Source: a virus. Taken from it: a stretch of 48,340 bases of DNA. The position numbers and the translations under genes were made by a program. The notes below the pieces were generated by a model that saw only the letters and a list, made by a program, of their open reading frames with translations, was not told where the DNA came from and made no database searches. Of this stretch, positions 1 through 48,340 are shown piece by piece. The stretch covers positions 1-48,340 of IMG/VR virus record IMGVR_UViG_3300025110_000024; one strand, written 5' to 3'. Numbering within the stretch: the first letter of the stretch is position 1; each line of letters opens with the position of its first letter.

Positions 1-120
1 TGCATTTATCAATTTAACATCATCAATATTTACTACACCATTTATTATGTCAATAACACATTTAGACAATGATTTACCTATTAACATTTCACCTTTATCA
101 AGCTTTATTTCTTTTACCAT
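1..120 (-). CDS. hypothetical protein, N-terminal part only
   Basis: Forty codons read leftward from an ATG at 120 and stay open to the window edge, so only the N-terminus is present. It begins MVKEIKLDKGEMLIGKS. The start is supported by an AAAGG-type ribosome site about 8 nt upstream. I do not recognise the family. It is the last - strand gene visible on this side and lies downstream of the terminator of the 106-aa gene, so it probably has its own promoter in the 121-220 gap. Confidence 0.55.
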   Translation of the reverse strand, partial: MVKEIKLDKGEMLIGKSLSKCVIDIINGVVNIDDVKLINA

Positions 121-140
121 TTAGTTTACCTTTTATCCTT

Positions 141-160
141 TATTTAGCCTTATTTAGCCT
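141..160. repeat. tandem 10-bp direct repeat
   Basis: The 10-mer TATTTAGCCT occurs twice head to tail, just upstream of the - strand start at 120. It could be an operator, or simply slippage. The rest of the 121-282 gap holds a weak inverted repeat (ACACAT/ATGTGT at 187-205) and the terminator at 221-271. Confidence 0.6.
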
Positions 161-220
161 TGTTTATTTAAAAAAACTTTGATTACACACATATTACCAA
201 TGTGTATGATTATATATAAT

Positions 221-271
221 AAAAAAGAGATAGCAGTATAGAGCCAGGTATAAAACCCAACTCTACACTGC
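221..271 (-). terminator. rho-independent terminator of the 106-aa gene
   Basis: On the - strand an 11-bp stem (261-271 paired with 233-243) has one position that is a G-U pair in the - RNA but an A-C mismatch in the + RNA. A U-rich tract follows, from the A run at 221-226. Stem, U-tract and position just after the stop at 283 fit an intrinsic terminator for the upstream - strand gene. Confidence 0.75.
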
Positions 272-282
272 AAAAGAATAGC

Positions 283-603
283 TTATTCAACAGATAGCAA
301 ATCACTAGCACTAGTATAATCAGTCCTAGTATCATAGCCAACATAGAAGAAATCAGCTTTACAACTCTGGATAACTTTCTTATCATCTAGAAATGTATCG
401 CCTTTCTTGCCATATCTAATGTTGAAATCGCCTCCGTCTTGATTCTCTGCAATAGCTGTCTGTATCTCTACATCTGCTAGCAAATCATCAAACATCAAAG
501 AACGAAAGCTATAACCTGTAATAACATTATCTGCATTACGCTTAATCCTTATAGCCTTACCGTCTACAACATACTTGAAAACAAGCTCTAATAACTTTTT
601 CAT
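283..603 (-). CDS. hypothetical protein, 106 aa
   Basis: A 106-aa soluble, mixed-charge protein beginning MKKLLELVFKYVVDGK. An AAGGAG ribosome site lies just upstream of the ATG. A consensus-like promoter sits at 622-649 and an intrinsic terminator just after the stop, so it looks like a complete one-gene transcription unit. No signal peptide, membrane segment or recognisable motif is visible. Its position at the divergence point, next to the structured RNA at 658-829, suggests an early or regulatory role, but this is inference only. Confidence 0.75.
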   Translation of the reverse strand: MKKLLELVFKYVVDGKAIRIKRNADNVITGYSFRSLMFDDLLADVEIQTAIAENQDGGDFNIRYGKKGDTFLDDKKVIQSCKADFFYVGYDTRTDYTSASDLLSVE

Positions 604-621
604 AATTACTCCTTTTTGTTT

Positions 622-649
622 TTTATAATTAATCCGTTATCGTAACCAA
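622..649 (-). promoter_or_regulatory. sigma70-type promoter for the 106-aa gene
   Basis: On the - strand TTGGTT (644-649) and TATAAA (622-627) are separated by exactly 16 nt. They lie just upstream of the AAGGAG site and ATG of the gene at 603, giving a short leader. A + strand TATAAT (624-629) overlaps it and could serve the RNA at 658-829, but no good -35 partner is visible for that one. Confidence 0.6.
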
Positions 650-657
650 GGGGGATG

Positions 658-829
658 ACACAGATGGTACTTATGTTGCTTTTAAGAAAAGAATAACCTA
701 GCTATAGTTCTAGGTGCAGGCTAGGTTGTTCTTTTCTTTGGTTGAAACTAAGCGTAGGCTAACATATAACTTAGTTTCAACTGGGCTATGCCCCGCATAG
801 CCCTAAAACCAAGCGGGTACCATCTGTGT
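658..829 (+). ncRNA. structured RNA, four-way-junction cloverleaf (~172 nt)
   Basis: Four long helices nest without conflict. The closing stem pairs 658-670 with 817-829 (13 bp, perfect). Arm 1 pairs 684-701 with 721-738 (18 bp, one G-U). Arm 2 pairs 741-752 with 770-781 (12 bp, perfect). Arm 3 pairs 783-791 with 795-803 (9 bp, CCC loop). The single wobble (U694-G728) is a pair only in the + strand RNA and would be A-C in the - RNA. The possible extension G740-U782 also favours +. No ORF crosses the segment. No U-tract follows the closing stem, so it is not a simple terminator. Arm 1 has an alternative fold: ACCTAG (696-701) can pair with CTAGGT at 710-715 or at 721-726. The family is not recognised. 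Confidence 0.8.
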
Positions 830-871
830 ATTTCTAGTGTACCCATTCTCGTTATATTTTTTAGAAAGTGC

Positions 872-899
872 TTGTTTATTCCGTTTATTTGATTATATT
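872..899 (+). promoter_or_regulatory. putative promoter of the + strand virion operon
   Basis: TTGTTT (872-877) and TATATT (894-899) are 16 nt apart, with a predicted start near 906. The same hexamers and spacing recur at 27906-27933. It lies in the gap between the cloverleaf RNA and the first + strand genes, which otherwise holds only a hairpin at 956-975 and a repeated CTTAGTGTAT (900-909 and 966-975). Confidence 0.5.
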
Positions 900-955
900 C
901 TTAGTGTATAGACTAGGTATAGGCTAGGCTATATGCATTTACAACTAAAATAAAT

Positions 956-975
956 ATACACTTCCCTTAGTGTAT
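956..975. other. perfect 7-bp stem-loop in leader
   Basis: ATACACT (956-962) pairs with AGTGTAT (969-975) around a 6-nt loop. It covers the GTG at 970 that would be the upstream start of the next gene, which argues for the later ATG at 1057. There is no U-tract, so it is probably a leader structure or protein-binding site. Confidence 0.45.
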
Positions 976-1056
976 GTCCTTAGTGATAGCCCTCATGAAA
1001 ATATTTTTGAAAAAAAATTTTGTAAATCCCCTTATTTATCGTATATTTACCCCTAC

Positions 1057-1170
1057 ATGCCGAATAAAAGAGCAAAACAACGCAAACATGATAAGAAGAA
1101 ACGTCGAGAAGCTTCTAAACAGGTGAAGAGAAAGAAAAAACTGCTTCTTAGGAAGAAGAGGGGATATTAA
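1057..1170 (+). CDS. small highly basic protein, 37 aa
   Basis: MPNKRAKQRKHDKKKRREAS and on to RKKRGY: more than half the residues are Lys or Arg, so nucleic-acid binding is likely (inference). The frame is open from a GTG at 970, but that codon lies in a hairpin and neither start has a good ribosome site, so I prefer the ATG at 1057. The stop overlaps the next start as TAATG, and the next gene's ribosome site lies inside this coding end, suggesting translational coupling. Confidence 0.5.
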   Translation: MPNKRAKQRKHDKKKRREASKQVKRKKKLLLRKKRGY

Positions 1171-2057
1171 TGGGTGATATAGCTAACGCTCCAGGTAAAA
1201 TAAGACAGGGGCAGAGAGATTTTACAGAAAAAGACTGGCGAGATGCTTGGGATTTAGAAAGAGGAGAGTGGAAAGAAGACTCTTGGTACCCAGGTAGGAA
1301 CATCTCTAAGTTTGCAGACAAGCATTTAGGTGGTGGTGACTACCATATGCAGACTACTGGTGAAAGCCTTCCTGATGACTATAATCAGTTTTTAACTGAC
1401 TCCAGTAGTGTTCTAGGAACTCAGATAAATAGCGGAATGGGAGAGAATTTTAGTGAAGAATTTCGCAATAATGAGTTAACTAGCATGAATAATGACTTCT
1501 ATTCTAATACCAAATCATACCCAGGTGCAGAAGGAACAGGATTAATGAAGCATCTATACCCTGAAGAACAAGGTAATGTGTATGGTTTTAGTGAGGATAT
1601 CAATGAATCTAACTATTTAGACCCTTATTCAGGTGACATAAAGTACGAAGGTACCAGGGATTCTGGTATTCTAGATGAATATGGTAACCCTGTTTCGGGT
1701 AGAGAAGGGCAAGTTCAAAGTGATGACTTAGAAACATCCAGATGGTATCCAGGCAAGGCTCTAGGTGCTATCGGAGATATGATAACAGGAAAGAGAAAAT
1801 GGAGTAATCCTTTTGGAGTCAATGAGCTATTCGAAAATCAACAAGGCGAGTATTCCCAGTCTAATGAAGACCATATGCAGTATAAGCAAGACCATCCTTT
1901 CTATGGTCCATATGAACAAACTGAACAAGGTTATAGCGGTGGATTACTTGACTATGAGGGTCTTAGAGCCGATATGACAAATAGAATGCAGGAATTAAAA
2001 GAAAATAAACTAAACGTCCCTAAAGTAGAGGATTACGTTTCAGAGGCAGGATATTAA
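1170..2057 (+). CDS. hypothetical virion-region protein, 295 aa
   Basis: An acidic, Asp/Glu/Gly/Tyr-rich soluble protein of unknown family. WYPG occurs twice (around residues 38 and 190). It starts at a TAATG overlap with a GAGGGG ribosome site. It is the first sizeable gene of the packaging and virion operon and is followed within 2 nt by a basic protein. A structural, scaffold-like or ejected role is possible from context only. Confidence 0.75.
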   Translation: MGDIANAPGKIRQGQRDFTEKDWRDAWDLERGEWKEDSWYPGRNISKFADKHLGGGDYHMQTTGESLPDDYNQFLTDSSSVLGTQINSGMGENFSEEFRNNELTSMNNDFYSNTKSYPGAEGTGLMKHLYPEEQGNVYGFSEDINESNYLDPYSGDIKYEGTRDSGILDEYGNPVSGREGQVQSDDLETSRWYPGKALGAIGDMITGKRKWSNPFGVNELFENQQGEYSQSNEDHMQYKQDHPFYGPYEQTEQGYSGGLLDYEGLRADMTNRMQELKENKLNVPKVEDYVSEAGY

Positions 2058-2058
2058 T

Positions 2059-2406
2059 ATGATAGGAATAATAAAGAAATTACTCTCGAGTCCAGGTGGA
2101 AAGAAGGCTGCGGCTAATTTATACAAGCAAATGAAAGCCCAAATGAGAGGAAAAGGAGCTAATCGACTTACTGCAGACCAAACCTCTGCAATGAGAGATG
2201 CAGCTAGGAGAGAACAAATGGCGGCTAAAATAAATGAAAGAGCCATGAGGCAGGAGTTTAAAAGACATGGAGGCTCTATGCAACAAGATTTAGGTGAATC
2301 TATGCGTTCTTTGCGTAGAGAATTTAGCAAAACTCATCCAGGTACTCCTAAAGGTATTAGAGAAAGAGCAATAAACTCTTTCCCAGGAATAAAAACTAGG
2401 AGATAA
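2059..2406 (+). CDS. hypothetical basic protein, 115 aa
   Basis: A Lys/Arg/Met/Gln-rich, predicted mostly helical protein without Cys. It has an opening hydrophobic stretch (MIGIIKKLLSSPGG), then charged helices. Coding starts 2 nt after the previous stop. The family is not recognised. Its charge and position suggest a minor virion or DNA-associated protein, as inference. Confidence 0.7.
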   Translation: MIGIIKKLLSSPGGKKAAANLYKQMKAQMRGKGANRLTADQTSAMRDAARREQMAAKINERAMRQEFKRHGGSMQQDLGESMRSLRREFSKTHPGTPKGIRERAINSFPGIKTRR

Positions 2407-2409
2407 TAT

Positions 2410-3099
2410 ATGGCATTTTGGGATGAACTACTAAATACAATCAAAAAACCGAAGCAAGTAGATGCTACTAATATGCTCCATAATAAAGCAAATGAAAGCT
2501 ATGTTAATCCTAGAGAGTTCTTTGTAGATGGAAAAACTCCTACAAAAGACAGATTAGTCGATGAAGCAGATGCTTGGGGTAAATTCTATCAAACAGAGCA
2601 AGATTCGGATAAAATGGCAACATTTGATGAGAATGTAGAGGCATACGATTCTACTGACCCGTCAAAAATAACAGAGCATACTCAGCACATGGTAAATAAT
2701 TTAGATGTATTAGGTGATGTTTTTGGTAATGATAAGTTTGATGGAAAAGGTATAGACATAGACAAGCTTTCTGAATCTGTTTATCAAACAGGATTACATG
2801 AAAGTAGAGGTGGACAAGAAGTATTCCAAAGAGGTGGAGGCCCTGGTAGAGGTTATTATCAAGTAGAACCTAATACTGCTAGAAATATACTATCCAGTTT
2901 TACAAGAATGGGTCCAAAAGCCATTACTACTATAAATAATATTTTAGGAACTAACTTTAAAAATAGACAAGAAGCTTCTGGAATGTCTGATAAAGACATG
3001 GAAAAGCTGTTATTAGACGCTAGGGGTGGAACTTTATTTGCAGGAGCTAAATATTTACAAGCCTCTTCTGCATCTAAAGATGACTATTTCTTAAAATAA
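2410..3099 (+). CDS. transglycosylase/lysozyme-like peptidoglycan hydrolase
   Basis: Residues about 115-229 resemble the goose-lysozyme/SLT fold. A helix ends in H130-E131-S132-R133-G, where E131 is the likely catalytic Glu. It is followed by a Gly-rich GGGPGRGYYQVEP stretch (about 142-154), equivalent to the substrate-cleft motif of phage transglycosylases. The first ~110 residues are an acidic extension with no recognised domain. No signal peptide is seen. The 26-aa membrane peptide gene follows at once, so the pair could be a lysis cassette. Equally, the enzyme could be virion-borne and open the cell wall during DNA entry. Confidence 0.6.
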   Translation: MAFWDELLNTIKKPKQVDATNMLHNKANESYVNPREFFVDGKTPTKDRLVDEADAWGKFYQTEQDSDKMATFDENVEAYDSTDPSKITEHTQHMVNNLDVLGDVFGNDKFDGKGIDIDKLSESVYQTGLHESRGGQEVFQRGGGPGRGYYQVEPNTARNILSSFTRMGPKAITTINNILGTNFKNRQEASGMSDKDMEKLLLDARGGTLFAGAKYLQASSASKDDYFLK

Positions 3100-3100
3100 G

Positions 3101-3181
3101 ATGGGATGCACTGTTCCAATATTTCTTGCATTAATGATTATAGCTGGTATTACTGTTCTTATAATCAATATAGATAAATAA
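3101..3181 (+). CDS. 26-aa single-pass membrane peptide, holin-like candidate
   Basis: It reads MGCTVPIFLALMIIAG then ITVLIINIDK: almost entirely one hydrophobic helix with a short charged C-terminal tail. The stop overlaps the next ATG as TAATG, the coupling style used throughout this operon, which supports real translation. It lies between a peptidoglycan hydrolase and the putative small terminase. No strong ribosome site is seen, so it may be coupled to the gene before. A lysis or membrane role is inferred from topology and neighbours. Confidence 0.5.
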   Translation: MGCTVPIFLALMIIAGITVLIINIDK

Positions 3182-3942
3182 TGTATACAATTACAATTAA
3201 ACATAAGGACATAGGAGCTAAGACCTATGAAATTTACACAAAAGAAGAAGCAGACAGGGAAGGACTTGAATATAGTCATTGGAGGGATGCACGAGAAGGA
3301 CAGTGGGCATTATCTGACGATGGTTTCGTATCAAAGGTTATTAAGAGAAAGTCGTATAAAGGAACTAATAAAATCGATAATGTCTACCTCAGATTTGCAT
3401 GGGGATACACTTTCTATAATCCTGGAGGAGGAGGAGTAAAAGAATTGAATGTAAAGGGGAGAAAATCCAATACAACAATGTCAGGGAAAAGACCAATCGA
3501 GGTCAAAGCTAAGCAGGAGAAAATGAAGAATCTAGCTATGGTATATGCTCAAACTATGAATACAGACGAGACTATAGCTAAAGTATGTGGCGAAGTAACT
3601 ACAAACGAAAATAAAAGAGTTAAGCGTTATATGAAAACGGAGGTATTTAAAGGTATGGTAAGAGAGGAATTAAGTAAGTTATTGTCAGACCACGGAATGA
3701 CAGAAAACTATACTCTTGAGTTATTGCAAAAAGCTATAAAGAAATGCGAAGACAAGGGTGATACTACTAATCTTATGAGAGCTGTAGAAAATCTTCAGGA
3801 TATGCATGGAATGAAAGATAAGCATCTTGTTAAAACTACTGATACAATAGAAGCCACTTCTACTACTAAGCTTATAGATGAGCTCAGAGAAGAAGAGCAA
3901 AGACTAATGGCTCAAAGAACGACTATAAAAGAAGAAGATTAG
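3181..3942 (+). CDS. putative terminase small subunit
   Basis: A 253-aa protein. The N-terminal ~85 residues form a separate unrecognised domain. From about 100 the protein is helical and charged, with an HTH-like stretch (NTDETIAKVCGEVTTNENKRV), a second helical region (LSDHGMTENYTLELLQKAIK) and a Glu-rich C-terminal tail. This is the usual layout of small terminases, with DNA recognition first and oligomerisation later. It lies one gene upstream of the large terminase. In phages the small subunit recognises the packaging site and loads the large subunit. The assignment rests on layout and position, not on a diagnostic motif. Confidence 0.5.
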   Translation: MYTITIKHKDIGAKTYEIYTKEEADREGLEYSHWRDAREGQWALSDDGFVSKVIKRKSYKGTNKIDNVYLRFAWGYTFYNPGGGGVKELNVKGRKSNTTMSGKRPIEVKAKQEKMKNLAMVYAQTMNTDETIAKVCGEVTTNENKRVKRYMKTEVFKGMVREELSKLLSDHGMTENYTLELLQKAIKKCEDKGDTTNLMRAVENLQDMHGMKDKHLVKTTDTIEATSTTKLIDELREEEQRLMAQRTTIKEED

Positions 3943-3943
3943 A

Positions 3944-5023
3944 ATGTCAGCAATTCTGCAAAGGATGATGGCACCTGGTTTTAAGCTGCTTAGAGAGCTT
4001 ATAAAAGGTCATGGCCCTAAAAAAGGAGTTCAGCTTTTTAAAGAAAGAATCATGCAGTCGACTCCAAGTTATGCTAGAAAGTCTGTAGGGAAGGAACTCT
4101 TAAATCCCAAGGCTTATAAAAGGTATAAAAAAACTGCGGATAAAAAAAACAATATTGATAGTGAATGGTTTCAAAGCGAGTTAGCTGGTTCGCATAGAGC
4201 GATACGTAATCTGCAAGACCAAAAAAAGACGGTTTTAAGTTTAAAAAGGACATTGTCAAGAAATCTAAACAGAAGACCGAAACAAGATAGAGTTATTTAT
4301 AAGGAAGAAATTGAAGCACTGAGAAAAAAGATAAATTCGTTAAATACAAGAATAGGCCATCACAAAAACATGAGAAAGAACACTGAAAGAGATTTAGACG
4401 TTTTTAATCAAAAACCTTTGAATTACAAGGAATACATTAACTCGGTAAAAAATACCATAGATAATACACCTATAAATGTACATTATAACCCTATAAATCG
4501 AATAATGAAACCTAAAGAGTATAGTGGATGGGCAGGACGATATACTCCTGGTAACAGAGGATTAGGAAAGATAGATTTAAAACCTGAAGAGCTTGGTCTT
4601 GAAATAGCAGGTAGAAACATATTTCATAAATATGGCAACACTGCAGCTCATGAATTAAAGCATGCAGTTCAATTTAACCTGAGAAAAAAGGGAGCTAAAT
4701 ATGCTCAGCATTTCGATAGGCACGATAAATGGGCTACTAAGCATTTTAAAAAGAATTGGAAAGAAGACTTAAAAAAAGACCCTTGGTATGGATATCAAGT
4801 TACTGATGTCCCTATTGAATTGAGCGCTAGAGCAACTGAACTAAGAACTTTACCAGCTGAAATGTTGAAAGATATAATTGCAAACCCAAAATCGTATCAA
4901 TTTATAGATGAAGTAGAGGATATTGCACGATTTACTGGATATGGAAAAAACTTTAGTAAATATTTAAAAGGTGTTTGGGGTCTAGCTCCTGTAGCAGTAG
5001 GCCCACAATTAATGAATGAATAA
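3944..5023 (+). CDS. putative zinc metallopeptidase (HELKH) in the packaging cluster
   Basis: A 359-aa protein. Residues ~80-150 are a basic coiled-coil-like helix. The C-terminal half contains AAHELKHAVQ with H236-E237-x-x-H240, the HExxH zincin signature. Downstream, VPIELSARATE supplies a candidate third zinc ligand (E292), like the gluzincin pattern. It sits between the small and large terminase genes and ends in a TAATG overlap with the latter. No serine-type prohead protease is evident in the window, so this enzyme could be the maturation protease or an ejected peptidase (inference). Confidence 0.6.
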   Translation: MSAILQRMMAPGFKLLRELIKGHGPKKGVQLFKERIMQSTPSYARKSVGKELLNPKAYKRYKKTADKKNNIDSEWFQSELAGSHRAIRNLQDQKKTVLSLKRTLSRNLNRRPKQDRVIYKEEIEALRKKINSLNTRIGHHKNMRKNTERDLDVFNQKPLNYKEYINSVKNTIDNTPINVHYNPINRIMKPKEYSGWAGRYTPGNRGLGKIDLKPEELGLEIAGRNIFHKYGNTAAHELKHAVQFNLRKKGAKYAQHFDRHDKWATKHFKKNWKEDLKKDPWYGYQVTDVPIELSARATELRTLPAEMLKDIIANPKSYQFIDEVEDIARFTGYGKNFSKYLKGVWGLAPVAVGPQLMNE

Positions 5024-6516
5024 TGGATTACGAAGCTAAACATGAAGAGTTAAGAGCTCTTCAAAAGTTACGGAATAACATGGCGTTGTTTGGAAGGCAC
5101 TGCTTCCCGACTGCCCTCCGTAAACAAACACCCCCGTTCCATCACGAGGTGTATTCTTCCTTAGCTGACGACGAAACAAAGAGAGTGTTAATAGCTGCCC
5201 CTAGAGGAACGGCTAAGAGCACTGTTACTACTCTCATTTATCCGTTATGGAGATTGGCTTTTAAAAGAAGTGATGAAGACTTATTCATAGTTATCATCTC
5301 AGAGTCCCAAGCTCAGTCAATAAACTTCCTATCTAGAATAAAGTATCACTTGACCCATAGCGATAACTTTAGGAAGACATTTGGAGACATGGGTCCTAAT
5401 ACTGCTGCTAGGTGGACTCATACTGATATAGTCCTTGCAAATGGAACTAGAATGATAGCTGTTGGTACAGGACAAAGAGTTAGGGGATTTATCGAAGGTG
5501 ACACTCGTCCTAACCTTATTATTGTAGACGACTTTGAGTCAGAGCTAAATGCATTTACTCCTGAAGCTAGAGCTAAGAATAGAAAATGGATGACAGAAGC
5601 AGTTATCCCTTCCTTATCTGATGAAGGTAAGATATGTATGATAGGTACCGTAATATCCGAAGATTGCTTTTTGTATTGGGCAAAAGAATCTTCAACCTGG
5701 AAAACTTTATGGTTTTCTATATGGGATGATAATCAGAAGAGCATATGGCCAGAAAGGTTTCCTAAGAGTAGGATATTAGCAATAAAGAAAGAATTTGAAT
5801 CTGTAGGAAACTTAAATGGATTTTTCCAGGAGTACATGAATATAGCTCAGTCTCCTGACAATGCTCCTTTTAAACCTGAGTGGATTAAACTGCATCATTA
5901 TGACTTTGAAAGAATTAATGGGCAAAACTGTATGACAAGGATGGTGGATGATGAAAAGAAAATTATACCAGTTGATGTATACTGTGGGGTCGACCCTGCT
6001 AGTTCCCTTTCTGCTAGGGCTGATTTTTTTGTTGTGGCTACAATTGGTGTTGATAATGACAACAACAAGTATATTATCGATATTTACAGAAACAGAATAT
6101 CGCCTGCGGAACAACCAGGAATACTAATAGATACTTATAAAAAGTACAGACCTCGAAGAATGAAAGTCGAGACAGTAGGATATCAAGAAGCTTTAAGAGT
6201 AGCTGTTAGGGAATTAATGAGAGAAGAGAATTTATATATACCAGGGTTAGAATCTGGTGTTAAACCGAGAAACTCTAAAAGTGAAAGGCTATTGTCTTTA
6301 GTTCCTATGTTTGCTAGGAAACTATTTCGCTTTAGACCAGAAGATTTAGACGCTCAACAAGAGTTTCTTTCATACCCAAAAGGCAAGCATGATGATGTAA
6401 TGGATGCAGTGTGGACTGCACTTGATGGGCATAAGCCTTGTAGGGCTAAAAACTTTGACCCAGACATGGAAGAAAAGAATACAATTAAAAAAGTGTTGGA
6501 TTGGATGACAATGTAA
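5023..6516 (+). CDS. terL: terminase large subunit
   Basis: A 497-aa packaging motor. The N-terminal ATPase has Walker A APRGTAKST (59-67) and Walker B LIIVDDFE (165-172). The C-terminal RNase H-like nuclease has D324 in GVDPAS, E383 in VETVG, and a terminal HDDVMDA (456-462) with acidic residues for metal binding. Length and motif order are those of complete large terminases. It drives ATP-dependent DNA translocation into the prohead through the portal and cuts the concatemer. Start and stop overlap or abut neighbours, and the portal gene follows. Confidence 0.97.
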   Translation: MDYEAKHEELRALQKLRNNMALFGRHCFPTALRKQTPPFHHEVYSSLADDETKRVLIAAPRGTAKSTVTTLIYPLWRLAFKRSDEDLFIVIISESQAQSINFLSRIKYHLTHSDNFRKTFGDMGPNTAARWTHTDIVLANGTRMIAVGTGQRVRGFIEGDTRPNLIIVDDFESELNAFTPEARAKNRKWMTEAVIPSLSDEGKICMIGTVISEDCFLYWAKESSTWKTLWFSIWDDNQKSIWPERFPKSRILAIKKEFESVGNLNGFFQEYMNIAQSPDNAPFKPEWIKLHHYDFERINGQNCMTRMVDDEKKIIPVDVYCGVDPASSLSARADFFVVATIGVDNDNNKYIIDIYRNRISPAEQPGILIDTYKKYRPRRMKVETVGYQEALRVAVRELMREENLYIPGLESGVKPRNSKSERLLSLVPMFARKLFRFRPEDLDAQQEFLSYPKGKHDDVMDAVWTALDGHKPCRAKNFDPDMEEKNTIKKVLDWMTM

Positions 6517-6537
6517 TGTATATTAGGGATAAAAATT

Positions 6538-8766
6538 ATGGCGTATAACGACAAAAATACAAAACCTGCTCACAGTGAACGAGATTTTGTCAATGAAACA
6601 ATAGATATTTATACTCGCTATTCCAAGAAAAGGGATACTTGGGCTCAAGAAGCTAAAGAAGATAGAGAGTTTAGATTAGGTAAGCAATGGACTACTGAAC
6701 AAGTTGAAACACTTGAATCAAGAGGCCAAGCTGCAATTGTAGTTAATAGGATACATCCTGCTGTAGAAACAGCAAAAGCTATGATAACAGCTAATAGACC
6801 TTCTTTTAGATGTTCTCCCAGAGAAGACTCAGATAAAAAAGTAGCGAATGTGATGAGTGCTTTACTTTCTTATGTGTATGACATCTCAGACGGAAGAAGC
6901 ATTATAAGAAAGGTGGTTGACGATTACTATGTAATGGGAGTAGGTTATATGCAGGTGTATCAAGACCCTATGAAAGATATGGGCAAAGGCGAAGTCTGTT
7001 TACATGATATCGACCCGCTTGATGTATATGTTGACCCAAATAGTCAACACAAGTTTTTTGATGATGCAGAAAATATAATAATCTCTAGATTATTTACTAA
7101 AGACCAAGCAAAGAAATTATATCCTATGTATAAAAAGGATATTGATGATTCTAATAGCGAGCAAGATTGGAATGCTCCTCATACTGGTAGGAATTTTGAT
7201 GGAACAGTCCATTTTCCAGAAGATGTTGGAACTTTAGACAACACAAACTATGTTAGGGGTTATGAAAGGTACTATAAGAAGCATGTCCCTGAGTTTAGAG
7301 TATTTGAAAGTTTCAGTGGAAAAGAAGATGTTCTGAATGATAAGGATTATGAAGAGTACACGAAGAGACCTGCTTGGATAATACAGGGTAATATTTTAAC
7401 AGATGAAAATCAAGCTGTTGAGCTTATAAAGCAAATGCAACAGCAAGAAGAGATGAGGCAAATGCAAGAGTCTATGCAGACAGAGGCTCAAATGAAGCAA
7501 GCTGGATTACCTCCTAGCGCAGTAGTTCCAGACCCTGCCCCTGTTAAATTAGATGTTCAAGAGGTGACTTTTGCAGATTTAATAGAAAAGAAAATTATTG
7601 AAGTAGTTCAAGTTCTTATGTGTAGGATTCATCAATGTGTTATAATTGGTGATAAATTGTTATATAAAAGGATTTTACCTTTAGAAAACTATCCTGTAGT
7701 TCCTTTTATTAACATCCATACAAGAACTCCTTATCCAGTTAGTGATGTTAGGCTGGTAAAAGGAATGCAAGAATATATAAATAAAACAAGGTCATTGATT
7801 ATAGCTCATGCAACAACAAGTACTAATACTAAAATACTGGTCCCAGAAGGGAGTGTTGATATGGCTGAATTTGAGCAGAAATGGGCTCAGCCAGGTGTTG
7901 CTATACCATATGACCCAACTGATGGGCCGCCTGTAGCTGTGCAACCATCGCCATTACCTAATGAGTTATATCAAAATGAGCAGTCTGCTAAAAATGATAT
8001 CGACCATCAATTAGGTATATATGAGATGATGCAAGGAAACACATCAGCAGCACCTCAGACATATAAAGCCACTATTAGTTTAGATGAATTTGGCCAAAGA
8101 AAAATTAAATCTAAATTAGCAGATATAGAAGCAGCTTTAACAAGAGTAGGTCAAGTTGCTATACCTTTAATACAGGAGCTTTATAATACTAGGAAAATAT
8201 TTAGAATTGTTAATCCAAATAATTCTTTAAGTGAATACGCAGTAAATCAAAGATTATATGATGATAAGACTGGTGAAGTGCAGGTTATAAACGATATAAC
8301 AATAGGAAAATATGATGTAGTCTGTGTAGCAGGGTCAACCTTACCTACAAATAGATATGCAGAATTAGAGTTCTATAAAGATGCATTCCAATTAGGTCTT
8401 ATAGATAGACAGGAAGTTCTTAAGAAAACTGAAGTATTTGATGCTGAAGGAGTACAACAAAGAATGGACACTATCGCTAAGCTTCAAGGGGCTCTACAAC
8501 AGTCTCAAGAAGAAATCAAAAAACTTAAAGGCGACTTGCAAACCAGAGACAGAGAGTCTATCAACTTGCGCAAAAAGGCTGAAATTGAGAAATTCAAAGC
8601 AGACCTTGACAAGATTGGTAACAAGTCTTCAGCTGCAAGCTCTTTATACGAGAAACGTCTGGATGATATCCTTGCTGGTGTTAAGAGCAAGATTTCAGAC
8701 GACATGAAAGATGACAAAAAACCAGCTTCAACCTCTTCTAAAAAGAAGAAGCAAGCTAAAAAATAA
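6538..8766 (+). CDS. portal protein (P22-like, podovirus type)
   Basis: A 742-aa protein directly after the large terminase. The early region (QAAIVVNRIHPAVETAKAMI, about 68-87) and the following VDDYYVMGVGYMQVYQDP and IDPLDVYVDPNS segments are typical of long portal proteins of podoviruses. A Gln/Met-rich helix at ~300-325 and a Lys-rich coiled-coil C-terminus (~640-742) extend the core. It forms the dodecameric ring for DNA entry and exit, docking terminase and tail. An AGGGA ribosome site precedes the start. Confidence 0.92.
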   Translation: MAYNDKNTKPAHSERDFVNETIDIYTRYSKKRDTWAQEAKEDREFRLGKQWTTEQVETLESRGQAAIVVNRIHPAVETAKAMITANRPSFRCSPREDSDKKVANVMSALLSYVYDISDGRSIIRKVVDDYYVMGVGYMQVYQDPMKDMGKGEVCLHDIDPLDVYVDPNSQHKFFDDAENIIISRLFTKDQAKKLYPMYKKDIDDSNSEQDWNAPHTGRNFDGTVHFPEDVGTLDNTNYVRGYERYYKKHVPEFRVFESFSGKEDVLNDKDYEEYTKRPAWIIQGNILTDENQAVELIKQMQQQEEMRQMQESMQTEAQMKQAGLPPSAVVPDPAPVKLDVQEVTFADLIEKKIIEVVQVLMCRIHQCVIIGDKLLYKRILPLENYPVVPFINIHTRTPYPVSDVRLVKGMQEYINKTRSLIIAHATTSTNTKILVPEGSVDMAEFEQKWAQPGVAIPYDPTDGPPVAVQPSPLPNELYQNEQSAKNDIDHQLGIYEMMQGNTSAAPQTYKATISLDEFGQRKIKSKLADIEAALTRVGQVAIPLIQELYNTRKIFRIVNPNNSLSEYAVNQRLYDDKTGEVQVINDITIGKYDVVCVAGSTLPTNRYAELEFYKDAFQLGLIDRQEVLKKTEVFDAEGVQQRMDTIAKLQGALQQSQEEIKKLKGDLQTRDRESINLRKKAEIEKFKADLDKIGNKSSAASSLYEKRLDDILAGVKSKISDDMKDDKKPASTSSKKKKQAKK

Positions 8767-8777
8767 CAGGAGATAGA

Positions 8778-9728
8778 ATGAACCAAAATAACACAGATAC
8801 CTCTCAAGACCAGGCTAATCCGTTATTCGACGATTCAGTATTCAATGAAACCGTTGTTTCGGAACCAGGTGAGAGTTCTAATGAAAGTCAAACAATAACT
8901 CCTTCCGATGCGTTTACACAGCCATCTGGAGAAGAGGCCCCTTTAGAGGCACCCTCACAACAAGAAACTCAACCGTTAGAAGCTAAGAATGACGACAAGA
9001 GATACCAGTATTGGCAATCTCAGACTGCTAAAAAAGATAACGAAATTCGTGAAATGCGAGCTCAGTTAAATCAAATTCAGCAGAACGTCCAAGCTCAAAC
9101 ACAGCAAGGCCCTCAGCAAGCTACGGCTCCTGAACAGCCAGTTGAAGAGTTTCCACCCCCTCCAGGAAAGCCTGAAAGACCTCGAACCTTCAATAGGCAA
9201 GAAGCCTATGAAGATGCTAGCAGTGATTCCGCTAGATACCTAGATGAGATGGATGAATGGCGAGATACTATGGATGAATATAATAGTTTAAAATCTCAAT
9301 ACGACTCAGCTTTAGTACAAGAAAAATACCAGAAAATGGAAGAACAACAACAGCAAGCTTCTAGAGTTCAAGATGCTCAGCGAAAACAAGCTGACCAAAT
9401 TGCACAAGTTAGCGAATTTGTTCAAGGTAATTATGGTATGAGTCAAGATGAGACACAGGACTTTATTCAAACTATGTCAGACCCTTCCTCTATAACTGTA
9501 GATAATCTTGTAAAGTTATACAGACTGGAGAAAGGTGGAGCAAACACTACTTCCGCTCCCCCTCAAGCCCAGCCTAGTTCTACATTCCAACAAACTCAGA
9601 GAGCTCAGCAGGTTCCGCAACCTATGGGAGTGCAACCTACGGCAAATACTGACGCTAGTGGAAATAGTGGGGATAAGATTATGGACAGTATAATTAACGA
9701 TTATAATAATAACAATCCATGGAAGTAG
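8778..9728 (+). CDS. putative scaffolding protein
   Basis: A 316-aa very acidic and Gln-rich protein of low complexity with a central coiled coil (about 75-200), placed between portal and major capsid genes. Composition and position match internal scaffolds that guide procapsid assembly and then leave. It has no catalytic motifs. It starts with an AGGAGA ribosome site. Alternatively it could be a fused maturation factor, but no protease signature is visible. Confidence 0.75.
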   Translation: MNQNNTDTSQDQANPLFDDSVFNETVVSEPGESSNESQTITPSDAFTQPSGEEAPLEAPSQQETQPLEAKNDDKRYQYWQSQTAKKDNEIREMRAQLNQIQQNVQAQTQQGPQQATAPEQPVEEFPPPPGKPERPRTFNRQEAYEDASSDSARYLDEMDEWRDTMDEYNSLKSQYDSALVQEKYQKMEEQQQQASRVQDAQRKQADQIAQVSEFVQGNYGMSQDETQDFIQTMSDPSSITVDNLVKLYRLEKGGANTTSAPPQAQPSSTFQQTQRAQQVPQPMGVQPTANTDASGNSGDKIMDSIINDYNNNNPWK

Positions 9729-9742
9729 GAAGGAAATAAATA

Positions 9743-11194
9743 ATGGCTGAATCAAGTCAGGTAGTTTATAGTCCTTCGAATCAGAACTCGGTACAAGGAG
9801 TATCGATTGACAATACAAGACGTATGTTTAATTTTGGGGAAAGAGTTGCAGAACTCGCTCCTCAGCAATCTCCTTTTTTCGTGTATCTGGCGAAGGTCGC
9901 AAAGAAAGCCACCGATGACCCTATCTTTAAGTTTTTAGAGCAAAGGCATCAATGGCAAAGAAGAAACATTCAGTTAGCAGGATATAATGGAACAGAAGGT
10001 TCAAATCTAACTGGTTCAACAGCGGCAATTGGTGATGCTGCTGGTATGACTAGTGGTGGAGACCTCTCAGTATCTTGCTTTGTAGATGATTATGGAAACA
10101 TAACTGATACAGCAAAACCATGTAAATTCTTGGTTGGAGGGTTAACTTTTCAGTTAGCAGCTAATGATGGAAATATTCACACATTCCAGATTGCTGAAGG
10201 TGCTGTTGAGCAAACTACAGCCGACCCAGGAACTTCAGGTTTTAACCATGGAGCTAACTCTACGAGAATAGCTGGTGAAAGTATAAAGTACTTAGGTGCT
10301 ATTGATGGCGGAACAGCTTTAGTATCAGGTGATACTTTTGTTGGTAGCGTTGCTATCGGTACTGGAGCCAAAGGTATGGTTATGGGTAGTGCATGGAGTG
10401 AAGGAACTGAGGCTCCTCAAGGTTGGGAAGACAAGCTATATGATAGAGAAGGATATTGTCAGATATTTAAAACTGCAATTAATCTTTTCTCTGGTACAGC
10501 TTTAGCTACTCGATACAGAGGAATCAATAATGAATTCCAAAGAGTATGGCAAGAAAAACTAATGGAACATAAGATGGACATTGAGCAAGCAATGATGTTT
10601 GGTCAAGGTAAAGTAACATCTTCAGGTTCTCCAGCAATGGAAACTGCAGGTTCTACTAGATATTCTTGGGGTATTCTGCCTTACACATATCAGTATGGTA
10701 AGATTTATAACTTATCATATGCGTCATCTGGTTATGATGCTTTCTTAGATGCAATGGAAGATTATTTTGCACCAGAAAGTGGTAACTCAGGTAACAAACT
10801 AGTATTAGCTTCAAGAAAAGTTATTAGCTACCTAAATAAATTAGGTGCTGGTTCTTTCTTGAACAATTCGGTAGGCTCTTCGCAGTATCGACTAGACATA
10901 GCTAATGTTCCAGGTGCTTTTGGGCATAATGTGACAGTTGTAAATACTATATTTGGTAATTTACACTTTGTTGCTGAGCCACTATTAAGAGGCGCTTACG
11001 AAGATTACTGTGTATGTGTTGATATGAAGAATGTGTCATATCGTCCACTTGTGGGGAATGGTATTAGTCGAGATACCTATATAGAAACTAATATTCAAGG
11101 CAACGCAGTTGATGGTCGTCAAGACCAAATTATCACTGAGGCTGGCTTGGAAATTAGTCTTCCTGAAACTCACGCAATCCTTAAGTTCTCTTAA
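9743..11194 (+). CDS. major capsid protein (HK97-like fold expected)
   Basis: A 483-aa protein after the scaffold gene, with a strong AGGAAGG ribosome site. The opening (FNFGERVAELAPQQSPFFVY, about 29-48) and the WQEKLMEHKMDIEQAMMFG helix (~270-288) are typical of podovirus major capsid proteins. Residues ~80-220 look like an inserted domain rich in Gly/Thr. It builds the icosahedral shell. Identification rests on position, length and overall character, since HK97-fold proteins have no catalytic signature. Confidence 0.9.
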   Translation: MAESSQVVYSPSNQNSVQGVSIDNTRRMFNFGERVAELAPQQSPFFVYLAKVAKKATDDPIFKFLEQRHQWQRRNIQLAGYNGTEGSNLTGSTAAIGDAAGMTSGGDLSVSCFVDDYGNITDTAKPCKFLVGGLTFQLAANDGNIHTFQIAEGAVEQTTADPGTSGFNHGANSTRIAGESIKYLGAIDGGTALVSGDTFVGSVAIGTGAKGMVMGSAWSEGTEAPQGWEDKLYDREGYCQIFKTAINLFSGTALATRYRGINNEFQRVWQEKLMEHKMDIEQAMMFGQGKVTSSGSPAMETAGSTRYSWGILPYTYQYGKIYNLSYASSGYDAFLDAMEDYFAPESGNSGNKLVLASRKVISYLNKLGAGSFLNNSVGSSQYRLDIANVPGAFGHNVTVVNTIFGNLHFVAEPLLRGAYEDYCVCVDMKNVSYRPLVGNGISRDTYIETNIQGNAVDGRQDQIITEAGLEISLPETHAILKFS

Positions 11195-11208
11195 GTAGGA
11201 GGTAGATA

Positions 11209-11688
11209 ATGGCTGACCAAAATCTTAGTACTTGGACAGAATCTCTTTATAAAGGGACAAGAGTCTATACTTCTGAACTTTCTGCTGTTGCAGCAGGAAC
11301 CGACCATATTGCAAGTGCAGTAATTACTAACCCTGGATTTTCTGGGAGAAAAGTATTAATCGGTTTCAACACAGTTATTGACTTTGCTAGTGTTACTACT
11401 AAAGTTACTATTGAAACAACTGTAGATGGTTCTATCTGGACTGATGTTGCCGTTGTATTTGCAGACGGTAATTTTCACTCAGGAGGAGCAGGAGCAGCAG
11501 GTACAACTACCTGGGCTGTTGTTGACTTAAGTGATTACGGTGACTTAAAGGCTTGGAGAATAAACTTCAACGGAACAGAGGCAGCGAACTTGTCGACTGC
11601 TGGAAAATGCAAATTCCTTTGGGTAGGTGCTAGTTCTGATGATAGTAGTGCTCTAAGTATAGGTGGCGTAGGAGCAGACCCATCATAA
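11209..11688 (+). CDS. small head protein, possible decoration protein
   Basis: A 159-aa beta-rich Ala/Gly/Thr/Ser protein directly behind the capsid gene, with an excellent AGGAGG site. Segments such as STWTESLYKGTRVYTSELSA and TTWAVVDLSDYGD look like a single beta-sandwich domain. Position suggests a capsid decoration or head-completion protein. No family is recognised. Confidence 0.7.
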   Translation: MADQNLSTWTESLYKGTRVYTSELSAVAAGTDHIASAVITNPGFSGRKVLIGFNTVIDFASVTTKVTIETTVDGSIWTDVAVVFADGNFHSGGAGAAGTTTWAVVDLSDYGDLKAWRINFNGTEAANLSTAGKCKFLWVGASSDDSSALSIGGVGADPS

Positions 11689-11702
11689 AGTGGTAAATAA
11701 TC

Positions 11703-11726
11703 GTAGGGGGGTTTCGGCTCCCCTAC
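11703..11726 (+). terminator. 9-bp GC-rich hairpin after the capsid genes
   Basis: 11703-11711 pairs with 11718-11726 (one G-U in the + RNA) around a 6-nt loop. It is by far the most GC-rich spot nearby. It lacks a U-tract, so it may be an attenuator or an RNA-stabilising 3' end for the abundant capsid transcript rather than a full terminator. Confidence 0.4.
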
Positions 11727-11742
11727 ATTACTTTGGAGAATA

Positions 11743-12219
11743 ATGGCTTTAACAGGATATACACAACCGAAAAGATTTGAACCAGGCAGACCTGGTAGGA
11801 TTCATTTTGTAAATGAAAGCAATCATTTTGTATGTACTCAAAGATGGGTAGATGCTGACCCAGGTTCAACGGCAATATTAGGAAACGGGTCTACATCAAC
11901 AACTACAGACGATTTGTATGTTGAAGCAGATAGATTGTATTTATTAGACCATCCTATAGCTTACATAAAAGCACATGCTACAGAAGCAGCTCATGGAGCA
12001 GCTACATCTGCTTTTTATGATTTAAGGGTAACTGTTATAATAGGGACTATGGATGAAAAATTAGCTGGTACTGGTTGGACCAAAGTTACAGACAAAGACT
12101 GTTGGGCTAGAATTATATATCTAGACGAAGCTGACCATATGGATGGAAATTTTGATTACGTACAAGTTAAAAGCGTCGGTGATGGTAGCGGTGTTATAGC
12201 TTATGAATATAATTATTAA
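11743..12219 (+). CDS. hypothetical structural protein, 158 aa
   Basis: A beta-rich, soluble protein with His/Thr/Ala-rich stretches, located among small head genes. The ribosome site is a weak GGAG just upstream of the ATG. It has no membrane segment or known motif. It is probably a virion component by context. It and the 131-aa neighbour could be paired head or tail decoration proteins. Confidence 0.7.
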   Translation: MALTGYTQPKRFEPGRPGRIHFVNESNHFVCTQRWVDADPGSTAILGNGSTSTTTDDLYVEADRLYLLDHPIAYIKAHATEAAHGAATSAFYDLRVTVIIGTMDEKLAGTGWTKVTDKDCWARIIYLDEADHMDGNFDYVQVKSVGDGSGVIAYEYNY

Positions 12220-12237
12220 ACAATAAGGAGAAGTGAA

Positions 12238-12447
12238 ATGGCAAACATGGATGAAAAGATACCTGTTTTTGGAGCTGGAATGAGAAATACTGGCGCTGGA
12301 GCAAAAGGTAGTAAATCAAAACTGATGGGAAAAAGAGGTGACTCTGGTGGTAAGGGTAGACCAATAGGCGGTGGAGGAATTACACCAATTAAAAACCCTG
12401 GAGCAGGAATACCTATAAATAATCCCCCAAAACCTAAAAAGCCTTAA
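12238..12447 (+). CDS. small Gly/Pro/Lys-rich protein, 69 aa
   Basis: Low-complexity and basic, with Gly and Pro dominating and many Lys; likely disordered. A clear AAGGAG site precedes the ATG and another lies between it and the next gene. The family is not recognised. A flexible virion-linker role is possible. Confidence 0.65.
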   Translation: MANMDEKIPVFGAGMRNTGAGAKGSKSKLMGKRGDSGGKGRPIGGGGITPIKNPGAGIPINNPPKPKKP

Positions 12448-12458
12448 GGAGATAGATA

Positions 12459-12854
12459 ATGAGTGATTTAACACTAACTCGTGCAGGTACGGTACAAAAA
12501 ATAGGAAGAAGTGGGAATATGAATCCTGTTTCTGAATTTGGTCAAGCTGGCTCTGTTTACACAGTAGCTAGTTCTGATGCTATTATTGCACCAACTGGAG
12601 CAGTATTTGTTGCTATTACTATGGTAACAGATTGCACTTTTGACGCAACAGGTGGATTAATTGCCGAAGACGCTAATAAATATATCAATACAGAGACAGC
12701 TGCACATGATTTAGCTGCTGCTTCTGAAACAGATGTATTAGGCTCTGGAGGTCAGGTTGTAGATTCTGTTTCGTTTCCAGCAGGTATGACAGTACATGGA
12801 AGATGGACTGAGATAGATATAGATACTGGTTCTTGCATAGCGTATATAGGATAA
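12459..12854 (+). CDS. hypothetical structural protein, 131 aa
   Basis: A soluble beta-rich protein with Thr/Ala/Val-rich strands and GxxVxxVSFPAGMTVHG near the C-terminus. This pattern is common in small marine-type phage head proteins of unknown role. An AAGGAG site precedes it. Its stop is followed directly by the ATG of the LamG giant, so the two are probably co-translated. Confidence 0.7.
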   Translation: MSDLTLTRAGTVQKIGRSGNMNPVSEFGQAGSVYTVASSDAIIAPTGAVFVAITMVTDCTFDATGGLIAEDANKYINTETAAHDLAAASETDVLGSGGQVVDSVSFPAGMTVHGRWTEIDIDTGSCIAYIG

Positions 12855-15800
12855 ATGAAGCTAGGCTTAGGAAATAGCACTGGGAAAGGGACTCTTTCTC
12901 AGCCAGGTATAGTTAATGATAGTTTAGAAGCATATCTAAAATACAATGGGGGCCTTCCTCAAGAATTAAGCGAAGGCTCTCTATCTTTAGATGGCTCTAA
13001 TGACTATTTTGGAGGCACGGCTACAGTAGCTGGTGCAACAAAGCTTACTATAACTTGCTGGTTAAAGCATTACGATACTGATACAATTAATATATTATCT
13101 AAAGGGAATTATAACGATAATGCTGCAGGATTTCATCTTAAGTTAGATGGCAATAGAATATCTTTTTCAGTAAGACAGCAGTTTGAATACTGGGATAACC
13201 AAGTTGAAACTTTTAATGAATGGAATCATATAGCAATAGTTTGGGATTCAGATGCTGGAACTACTAAGTTATATGTAAATGGAACATACCAACATGTAGG
13301 TAGTACTGGCGGAACTTATGCAGCTGTTCAATCAGAAGCTGCTGCGCTATTAATAGGTAGAAATACTGCCTCAGGTAGCACTTATGGTAAGGCTAATATA
13401 GCTAATGTAGGTATATGGGTAGATAAAGCATCTACTGAAGCAGAAATAAAATCTATAATGCATAAAAACTATTCTACCTTATCGTCAACTGAATCTACAA
13501 GTTTACATAGATGGTGGGGTTTAGACAGCTCATACACTGTTGTTGACCCTTCTCCAGCTGTAAAAACAGCAGACTCTGTATCTGGTTCTGTTGCAACACT
13601 TTATAATGGAGCTTCTATAGACTCATTCGATTCTCCTAAGAAATGGAGAGGAATTGATAGCTCTGGTAACAATCATCATTCTGAACTATATACAGGTAGA
13701 GCATTAGAATTTGACGGGGTTACTGATTATTTAACTGGCCCAGCCGATACTGTTCTTCCTACAGATTTATCAAAAGATTTTACTGTCGCTGTATGGTTTA
13801 AGGTTGATACTGCAGCCGATGCTATAATTTGGGGAATAAAACAGAATAATGAAAATAGAGTAGGCTTGTGTATTGCTGATGATGGTGAAATAGCACAAGC
13901 TCATTATGACGATAGAGATGGTCAGTCTGATTATATTAGAAGCGCTACAGCAGTTGGTACGATAAAGCCAAATAAATGGTATAGAGCTGTATGTGTTTGG
14001 ACAGGCATAGGTGCTACTACAGCTGGAGATACTGGAGCAGGAGTGCGTAGTCTTATTTCTCATCAAAAATTTTATATAAACGGAGTTACGCCTACTGTAA
14101 CCGACCAATCTGTATATGGTAGCGAGCTTGGGCCTACTCAAGAATACTTGACTATAGGAGCTGTAGGTGAAACAGTAGAGCATTGGTTTTCAGGAAAGAT
14201 GTCTGATTTTCAAATATGGGATTACGCTTGGACAGCTGAAGATGCAGCTTTTGATTATGCAAATCCTGAAAAAACTGTCTTAAATAGAGGTGGTACATCT
14301 TTAACAGAGTCTAATCTAAAACTCTGGTACCCAATGAACAATGGATATAGAGGGCTTCAATCATGTGTTTTTGATGCTTCAAATACAGGATTAAATGATG
14401 TTAGTGTAACTAATGGAGATTTTTCTGATACCACGTCTATAGACTCATCTTCGAGTGCATTAACAGGGTGGACAAATGGCTCTACTCATAATTCTACAAA
14501 TAAGTTTACTATAGCAGATGGAAAATGTACTGTTATATCAGATGGCACAGCCACAGCTATAACTCAAGAGATTCTTACTATAGGAGTAGCTTATAAATAT
14601 AGTATTGAAATAACAGAGGCTACTTCTGGAGCTATAAAACTTTCACATGGAAGTGTTTATTTTGCTTCAAGCCTAAATTCTGTAGGGACTTATACTGGGT
14701 ATTTTACAGCATCTGATGCTACTTTTGGGATTACAAGAAATGGGGCTTGTAATATAACATTTGACAATGTATCTCTTGAAACTGTTAATAATAAACATCA
14801 TGCAACAACTGTATTTTATGGTGATGAGTTGATAGCTAATGGAGGATTTGAGACTAATGTAAGTGGATGGACAGATATTAATGGAAGCTTAGCTTCTGGC
14901 CCTACTCATAATACAAGTCATGCTAAAGTAGGAGCTGAATCTTTATCATTTGTAGCTAATGCTTATGAAGAAGGGGTATTGGCTTCATTTACCACTGTTA
15001 CAGGTAGGACTTATAAAGTTGATTTTTGGGCAAAGCCTTTAAATAGTGAAACTAAAATAAGATTAGTTTTAAGAGAAGGGGATGGCTCTGGTTTTATATC
15101 AACTGAAGATTTAACGTTATCAAGTTATTCTACTGCTACAGGAACTGTAGGCTCAGGTAATTGGTATAACATTACAAAAACATTTACAGAAAGTGGAGGC
15201 GGCTCTAGTTGCGAAATTAGAATTGCTAGCGCATCTGATGACGCAGATGGAACATTCGCTATCGATGAAGTATCTATCAAGGAAGAAGGCATAGCTTCAG
15301 GTTGGACAGATGCAGACCAGCAAACTGATATACCACAAACAGCATTGCAATCTTATAATCAGTTAGCTTTTGCAAGAGGAGACGATTCTCTTTCCAATTC
15401 ATTTGGTATGAAAAAAACAGATACAGGCTCTAACACATTTATGGGTTTAACAGAAGGAAGTTTATCAGCGTGGGTTTTTATAAATAAAAAAGAAAGTTGC
15501 ACTTTATGGCAGATGAATATCCAAGGCTCTAGCAGTACTGACTATCTAAGGTCTTATTATGCAGATAGTACTGGAAGAATTGATATAGTTCAAGAAAAAG
15601 GTAACGTAGCTCAGTTTAGTTACAGTGTAGACTTAGATAGTATTTGGCCTGACCATACATTTTTAAAACAATGGATACATTTTGTTTGGAGTAATGACAA
15701 TACAACTGCAGTTCCTAAAATATATATTAATGGCGAAGACCAGGCTCTTCTTGAGGCAGTTAATACTGATAAATCAGGATGGTCAGATTTTACAAATGAT

Positions 15801-16745
15801 GGCAACACTAATGACTTTTCTGTTATGGGAGGTGGTTGGGGTAATGTTCTTAGTGGTGGTATGACTGAGATATCTTGCTGGAATAAACAATTAACACAAG
15901 CAGAAGTAAATGAATTATATAATGATGGAAAAGCAGCAGATGCCTTAACTCATTCAGCTTCAGGTAATTTAAAGGGATATTGGAGAAATGACGGTGTAGG
16001 AAGATACTGGACAAGCCTTTCTTCTCCAGGAACAAATACACTAGCTTTACAAAATGCTGGAGAAGCTGAACTTATAACCCAACAAGCAGGAGAAGATACT
16101 TCAAGAGATTGTCAAGGCTTCTTGTTAAATAAAAGAAGAGAGACTGCTTCTTTAAATCTTTATGACGACCAATCAGAATTCATAGCTCAAGGACCATTGG
16201 TCAAAAGTGGTCATCCTTTAACTATAGCAGAATTTGAGAACTTTACTGTTTCTATGTGGGTAAAAATAGAGGGTAAAGATAGGGTTAATCAACCTTTAAT
16301 AAATATTATACAATCTAATGCTAATCATTTTACTGCATCTTATCATTCAGATGAAGATATACGCTTTAGTTATGAGACAAATAGCACTCTTGTAAGATAC
16401 CAAACAAATACAGCAAATTTATTTACAGTAGGTCAATGGACTCATGTAGCTTTTGTATGTAAAATATCTGAAAGCACTGACACAGACAGGGTTAAAATAT
16501 ATATTGATGGAAAATTTAGAACATCTACAGTCGCTCAATCAGGAACAACATCAAGTCCAGCCAATGACCATAGTATGTGGATTGGTTGTGAAAAAACAAA
16601 AGGAACAAAATTAAGTGGCCTAATAGATGATGTAGCAATTTATTCTAAAACACTAACAGATGGCTTAACAAGTCCTTCTGATGGAGATGTAGCAAAGGGT
16701 GAGATAAGTAGAAATTACAAGGCAGGAAAAAGGAGTCACAAATAA
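12855..16745 (+). CDS. multi-LamG adhesin-like virion protein, 1296 aa
   Basis: At least four LamG/concanavalin-like sandwich modules are visible, around residues 40-210, 283-470, 840-1010 and 1120-1285. Each has the signature 'LSxDGSNDYF...TxxxWLK', 'W.HIAIVWD....KLYVNG' and a closing 'IANVGIWxKxLTxxE'. Between them, ~525-645 and ~650-790 resemble carbohydrate-binding beta-sandwiches (for instance NGGFETNVSGWTD). Such proteins bind glycans, so a host-attachment or decoration role is likely. No cleavage or autoprotease motif was seen. It lies among head genes rather than next to the tail genes, which is unusual for a receptor-binding fibre and may mean it decorates the head. Confidence 0.8.
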   Translation: MKLGLGNSTGKGTLSQPGIVNDSLEAYLKYNGGLPQELSEGSLSLDGSNDYFGGTATVAGATKLTITCWLKHYDTDTINILSKGNYNDNAAGFHLKLDGNRISFSVRQQFEYWDNQVETFNEWNHIAIVWDSDAGTTKLYVNGTYQHVGSTGGTYAAVQSEAAALLIGRNTASGSTYGKANIANVGIWVDKASTEAEIKSIMHKNYSTLSSTESTSLHRWWGLDSSYTVVDPSPAVKTADSVSGSVATLYNGASIDSFDSPKKWRGIDSSGNNHHSELYTGRALEFDGVTDYLTGPADTVLPTDLSKDFTVAVWFKVDTAADAIIWGIKQNNENRVGLCIADDGEIAQAHYDDRDGQSDYIRSATAVGTIKPNKWYRAVCVWTGIGATTAGDTGAGVRSLISHQKFYINGVTPTVTDQSVYGSELGPTQEYLTIGAVGETVEHWFSGKMSDFQIWDYAWTAEDAAFDYANPEKTVLNRGGTSLTESNLKLWYPMNNGYRGLQSCVFDASNTGLNDVSVTNGDFSDTTSIDSSSSALTGWTNGSTHNSTNKFTIADGKCTVISDGTATAITQEILTIGVAYKYSIEITEATSGAIKLSHGSVYFASSLNSVGTYTGYFTASDATFGITRNGACNITFDNVSLETVNNKHHATTVFYGDELIANGGFETNVSGWTDINGSLASGPTHNTSHAKVGAESLSFVANAYEEGVLASFTTVTGRTYKVDFWAKPLNSETKIRLVLREGDGSGFISTEDLTLSSYSTATGTVGSGNWYNITKTFTESGGGSSCEIRIASASDDADGTFAIDEVSIKEEGIASGWTDADQQTDIPQTALQSYNQLAFARGDDSLSNSFGMKKTDTGSNTFMGLTEGSLSAWVFINKKESCTLWQMNIQGSSSTDYLRSYYADSTGRIDIVQEKGNVAQFSYSVDLDSIWPDHTFLKQWIHFVWSNDNTTAVPKIYINGEDQALLEAVNTDKSGWSDFTNDGNTNDFSVMGGGWGNVLSGGMTEISCWNKQLTQAEVNELYNDGKAADALTHSASGNLKGYWRNDGVGRYWTSLSSPGTNTLALQNAGEAELITQQAGEDTSRDCQGFLLNKRRETASLNLYDDQSEFIAQGPLVKSGHPLTIAEFENFTVSMWVKIEGKDRVNQPLINIIQSNANHFTASYHSDEDIRFSYETNSTLVRYQTNTANLFTVGQWTHVAFVCKISESTDTDRVKIYIDGKFRTSTVAQSGTTSSPANDHSMWIGCEKTKGTKLSGLIDDVAIYSKTLTDGLTSPSDGDVAKGEISRNYKAGKRSHK

Positions 16746-17122
16746 TGGCAAATTATGAAATGTATTTTAGTTTTCCTAAAACAGTATGGGAAACTGCTAT
16801 ACCAACAAAAATAAAAGATAAGCTAAAGATAATCGAATCTATAGCTGATAATGGAACTATAACTTATAAGTCATCTCCTACATGGCATGAAGCAGTATTT
16901 GATGGTAAGCTCGGTGCTCCTAGATATTCATTTAACTGGGAAGACTCAGAAGCATCGAATGACGAGAAATTTTGCATCATAAAGGGCGAATTTTCAATGA
17001 AGGAAGGGGAAGTATCAGCTTTAGTAGGTTTAGGGGCTAGCAAGGCTTATCCTAACTTTAGCTTATTAACTAAAACAGAAGCACAGACTTTAGCAAGTAG
17101 TGCTATATTTATGGGAGAATAA
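16745..17122 (+). CDS. hypothetical structural protein, 125 aa
   Basis: A 125-aa soluble protein coupled to the LamG gene by an AATAATG junction. It contains a Trp-rich middle (SPTWHEAVFDGKLGAPRYSF) and a helical C-terminus. Possibly a chaperone or small partner of the LamG protein, by position only. Confidence 0.7.
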   Translation: MANYEMYFSFPKTVWETAIPTKIKDKLKIIESIADNGTITYKSSPTWHEAVFDGKLGAPRYSFNWEDSEASNDEKFCIIKGEFSMKEGEVSALVGLGASKAYPNFSLLTKTEAQTLASSAIFMGE

Positions 17123-17123
17123 A

Positions 17124-17237
17124 ATGTCTGAGAAAAAACCAATAAAAGTTGTATATTCGGCTACCATAGGAAACCCTTATCATGGGATTTCAAAGAGTAG
17201 TAGGAGAAAACATAATATGAAAAAAGGTAAAAAATAG
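17124..17237 (+). CDS. small basic protein, 37 aa
   Basis: MSEKKPIKVVYSATIGNPYH followed by a Lys/Arg-rich tail ending KKGKK. A GGGAG site lies 6 nt before the ATG, and the gene exactly fills the gap between its neighbours, which supports it as real. Function unknown. Confidence 0.6.
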   Translation: MSEKKPIKVVYSATIGNPYHGISKSSRRKHNMKKGKK

Positions 17238-17240
17238 TAA

Positions 17241-17927
17241 ATGGCAGCAAAATTATCAGAAAGAATACAAGATTTAATAGGATTTGACTATGCTAGTAAT
17301 AGTATTAATACAGAAAATGAAGCTTTAGAAGTAGCTTGTGCAGAAGTAATTGATACCCTTCCAGAAGAGCTATTGCTTAAATATGCTGTTGCCCCTACAG
17401 ATTTAATATCAGGCGCTCCTACTATGGATATAAGAGGGAAAAGGATTTTAAGAGTATCTAGGATTGAAGGTAGTAATGATGACGCTATATTTATACACAG
17501 GCCTTGTGAAAAATTAACTATTGATGAGTATCTATATAATACCCAGGATGCAAATAGTATTTATTTACCAACAAGCCACTCTCCTGTATATACAGAAGAC
17601 CCCGAGTCAGCAGTAGCTACATTAAAGGTTTTTCCAGCAATAACAGGTAGTAGTGCAGATACTGTGAATACCGCTAAAGTATGGTATATTACGTATCCTT
17701 ATGGAGATTTTGACGGAAATATTGCATTAGATGGACTTCCAAATGAAGTAGAGCATGCAGTAGCATTAAAAACAGCTTCGTATATATTAGACACTATGAT
17801 GAGCGATAAGATTCAAGATGACGAAGATGAAGAAATGCTTAGAATGCTTCAAGCTCAAAAACAGAATTTAGATGCAACTTATCAAATAGAGATGGGTAGG
17901 TTGTCAGGTGAAAAGGGTGAACAGTAA
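17241..17927 (+). CDS. putative head-tail adaptor protein
   Basis: A 228-aa protein with an N-terminal helical part (LSERIQDLIGFDYASNSINT), a beta-rich middle and a C-terminal acidic helix (DKIQDDEDEEMLRMLQAQKQ). The arrangement of paired adaptor-size genes between the head cluster and the tail giant is that of podovirus connector proteins docking below the portal. No diagnostic residue exists for this fold. Confidence 0.6.
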   Translation: MAAKLSERIQDLIGFDYASNSINTENEALEVACAEVIDTLPEELLLKYAVAPTDLISGAPTMDIRGKRILRVSRIEGSNDDAIFIHRPCEKLTIDEYLYNTQDANSIYLPTSHSPVYTEDPESAVATLKVFPAITGSSADTVNTAKVWYITYPYGDFDGNIALDGLPNEVEHAVALKTASYILDTMMSDKIQDDEDEEMLRMLQAQKQNLDATYQIEMGRLSGEKGEQ

Positions 17928-18637
17928 TGAATAGAGTAGAAATTATAGAATTAGTTCAACAACATCATCCTCATATGGGAGAAGTTGAGATTTTAAAGCT
18001 TATTAATAGAGCTTTAGATGATTTTACTATGGAAACTGGAATTTTAAGAGAGTATGTAGATATTCAAAATACTGTAGCTGGTCAAAGATATTATACGGTT
18101 GATAAATGTATTAGCATAATAAATGTATGGATAGATGATGTTCTTATTCCAAGAATGGCTTCAATCAATGCAGCTATGTTTATAGATGATGATGAGCATG
18201 TTAATGCAGACAATACTCTTGCTACTCCTTCTAAAACCAGTAATGAGAGATACTGGTATCCTATTCAAGATGATGGAGAAATAAAAATAGGTCTTATAGA
18301 AAGAAGTACCGAATCTGTAAAAAGAGACGATAAGGTTAGTAATTATCAATCTATTTCAGAGACTGGATTGCAAATAAGAGTTTATATGATGCGCAGAGCT
18401 GTTCACTTAGCTACAGGCTCTGGTTCAGGAACCACGTTTACCCCTGAGATTAATTCAGTTTTTCACCAAGCTTTAGTTTCAAAAGCTATAGGAGAAGGTT
18501 ATAAAGACCCTAGGAATCAAAAATTTGATGCAGTTCAGTTTTTTGTAGGCGAGTATGAAGACTATATTAAGCAAGCTAAAAAAGTAGCTAAAAGAAATGC
18601 AATAACAACAGGGGTTGTAGTACCTCACACATTTTAA
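17927..18637 (+). CDS. putative head-tail adaptor (P22 gp4-like layout)
   Basis: A 236-aa protein. The start overlaps the previous stop (TAATG). The N-terminus EIIELVQQHHPHMGEVEILK and 'LINRALDDFTMETGILREY' are helical. Then comes the 'xxGQRYYTVDKCISIINVWIDD' segment, typical of phage adaptor proteins whose beta-strand region follows an N-terminal helix pair. It is likely the second ring of the neck. Confidence 0.65.
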   Translation: MNRVEIIELVQQHHPHMGEVEILKLINRALDDFTMETGILREYVDIQNTVAGQRYYTVDKCISIINVWIDDVLIPRMASINAAMFIDDDEHVNADNTLATPSKTSNERYWYPIQDDGEIKIGLIERSTESVKRDDKVSNYQSISETGLQIRVYMMRRAVHLATGSGSGTTFTPEINSVFHQALVSKAIGEGYKDPRNQKFDAVQFFVGEYEDYIKQAKKVAKRNAITTGVVVPHTF

Positions 18638-18777
18638 TGGAATTAGATAAAAAAATAGAAGATTTACAAAGACAGAGGATTCAAGCAGAGACTTTAGCAA
18701 TAAAGTTGCAAGGCGCTATTGAGATACTTATGCAATTAAAAGAAGAAGAGGAAAAAGATAGTGTCAAAAAAAAGTAA
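18637..18777 (+). CDS. small coiled-coil protein, 46 aa
   Basis: MELDKKIEDLQRQRIQAETL and on to a Lys-rich tail: a single charged amphipathic helix. It begins by TAATG coupling to the adaptor gene and overlaps the next gene's GTG start by 17 nt. Possibly a partner or inhibitor of the membrane protein that follows (inference). Confidence 0.55.
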   Translation: MELDKKIEDLQRQRIQAETLAIKLQGAIEILMQLKEEEEKDSVKKK

Positions 18778-19003
18778 AGACTTTGATATAGATAAATATA
18801 GAGAGCATATCGTTACGAGTTTAACGGTATTAAAGGCAGATGTTCGAAATATAAAAGAAACTTTAGTAGACCAAAGAAGTCTATTGAGAGAGCAAAATGG
18901 TAGAGTTAGAAAGAATGAAAAATCTATCGCTCGCATATTTGGTATAGGGGGCACTGTTATGACCGTATTTAGCGGTATAATTGCCTGGTTATTTAATAAA
19001 TAG
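18761..19003 (+). CDS. XhlA-like small membrane protein, holin-associated candidate
   Basis: An 80-aa protein. A GTG start lies after an AGAGGAAAAA ribosome site. A charged coiled-coil (10-55) is followed by one hydrophobic C-terminal segment (59-78, GIGGTVMTVFSGIIAWLF) and NK. This is the layout of the haemolysin XhlA family, a membrane partner of phage lysis genes. It is one of two plausible lysis membrane proteins here, the other being the 26-aa peptide at 3101. Confidence 0.55.
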   Translation: MSKKSKDFDIDKYREHIVTSLTVLKADVRNIKETLVDQRSLLREQNGRVRKNEKSIARIFGIGGTVMTVFSGIIAWLFNK

Positions 19004-19011
19004 GAGAATAC

Positions 19012-19161
19012 ATGAAAGTACTACTATCGAAACTGTTGAAAATGGTATTTACACCTAAAATGAAAAAGCAAATGTTTATAGCTTTAGGTGACCATTTAGT
19101 AGCATCAACTAAAAACAAGTTAGATGATAAGATATGGGCGACCGTAAAAAGCAAGATATAA
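19012..19161 (+). CDS. hypothetical small amphipathic protein, 49 aa
   Basis: MKVLLSKLLKMVFTPKMKKQ then helical and basic to TVKSKI. AGGAG lies 6 nt upstream of the ATG, and the gene overlaps the following ATG at 19134. Amphipathic and Lys-rich, it may associate with membranes. Family unknown. Confidence 0.55.
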   Translation: MKVLLSKLLKMVFTPKMKKQMFIALGDHLVASTKNKLDDKIWATVKSKI

Positions 19162-19514
19162 GATTTGTAATGCCTAGTGATGTTTCGCCACATGCAAGTG
19201 AGCCTTTGCTTACTATATGTGGCGATTTAGTATGTTCCCCTGAAAGAAAAGAAATGGTTTCTAAAGTAGGCATAGTAGGAACCAAGTCTTTTAAACAGAA
19301 GCCAGAAAAATGTCCGTGCTGTAGTAGCGACGTTATCATGGGGGTAGAAGTATTAGGAGCCTATCCAGGCACCTTATTCTGGCAGTGTATGAAATGTGAT
19401 GAAAGGTATTTAAAGTTTAGCAAATCTATAACTAATAAGTTTTTGCTAGAAGTTAAAGATACTTACACTGTTCCTGAGGACTGGGGTTACCTTCCTCGGA
19501 ATGAATTTAGCTAG
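19134..19514 (+). CDS. zinc-ribbon protein, 126 aa
   Basis: Cysteine pairs C60/C63 (in CPCCSSD) and C85/C88 (in FWQCMKCDE) form a classical four-Cys zinc ribbon. The flanking regions are not recognised. Zinc ribbons of this size usually bind nucleic acid or proteins. Within a late virion operon it might be a virion-morphogenesis or transcription factor, which is inference. Confidence 0.65.
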   Translation: MGDRKKQDIRFVMPSDVSPHASEPLLTICGDLVCSPERKEMVSKVGIVGTKSFKQKPEKCPCCSSDVIMGVEVLGAYPGTLFWQCMKCDERYLKFSKSITNKFLLEVKDTYTVPEDWGYLPRNEFS

Positions 19515-19522
19515 AGGTAAAA

Positions 19523-20302
19523 ATGAAAAGAAGAGGTGCTATAAAACGTGCTATTGTCACACCAGACAAGCACTTTCCGCTAGCAGATTATGCAGCAATA
19601 AAAGTAGTCTGTAAAGCAATAGAGTTAATAAAGCCTAATATATACATTGATTTAGGCGATACAGGAGAATGGGAGATGTTTAGCTCTCATTATTGGAAAG
19701 ACAGGGAAAAACCACCATTAGAGGTGCTTATTCCTATGCTTGATAAAGAAGTAGAAAAAGTAAATGAAGGCATGGATATTATTGATGCCTCTTTGGATAA
19801 AGCAAAATGTAAGCAAAGACACTTTATTCAAGGTAATCATGAAGTATGGTTAGATAAGTTTGTTACTAAGCATCCGTATCTATCTCAGTATGAAACTAAA
19901 AAAGCGTTAAAGCTTAAAGAAAGAAAGTATAAGTACTGGGAATACATATCTCATAAGAAGCTGAAGATAGGAAAGTTAAATTTTACTCACGGAGATTACG
20001 TGCCTATTCATCATGCTAAAAAGCATTTATCTGCTTATAAAGAGAATATAATGTATGGACACACACATGATTTACAGAGATTTACTGATACTGGATTAGG
20101 TGGAACTCAAAGCGCCTGGAGTATGGGATGTTTAAAAGATATGAGTTCTGATAAAAATAAATGGTTAAGAGGTAACCTACATAATTGGAATCATGCATTT
20201 GCTATTGTAGACTTTTTTAGCAATGGGGATTTCAAGGTAGAAGTAGTAGAGATTATAAACGGAAGAACTACTGTGTGGGGTAAATATATAGATGGGAACT
20301 AA
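19523..20302 (+). CDS. calcineurin-like metallophosphoesterase
   Basis: A 259-aa protein with the complete dimetal set in order: D15-x-H17, G45-D46, G104-N105-H106-E107, H156 in THGD, and G179-H180-T181-H182. This identifies an active-looking phosphoesterase. The substrate cannot be told from sequence. Family members cleave phosphodiesters, phosphoproteins or nucleotides, including cyclic nucleotides. A gene of this type inside the structural operon is unusual. It may be virion-associated or act on host signalling nucleotides (inference). Confidence 0.85.
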   Translation: MKRRGAIKRAIVTPDKHFPLADYAAIKVVCKAIELIKPNIYIDLGDTGEWEMFSSHYWKDREKPPLEVLIPMLDKEVEKVNEGMDIIDASLDKAKCKQRHFIQGNHEVWLDKFVTKHPYLSQYETKKALKLKERKYKYWEYISHKKLKIGKLNFTHGDYVPIHHAKKHLSAYKENIMYGHTHDLQRFTDTGLGGTQSAWSMGCLKDMSSDKNKWLRGNLHNWNHAFAIVDFFSNGDFKVEVVEIINGRTTVWGKYIDGN

Positions 20303-20304
20303 AG

Positions 20305-20670
20305 ATGAGCGAAGAACAGTTACAGAGTCAAGCAGAAGGTATCCTGGGGTATATAATGTACTTTGTACTTTCTGGTATAGCACTACTACTGGTAAAATCG
20401 ACAATAGAGTCTTTAGTGGAGAGCATCAAAGTATTTATGGGAAAGGATTTAAATACAGACGATGTAGTGATACTAAATGGTCGACCTGCCAGAATAGTAC
20501 GAGTGGGCATGTGGAAGACTACGTTCTTTGCTTATGATATAGGTATGGCTAATGGTGAACCTTATGTTAAAGGTGGAACTAAGATACAGATACAGAATGA
20601 TAAGTTAAAAGACCAAATGATAGAGAAACCTCTACAAATGTTAGACTTAAGTAAATGGAAGGAAAAATGA
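20305..20670 (+). CDS. membrane protein with MscS beta-domain-like region
   Basis: A 121-aa protein. One transmembrane helix (about 13-35, ILGYIMYFVLSGIALLLVKS) is followed by a short beta-barrel-like segment (NTDDVVILNGRPARIVRVG, about 50-68), similar in pattern to the beta domain of small mechanosensitive channels. Only one helix is present, so it is not a complete channel. It might form or modify a membrane pore. ATGA overlap with the next gene. Confidence 0.5.
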   Translation: MSEEQLQSQAEGILGYIMYFVLSGIALLLVKSTIESLVESIKVFMGKDLNTDDVVILNGRPARIVRVGMWKTTFFAYDIGMANGEPYVKGGTKIQIQNDKLKDQMIEKPLQMLDLSKWKEK

Positions 20671-20846
20671 TAGTAAATAGAATATTAAAGAATCAGATTT
20701 TAAAGATAGTGAAAGAAGCTATTGGAATTAATGACAATAAATGGGAACTTAGAAAGATTCAGAATGATTTACGCTCTCAAAGTGCTAAAATATCAAGGCT
20801 AGAAGCTAGTAAGTGCAAATGTAAATGTAAGGAAAAAGATGGCTAG
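20667..20846 (+). CDS. small Cys/Lys-tailed protein, 59 aa
   Basis: The ATG at 20667 overlaps the previous TGA and is preceded by GGAAGG, so this start is better than the upstream in-frame ATG at 20655. It is helical with a CKCKCKE tail that may bind metal. It overlaps the start of the tail giant (20839). Function unknown. Confidence 0.6.
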   Translation: MIVNRILKNQILKIVKEAIGINDNKWELRKIQNDLRSQSAKISRLEASKCKCKCKEKDG

Positions 20847-23800
20847 AGAAATACATGAGATAAAAAGCTTTAACACAGGTCTAGTATGTAACGCAGATAA
20901 CAAAGATACTCCAGACGAGTCTGCAATTTTTTCATATGGTGTAGATGGAAATGCTCCAGGAGGTGTTATATCTGGAATACTTGATGATGGACTTGTTTCA
21001 GAAGGAGGCTCTGCTCTTTATTATGATACATCAATTACTTTAAATGCTGCTATATCTTCTACTGCAGCAACTTCTATAACTCTCCAAGATGGAGAGACTT
21101 CATTACTTTTAGAGGGATGGTATATACGAATAGGTTCTGAAATTATGAAAGTAGTAGGAAAACTTAGCGGAACTATTCTTCATGTTGATAGAGGCCAATT
21201 AGGGACTACAGCAGCTACTCATGCCGACGATGCATCTGTTTATGTTACTATAGTTCCAAGACTAATTCTTCCTATGCAAAGAAATGAAATTCATGAAGAT
21301 TTATTAATTGCCGATGCATCTGAAAGAAGAGTTGATTTAGTTAAAAATTTTCAAAGCGATTCTTCAGGAGAAGCTTTAGGGGAAAGTATAAATGCCTCTG
21401 CTTCTTTTCCTTTTAATTATCCTTGGACAGGAGAGATAAACGTAGACACAGATAAGGATAATAATATCCTCTCATTTGGGAAAAATTCTCTTCCTGTATG
21501 GATAGGATACATATCTGGAAAAAGAATGTCTGGACAATGCGATGATTATTATATTTATGAAGCAAGATGCAAACCTCCACCTCCTTTAATGAGTTTAGCA
21601 GGTAATGTTTCGTTTAAAAGCGTCTTATTTGAAGCTCATGAAAGTGCAGCTGGAGCTTATACTGATATGACACAAATGGCCAACACAACAAAAGCTTTAG
21701 CAGTTTGCACAGCTCCAAGGCAATGGACAAATAAAAACAGTTTTTCATATGTATATAAAGAAGTGGAAGGACTAAGCGGAGGCGGTGATGTTACATCAGA
21801 TTGGGTAGATGTTATGTCTAGAATATATGTAACCAATCCAGATACAATGCAAAGTTTTAAATCTAAAAATTTAGTATACGGGGGAGAAACATATATAGTT
21901 AGGAATCTTGCTAAATGTGTTTCCTGTAAAACTGCTATAAAGGTTTGGGTTTATGCAGAAAAACAAAGAACCTCCGCAGATGATTATAAGCTTGGAAAAG
22001 TATTTCTTATAAACATTCACGAGCTAAATGGGGTTAGCACTGGTGCAATAGATGTTACTTCAGGAGGAACTTTTGACAGGGTTGATGGATTTAAATTAAT
22101 TATTGATAAAGTTGTTAATTTAGATTTTGCTACTGACCATACAAAAGGATACCCCTCTAGACCAGATTTTAGAGTTAGAGACCGAAATGATAATTTTCTT
22201 GCAGATTTTGACTGGGATTGGTTTAACGACGAATTTACAGTAAACTATCAAAATGAAGTTCAACCATCTCCAGGCTACGGCTATAGCTGGTGGGATAATA
22301 CTGGTATTGGCGATATAATGGAGACTATTGATAATTCAGGTAATGGGAAATTATGGATACTTCTTTGCCCTATTAATTCGACAGAAAAGTTTGATAGTGA
22401 TACAGACACTGCTAGTGGCACTGATTTTCTAGTAGCAGATAAGACTGAAAAAACATATCAACCTAATTGGACCTCTTTAATTGGTTCTCATCAAGGAGGC
22501 TATCAAAATCCAACTCCTGAAGAAACTTTTTATACTAATCTAAGTTTTAATGGAGCAAATGATTGGACTCAGTATGGGGGTGGCTCTATAGCTACAGCTA
22601 GTGGGAAATTAACAGTAACACCTGGTGGAGCAGCTAATAGAGGCGCTCAATTAGTTCATTCAAGTGTTACAGCAGGTATTGAAAGAACGACATATGAAAA
22701 CGCTTGGAAGCATCCTTTTAATGTAAACCCAAGTTATACTAATTTTAAAGACTTAAATGGTGCTACATACACTGATGAAGATGCCAGTAATTTTGGAGAC
22801 CCTGTAATTAGGGGCAGAATAGTGTATAGAAGGCAATATATCAAGCTAAGCTGTGCTAGTAGTACCATTACAGGTTTTAGAGCCTCAAATTGCGATTTTG
22901 GGACTGATACAGGTTCAAATGTAACTGTAGATTTAATCCCTGTAGACGGAGGAACAACTGGAACGGTAACAACAGAACCTAGATGGTTTTATTATGAGAT
23001 AGTTCATCCAAAGCCAGGAATAACTGCAGGAAGTGACCCTGGAGGTAACGAAGATTATATTGACCCAAGCTGTACTACTCTTAATTTTGTAAGTACTAAG
23101 CTTCAAATAGCTCCTAGTAGCTCTACTTCTACTTTATGGCATATACATGAGATGGGTCCTAATATTTGTTTCGATAGCGAGGAGTCAACTTGGACTAAAG
23201 AAATAGGCAATCCTGATAAACATAGATTTTTATTTTGCTCTTATGAAGATGTTACTGGGACCTGGACAGGAGGAGCAGAGACAGATGTTTATTTAAATGA
23301 TAAATCAATGCCTTTATATTTAATGCAAAGATATAGCGAAGAAAATAATCAAGGCACTCATGGACCGAATAATATGACTGTTCCTAGTAAACCTCATTCT
23401 TCTATAGGCGAATGGTGGGGATATGGGAAAAATGAACTGTTTATTTCATTTAACAAAAACCCTAAAGCTGGTAACAATCTAGTAGCTGGCACAGATACTG
23501 TTACTTGGGGAAAAGAAGCTGTTAAACTGTCTGTTCTTCAAAGGTCTGTCCCAAAAGCTGGAGGTTCTTCGTATACAGAGCCTTCGGTCAAGACAATTAT
23601 TAAAGATATAGATGCATCAACAGCAACAGACCATAGAGCTCATTGCTTAGTAAATGGAGGAAGTTGGTGGTATCGTGACAATAGAGTTTATGAGCAACCT
23701 GGAAACAATGTTCTTAGTAATCAAGGTATGGAGATGATAACCCACACTCCTGGTCAATCAGATGGGGGTGACCCATCGACTTGGGTACGGTTTAAACCTA

Positions 23801-26800
23801 GGCCAAACAGCTTAATGGATGTAAGTGACCTTTATGGGGTTAATCATGTAGTTTCTTCTTTAATAACTATGAGCAATAATACTGTTAAAATCGTAGATGA
23901 TATTGTGCATATAGAAAGGTCAAGAACAACATCTATTTTATCAGGATTAGGAATTAGAGAATATAATCTTAAGCATAGGTCTATTATGTGGGTATCTAGT
24001 GGAGGTATAGAAAACTATGGATGTAATTATGTACGGCAAAATTCTTTTGGCTACGGCATAAATACTACTACAGAATACACTAAATATGAAAATGCTAATT
24101 TAAGTACAATGGTTTATGATAAAGCTAATAGTCTTGTTAGGTTAATAAAAATACTCCCAATAAGTAGAAGAACTTCTGGAATAATGTCTACAAGTCGAAG
24201 CCATAATGCATTTCAAAGAAACTGTCTTTTTCCTAATGTAAATTGGAGTGGAAGAAATAATGAAACAGATTCGCATCCTGAGTATCATACATTTATAGAA
24301 AGCTATTCAGACCAGATTTGGAATATTGACGGAGGCTCTCAAATGGGAACTTTAATTAAAAATAGCACAACAGCTGAAAGAGGTGATACATATGCTGATT
24401 TGGTATCAGGAGGAGGAACTGCTGGTGTTGCAGGCTACAATAAAACAGATGCAGTAGACGCTAATTTTGTCATACAGAATGACAGTTTAGCGGATGCTCA
24501 ATATAAAAGTCCTAAAAATGACACTGCTTGTGTTCAAATTCCTACTGAAACAGATGGAGATGAAGTGGATTCAATTGTTTTATCTACAATAAGTAATGCT
24601 GCTTTTACAGGAAGTCCAGCTGACCCTGACAATATAGTTCCTAATGGTCCTTATATGTTAGCCTTTTTTGGAGGCACTAATGGTAGTGGTGGAGTCACAG
24701 ACTTCCATTCATTTAATAAATTAAAGTTTAACGGATATACTACTGGCTCTAATACTACTAGCGCAGGTAAACAAGTTTTAGGGATAGACCATTTCCCATC
24801 TCATCCTGCACCTTTTGCAGTCCCATCTGCATATGCAGGAACACCAGCTGTGTTATGTTTTCCAGGTATATACGAAATAGACGGTCAACATGGAACTGGT
24901 AATGCAATATATGATATGGCTGAAATAGATAGTGGCGACAACGATACCGCTGGTGCTAATATAAACTTTGGATGGCCAAGGCTTATAGAGATTTTAGAAA
25001 GCAGTGGCCCTACTACACATGATATAGCAGATGTTAATAGTGTAGCAGTTCCAAATGCAGGCTCAGACTATGTGAATACATCTTTTATAAATATACCTTG
25101 GATTTTATCTAAAGGGGAAGGAGGAGCTAGTGCTTCAAACTCTGGAGAAAACTTTAAATGGGGCATATATGGGTTTAGATATCCGGCATTAGGTACATTT
25201 TTTGAAAATACATCTAATGCTGATGGTACATGGAGCTATGCAAAAAGAGATAGATTTTTTAATATATCATTAGCTAATGCTAGCTCAGAAGCAGAGATAG
25301 ATGATAATGACTACAATTGGACAATAGGGTCTCAAAATACATATGGTTATCTTAAAAATAGCTATGCTACTATAACAGGTTCTACTGAATTTGATTTTGA
25401 ATTAACAGATTCAATAGAAGATGGCGATGACGCTTATACCCATTGGGATGAGCAAGCTATTCAAGATACAGATTTATATGGATGGGGAAAAAATCAAGGT
25501 ACTGGAGCTGGAATAACTAGGGAATATAGACTTACTTTTGAATATGATGGGGTTCAAGAAAGCCCTTTATCTGGTGAAGTATATTCTATTGAGAATACTA
25601 GTACTACTATCCATTATAAAAGTGCAAAAATAACATTGACATTTAAAGCCTCAGAAGTGTCTAAAAGAGTTTCTGCAGTTTGTGTTTATAGAAAAAATAG
25701 AGAGGGAGGTTACTGGAATAGAGTGGTTAAACTTAAAACTACAGATGAAACTTTTGAGCCAGTTTACGTGACCGATTCTGTCGATGGGGCATCTTATTCA
25801 GGAGTTAAAACGACATTTACCGACACTTTTGCAAACGATAGTTATTATTCCCTTATAAATGGAGTTAGTAGTAACTTACATAATCTACAGCCTTCATATA
25901 GTTGCTCTGTAACTTATGGAGGTCATCTTTTTGTAGGAGATGTAAACTGGGCTCATTTAAACGATGATTTTAGTAGATTTATATTTAGGTCAAATGCTAA
26001 TGCTTACAACACATTTTCTCAATCTACAGGTTCTATGATAAAACTGCCTTTTAAACCTATAGCATTAGCTAGTTTTGGGAACCGAATATATGCCTTTACT
26101 AGGAAAAATCTTATAAAATTAGAACCATCTAGACTTGTTGTAGAGGGTGTTTATGAAGGATTTGGATTGCTTAATAAGAACTCTATAGTTACCAATGATT
26201 ATGGTATTTTCTGGGCAGATGATAGTCATATTTACCATTTAGATGGTAGTAATCCTAAAGTAATAAGTTATCCTATTGAAAAAGACTTATATTCAGGAGC
26301 GAAAAAAGGATGGAGAGATTTAGCTGATGTGAATCGAACAAAAGCTTATTACGACTTAGAAAATCAAGTTGTTATGTGGACTAAAACAGTGGCAAAAAGA
26401 ACTTATACATTAAAGTATCACCTTTTAAAGAGCAGATGGGACTTGGAAGTGCCTACTTCTTTTTCAGATACAGAATATATAGTTGGAGGTAATCTGTTCC
26501 AAGGTCTGCTGGATAGCAAAACTTACTATGCTAAATCGCCTGACTCAGAAGGTAAGATAAGAGTTTATCAGAAAGGGAAAAAAGAAACTACTGGGAAGAT
26601 TCAATATTGGACTAAAGAATTTACAATGGGCCATGATAATGTAGACAAGAGATTTATAAAATTAAAAATAACTGCAGATGGCACTGTCGATACTCCTGTT
26701 GTAGAGATAGATGGAGTGCCTGTTACTCTTGTTGCATCGGGAACTAATGAATGGAAAATAAATAAAAAAGGCAAAAGAATACAGTTAAAATGGGGTAGTT

Positions 26801-26886
26801 CAAGTTTTGAATCAGCTCAAATGAAAAACGCAAATGTTAGTATGTCTTCGATAGGTATAGTTTACAGAAGGACAAAAGTTAAATAA
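20839..26886 (+). CDS. large tail protein (tail-nozzle/stabilisation type), 2015 aa
   Basis: A very long, beta-rich, Gly/Ser/Thr/Asn-rich protein. The C-terminal ~350 residues hold propeller-like repeats such as FGNRIYAFTRKNLIKLEPS and DYGIFWADDSHIYHLDGSNP, the pattern of phage stabilisation and tail-nozzle proteins at the tip of podovirus tails. The N-terminal ~1500 residues are an extension without recognised domains. It probably forms the tail nozzle or hub. It ends in a TAATG overlap with the fibre-like gene. Confidence 0.75.
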   Translation: MAREIHEIKSFNTGLVCNADNKDTPDESAIFSYGVDGNAPGGVISGILDDGLVSEGGSALYYDTSITLNAAISSTAATSITLQDGETSLLLEGWYIRIGSEIMKVVGKLSGTILHVDRGQLGTTAATHADDASVYVTIVPRLILPMQRNEIHEDLLIADASERRVDLVKNFQSDSSGEALGESINASASFPFNYPWTGEINVDTDKDNNILSFGKNSLPVWIGYISGKRMSGQCDDYYIYEARCKPPPPLMSLAGNVSFKSVLFEAHESAAGAYTDMTQMANTTKALAVCTAPRQWTNKNSFSYVYKEVEGLSGGGDVTSDWVDVMSRIYVTNPDTMQSFKSKNLVYGGETYIVRNLAKCVSCKTAIKVWVYAEKQRTSADDYKLGKVFLINIHELNGVSTGAIDVTSGGTFDRVDGFKLIIDKVVNLDFATDHTKGYPSRPDFRVRDRNDNFLADFDWDWFNDEFTVNYQNEVQPSPGYGYSWWDNTGIGDIMETIDNSGNGKLWILLCPINSTEKFDSDTDTASGTDFLVADKTEKTYQPNWTSLIGSHQGGYQNPTPEETFYTNLSFNGANDWTQYGGGSIATASGKLTVTPGGAANRGAQLVHSSVTAGIERTTYENAWKHPFNVNPSYTNFKDLNGATYTDEDASNFGDPVIRGRIVYRRQYIKLSCASSTITGFRASNCDFGTDTGSNVTVDLIPVDGGTTGTVTTEPRWFYYEIVHPKPGITAGSDPGGNEDYIDPSCTTLNFVSTKLQIAPSSSTSTLWHIHEMGPNICFDSEESTWTKEIGNPDKHRFLFCSYEDVTGTWTGGAETDVYLNDKSMPLYLMQRYSEENNQGTHGPNNMTVPSKPHSSIGEWWGYGKNELFISFNKNPKAGNNLVAGTDTVTWGKEAVKLSVLQRSVPKAGGSSYTEPSVKTIIKDIDASTATDHRAHCLVNGGSWWYRDNRVYEQPGNNVLSNQGMEMITHTPGQSDGGDPSTWVRFKPRPNSLMDVSDLYGVNHVVSSLITMSNNTVKIVDDIVHIERSRTTSILSGLGIREYNLKHRSIMWVSSGGIENYGCNYVRQNSFGYGINTTTEYTKYENANLSTMVYDKANSLVRLIKILPISRRTSGIMSTSRSHNAFQRNCLFPNVNWSGRNNETDSHPEYHTFIESYSDQIWNIDGGSQMGTLIKNSTTAERGDTYADLVSGGGTAGVAGYNKTDAVDANFVIQNDSLADAQYKSPKNDTACVQIPTETDGDEVDSIVLSTISNAAFTGSPADPDNIVPNGPYMLAFFGGTNGSGGVTDFHSFNKLKFNGYTTGSNTTSAGKQVLGIDHFPSHPAPFAVPSAYAGTPAVLCFPGIYEIDGQHGTGNAIYDMAEIDSGDNDTAGANINFGWPRLIEILESSGPTTHDIADVNSVAVPNAGSDYVNTSFINIPWILSKGEGGASASNSGENFKWGIYGFRYPALGTFFENTSNADGTWSYAKRDRFFNISLANASSEAEIDDNDYNWTIGSQNTYGYLKNSYATITGSTEFDFELTDSIEDGDDAYTHWDEQAIQDTDLYGWGKNQGTGAGITREYRLTFEYDGVQESPLSGEVYSIENTSTTIHYKSAKITLTFKASEVSKRVSAVCVYRKNREGGYWNRVVKLKTTDETFEPVYVTDSVDGASYSGVKTTFTDTFANDSYYSLINGVSSNLHNLQPSYSCSVTYGGHLFVGDVNWAHLNDDFSRFIFRSNANAYNTFSQSTGSMIKLPFKPIALASFGNRIYAFTRKNLIKLEPSRLVVEGVYEGFGLLNKNSIVTNDYGIFWADDSHIYHLDGSNPKVISYPIEKDLYSGAKKGWRDLADVNRTKAYYDLENQVVMWTKTVAKRTYTLKYHLLKSRWDLEVPTSFSDTEYIVGGNLFQGLLDSKTYYAKSPDSEGKIRVYQKGKKETTGKIQYWTKEFTMGHDNVDKRFIKLKITADGTVDTPVVEIDGVPVTLVASGTNEWKINKKGKRIQLKWGSSSFESAQMKNANVSMSSIGIVYRRTKVK

Positions 26887-27896
26887 TGGCACTTATACCT
26901 CCTTTAGTTTACTCAAAAGATTATAATATACAGGAATTAAACACTGTAGTAGCTAGAATCTATGAAGAGTTAAATAATGTTTTAGAGAAGACAGATGAAA
27001 ATCCTCCTATCAAAGTTCTAGATATGGGAAATGAATATTATTTAGTTCATAAAAGTGATGAAGGCACCTTTGGAGTTAGTGCTCAAAAAGCTACAGGCGA
27101 TAGATTCACAATACCATCAGTTAATGCAGATGGAGTCTACAAAGGATTAAAAGCTAATGTAATTACCTTAAAAGATTCCCCTAAAAGTCCTGGAGATATT
27201 GGATTTACTAATGGTACTGTAAAGACAAAAACATCTTCTACTACATCTTTTTCTATTACAGGAAGCGACTTAGAAATGACAGCTACTGCCAATGATTCAA
27301 GTCCTAGTATTAAATTAGGCTCAGGAACAGGAAATTATGTGCAATTTAAAGCACTTTATGCTGCTGGCACTGGAAATCTCCAAAAGGGATATATAAGTCT
27401 TTTATCAGGCTCATCTACTCCCCCTCTTAGCATTACTATAAACAATAAGACTGCTACTGAAATAACTGCAACAGGAGTAGAAATGAATAATAACGGAGGA
27501 ACTAAAGCTGTAAGCGGACAGACTTATTTATTAACTCTATCTAATTGGTCTGCAGCAGCCTCTATGGCTGACACAAAGACATCTATTTTGTTTAATCAAC
27601 ATTATCATACAGGAGGAGTTGCAAATACTGAAAGAGACGCTGGAAAAATAACTGTAGGGACAGAGGGTAACTGGACTGGCACAGCTGGAACTCAGCATGC
27701 ATTTATGTCTTTCTCTACTGTATATGACGGTACTCAAGTAGAGCATGTAAAGATATTTTCCAATTCCCAGGTATTTATAAAGGATAAAGTTGGGTTAATA
27801 GGAACTCCTTCTGGAGGTGGTTATCTGTACGTAGATTCAGGTGCTCTAAAGTACATAGGAAGCAGTGGGACAATAACAACATTAGGAGCTGCTTAA
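26886..27896 (+). CDS. fibre-like tail protein, 336 aa
   Basis: A helical N-terminus (NIQELNTVVARIYEELNNVL) is followed by a Thr/Gly/Ser-rich beta part. The end (SGGGYLYVDSGALKYIGSSG) matches the C-terminal pattern common in phage tail fibres and base proteins. It probably attaches to the large tail protein. A promoter-like pair follows the stop, marking a new transcription unit. Confidence 0.65.
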   Translation: MALIPPLVYSKDYNIQELNTVVARIYEELNNVLEKTDENPPIKVLDMGNEYYLVHKSDEGTFGVSAQKATGDRFTIPSVNADGVYKGLKANVITLKDSPKSPGDIGFTNGTVKTKTSSTTSFSITGSDLEMTATANDSSPSIKLGSGTGNYVQFKALYAAGTGNLQKGYISLLSGSSTPPLSITINNKTATEITATGVEMNNNGGTKAVSGQTYLLTLSNWSAAASMADTKTSILFNQHYHTGGVANTERDAGKITVGTEGNWTGTAGTQHAFMSFSTVYDGTQVEHVKIFSNSQVFIKDKVGLIGTPSGGGYLYVDSGALKYIGSSGTITTLGAA

Positions 27897-27905
27897 ATAA
27901 ATGTT

Positions 27906-27933
27906 TTGTTTTATAAAGAGATTTTGTTATATT
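27906..27933 (+). promoter_or_regulatory. putative internal late promoter
   Basis: TTGTTT (27906-27911), a 16-nt spacer and TATATT (27928-27933) repeat exactly the hexamers and spacing at 872-899. The pair fills the 61-nt gap before the ejection-protein cassette. It would start a transcript near 27940 covering the ejection genes and the giant polymerase. Confidence 0.55.
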
Positions 27934-27957
27934 AGACTGATGGAAAAGGTATAAAAT

Positions 27958-28557
27958 ATGGGTTGGAAACCATTTAAAAAGCTTGGAAAGGCACTAAAAA
28001 AAGGTGCTAGAAAGTTAAAATCTAATTTAAAAAAGCATGGACCTAGTATATTAAAAGGCCTTGCTACTGGCGCTTTATCTGCTATGCTTCCTGGCGTAGG
28101 AGGATTACTAGGTGGCGCAGGTGGAGGTATTTGGGGTAAAATAGGAGGAAGCTTAGCTAAAGGAGGCTTTAAATCTCTCGCTAAAGGTGGTTTAAAATCT
28201 ATAGCTAAAGAACACTTTAAAAAGCAGTTACAAGGCAAGCTTAAAGGCGGTCTAAAAGGAATGCTAGGAAGTGCCTTACAAAAACAATTTGGAGGCGGAA
28301 TGCCTCAAGGAATGCCTCAAGGAATGGGTGGTATGCAAGGAGGTATGAATCCAGGTATGCTACAAGCTATGATGGGAGGTATGGGTGGCATGGGTGCATT
28401 AGGTATGATGCAAGGAATGGGACAACAGCCTATGGCTCAAAATATGATGGCTCCTCAGGGAGCAGTAGAAGAATTTAATCCACTGATGGCAGTGGCTCAA
28501 CAGGACCCAGCATCTCCATTAGGAATGGGGGAATTAGCTGGGCATCAATATCTATAG
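27958..28557 (+). CDS. amphipathic Gly/Met/Lys-rich virion protein, putative ejection protein
   Basis: The first 60 residues are strongly basic and amphipathic (FKKLGKALKKGARKLKSNLK), followed by a Gly-rich hydrophobic stretch (about 38-60) and a second basic region. The rest is Met/Gly/Gln-rich (GMPQGMPQGMGG). Such composition suits membrane insertion, as in podovirus proteins that are injected to form a conduit. It has no catalytic motif. It starts the operon behind the 27.9-kb promoter. Confidence 0.6.
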   Translation: MGWKPFKKLGKALKKGARKLKSNLKKHGPSILKGLATGALSAMLPGVGGLLGGAGGGIWGKIGGSLAKGGFKSLAKGGLKSIAKEHFKKQLQGKLKGGLKGMLGSALQKQFGGGMPQGMPQGMGGMQGGMNPGMLQAMMGGMGGMGALGMMQGMGQQPMAQNMMAPQGAVEEFNPLMAVAQQDPASPLGMGELAGHQYL

Positions 28558-28566
28558 GAGATAAAT

Positions 28567-29172
28567 ATGGGATGGTTTGGAGAAGCATTAAGCGGTATAG
28601 GTAAAAATTGGTTTGGAGCCGAAGGGAGTCAAGCAGGCGCTGGAATGGGTGCTCTGATGAATTTTGGAGGTATGCTTGGAATGGCAGACCCTAATCAATA
28701 TAGTAGAAAGTATTTAAACAATTTAAATTCCCAGCTAGACCCATTAAAGCAGTCTATGAATAAAATGGGTGATTTAGCAAAACAATATGAAGACCCAGAT
28801 AGTCAATTTAACCAAGGGATGAGAGACCAAGTAAGAGGTCAGAACATAGATTATGCCTACGATATGAATGCTAGGAATAGAGCAGCTGCTTTAGGCACTG
28901 GATACGAAGGCTTAGGTAAACAGCAAGACGATGCTATGCTAACACAAGCTATTGGTTCAGGACTGAAAAATCTTACTCAGCAAAGAGGACAGCAAATGCA
29001 ACAAGCTTCCAATCTTTATCAACAACAAGGAACTATGGCAAACGCATACTCTCAAGCAAAGCTGCAAAATAGGTTATTAGCAGGTCAACAAGCACAGTTA
29101 CCTTATCAATATATGATGTCTCAAGGAATAGGGTTGCTTCAGAAATCACTATACGACCCTAGTGCAAAATAA
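28567..29172 (+). CDS. putative internal virion/ejection protein, 201 aa
   Basis: Glycine-rich hydrophobic N-terminus, then long Gln/Met/Asn-rich helices with no acidic or catalytic motif. AGGAG site; TAATG overlap to the next gene. Size and composition fit the small ejection proteins of podoviruses, as inference from position. Confidence 0.55.
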   Translation: MGWFGEALSGIGKNWFGAEGSQAGAGMGALMNFGGMLGMADPNQYSRKYLNNLNSQLDPLKQSMNKMGDLAKQYEDPDSQFNQGMRDQVRGQNIDYAYDMNARNRAAALGTGYEGLGKQQDDAMLTQAIGSGLKNLTQQRGQQMQQASNLYQQQGTMANAYSQAKLQNRLLAGQQAQLPYQYMMSQGIGLLQKSLYDPSAK

Positions 29173-30008
29173 TGGCTAGAGATACATCAAAAGATATGCA
29201 GTATGCTTTAGAAGATTCAGGATTTGGGTCTTTATTAGATGCAGGGTTTCAAGGCTTTGGAGGAGACCCTTCTACAGAGCAAAAGCCTTCTTATATAAAG
29301 CATCTATTACCTGAGATGCCTGACATGAGCTTACCTACTCCTACAGAATTTGTAGAGATGGGAGATGATGCTGCTTATATAGCTCATCAAGCTAACTTTC
29401 AAGACTTGGAAGAAGGAGAAGGTCTTTTTGGTGCACTTGTTAATAGAAATGAAATGAAAAGAGGGTATGACGAATTTCAATCAGGTATTTTTAGAGAAGA
29501 TGGAACATTAAAGCATATCAAAACAACTGATAAAAACTATGATGAGTTTTCTAAGTTTAATAAAGATTTTAACAGAGCTTATTATCATCAAAATGTAGAT
29601 AAGGATAAATACCCTACTTATACAAGCTTTATAAATGACTATTTATCAGGAATAGGTGGAGGTATGGAACAGGGTAATTTTGAGCTGTACTGGGAAGATG
29701 ATGGTACTTCAGGATATAGTGCTGACAAACAATATATGCCTGTTATTAAATGGGGAGATAGTGCAAGTGAAATGATGAATGCATACATGATAGCAGATTA
29801 TCAATCATTAAAGCCAGAACAATGGGCTGAAAAATATGCACCAAATTCAAAGGACGCTCAAAAAACTTATGATAATTTTGGAGACTCTGACTTATATAAG
29901 TACTTAGATAAGTATCTAGGCCATGTTATAAAGGGAGATACATATACTGAATTATCTGGAATTGATAAAATAACTGGAGATTACAAAGATTATGAATACG
30001 AAGAATAG
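29172..30008 (+). CDS. hypothetical virion protein, 278 aa
   Basis: Acidic, Tyr/Asp-rich soluble protein with no membrane segment or recognised motif, coupled (TAATG) to the gene before and followed by an AAGGAG site. Conserved operon position suggests a tail or internal virion role. Confidence 0.65.
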   Translation: MARDTSKDMQYALEDSGFGSLLDAGFQGFGGDPSTEQKPSYIKHLLPEMPDMSLPTPTEFVEMGDDAAYIAHQANFQDLEEGEGLFGALVNRNEMKRGYDEFQSGIFREDGTLKHIKTTDKNYDEFSKFNKDFNRAYYHQNVDKDKYPTYTSFINDYLSGIGGGMEQGNFELYWEDDGTSGYSADKQYMPVIKWGDSASEMMNAYMIADYQSLKPEQWAEKYAPNSKDAQKTYDNFGDSDLYKYLDKYLGHVIKGDTYTELSGIDKITGDYKDYEYEE

Positions 30009-30023
30009 AAAAGGAGATAAATA

Positions 30024-31238
30024 ATGCCACAAGGAATGCCTACATTGCAAGATATAGATTGGCAAGGTGTAGCTCAACATAAAGAGCAAATGAAATTAAA
30101 AAGAGAACAAGAGTGGATGCAGGAATTTGAAGCTCAAATGAGAGCTCATGCTACATCTGTAAATCCTAGGTTATCTTGGGATGGAACTGATTTAAAATTT
30201 TCAGCACCTACAACAAAACAGTATGGTGATGCTGAACTATGGAATATGTATGAATCTGCAGCTAAAAGCAGAGGAATTAAACCTGATGTTAAGTATTTTG
30301 ACCAACAGTTAAAGCCTTATTACAAACAATTATCAGACGAGGCTTTTAAAAAGCAATTAGGTGCTTTGAGGATACAGAATGTTCCAACAAAAGCATTTCA
30401 TAGGCTTTTTAAAGATGACCCTGTATACAAAGATTTCTTTACTCATAATATGCAAGGCGAGACTGATGAAACTGCTATACAAATGCTATCTACTCTAACC
30501 CCTACAGAAGAAGGTGAAGGTCTTTGGAAAAAGGTAACAGATAATCCTTTTCAAGCAGGAGTAGGTGGTGCTATGGCTGTAGGAGCCTCTAAAGCTCTTT
30601 ATGATAAAGCGAAAGCGATGGCTGAAAAATCAAAAAAAGGCAGGGGAGGAGCTCTTTCAAGAGGTATGAGAAATTGGGGTCCTGCTGCAGCTTCATTTGC
30701 CGTATCTCCCTTAGCTAGAAAATTAGGAGCCACAGAGAGAGAAGCTGAGATAGCGCAAGGAATTACTAACGTAGGTGTTGGAGGCTACTATGGAAGAAGA
30801 GGTTACCAGGCCTCTAGAGGCAATATGTTGAGAAGAAGCTTATCAGGAAAGCACCTAACTACTAAAGAGCTGACTAAGCATGCTAAAGAGTTAGGTATAA
30901 ACAAAAAAGATTTAAAGAAGACTAAAGCAGCTCTTCAAAAGCAGATAAAAAGTAAAGTAAAAACACTAGGTTATAATCAGACTGTTAAGAAACTGGGAAG
31001 TGGTACAGTTAGTAGTGCTTGGAAAAGTTTTTTAAGAAAAGCAGGGGCTAAACAGATAGCAGGAAGTGCTATGCCTGGCTGGGGAAATGCAGCTATGTTA
31101 GCCTTAACAGTAAGTGATGTAATATCCTTAGGGAAGACGCTTTTTGGAGGAGAAGAGGAATCTTCAAATCAAGGCAATCCATATGTACCTGGCTCAACTG
31201 TTACTAATCAACAAATAGTTCCTAAGTCATGGAAGTAA
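30024..31238 (+). CDS. putative ejection protein, 404 aa
   Basis: A helical N-terminus is followed by a Gly-rich hydrophobic segment (FQAGVGGAMAVGASKALY, about 172-190) and a very basic Lys-rich C-terminal half, with another hydrophobic stretch near 345-370. Charge and hydrophobic pattern suit a protein passing from capsid into the cell envelope. AAGGAG site upstream. Function inferred from composition and place. Confidence 0.6.
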   Translation: MPQGMPTLQDIDWQGVAQHKEQMKLKREQEWMQEFEAQMRAHATSVNPRLSWDGTDLKFSAPTTKQYGDAELWNMYESAAKSRGIKPDVKYFDQQLKPYYKQLSDEAFKKQLGALRIQNVPTKAFHRLFKDDPVYKDFFTHNMQGETDETAIQMLSTLTPTEEGEGLWKKVTDNPFQAGVGGAMAVGASKALYDKAKAMAEKSKKGRGGALSRGMRNWGPAAASFAVSPLARKLGATEREAEIAQGITNVGVGGYYGRRGYQASRGNMLRRSLSGKHLTTKELTKHAKELGINKKDLKKTKAALQKQIKSKVKTLGYNQTVKKLGSGTVSSAWKSFLRKAGAKQIAGSAMPGWGNAAMLALTVSDVISLGKTLFGGEEESSNQGNPYVPGSTVTNQQIVPKSWK

Positions 31239-31239
31239 G

Positions 31240-31626
31240 TTGGATTTTGGTAAGATAGTTAAATATCCTACAGAACCTACTCCTATGATGAAGAAATATG
31301 AGAATAGGTACATGGATAAATCAGAACAAGACTTAGAGTTTAGGAGATGCTTAAAGAACAGATGCTATGTATACGACTGGGAAGATGGATTTATCCAATT
31401 TGTACCAAATCCTGACTGCTTATTTATAAGAACTTTGTTTTTCGAAAAAAATAGTGAGGAAAAGTTTAAAGATATCTTTAAATTAGCCAAAGCTATCGGG
31501 GCTAAAGAAGTACAGTTTATAACAAGAAGAAATCCAAAGGCTTGGATTAGATTGCTTAAAAAGCATTATCCTGAGCATAATCCAGAGCTTTGGGGTTATC
31601 ATTTAAATGTAACTACGGAGTTTTAA
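31240..31626 (+). CDS. hypothetical protein, 128 aa
   Basis: The track frame starts at a TTG 1 nt after the previous stop with a GGAAG-like site. An internal ATG at 31285 lacks a ribosome site, so the TTG is kept with moderate confidence. The sequence alternates helix and strand with aromatic residues. It ends in a TAATG overlap. Family unknown. Confidence 0.6.
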   Translation: MDFGKIVKYPTEPTPMMKKYENRYMDKSEQDLEFRRCLKNRCYVYDWEDGFIQFVPNPDCLFIRTLFFEKNSEEKFKDIFKLAKAIGAKEVQFITRRNPKAWIRLLKKHYPEHNPELWGYHLNVTTEF

Positions 31627-32051
31627 TGCTAGACTATAAAGAACTATCAATCAATCCTTACCACTTAAATAGAAATTTCAGCGTAGCTAATGCTCCTGGA
31701 CATAATGACAAGGTATATGGGAGTATATTTGATTTAGGAGCAGACTATTCACAGACATGGACTACTTCTAAAACACCTCATCCTGACTCTCCTGAAGGGC
31801 AAAGAAGAGCCGAGGAAGAAGCAGAGAGAGAACGGGCAAGATTAGAAAAAGAGAATAAAGAAAAGATTATGAATAACTCTGTATTAGGAGATGAAAATTT
31901 AAGAATTACACCTATAGAAGGTGAAGGTGGGGAGATTATAGACCATCGGCAAGCTCCTATGCCTCAAGATAGTATTAATGTTATTAACGCTATTCCAGAG
32001 ATAGAAGACATAAAAAGACAGAAAGGAAGTATTTGGGACTTCGATAATTAA
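31626..32051 (+). CDS. hypothetical protein, 141 aa
   Basis: The ATG at 31626 forms a TAATG overlap with the previous stop, so it is preferred over the upstream in-frame start at 31590. A charged coiled-coil occupies residues ~55-85 (RRAEEEAERERARLEKENKE). The stop is immediately followed by the ATG of the giant polymerase gene, suggesting a partner or chaperone for it (inference). Confidence 0.65.
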   Translation: MLDYKELSINPYHLNRNFSVANAPGHNDKVYGSIFDLGADYSQTWTTSKTPHPDSPEGQRRAEEEAERERARLEKENKEKIMNNSVLGDENLRITPIEGEGGEIIDHRQAPMPQDSINVINAIPEIEDIKRQKGSIWDFDN

Positions 32052-35000
32052 ATGGCTATAAATCCATATGGAGTAGTTAAGCAAATTGAAGAGCAGGTTG
32101 CTCAAGAAGGGCAACAACAACAGCAATTCTCCCCATCTCTTGATGAAAATCAAACTAGACAATTAATAGAAGGCTTTAAAGCTAATCCTAACAGTTTTTC
32201 AGAGCAATCTAAGGCTCAATTAGAGCAGCATGCTAGTTATCATCAAATTCCTTTTTATCCAGGCGATTTTAATTTTGGAGAAGCTATTATGCAATTCGGT
32301 AAAGGATTTGCTAGTGGCTTTACTACCTTAGAGACTGGAGACCATCCTGATAATGAATATGAAAATATAGCTAGGAGCCTTGGTCATTTAGTTGGGTTTG
32401 CCCCTGGAATAATGGCAACTCCATTAAAAATGCTAGGATTAGCAGGAACAGCAGCTAGAGTAGCTAAGGTTAAGTCTGTTCCTCTATGGTTAGCTGGTAA
32501 AGCTACTAAAAAAGCTAAAAAAATAGTAGGACCTGCTATAGAACAAGCTGCAAAGGGTAGGGCAGGAGCCACTCAAACTGCTGCTCAGTTTCTTACAAGA
32601 GGCCCTGTAAAACACATAGCTGAAGGTGCATTTAATTTAGGTCTTGCTAGTGGTATATCTGCTTGGCAAGGAGGAGTAGATGCTATAATGTCAAGTGCTG
32701 GTCATGGAGCAGTATTTGGTGGTGTTTTTAGAGGTTTAGGTAATGTTGTTCAAACAGGAGATAAAGCCGCAGATAAAACAATAAGAGCTATTGCAGGTTC
32801 TGTTTTTCAAGGATTACCATCTACAATGAGAGGGGCTACTTCAGCAGAACAGGTTTATGAGTACTTATTAGGTGCCTATTTTGGCTCTCATGAGGTTCCT
32901 TGGCATAAGCATAGAGCAGGTAGATTCATGAGAGATATGCAGAAAGAATCTGTAAATAATGCCGAACTTGAATTTACAAGAGACCCAAATTTAATGGGCA
33001 AGAGGTACGCAAAAGAAGAGCAAGTCGTTAAAGATGAGATTGATAACCAAATAGGTAAAGTTATGGACCCTCAGCTTAGAAGAGCTAGAGGGCACTTCTT
33101 ATTAATGGAATTAAAGAGGCTTGGGGTTGATTTAACAGGGAAAATTACAAAAGAAGGTGATGTTACTAAAGAAGGTTGGGAGCTTTTAAATGAAATCAAT
33201 AAAGGAAATCTAGATAAAGCTCAAGAAACAATGCCTGAGCTAGAACACTCTCCTGAGGGAACTAAAGTAGACCCTGCAGAAACAAGAATAGTGCAAAAAG
33301 TTAGACAATTAGACTTAGATATTGCAAAGAATGAACGAAAATTAAGTATATTAGAGAAAAATCTAGAGACTGAAAAGAAAAAAGGTGACACTATAGTTAC
33401 TGAATATGCTTCTGATGAGATTCCTAAAATAAAGGATAATATACTTACTCTACAAAAAGAACGGATAAAGATACTAGATGCGGCTAAAAGTGTTAGTGAG
33501 GTACTAGGAGAGCAAATAGAGTTAGACTTTGAGTCTGAACCTAATTCTTCAGGCTCTAGTAATAGAATAGTGGGGTGGAGAGCTCAACAATTTGCAGAGA
33601 AACATCTTAGAAAGATATGGGATTTACCTGAGTTTGAATCAGATATTAAAGCAGACTTAAAAACATTAACAGCAAATGAAGTAGCAGGTATATTTCAAAA
33701 GCATATAAGCAGAGGAAAAGAGCCTAATACAGAAGCGTTAATGGAAGAGTTAAATTCTAGGTATAAAACAGGGTTTAAGGACGAAATAAAGGGTGAGATA
33801 AGGCAATGGCTAACTAAACTAAATCATGGCCAAAAACAGCGATTTTTAAGAATAGTTTACGACCCATTAAAAACAGAAGAAGATGTAGAAACTGGTGGAT
33901 TAAGAACTATACAAGAGGAAAAAATTGAAATATCAGATATGCCAGAGTCAGGACAGACTGCTGGTGGTAATAGAAAAATCTCTATAGAGCCTCCTAAGGT
34001 AATAGAGGAGATATACTATAAAGACGGAGGGAAGCCAGAGACGGTAGGTAAGGGTAAAAACAAAAGAGTAGTCTCCCCTATATTTACATTTAATGATATC
34101 TCTGTAAAAGACGAAGCTACTGGCTCTTATAAGGACATGAAACTATCTAGGTTAAGAGAAACAGATAAAAATTCATACGAAAAGATTATTAGAGAAGTTA
34201 CTAAATCGATGGAAAAGAAAAAGTTCTATCTATTTGGAGGTAGAGGTGATGCAGATAAGCTTATTTTTGTTAAATATCATCCTCACACAAAGAAGCATAA
34301 GTTAAGAGATACTTTAAATAAAGTTATGAAAGGTAAGAAAGATATATTTAACTACTCTAGAGATATGTTTATAGAACAAAATCCTGATATATCAAGACCA
34401 AAAGCAATGGCTATGCATAGAAGGGCATTTACATCTAATGTTTTATATGATTTAGGTATGAATGGATTAGAGTATACTCCTAAAAATTTAGAGAAAATTT
34501 GGCATGATAATGGCTTTCTAGCTAATTCATTAGCTTTTAATAAGAGAGCTCAAATTATGTTTACCCCTTCATGGTCAGGTAGTCCTGAAGCAGCTATATC
34601 TTATTTTGGAAAGAAAGGGTTGAATGACAAGAATTTCTTAGGTAAAAAAGGCCAGGAAAAGAATAAGCTTAGATATATTTTAATAGATGACCTAGGAGAC
34701 CTTCCTGAGGGATTGCATCCAGAAAAACTAACTAACTATGACGCTACTTTTTATGGTGAGATTATGGATGGTGCTATTATAGGGACTAATAGAGCAGTTG
34801 ATTATAATAATATTGATGGGGGACATGTAAAATCAGGTCAAAATAAAGCATTTATAGTATCCCCTCATGCAGAAAATGGAGCTTTATTAGGTAAGTTTAT
34901 GTTTCATAATGCTGGAGATAAACTTTCTGCAGCTATGGAAAAAGCAGGGATTCATTATATAATACCAAAATCTGCAGCTAAACAATTGGGATTAAGAGAG

Positions 35001-38000
35001 ATTACGAAGATAAAATTAGGCAGAACTAAATTAAATTTAGAAGATGCCTCTATATATGATTTAGACCCTTCTCATATTAAATATAATTATACAGTTAAAA
35101 ATACAGAGAGTATGATTACTCACTTATCTAGAATCCCAAAACAATGGTTTAGTGCTTTAAACTCTAGAGTTCCTACAAAACCAGTCCCTACAGATATTAT
35201 AGAAGATATATTTAACGAAACTATATATAAGAAATATAAAGGTGATGAAAAATGGAATGCTAAGTTAAAGGACTACATGGAGAATCCTGAGTCTAAAAAG
35301 GAAGCAGAACTGTTAAATAATATTGAAAAGATTGGTATTAATGATTTGCTTGAAGTAATTAACTCTAATGAAGGTACAGCGTTTGCTGATGGAGCATATC
35401 AAAAATTACTAAGACTAAATAAAGAAATTGCTTATGAAAATGCTAAAGAAGATGGTATAAGAGCTGAAGATTTAAATGAATATATTACTGAAATAGAAGA
35501 TTTTAATACTGTAACTGATAGACTTATAAGGGAAAGTATACCATTAGCTAAAGGGAAGGACAGAAAAGGCTCTGTTTTATTTGCTCATAAATGGGTTAGA
35601 CCATATAGAATACAGGTAATGAGAAATTATATAATATCCCAAATTACTAAACCTAAAATAGGTAATTCGGGTGCAGCTAGAATGAGGCCTTATGACTTAG
35701 CTATGCAAGTTGATTTCGATAACTATAATAAGAATTTAAAGTTACTCAATAAGAGAGACGATATATTTTTCCTAGATACAGACTACAGAGCGATGAAGAT
35801 AAATACGCACCTTAATTTAAAAGAAAAGACTTTAGGTGAAGTATGGGATGCTTATGAAGCTGGTAAGTATAAAGGAATGGAGAAAGAAATTCAAGAAGTG
35901 TTTAGAGCTATGGTTATTAGGGTTCCTATGGATTCAATATCTGGAGCTCACGCACTTAATTTTATGGGATTTACAGGAAGATATGGACATGGAGTACTAG
36001 TTCATCCTAGAAGCATGAGAGCACTAGGTGGTGCTGACCTTGATGGTGATGAGGCTTTTATTTATTTTGGTGGAAGAGATGGGGCTGGTGCAGGTAGTGG
36101 AATGAAAAAATCTTGGAAAGACGTATTTGAATCTAATAAAAACGAGTTTGTTAGTTATGTAGGTAACAAGCCTGTTAAATTCAAATGGAATCCAGAGACA
36201 AAGAAAAAAGATATACCTGTTTACGAGTATAAGAATAAAGATGAATATGATAAATTGTCTAAAAAAGATAAGGAAAAATACTCTGAATACATACCTGACC
36301 CTAAAAAAACAGCTGTAAGTCATCCTGAAGGCAAGTATAAAGATAAATCTATGGCATGGCTTTTAACTCAAAATGAAAATGCTGAGTCTAGAATGATGTC
36401 AGAAGAGAAAGTTTTAATGTATTCACCTTCTGTAAGAAGAGAAGTGTCAGAAAGAACAGTTGAAGGTCGCAACCTGCTAGGAGGAGTAGCGACTATGACT
36501 AAGACTATGAAAAATGCTCACGACATAATGTCTAATGTAGGTGAGGAAGCTATAGTATTTGAGAGACAGAAAAATAAAAAAAAGGAAGTATATGAAGTCT
36601 TAATAAAACCTAGGCAAGAAAAAGAGTGGTTAGATTACGCTAGGAGACTATCAACATCTATGGTTGCTTTTTCTGCAGACCCTATGGACTCAGCAGGATT
36701 AAAACCTTTATCTAAGTATATGAGGGAATTGTATGATGCTTATTTTAAAATAGACGGCATAAGAAGGATAAAAGCTGATGGTTCTGTAGGGGAATGGAAG
36801 CCTATGGATAATAACTATTTTTATACAAAATTTAGGCCATTTAGCAAGACGCATGGATTCCTTCAAAGTGAATCAGACCAAGTTTGGAAGCTTAGAAAAG
36901 GTATTGTAAAGCATTTTGGAGAGTTAAATAATGCTATGTTCAGTAAAAATTGGCAAATGAATAGAGCTCATAGTGAGCAAGAGATTCGAGATAAGTTAGA
37001 ATTTTTAGGAGATTACACTAATAATGAGTCTGACTATACAAATATACTAGCTAAACAAGCTCGACTGTTAAAAGGAACAGATAGGTGGAGCGATAATATC
37101 TTAAATAAGATTGATATAAAAGAGCTAACTTCTCTTTATCAAACGATGAACAAGCTCGCTAAGCAATTTAAAATGCAGTATGGTAGTGGGTGGGTAGAAA
37201 AGGTTTGGGGGAGAGGTACTTTTACTATAACTCAAAATCAATTTGTAGATATGGTTCTAAATCCTAAATGGAAAGCTTATGAGGATGGAGATAGAGCAGC
37301 TAATGTTCAAAAAGGAGAAGTTGAAGGCAGACGATTTGGAAGAGAGGCTGTTGCTAACTACTATTTTGAAGAATTTGTAAAAGATTTAAACTATATACCT
37401 GAAGCATTTAGAAGAAAATGGCAGACTAAATATGGTAATATGAAAAATAAAGAGAGAAAAAAGGATACAGCTCTCATTGATTTTAAAAGAGCAGTAAAAG
37501 AAGGAAAGTTTACTCAACAGGAAAGAGTTGAAATGATGGAGGATATCTTAAAGGAAACAGAAGATTATATCGTAACTAACGACATTCATGATATGGTTTC
37601 TTTAAAGCTAATGTCTAACCATATTACAAAACATAGAGATGTTTTAACAGATGATATTATCTCTGAGTTACACTCAAAAGCTCAAGAGCTGAAAGATAAA
37701 AGCTATTTAAATGCAAAAGAAAGGAATGATTTATCTAGACATTTTGAAGAGGAAAATTATTTAAATAAAGATGTCGAAGAAGGTGGTCAATTCATTAAGG
37801 ATAAACAGATAGAGAGAGGTGAAAGAAGAGCTGAAGAAGAGGGTTCTGCTAAAATGGACCAAGCATCAATAGATGCAGAGATAAAAGCATTTAAAAAAGG
37901 TCGGTCTGTTCAAGAACAAAGATTATTTGATTATTTTATGTTAGGGTCTTATAACAGAGCTAGAAGAGACAAGAAAACCTTTGTAAAAGAGGAGATGAGA

Positions 38001-41000
38001 AAAAGAAAGGAGACAAAGCGAGATGCAAACACTATAAGAAGGTATGAAACTATGTGGTATAATACTTCTGGTGCAAGAACATCTATGGTAAAATTAGGGT
38101 TCTCATCTACTGCAATACCTTCTCAATCTATAAAAGCATTTTTAAAAGAGTATATGAACTTAACCACTAAAACCTTTAAAGCTTCAGAGAAGAAAAGTCA
38201 ATTAAAGCTTACAAAAGAGCAGTGGGAAACAGCTCAAAAATTAGATGAAATGAAAGTGGAATATGAAAAATCTGAAGTCCCTTTTATTGAGAAGCCTGTT
38301 CCAAAAGAAATATCTGAATCTTATGTAGGAGATATGGATACCTATGAAGGTTTAGTAGAAGGCAAGCTACCTAAAGACCAAGCAAAAGTAATTACAGAAT
38401 TAGCTGAAAATATACACTATATGCATAACAAAGAGGGTTTAAACTTAAACCATATAACTGCATCTATAATGGGTAAGCCTCTAAATGAGATGGATAAACA
38501 AGATTATATTGCTTTAAATGAGTTCTTGAAAGATATAAGAAAAGGCTCTATATGGCAAAGACTATTTAATGAAGATTCTCCAGATATGAAGGCAAGATAC
38601 TGGACGTTATTTCCTAAAGCAGTAAATAAAGAAATGATGAAATATGATGTCCTTTGGCTTAAAAAAGAAGGTTGGTTTAAAAGGAAGGGTAAAGAAGTGT
38701 TCGGTACTGTCGCAAAGCCTACTTGGTGGTTAGAGGGAATGCAAGATTGGATTAGTCGTATGGGTGAAAAAGCTATTGATTTAGGGGACAGGTTAAAGTC
38801 TAAGACATCATTTAAATTGGCTCCTTTTGTTGAGAATACAGTTAATGGTGAATTATTACGTCAATTTGCTATTAGGTCTATGGAGAGAGATTTAAAATAT
38901 AAAGTATTGACAGAAAAAAGCTCTGGAAAAAGCTTAGGACAAAGACAGACTCAATCTAGCGAATATGAAGTTAGATATAATGAAATGGCTAAAAACCCTG
39001 AAGTCCAGGATGCTTTAAAGAAGACATATAGTGTCACTTTTTTACAAGATGGAAAACCTGTTAGGAAAAAACTTACAGGAGAAGAAATAAAGACTCATAT
39101 CATGAAAGTCTATAAAAGCATGAATAAAGAAATTTTTGAGATTATTGGTGGAAAAAAAGGTGCTATGGGTAGATATCATTTAAAAGATAAGAAGGATAAG
39201 TTAAAATTTCATAACAATGATATCGAAGAGCCTATGCTAGATTGGAGATTATTTATTAAAGATATGACATCTTTGTATAAACAAGGTAAAGACATCCCTA
39301 CTAGTTATGGAATAGATGGCCTTAGGCAAGTGGCTCGTTCTATGATGATAGATTTAAAGCTTCAGGAAGTTGCAGATATTAAAAATAAATTAAGAAGCTT
39401 ATCTAAAAAGGGAGCTAAGAATTTTACAGAAGAAGAGAAGACATTTGTTCGCTACTCAGCTACAAATATAAAGAGATTGGGTGAAATGGTTAAGCGTATG
39501 TCAGAAAATAAGATAGCGAAAACAGGAGTATATGATTTTGGTACCTATTTTCCTCATATGTTTCATAGCAAGGCGGCAGCAAGAGAGTCTATTAATAGGC
39601 AATTAGAGGCAATAGAAAAAAGCGATTTAAGTGAAGAAGGTAAACAGCTTGAACGAAAAAAGATAATGATGAAATTGCACAATCTAACAGGCGACTGGAT
39701 GGATGTTAACTCTAACGAAATGTGGGATAAGTATGATAAAATAGCTCAAGAGATTATAGAGGGAAGAGAAAATAAAAAAGAGGTAATAAAGTGGACTGAG
39801 CTAAACAATATGTCCCCTAATATGAAATCTAGAACATCTCATCTTCCTGGCTGGTCTATTGACCATGGCTCTTATGAAATATATGCTACAAATATTGCTA
39901 ACACATACTTTAATCAGTTAAGTCAGATATTTACCAGAGGAATGATAAATGAATTTTCAAAAAGAGGAAAGAAAAAGGGTTGGGATAAAGTAAGGTTTGG
40001 TGATGGCAGTAAAATGACATTACTTCAAAAGTGGGAGAATTACTTAAAACTATATGCTCAAGATGCTATGGGTAATCCATCTGTTATCCCTGACTATGTA
40101 TATAATGACCCAGGTATGAAAGTTTCAGCTACTCCATATGGATGGTGGGCTGACAATAGGGTTAAAAAACGAATGCAAAAAATCAAAAATATGATTGTTA
40201 AGGACCCTACAAAATATGAAAATCTAAATGAGCTAATGAATGAAATACCATATTCTACATTAAATAGAATATCTAATCTTGAAGCAAAGTTTGAACTAGC
40301 GTCTCTCTTAGCTCATCCAAAATCAGCCGTAGGTAACGTATTTGGAGGAAGTCTTCATACTTTGCAGAGTGCTGGTTATCAAAATTGGAAACAAGGAACA
40401 GACATAAAATGGCTACAGAGGATAAATCCTGAATGGAAATCTAAAGACGATATACAAAAGTTTATTATAAAACACGGAGTTATCCCTGACTTTATGATGC
40501 ACGAATGGGGATTAAACCCCGAAGTTATAAAGCGTGGTAAAACTGAATTTATGACGGATGTCGTTAAACAGATGAAAGAGGGCCAGATAGATGCAAAAAC
40601 ATTTAAAAGTTTAACTGAAAAACATGAGTTAAGTAAAAGCATGATGAATATAGCTTCTCAATTCATGTCTAAACCAGAGATGATGCTTAGAAGACATGCT
40701 TTTATGGCTCACTATGTCCAGGCTTGGAAGAGATTTGATGGAGCTATAGACAATATAAACCATCCTTTCTTAATAGAACAGGCAAAAGCAGGTGTAAAAG
40801 CTACTCAATTCCTTTATTCTGCACCTTTCAGACCAGCATTTGCGAGAACAGCTCTTGGCAAAATTATGACTCGTTTCCAACTATGGCAATGGAATGCAGC
40901 AAGATTTAGAAATGATGTTAGAAAAGAAGCTGCTATCTTTGGATTACAAGAAGGTACTCCAGCATTTGAAAAATTCAAAAGAACGCTTCAGTTAGACATG

Positions 41001-41423
41001 TTTGTCTTTGCACTAGCTAACGTGTTTATGTATTCTATTTTTGAAACAGCATTACCAGCACCTTGGAATTGGCTACAAGATTCAGCTGATTGGGTATTTG
41101 GTGATGAAAAGGAAAGAGAAAGAACATTTATGGGTACATGGCCTGCAAATATAGCTCCTTTACAGCTAGTAACTCCTCCTATAGCTAGACTTCCTGTAGC
41201 TGGATTAGATTCATTTATAGCTAATGATTGGGAGAGGTTTTCAAACTACCATATATACACAATGTTTCCATTTGGAAGGGTAATAAAAGATGTTTCCCCT
41301 TGGGCTAAAAACAATCTAATGGAGAATCCAATGATGGCTATTGATAAGTTCTCAGGATTCCCAATGTATGGTATAAGCAGAATGGCTAAAGATTTAAAGA
41401 AAGAGGGAGTCTATAAGCCGTAA
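32052..41423 (+). CDS. giant multidomain virion protein with two-barrel RNA polymerase domain, 3123 aa
   Basis: Residues ~1290-1335 contain R1290-V-P, then H1318-P, then GGADLDGDEAF with D1329, D1331 and D1333. Order and spacing match the E. coli RpoC block (R425-A-P, H450-P, NADFDGD at 458-464), including the three Mg-binding Asp. Upstream, ~900-960 holds DGAII and DGGHVKSGQNKAF (K927, K932) and LLGKF (K948), a plausible first barrel with catalytic lysines (inference). The first ~230 residues include Gly/Ala-rich hydrophobic segments, suited to passage through membranes. The C-terminal ~500 residues are helical with AlaPheArgPro-rich stretches. It ends the ejection cassette. Giant virion RNA polymerases with this DxDGD motif are known in crAss-like phages, where they enter with the DNA and transcribe early genes. 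Confidence 0.85.
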   Translation: MAINPYGVVKQIEEQVAQEGQQQQQFSPSLDENQTRQLIEGFKANPNSFSEQSKAQLEQHASYHQIPFYPGDFNFGEAIMQFGKGFASGFTTLETGDHPDNEYENIARSLGHLVGFAPGIMATPLKMLGLAGTAARVAKVKSVPLWLAGKATKKAKKIVGPAIEQAAKGRAGATQTAAQFLTRGPVKHIAEGAFNLGLASGISAWQGGVDAIMSSAGHGAVFGGVFRGLGNVVQTGDKAADKTIRAIAGSVFQGLPSTMRGATSAEQVYEYLLGAYFGSHEVPWHKHRAGRFMRDMQKESVNNAELEFTRDPNLMGKRYAKEEQVVKDEIDNQIGKVMDPQLRRARGHFLLMELKRLGVDLTGKITKEGDVTKEGWELLNEINKGNLDKAQETMPELEHSPEGTKVDPAETRIVQKVRQLDLDIAKNERKLSILEKNLETEKKKGDTIVTEYASDEIPKIKDNILTLQKERIKILDAAKSVSEVLGEQIELDFESEPNSSGSSNRIVGWRAQQFAEKHLRKIWDLPEFESDIKADLKTLTANEVAGIFQKHISRGKEPNTEALMEELNSRYKTGFKDEIKGEIRQWLTKLNHGQKQRFLRIVYDPLKTEEDVETGGLRTIQEEKIEISDMPESGQTAGGNRKISIEPPKVIEEIYYKDGGKPETVGKGKNKRVVSPIFTFNDISVKDEATGSYKDMKLSRLRETDKNSYEKIIREVTKSMEKKKFYLFGGRGDADKLIFVKYHPHTKKHKLRDTLNKVMKGKKDIFNYSRDMFIEQNPDISRPKAMAMHRRAFTSNVLYDLGMNGLEYTPKNLEKIWHDNGFLANSLAFNKRAQIMFTPSWSGSPEAAISYFGKKGLNDKNFLGKKGQEKNKLRYILIDDLGDLPEGLHPEKLTNYDATFYGEIMDGAIIGTNRAVDYNNIDGGHVKSGQNKAFIVSPHAENGALLGKFMFHNAGDKLSAAMEKAGIHYIIPKSAAKQLGLREITKIKLGRTKLNLEDASIYDLDPSHIKYNYTVKNTESMITHLSRIPKQWFSALNSRVPTKPVPTDIIEDIFNETIYKKYKGDEKWNAKLKDYMENPESKKEAELLNNIEKIGINDLLEVINSNEGTAFADGAYQKLLRLNKEIAYENAKEDGIRAEDLNEYITEIEDFNTVTDRLIRESIPLAKGKDRKGSVLFAHKWVRPYRIQVMRNYIISQITKPKIGNSGAARMRPYDLAMQVDFDNYNKNLKLLNKRDDIFFLDTDYRAMKINTHLNLKEKTLGEVWDAYEAGKYKGMEKEIQEVFRAMVIRVPMDSISGAHALNFMGFTGRYGHGVLVHPRSMRALGGADLDGDEAFIYFGGRDGAGAGSGMKKSWKDVFESNKNEFVSYVGNKPVKFKWNPETKKKDIPVYEYKNKDEYDKLSKKDKEKYSEYIPDPKKTAVSHPEGKYKDKSMAWLLTQNENAESRMMSEEKVLMYSPSVRREVSERTVEGRNLLGGVATMTKTMKNAHDIMSNVGEEAIVFERQKNKKKEVYEVLIKPRQEKEWLDYARRLSTSMVAFSADPMDSAGLKPLSKYMRELYDAYFKIDGIRRIKADGSVGEWKPMDNNYFYTKFRPFSKTHGFLQSESDQVWKLRKGIVKHFGELNNAMFSKNWQMNRAHSEQEIRDKLEFLGDYTNNESDYTNILAKQARLLKGTDRWSDNILNKIDIKELTSLYQTMNKLAKQFKMQYGSGWVEKVWGRGTFTITQNQFVDMVLNPKWKAYEDGDRAANVQKGEVEGRRFGREAVANYYFEEFVKDLNYIPEAFRRKWQTKYGNMKNKERKKDTALIDFKRAVKEGKFTQQERVEMMEDILKETEDYIVTNDIHDMVSLKLMSNHITKHRDVLTDDIISELHSKAQELKDKSYLNAKERNDLSRHFEEENYLNKDVEEGGQFIKDKQIERGERRAEEEGSAKMDQASIDAEIKAFKKGRSVQEQRLFDYFMLGSYNRARRDKKTFVKEEMRKRKETKRDANTIRRYETMWYNTSGARTSMVKLGFSSTAIPSQSIKAFLKEYMNLTTKTFKASEKKSQLKLTKEQWETAQKLDEMKVEYEKSEVPFIEKPVPKEISESYVGDMDTYEGLVEGKLPKDQAKVITELAENIHYMHNKEGLNLNHITASIMGKPLNEMDKQDYIALNEFLKDIRKGSIWQRLFNEDSPDMKARYWTLFPKAVNKEMMKYDVLWLKKEGWFKRKGKEVFGTVAKPTWWLEGMQDWISRMGEKAIDLGDRLKSKTSFKLAPFVENTVNGELLRQFAIRSMERDLKYKVLTEKSSGKSLGQRQTQSSEYEVRYNEMAKNPEVQDALKKTYSVTFLQDGKPVRKKLTGEEIKTHIMKVYKSMNKEIFEIIGGKKGAMGRYHLKDKKDKLKFHNNDIEEPMLDWRLFIKDMTSLYKQGKDIPTSYGIDGLRQVARSMMIDLKLQEVADIKNKLRSLSKKGAKNFTEEEKTFVRYSATNIKRLGEMVKRMSENKIAKTGVYDFGTYFPHMFHSKAAARESINRQLEAIEKSDLSEEGKQLERKKIMMKLHNLTGDWMDVNSNEMWDKYDKIAQEIIEGRENKKEVIKWTELNNMSPNMKSRTSHLPGWSIDHGSYEIYATNIANTYFNQLSQIFTRGMINEFSKRGKKKGWDKVRFGDGSKMTLLQKWENYLKLYAQDAMGNPSVIPDYVYNDPGMKVSATPYGWWADNRVKKRMQKIKNMIVKDPTKYENLNELMNEIPYSTLNRISNLEAKFELASLLAHPKSAVGNVFGGSLHTLQSAGYQNWKQGTDIKWLQRINPEWKSKDDIQKFIIKHGVIPDFMMHEWGLNPEVIKRGKTEFMTDVVKQMKEGQIDAKTFKSLTEKHELSKSMMNIASQFMSKPEMMLRRHAFMAHYVQAWKRFDGAIDNINHPFLIEQAKAGVKATQFLYSAPFRPAFARTALGKIMTRFQLWQWNAARFRNDVRKEAAIFGLQEGTPAFEKFKRTLQLDMFVFALANVFMYSIFETALPAPWNWLQDSADWVFGDEKERERTFMGTWPANIAPLQLVTPPIARLPVAGLDSFIANDWERFSNYHIYTMFPFGRVIKDVSPWAKNNLMENPMMAIDKFSGFPMYGISRMAKDLKKEGVYKP

Positions 41424-41447
41424 TTTGACCGAGCGGTTCCACAAAAT

Positions 41448-41681
41448 TTATTTTTCTTCGTCTTTATCTAGCTCTTCCCTATGCTCTTCAAGTTTACCTT
41501 TTATAAACTTTTCAAAGCTTTCTTTCTTATCTAAATGTTCTGCTAAATACATAACAAGATTTTCTAATCCTATCATAAAAGTATTTAACTTTTGAGTTTC
41601 CATATACACATTAGATAAATTGATTTCTATATTTCTAACGCCTTCTTCTAGGCTTTTTTTGGTTTTTTTTGTTTTTGCCAC
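41448..41681 (-). CDS. small acidic coiled-coil protein, 77 aa
   Basis: I start at a GTG (41681) with GGGAGA just upstream. The open frame reaches an ATG at 41711, but that one has no ribosome site. The protein is a Lys/Glu helix with a coiled-coil-like middle. It is the last gene of the - strand operon and converges on the giant gene 24 nt away. The only possible terminator there is weak. Confidence 0.6.
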   Translation of the reverse strand: MAKTKKTKKSLEEGVRNIEINLSNVYMETQKLNTFMIGLENLVMYLAEHLDKKESFEKFIKGKLEEHREELDKDEEK

Positions 41682-41775
41682 GTGGTCTCCCTGTTGGTTT
41701 TCTATATCCATATATAGTGTTATTTATTCTTCTGACTAATCCCCAAAGGATTCTTAATTCTTCTTTATTACTCAT
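41635..41775 (-). CDS. AT-hook-like basic protein, 46 aa
   Basis: The start at 41775 has GAGG 5 nt upstream and abuts the previous stop; the longer frame from 41820 overlaps other genes. The tail contains TGRPRGKNKK, a GRP core flanked by basic residues as in AT-hooks, and ends in PRRRR. This suggests binding to the minor groove of AT-rich DNA. It overlaps the gene at 41448-41681 by 47 nt. Confidence 0.55.
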   Translation of the reverse strand: MSNKEELRILWGLVRRINNTIYGYRKPTGRPRGKNKKNQKKPRRRR

Positions 41776-41776
41776 C

Positions 41777-41929
41777 CTAACCTCTATTGCACCAATGTTT
41801 AGTGCCTGTTTTTTTCTCAAACAAAACCCAACCTAATTCTGTATCAGCCCAATGTACTTCTTTTGACTTACAGTATTTACATCCTTGAGGTCTAATTTTA
41901 GAGCCAAATTTCTTACTTTTTGTGTACAT
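41777..41929 (-). CDS. small Cys-motif protein, 50 aa
   Basis: Too short for the usual ORF cut-off. It reads MYTKSKKFGSKIRPQGCKYC with a CxxC at 17-20 and HWCNRG at the end, giving a third Cys and a His for possible zinc binding. The ATG overlaps the end of the previous gene by 17 nt, and the TAG is 1 nt before the next ATG. Tight packing supports it as real. Confidence 0.55.
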   Translation of the reverse strand: MYTKSKKFGSKIRPQGCKYCKSKEVHWADTELGWVLFEKKTGTKHWCNRG

Positions 41930-42209
41930 TTAAATTTTTCTCCATCTTTTTAATTGCTATTTCTCTGTCTTTATATATCTTATTTAATCGACGTTCTAAT
42001 AGTAATCGAGGATTTAAGGGGGGTTTTTTCTTAGGTAGGTGTTCCCCCCTATTGATAATAGATTGTAGCTTATTCACCTCTTTTTCGAGTTCGGAATTGT
42101 ATTCCCAAACCTCTTTTACATGGTTTTCTGCTTTTATTCTTTGTTTATGCTCAAAAGCATACTCTTCTTCAAGAGTTAATTTACATGGTGTCTTCGAGAT
42201 TTTCTTCAT
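41913..42209 (-). CDS. small coiled-coil protein, 98 aa
   Basis: Charged helices with a leucine-spaced coil (WEYNSELEKEVNKLQSII) and a basic C-terminus; AAGG ribosome site before the ATG at 42209. Overlaps both neighbours. Function unknown. Confidence 0.65.
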   Translation of the reverse strand: MKKISKTPCKLTLEEEYAFEHKQRIKAENHVKEVWEYNSELEKEVNKLQSIINRGEHLPKKKPPLNPRLLLERRLNKIYKDREIAIKKMEKNLNVHKK

Positions 42210-42444
42210 CTTTTACCTTATGTAATTTGTAAAACATACTTTGCACGCCCCATCTGGCATTAAATGCCCATAGTTCTAGTGTATGTTTTTTACCATTAAC
42301 CTTAAACTCAGCTACCCAACCTGGCTTAATAGTTGCAAAGCTACCATTTTTAGTATCTGCACCTCTCCATTTACCAGTTTCTGGGTCAGGTTTATAAGCT
42401 TTAGTATCTTTTTTTGCGAACCCTTTTGATATTATTTGTTTCAT
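42181..42444 (-). CDS. hypothetical protein, 87 aa
   Basis: A strong AAGGAGG site lies just upstream of the ATG at 42444. Basic beta-rich first half (KPDPETGKWRGADTKNGSFA) and aromatic centre; no membrane segment. Position inside the small-gene operon suggests an early accessory product. Confidence 0.7.
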   Translation of the reverse strand: MKQIISKGFAKKDTKAYKPDPETGKWRGADTKNGSFATIKPGWVAEFKVNGKKHTLELWAFNARWGVQSMFYKLHKVKDEENLEDTM

Positions 42445-42592
42445 AGAACCTCCTTATCCAAGCTTCTGATACACCTTCGCTGACGAAACCAAGGTCTATC
42501 TTACCATACTTCTTCTGTACGTAATTTCTTAGATTTTTTTCTGCTATTTCTGCTTTTGTTTTCTGAGCTTGGCTCATTTTCCTTGACGACAT
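42401..42592 (-). CDS. hypothetical basic protein, 63 aa
   Basis: The open frame reaches 42685, but its first 31 codons overlap the zinc-ribbon gene in another frame. The ATG at 42592, after AAAGG, gives a compact 63-aa helical Lys/Arg-rich protein. It overlaps the next gene by 44 nt. Confidence 0.55.
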   Translation of the reverse strand: MSSRKMSQAQKTKAEIAEKNLRNYVQKKYGKIDLGFVSEGVSEAWIRRFYETNNIKRVRKKRY

Positions 42593-42632
42593 TCTTTTTA
42601 CCTTTCTGAGAGAACCTCCCAGATATATCTTG

Positions 42633-42728
42633 TCAATTCTCTGCATACCCGCAGGTATTACATTGATAATGACAATCTTGTACATATACTAATTGTCCAC
42701 ATGCAAAACAATTTCTAGTTTCTATCAT
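42633..42728 (-). CDS. mini zinc-ribbon protein, 31 aa
   Basis: It reads MIETRNCFACGQLVYVQDCH and on to CNTCGYAEN. C7-x2-C10 and C23-x2-C26 form a complete zinc ribbon with little else, plus C19/H20. The ribosome site is weak. It starts the small-gene operon right next to the structured RNA and crosses a + strand promoter-like site. Confidence 0.5.
   Translation of the reverse strand: MIETRNCFACGQLVYVQDCHYQCNTCGYAEN
42663..42690 (+). promoter_or_regulatory. putative + strand promoter of the structured RNA
   Basis: TTGATA (42663-42668), a 16-nt spacer and TATACT (42685-42690) predict a start near 42697, about 65 nt before the first helix at 42761. The spacing equals that of the other promoter-like pairs in the window. 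It is antisense to the zinc-ribbon gene. Confidence 0.45.
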
Positions 42729-42760
42729 AGGACTTAGAATTTAATACTTCTGAGCATATA

Positions 42761-43319
42761 TAGCAAGTACAAAAGTTAGGTTTTAAAGGACAGAAAGGAT
42801 GAGATATGAAAGGGAGAATACCCTATAAATCTCTATGTACCGCCCCACCAGTGCTCACACAGTAGGATTCCTAACTTTTATAAGGTGGTTATCATGCACC
42901 CTGTACTTGCTAATCTATAGAAAAGCTTTTTTCTCATTCTATGGTAGTGCTTGCAAATAATTTACGATGCAAGTTCCTGGAATAAACTTAGTGTAACTTC
43001 TCAGGACTGCCATAGCTCTAGCTACATACTTTTCTAATTTAATTGGGAAGTATCTTTTCGACGAGATATTCTTCTAATAGTTCAATTTAGATATAATCAG
43101 TTAACTTAACTTTACCATTAGTCTAGCATTACTTCCCAAATCTTCGGGCAGAGTAAAGAGAGTGTGTCACGAGGAGTGTGACGGCTGACTCTGCCCTAAT
43201 TTATAGTAAGGTTTAATAGCAAAGCAGAGGTTAATTACCTAGGACCCCTGAACCGTACTATCTTGACCGATACGGAGCTTCATTATTTAACGTGTACCGC
43301 TCCCGTCGTACCTTACTAA
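42761..43319 (+). ncRNA. candidate large ornate non-coding RNA (~560-620 nt)
   Basis: This gene-free segment is packed with long helices. 42761-42780 pairs with 42870-42879 and 42903-42912 (two perfect 10-bp halves split by a hairpin arm). A nested hairpin lies at 42801-42833. 42939-42947/43007-43015 closes a three-way junction holding 42950-42955/42968-42973 and 42975-42979/43002-43006. 43043-43052/43130-43139 is a perfect 10-bp stem. 43146-43154/43188-43196 (9 bp) encloses 43166-43170/43178-43182. 43204-43212/43310-43318 is another 9 bp. Wobbles such as U42945-G43009, G42949-U42974 and U43165-G43183 pair only in the + RNA; one weak helix (a228-c247) argues the other way. Size and style recall the ROOL/GOLLD-type giant RNAs of phages, but no family consensus could be checked. 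Confidence 0.7.
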
Positions 43320-43323
43320 TTAT

Positions 43324-43740
43324 TTAAAACATTTCTGATTTCGCTAACTTCCTTAGGACATATTTTACAACATCTTCAGGTAATTTACTAAGACTTTTTA
43401 ACAATTCTTCATAATCTTTATGAGTCAATGGACCCTTCCTAGTATTACATCGACCACATACTATGTGAAGGTTCTTAATAATGCTACCACCACCCATACT
43501 AAGAGGGATGATATGGTCACAAGCCATATTGCTGACAACCAAAGTCTCATTGCAATATACGCACGGTCTCCCATAAGATTTATAAAGTAACTGTCTAAGC
43601 TCTGTAAGCGATACTTTAAATTCGACTTCATATTCTCTACTCCTTCTTTTTAAAGACGATTTTAATGTCGAAGATTTCTTCATCATTCTATGGTAAATCT
43701 TTTTAGAATGATTCTTATGTATTGGAAGGAGCTTTTTCAT
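43324..43740 (-). CDS. HNH endonuclease, 138 aa
   Basis: The start at 43740 has a GGGAGGGG site, better than the longer in-frame start at 43812, which overlaps the upstream gene. The C-terminal half carries the HNH motif CVYCNETLVVSNMACDHIIP, then GCGRCN-type CGRCN, and the N-terminus is very basic. It is a free-standing HNH enzyme (homing, nicking or packaging-related). It abuts the structured RNA but has no RuvC or other IscB parts. Confidence 0.85.
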   Translation of the reverse strand: MKKLLPIHKNHSKKIYHRMMKKSSTLKSSLKRRSREYEVEFKVSLTELRQLLYKSYGRPCVYCNETLVVSNMACDHIIPLSMGGGSIIKNLHIVCGRCNTRKGPLTHKDYEELLKSLSKLPEDVVKYVLRKLAKSEMF

Positions 43741-43774
43741 ATAAAGCCCCTCCCAATTCACTTGCTGTTTTCTC

Positions 43775-43984
43775 CTATTTCTTTTCGATTTGGTATTCTG
43801 CATGTTTCCCATTTGGATTAAGGTTAACTATATCATAAGCTTTTCCTTTGTATCCATTCCTTAATGTGTGTATTATTGCACCTAATCTCATTGTATGGTA
43901 GCTTCGATAAGCTTCCATTGGAGTCAACTTAAGTCCACTAAGCAGATGCCTCAGGACCCGTTTCGTCTTTGATTCTCTTGACAT
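43775..43984 (-). CDS. helix-turn-helix DNA-binding protein, 69 aa
   Basis: Start at 43984 after GAGG. The pattern HLLSGLKLTPMEAYRSYHTM RLGAIIHTLRNGYKG is the phage-type winged helix-turn-helix (HTH_39-like: 'LTxxEAxxxYxxxRLxxxIxxLRxxG'). A probable transcription or replication regulator. Overlaps the gene before by 47 nt. Confidence 0.75.
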   Translation of the reverse strand: MSRESKTKRVLRHLLSGLKLTPMEAYRSYHTMRLGAIIHTLRNGYKGKAYDIVNLNPNGKHAEYQIEKK

Positions 43985-44165
43985 AATCACCTCGTCTTTT
44001 AGTTAAGTTAATACCTATGTCTATTTTCCATATTAGTACAGATAGTTGATAACCTATACCAACTTCATTGTCATGCCTTACAACTGCAAATCCAATTAGA
44101 TGGAAAAATCTAATTAAAAAACAGTTATCATCTCTTAAGATGAATACTAGTGAGCCTTCTTTCAT
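43938..44165 (-). CDS. hypothetical protein, 75 aa
   Basis: It starts at a TAATG overlap with the primase-helicase stop, with AAGGAGG located inside the primase end. A hydrophobic, beta-rich first half is followed by a basic tail (TKRRGDYVKRIKDE). Family unknown. Confidence 0.65.
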   Translation of the reverse strand: MKEGSLVFILRDDNCFLIRFFHLIGFAVVRHDNEVGIGYQLSVLIWKIDIGINLTKRRGDYVKRIKDETGPEASA

Positions 44166-45922
44166 TATGTCCTCCTTAATCTAAATGAAGGTTGCCAAAC
44201 AAGCTCTGTGTCAAACAATTCACCATCAGTATTCTTATACATACCGACTTTCTTTGTATCTTCATTTGCTTGTCCGTTTAACCCAATTACTTTACGACTG
44301 GCATTCTCTATTGCTCCTGAACCTTTACCTGCATACAGGTCTAATGCCTCGTTTCGGCTGTAATCTCTACTCACCTGGCTTATCTGTATTATTATTATAT
44401 CCATGTTAACTGCTAAATTAGAAAGATAATGAGAAACTTGTTTAATCTGCTCATATTCTCCCATATACCGTGAATTTGTTGATATTAAATCAATATAGTC
44501 AATGACTACGACGGCTGGTTGAAGCTCTCTAACTTTTTGCTGTATCTGGTCTAGATTTGGAGCAACTGTCTGTATTACTAAGTGACCTAACTTTTCTTTA
44601 TGCATATTATACACTTCTTCAAAGTTTTCTGTCACTTGCTCTTTATCTAAACCACTTACTATTTGTAGATTTCTTCTGTGCATATACCATGCTGATAACT
44701 CTAATGATAGATATAAACAAGGAATCTGAGAATCTATGTTTATCTTGTCATTTTTGAAATCAACTCCTAATGCTAGGTTTTGAGCAAATGTAGTTTTACC
44801 TGAACCTGTTGGCCCAAATATAGTAACTAATTCGCCTGGATATATTTCACAGTCAGCGCTTATTCCAAGAGATTTACCAACATTGATAGTTCGACCACTA
44901 AAATCTGTTGTTAATCTGCTTGCCAAGTCTGCTTGTAAGTCATCTACATTCTTTACGTCAACTAGATAGTCTTTTCTTTTGAAGTAAATACATCTTGTTT
45001 GACAGTGTTCGTGCATTATTGAATCTTGACATCCATATTTATAGCCTCTATTGTAGACATATTCTGTTTTCTCTATGACTTCATCTTTGTTTAAGCTATT
45101 ATTATTCCAATGCAATATCATGGCTTTAGCATATTCTGATGGTATGCCGTGCCTTGCACAATGCGAAGCTATTCTCATTAATGTTTGATTTCTATTGCCT
45201 TCCTGAGGCCCTATATTTAACATCTTTTGAACACAAGGTACAATATCCATAGGTTCTGTTGTCTTTTTGGATTGTTGTATTCTTGGAGCTTCTGTCACTA
45301 TGTACTTACTCATTTCTGCATTCCCTACTTTTTCAGAGTAAGGATAACCTATTCTTGCATCTTTAGCTAACTCAATTAAATCTATATCAGTATCAAATAA
45401 CTCTTGTATTGTTATAGGTATTTTATATAAGTTAGTTTTTCTATTTACAGTATGTGCTACCCTGTAAATACCTGTTCTCATAAATATACTACTATCAGCT
45501 TCAGGAAATATTTTCGTTATAGTTGACTTAACACTGTAATGTATATTATCACTAGGTGTAAAGCCAAATACAGAATTAGGTACAACAATATGGTACCCAG
45601 TACCTGAAAAATAGCATTGGATAGAATTTTGCGAAACATCGAACTCTTCGAGTCTGACAATAATTCCAATTGCTTTTTGTCTGGTATGTTCATTTGAGCT
45701 ATTTCCTTTATCTATATCTAGTATTATATTATCAATACCTCTCTTGCCAAAGTAGTTTTTTAAACCACCATTAGCTTCAGCAAATTCATACGCATCTTTA
45801 TCATACGTATAAACACTTCTATAGAAAGGTATATTTTTATTTAGATGTCTTAATAGGTCTTTCTTGAGAATAAGGGAGCCACGATTTCTCGGGCCCCCTT
45901 TTGCTATCTCAATATAGTTCAC
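44165..45922 (-). CDS. primase-helicase: archaeo-eukaryotic primase fused to RecA/DnaB-type helicase, 585 aa
   Basis: The N-terminal primase has the AEP catalytic set: D69-I-D71 (ILDIDKG), S106-G-T-G-Y-H111 (SGTGYHI), and a later R...H...N.K segment (RVAHTVNRKTNLYKIP, about 144-159). A Cys-rich linker (CQDSIMHEHCQTRC, ~290-305) may bind zinc. The C-terminal helicase shows Walker A GPTGSGKTT (~360), a Walker B-like VVVIDYIDLIS (~465), QISQ (~505) and a terminal RKVIGL region. It would prime and unwind DNA at the fork. The gene overlaps both neighbours by a base, in a replication operon. Confidence 0.9.
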   Translation of the reverse strand: MNYIEIAKGGPRNRGSLILKKDLLRHLNKNIPFYRSVYTYDKDAYEFAEANGGLKNYFGKRGIDNIILDIDKGNSSNEHTRQKAIGIIVRLEEFDVSQNSIQCYFSGTGYHIVVPNSVFGFTPSDNIHYSVKSTITKIFPEADSSIFMRTGIYRVAHTVNRKTNLYKIPITIQELFDTDIDLIELAKDARIGYPYSEKVGNAEMSKYIVTEAPRIQQSKKTTEPMDIVPCVQKMLNIGPQEGNRNQTLMRIASHCARHGIPSEYAKAMILHWNNNSLNKDEVIEKTEYVYNRGYKYGCQDSIMHEHCQTRCIYFKRKDYLVDVKNVDDLQADLASRLTTDFSGRTINVGKSLGISADCEIYPGELVTIFGPTGSGKTTFAQNLALGVDFKNDKINIDSQIPCLYLSLELSAWYMHRRNLQIVSGLDKEQVTENFEEVYNMHKEKLGHLVIQTVAPNLDQIQQKVRELQPAVVVIDYIDLISTNSRYMGEYEQIKQVSHYLSNLAVNMDIIIIQISQVSRDYSRNEALDLYAGKGSGAIENASRKVIGLNGQANEDTKKVGMYKNTDGELFDTELVWQPSFRLRRT

Positions 45923-46539
45923 TACATATTACCTATTGCATCAGAACCGAATATCTCATCCATTTCCTCTACAGTAGTCTTTGGCTCTTCCAGCTTAGCT
46001 TCTTTTATAAAGCCTTTACTTTTAAACCAATTAACATCATCAGTAAGCTTTCTTCTGCCCTCTTCTGAATTAGCGTTTATTTTATAGTGAACCCTTGTGT
46101 ATACTTTCCCACCTGTTTGCTTAGGTTTTTCTTTATAAACATAAGCTAGATATGGAAAGCTTGTTGGTTCTTCCGTTCCAACTGAGTGATTATCACTAAG
46201 ATAGTTAGCTATATCCTCAATGGGTTTCCCATCTTCGGTTTCAAAAGCACCTTGTGCATTAATTCCTGCACTCACACCTAGCACATCAAAGAAGTGGTAT
46301 AGGCGATTAAGTACTGAGCCACCTGTTACGGAGCCATCAGGGTCTCTATCTAAAGAGCCAGCTAATCGTATTGTTTTAGTGTAATCACTGCCTTTTTGTT
46401 TGACGTCAACTTCTAGGTATACATCAGCCCAATCATAGTTTTCACTTTTATCAGTGAACCCTAATATAGCTATATCGCATATACCATAATAATTACTTGT
46501 CTCGTTACTGCCTTTACTTGTTGGTCTTATTATGCCCAT
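45922..46539 (-). CDS. putative replication-associated protein, 205 aa (SSB-like role possible)
   Basis: A soluble mixed alpha/beta protein beginning MGIIRPTSKGSNETSNYYG, with a beta-rich centre (DVYLEVDVKQKGSDYTKTI) and a charged C-terminus. It sits between the primase-helicase and the Sak4-like ATPase with only base-scale gaps. Sak4-type recombinases work with a single-stranded-DNA-binding protein, so this place suggests that role, but no OB-fold signature could be confirmed by eye. Confidence 0.6.
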   Translation of the reverse strand: MGIIRPTSKGSNETSNYYGICDIAILGFTDKSENYDWADVYLEVDVKQKGSDYTKTIRLAGSLDRDPDGSVTGGSVLNRLYHFFDVLGVSAGINAQGAFETEDGKPIEDIANYLSDNHSVGTEEPTSFPYLAYVYKEKPKQTGGKVYTRVHYKINANSEEGRRKLTDDVNWFKSKGFIKEAKLEEPKTTVEEMDEIFGSDAIGNM

Positions 46540-47208
46540 TTACTTTTTCTCCTTCTTGTATATGTTCTTCCAATCAAATTCAATAATTTCGCCTTTTAGA
46601 TGCTCACATCTACTACCAGCTTCTACAGCTTCATTTGCTTTGAATGAAATCATTAGTTTATCTTCTTCTCTATGTACATATCCTATAGCATCACAATCTG
46701 ACATTATCATGTTCTTTAGTTTTCCTGTAATATCTAAGCTTTCAGGCTCAACTATTGCTTTTCCGTCTACGATTGCTCTTGCTACTTTTCTATGTCCTAT
46801 TACTATTAAGTGGTCAACACAATCTTTTAAATTATGGATTGTATTCATCACCTTCTCTCTTACTAAGGCATAACCCTTGCCAAACGATAAATCAGCTATA
46901 GAAGGCACTTCATACTCTAGACATACAGCTTTCTCAGCCCAGTCTACTACTTTATCTATAGTATCTATAGCAAAGTATTTGTAATCGTGCCCATCTTTAG
47001 CTTCTTTAACGAGGTTTATAAGTTCTTGCCGATTTTTTACTCTATGGATATAGCCTTCTATCATGCTACTTCCACTTTCTGTATCGATAATTAGGCAGTT
47101 GTCAAGCTTGCTTAACATTGTTGTCTTGCCGACCTTGGGTGGTCCGTACAATAACATTATGCCTGGATTTATCGACACTGGTTTTGTTTTCACTTTTTTC
47201 AGTGCCAT
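46540..47208 (-). CDS. Sak4-like RecA-type ATPase (single-strand annealing/recombination)
   Basis: A 222-aa protein with Walker A YGPPKVGKTT (21-30), an early IIDTESG, Walker B YFAIDTIDKV (about 78-87), and a later IVIGHRK element. This is the layout of AAA_24/Sak4 phage ATPases, short RecA-like recombinases that anneal single strands. A GAGG site precedes the ATG. The start region overlaps the end of the ThiF-like gene by 107 nt, one of the longest overlaps here. Confidence 0.8.
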   Translation of the reverse strand: MALKKVKTKPVSINPGIMLLYGPPKVGKTTMLSKLDNCLIIDTESGSSMIEGYIHRVKNRQELINLVKEAKDGHDYKYFAIDTIDKVVDWAEKAVCLEYEVPSIADLSFGKGYALVREKVMNTIHNLKDCVDHLIVIGHRKVARAIVDGKAIVEPESLDITGKLKNMIMSDCDAIGYVHREEDKLMISFKANEAVEAGSRCEHLKGEIIEFDWKNIYKKEKK

Positions 47209-47878
47209 TATTTATTACCTCTGTTATTTTATTTACTGGATACTCTCTACCGAAGGAGAGAGGTGCCAACGACTGCCTAATATACTGCCAGTACGACCTA
47301 TTATGCAAGACATTAAATAACTGACTTGCACCTAGTCCCGCTACAACATTCGCAGTAAATATTGTATGCTTAGCAGTACATGCCTCATCTGATATTTGGT
47401 TACTTGGTTGCCAAGTTTTTCCAAAATTATCATTATCTTTTTCTACTGAAATAACTTCCATTGTTAACGCACCCATACGCATATCTATTAGAGCTCTTCT
47501 GTTATCGTTTCGCTTCCAATCCATATGTACATCTAGGCGTGTTTCCATGTTATCTGGAGTTAATAGTACTATATCAGATAAATGATTACTTGGCTCCCAT
47601 CTTTTAAGATACATATTTACATTAATATTTTTATCATATTGATGTATCATTTCTGCAGCACATCGAACCTTTGTTTCTCCTAACATACTTTCAGGATATG
47701 CTGTTGTACTTAAGTTATGTTCTTCCAGTTTATCATCATCCCAAATGTGAAACTTCTTAAATCCCATTTGAGCTAATATAGTAACAAGGGCTGATGCTAT
47801 TCCACCAGCCCCTATTATAGTTACTTCATCGAGTAAAGATTGTTTAATGAGGTCTTTATTTCTAAGATATCTAAGCAT
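47102..47878 (-). CDS. ThiF/E1-like adenylyltransferase, 258 aa
   Basis: The start at 47878 makes a TAATG overlap with the previous stop; an upstream ATG at 47917 would add 13 residues but lacks a ribosome site. The nucleotide-binding loop IIGAGGIAS (~21-29), WDDDKLEEHNL (46-56) and the later SDEACTAKHTIFTANVVAG (possible catalytic Cys) match E1/ThiF/MoeB enzymes, which adenylate the C-terminal Gly of a carrier protein. The usual Arg after NL is replaced (NLSTTAYP). It may act in a ubiquitin-like or sulfur-carrier system, or be a PRTRC-type relic. The partner is not identified. Confidence 0.75.
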   Translation of the reverse strand: MLRYLRNKDLIKQSLLDEVTIIGAGGIASALVTILAQMGFKKFHIWDDDKLEEHNLSTTAYPESMLGETKVRCAAEMIHQYDKNINVNMYLKRWEPSNHLSDIVLLTPDNMETRLDVHMDWKRNDNRRALIDMRMGALTMEVISVEKDNDNFGKTWQPSNQISDEACTAKHTIFTANVVAGLGASQLFNVLHNRSYWQYIRQSLAPLSFGREYPVNKITEVINNGTEKSENKTSVDKSRHNVIVRTTQGRQDNNVKQA

Positions 47879-48340
47879 TATATAATCCCGAAATGGTCTT
47901 TTTCGTATTCTTCCCATTTCTTTTTAGTCTTATTATACTTTTTCTTAGTCATCTTACCTTCATCAAATAGAGCTTGAGCATTTTCCATCTTTTCATACTG
48001 CCTGTTATACTCTACTTCATCAGGGTCAATCCAAGGATTTCCCCAGCCATTCACTCTAGCACCATCTGTCTGATTATTCCAAAGCTTGCCTTGATTTCCG
48101 TTGTAATATCCTATACTTGTCACAACTTTAGGTCTCTTTTTGGCATCTTTTTCTATTTTATCAGCTTCTTTAACCCATTCTTCTAATGGTTTAAACCCTG
48201 GTGTTTCTACAGTTACTTCACCATCTACTAAATGCACTTCTCCAAATTGGTCTTCATATGACCATTTAAAGGCGTGTGTTGCACCTGTATGAGCTACTAC
48301 TAAAGATGGGTATCCTACTCTGTTTGCACCATCTTTTAGC
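47878..48340 (-). CDS. hypothetical protein upstream of the ThiF-like gene, N-terminus off the window
   Basis: A GTG at 48237 could be a start, but the frame stays open to the right edge (reading LKDGANRVGYPSLVVAHTGA then HAFKW and on), so the real gene is longer and cut by the window. Visible: a beta-rich start, then an acidic/basic helical C-terminus (VKEADKIEKD, KKYNKTKKKWEEYEKD). By operon position it could be an E2-like or carrier partner of the ThiF-like enzyme. This is untested. Confidence 0.6.
   Translation of the reverse strand, partial: LKDGANRVGYPSLVVAHTGATHAFKWSYEDQFGEVHLVDGEVTVETPGFKPLEEWVKEADKIEKDAKKRPKVVTSIGYYNGNQGKLWNNQTDGARVNGWGNPWIDPDEVEYNRQYEKMENAQALFDEGKMTKKKYNKTKKKWEEYEKDHFGII

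Follow-up and report, generated by a model that had tools for sequence, protein, structure and literature searches.

The window analysed here spans 48,340 bases and is a whole phage record of IMG/VR. We interpret a gap in its right arm as an array of five small genes for structured RNAs in tandem, lying on the minus strand in a leftward operon with replication genes and predicted to act in trans. We put the probability of this reading at roughly one half (0.52). An earlier note on this DNA had proposed a new structured phage RNA in the same place. The segment is indeed noncoding and covarying, and to this extent the proposal stands; the giant ornate molecule on the plus strand that it had in mind does not. 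It is known that phages carry occasional structured RNAs. What is new here is that there are many small ones, that they are swapped in the manner of cassettes and that none of them is in Rfam.

The record encodes an SU10-type major capsid protein and a large terminase, and its right arm reads leftward. Upstream of the gap lie genes for a ThiF-like protein, a Sak4-like protein, a 205-aa protein, a primase/helicase, two small proteins and an HNH endonuclease, the last of which (43324-43812, minus strand) is immediately upstream of the array. The first gene downstream is a zinc-ribbon-like ORF of 31 aa with a CxxC...CxxC pattern (42633-42728, minus strand), which is kept in relatives and is followed by more small genes. 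The 595 nt between the HNH gene and this ORF (42729-43323) hold no plausible gene, which bears out the earlier observation of more than 550 nt without genes. Relative to five relatives, the indels in the gap are mostly not multiples of three, and its substitutions between the window and the relative L003 have no codon periodicity. Hence, both indel lengths and substitution pattern are noncoding, and conserved protein-coding content was not found. Two other parts of the window deserve mention. A second gene-free segment, at about 604-1000, separates a leftward from a rightward gene and includes at 655-835 a near-perfect multi-branched fold (z -11.6 on the plus strand, -9.8 on the minus strand), parts of which are conserved in the relatives G006, G005 and G003; it may be a further structured RNA or a cruciform of the origin type. 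Positions 32052-41423 form a single ORF of 3123 aa, which has no Pfam match and shares about 32% identity with its counterparts in the more distant relatives.

The gap is made of five discrete modules, M1 to M5, all given here on the minus strand, each with its own closing stem and separated from the next by A/U-rich linkers such as AUUAAAUUAG. M1 (43204..43318, 115 nt) has a 9-bp closing stem (43310-43318/43204-43212) and two internal arms, and folds with z -2.36 on the minus strand and -1.33 on the plus strand. It is represented by two sequences only, those of the window and L003, which are 96% identical, and covariation support is limited to M2-M5. M2 (43146..43196, 51 nt) consists of a 9-bp stem GGGCAGAGU/ACUCUGCCC (43146-43154/43188-43196) that carries a hairpin GUCAC/GUGAC, whose C-rich loop, ACUCCUC, is conserved. 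Its covariation score is 0.217 against 0.085 in shuffled alignments (8 sequences). That the loop resembles an anti-Shine-Dalgarno sequence is only an idea. M3 (43043..43139, 97 nt) has a closing stem UUGGGAAGUA/UACUUCCCAA (43043-43052/43130-43139), a variable arm and, near its 3' side, a conserved hairpin AUCU-CGUCGAAA-AGAU. Copies of M3 were counted only if the closing stem was present, because the bare hairpin ATCTCGTCGAAAAGAT occurs by chance in unrelated sequences. In the 12 sequences, two pairs of the closing stem change on both sides and a third goes from U-A to U-G, so that the covariation of M3 is weaker than that of M2, M4 and M5.

M5 (42761..42912, 152 nt) comprises the helices P1 UAGCAAGUACA/UGUACUUGCUA and P2 AAAGUUAGG/CCUAACUUU, a small hairpin with a GUGA loop, a variable arm and an invariant 3' strand CCUUUAAAACCUAACUUUUGUACUUGCUA. 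The perfect helix of 11 bp at 42761-42771/42902-42912 lies within it, as does the one at 42768-42780/42870-42882 (92% over 13 nt), which has one strand in common with the former. The long helices of the earlier note, including the two that share a strand, are thus present where it had placed them. The two long outer helices of M5 show no variation except C-G to U-G, and since they barely vary it is from the inner arms that covariation support comes (11 sequences; 0.186, compared with 0.099 after shuffling and no more than 0.061 after sliding). Apart from M3 in L035, neither M3 nor M5 extends beyond close relatives.

M4 (42913..43038, 126 nt) contains the predicted helices P1 (43029-43036/42918-42925), P2 (43010-43018/42936-42944), P3 (43002-43005/42976-42979) and P4 (42968-42973/42950-42955, an arm of variable length), together with a pseudoknot (43020-43026/42992-42998) that covaries. 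The three-way junction seen earlier in this DNA is real and corresponds to this module. A first search with the 38-nt core gave 18 contigs, and a second with the 3' strand only gave 38 stretches; in total, M4 occurs in 38 IMG/VR contigs besides the window, from deeply diverged phages, and two copies lie on one contig (L120, L122). In the first alignment the core was invariant because it had served as the search string. The search by the 3' pattern removed this bias and, because it did not require the core, brought the covariation of the pseudoknot to light. In the resulting alignment of 35 copies, 92.2% of the cells are paired, 185 cells show double changes against 65 in shuffles, and the covariation score is 0.349 against 0.125 when shuffled and at most 0.069 with the partners slid. 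Double-sided changes affect 18 pairs, among which are four of the seven of the pseudoknot. The alignment supports P1, P2, P4, whose length varies greatly, and the pseudoknot; P3 is invariant and hence silent on covariation, and the pairs 31-33/168-170 find no covariation support among the 35 copies. All sequences that have the pseudoknot (columns 13-19 against 41-47) keep it paired (100%), as GUAACU/AGUUAC, GCAACU/AGUUGC, GCUAACU/AGUUAGC or CUGACU/AGUCAG, with the exchanges U-A/G-C, G-C/C-G and U-A/C-G. The covariation in homologues that the earlier note had suggested looking for thus exceeds shuffled and slid controls in M4 and M5, and shuffled controls in M2. These alignments show M2-M5 to be conserved as base-paired structures on the strand of the genes.

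Where they can be compared, the primases of phages bearing M4 are mostly about 25-29% identical to that of the window. Across these phages the core of M4 is kept almost letter for letter, and so strong a constraint among divergent phages implies a specific function. As judged from its alignment, M4 is a class of RNA with a pseudoknotted core and an arm of variable length, common to deeply diverged phages. Two exact patterns, that of the core and that of the 3' strand, are absent from GTDB genomes, and so no host or prophage was found by this route. The covariance model of M4 and the alignments provide a handle for finding hosts, transcripts and targets.

On which strand are these RNAs encoded? 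The whole segment folds better than its shuffles on both strands, with z -4.08 on minus and -2.48 on plus. Taken singly, M1, M2, M3 and M5 fold better on the minus strand and M4 on the plus strand, and energy alone therefore leaves the strand undecided. Wobble pairs in the alignments of M2, M3, M4 and M5 are more telling: read on the minus strand, the proposed pairs include 70 G-U against 8 A-C, counts that the plus reading would invert. From these comparative counts the strand of the predicted structured RNAs is minus, sense to the flanking genes, which contradicts the earlier assignment to the plus strand, antisense to them. The promoter-like pair that had been noticed upstream is no excess over chance either, as 4 sites were found where 6.0 +/- 2.5 are expected. 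In L035, a TTGACA/TATAAT look-alike pair is wrongly spaced, and the promoter scan does not call it.

The same counts bear on the idea that the segment works as DNA. Inverted repeats are also features of DNA, and modules that behave as exchangeable cassettes could be sites of recombination or packaging that work as hairpins of folded single-stranded DNA. Yet, only on one strand does G-U take the place of Watson-Crick pairs (70 vs 8), a hallmark of RNA, the pseudoknot covaries and the orientation of the modules follows that of the genes, all of which makes this explanation very unlikely. We find it even harder to credit a single large and ornate plus-strand RNA of about 560 nt, akin to ROOL or GOLLD. 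The folding of the whole segment on this strand is better than shuffled, but it is better still on minus, where the wobble counts also point, and what had been seen as one RNA of some 550 nt is made of five separable modules individually present or absent in relatives. Rfam offers no match to it: at the gathering threshold, Rfam 15, with its ROOL, GOLLD, ARRPOF and HEARO models, gave none in the window or in the relatives scanned. At E<=10 only a chance match to Plastid-rps18 was found in the segment, and at E<=1 there was none in six short M4 loci. With neither a covariance-model match nor one continuous RNA, we reject the ROOL/GOLLD-like identity.

The composition of the array changes from one phage to the next. 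Relatives were collected by a primase scan, and 20 of the 21 have a primase 59-99% identical to that of the window. Among the nearer ones, 375 to 1357 nt separate the HNH gene from the first large ORF downstream. Between M3 and M5 there is a slot that M4 fills in the window; L007 has another module there, with a T-arm-like hairpin, and L026 a short unrelated insert. In L003, L006 and L010 the slot is empty, and the A/U-rich linker between M3 and M4 (43033..43043, minus strand, of the AAUUAAAUUAG type) is identical in sequence to the empty site of L003. An ATTAG repeat flanks filled slots on both sides. M1 is missing from most relatives and is found outside the window only in L003; M2 is missing from L008, L009, L019 and L026. 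In L035, whose terminase is 36% identical to that of the window, M3 and M4 are adjacent as in the window and other modules follow. A structured module, M7, and a gene occupy the same gap in L004, L008, L009 and L019. These comparisons show that the predicted modules are gained, lost and swapped singly between phages at A/U-rich linkers. Two side observations concern these arrays. M7 lies directly upstream of a match to spore photoproduct lyase (PF20903, E 2.6e-25 for L019), for example at L019:12608-13553, and an M7-like RNA was seen by eye in the array of G016, where this gene is lacking. One 52-kb contig (IMGVR_UViG_3300030450_002556; L031/L034) has M3 and the 3' strand of M5 at both ends, with slightly different sequences, and may contain two copies of the array or an imperfect terminal redundancy.

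Such turnover might be that of self-cleaving ribozymes or selfish RNA cassettes which spread at AT-rich linkers and bring the phage no benefit. The gain and loss of modules at linkers with ATTAG repeats on either side, the sharing of M4 by phages with very different primases, the nesting of one hairpin in six different modules and the neighbouring HNH endonuclease would all fit. We nevertheless consider it improbable, since no Rfam ribozyme family matches, the only constant target is an AT-rich linker and the HNH gene, which is present in close relatives while the modules vary, is kept where M4 is absent and is hence not the mobility enzyme of M4.

The modules of the window are part of a larger pool. 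Records of M4-bearing phages have gene-free stretches of up to about 1.2 kb that hold further modules. Among 27 seeds of modules chosen by eye, 18 recur in at least two records, and 13 of these come in addition to M1-M5; because some records are near-identical (G016 and G026), we count about a dozen further recurring classes. In M11 the closing stem changes on both sides, GGGAGUAG/CUGCUUCC against GGGAACAA/UUGUUCCC, while the core is unchanged. One hairpin, CCTCAnGGGCAAGTCCCnTGGACGA, lies embedded in six distinct sequence contexts (L122, L119, L115, L117, L036 and L035), of which that of L122 is the P4 arm of M4, as if sub-domains were swapped too. In G019 a tRNA-Met (CAT) gene follows a gene-free stretch of 735 nt in the same direction (L087:7150-7961). 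A similar tRNA-like sequence, not called by ARAGORN, lies around 4.2 kb in G020. One might speculate that phages draw on an exchangeable repertoire of dozens of new RNA classes, set in arrays and with swappable sub-hairpins, each countering or reprogramming a host function, a possibility that we hold only tentatively. An uncatalogued pool of RNA cassettes exchanged by related phages would mean that phage biology has a hidden layer based on RNA.

How would these RNAs act? M4 is found beside other modules or alone between genes, its gene neighbours are varied and unrelated, and 54 of the 63 ORFs flanking its copies are co-directional with it. Several copies start 0-5 nt behind the upstream stop codon and end shortly before a ribosome-binding site. 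Single copies set so tightly keep a role in cis in play. The modules would then be elements of the mRNA that set its stability, its processing or the expression of a neighbour, in the way of attenuators, riboswitches or nuclease-resistant pseudoknots. Their location on the gene strand agrees with this, and from general knowledge a compact pseudoknot with a three-way junction is reminiscent of nuclease-resistant RNAs. But M4 adjoins many unrelated genes, one gap holds several stacked modules, more than regulating one downstream gene would need, and the conservation of the M4 core exceeds the needs of mere stability. We regard action in cis as rather unlikely, though the most serious of the rivals. 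Action in trans is favoured because there is no fixed neighbour gene, because a gap has several modules and because a tRNA is occasionally nearby. For the tandem array of trans-acting RNAs, we suggest that it is co-transcribed with the operon, having no convincing promoter of its own, that host RNases would cut the unstructured linkers and release the folded units, and that these stable RNAs would act during infection. Their partners might be ribosomes, mRNAs or proteins of host or phage, which they would bind, for example, as decoys or small regulators.

We found no report of such arrays in the literature searched, which covered few subscription papers and preprints. Among named phages, BLAST of the region and of M4 gave no real match, and searches with the major capsid protein and the primase gave distant relatives only. 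Several known systems are nevertheless comparable. HEARO is also a structured RNA adjoining an HNH gene; it differs in that no Rfam match was found here and in that the HNH gene is constant and the modules variable, so that they do not form one unit. GOLLD and ROOL RNAs assemble into homo-oligomeric nanocages. They are structured phage RNAs of unknown function, frequently near tRNA islands (PMC12286853). Unlike the units of about 50-155 nt described here, they are single large RNAs, many GOLLD exceeding 800 nt, and have their own Rfam models. As regards setting, they are the closest precedent.

Phage tRNA arrays consist of small folded RNA genes in tandem, set apart by short AT-rich spacers, and turn over between relatives. 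The tandem layout, the AT-rich spacers and the gain and loss are the same in our array; the folds are different, as ARAGORN finds no tRNA, and thus no cloverleaf, in the array, and the tRNA-Met of G019 is beside modules other than those of the window. The genes for RNA C and RNA D of phage T4 lie within its tRNA cluster. These are late small RNAs, confirmed by Northern blots, of unknown function (PMC9697503). Like them, the RNAs predicted here are small and phage-encoded, and an array can adjoin a tRNA gene (G019). T4 has two, whereas here many recurrent classes occur in shuffled arrays, and with no match in Rfam or in named phages the likeness is one of behaviour only and not of sequence. The role of small phage RNAs is an old question, which becomes testable on many examples together. 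In behaviour, the closest precedent of the array, on our best reading, is the pair of T4 RNAs C and D, of which it would be an expanded version.
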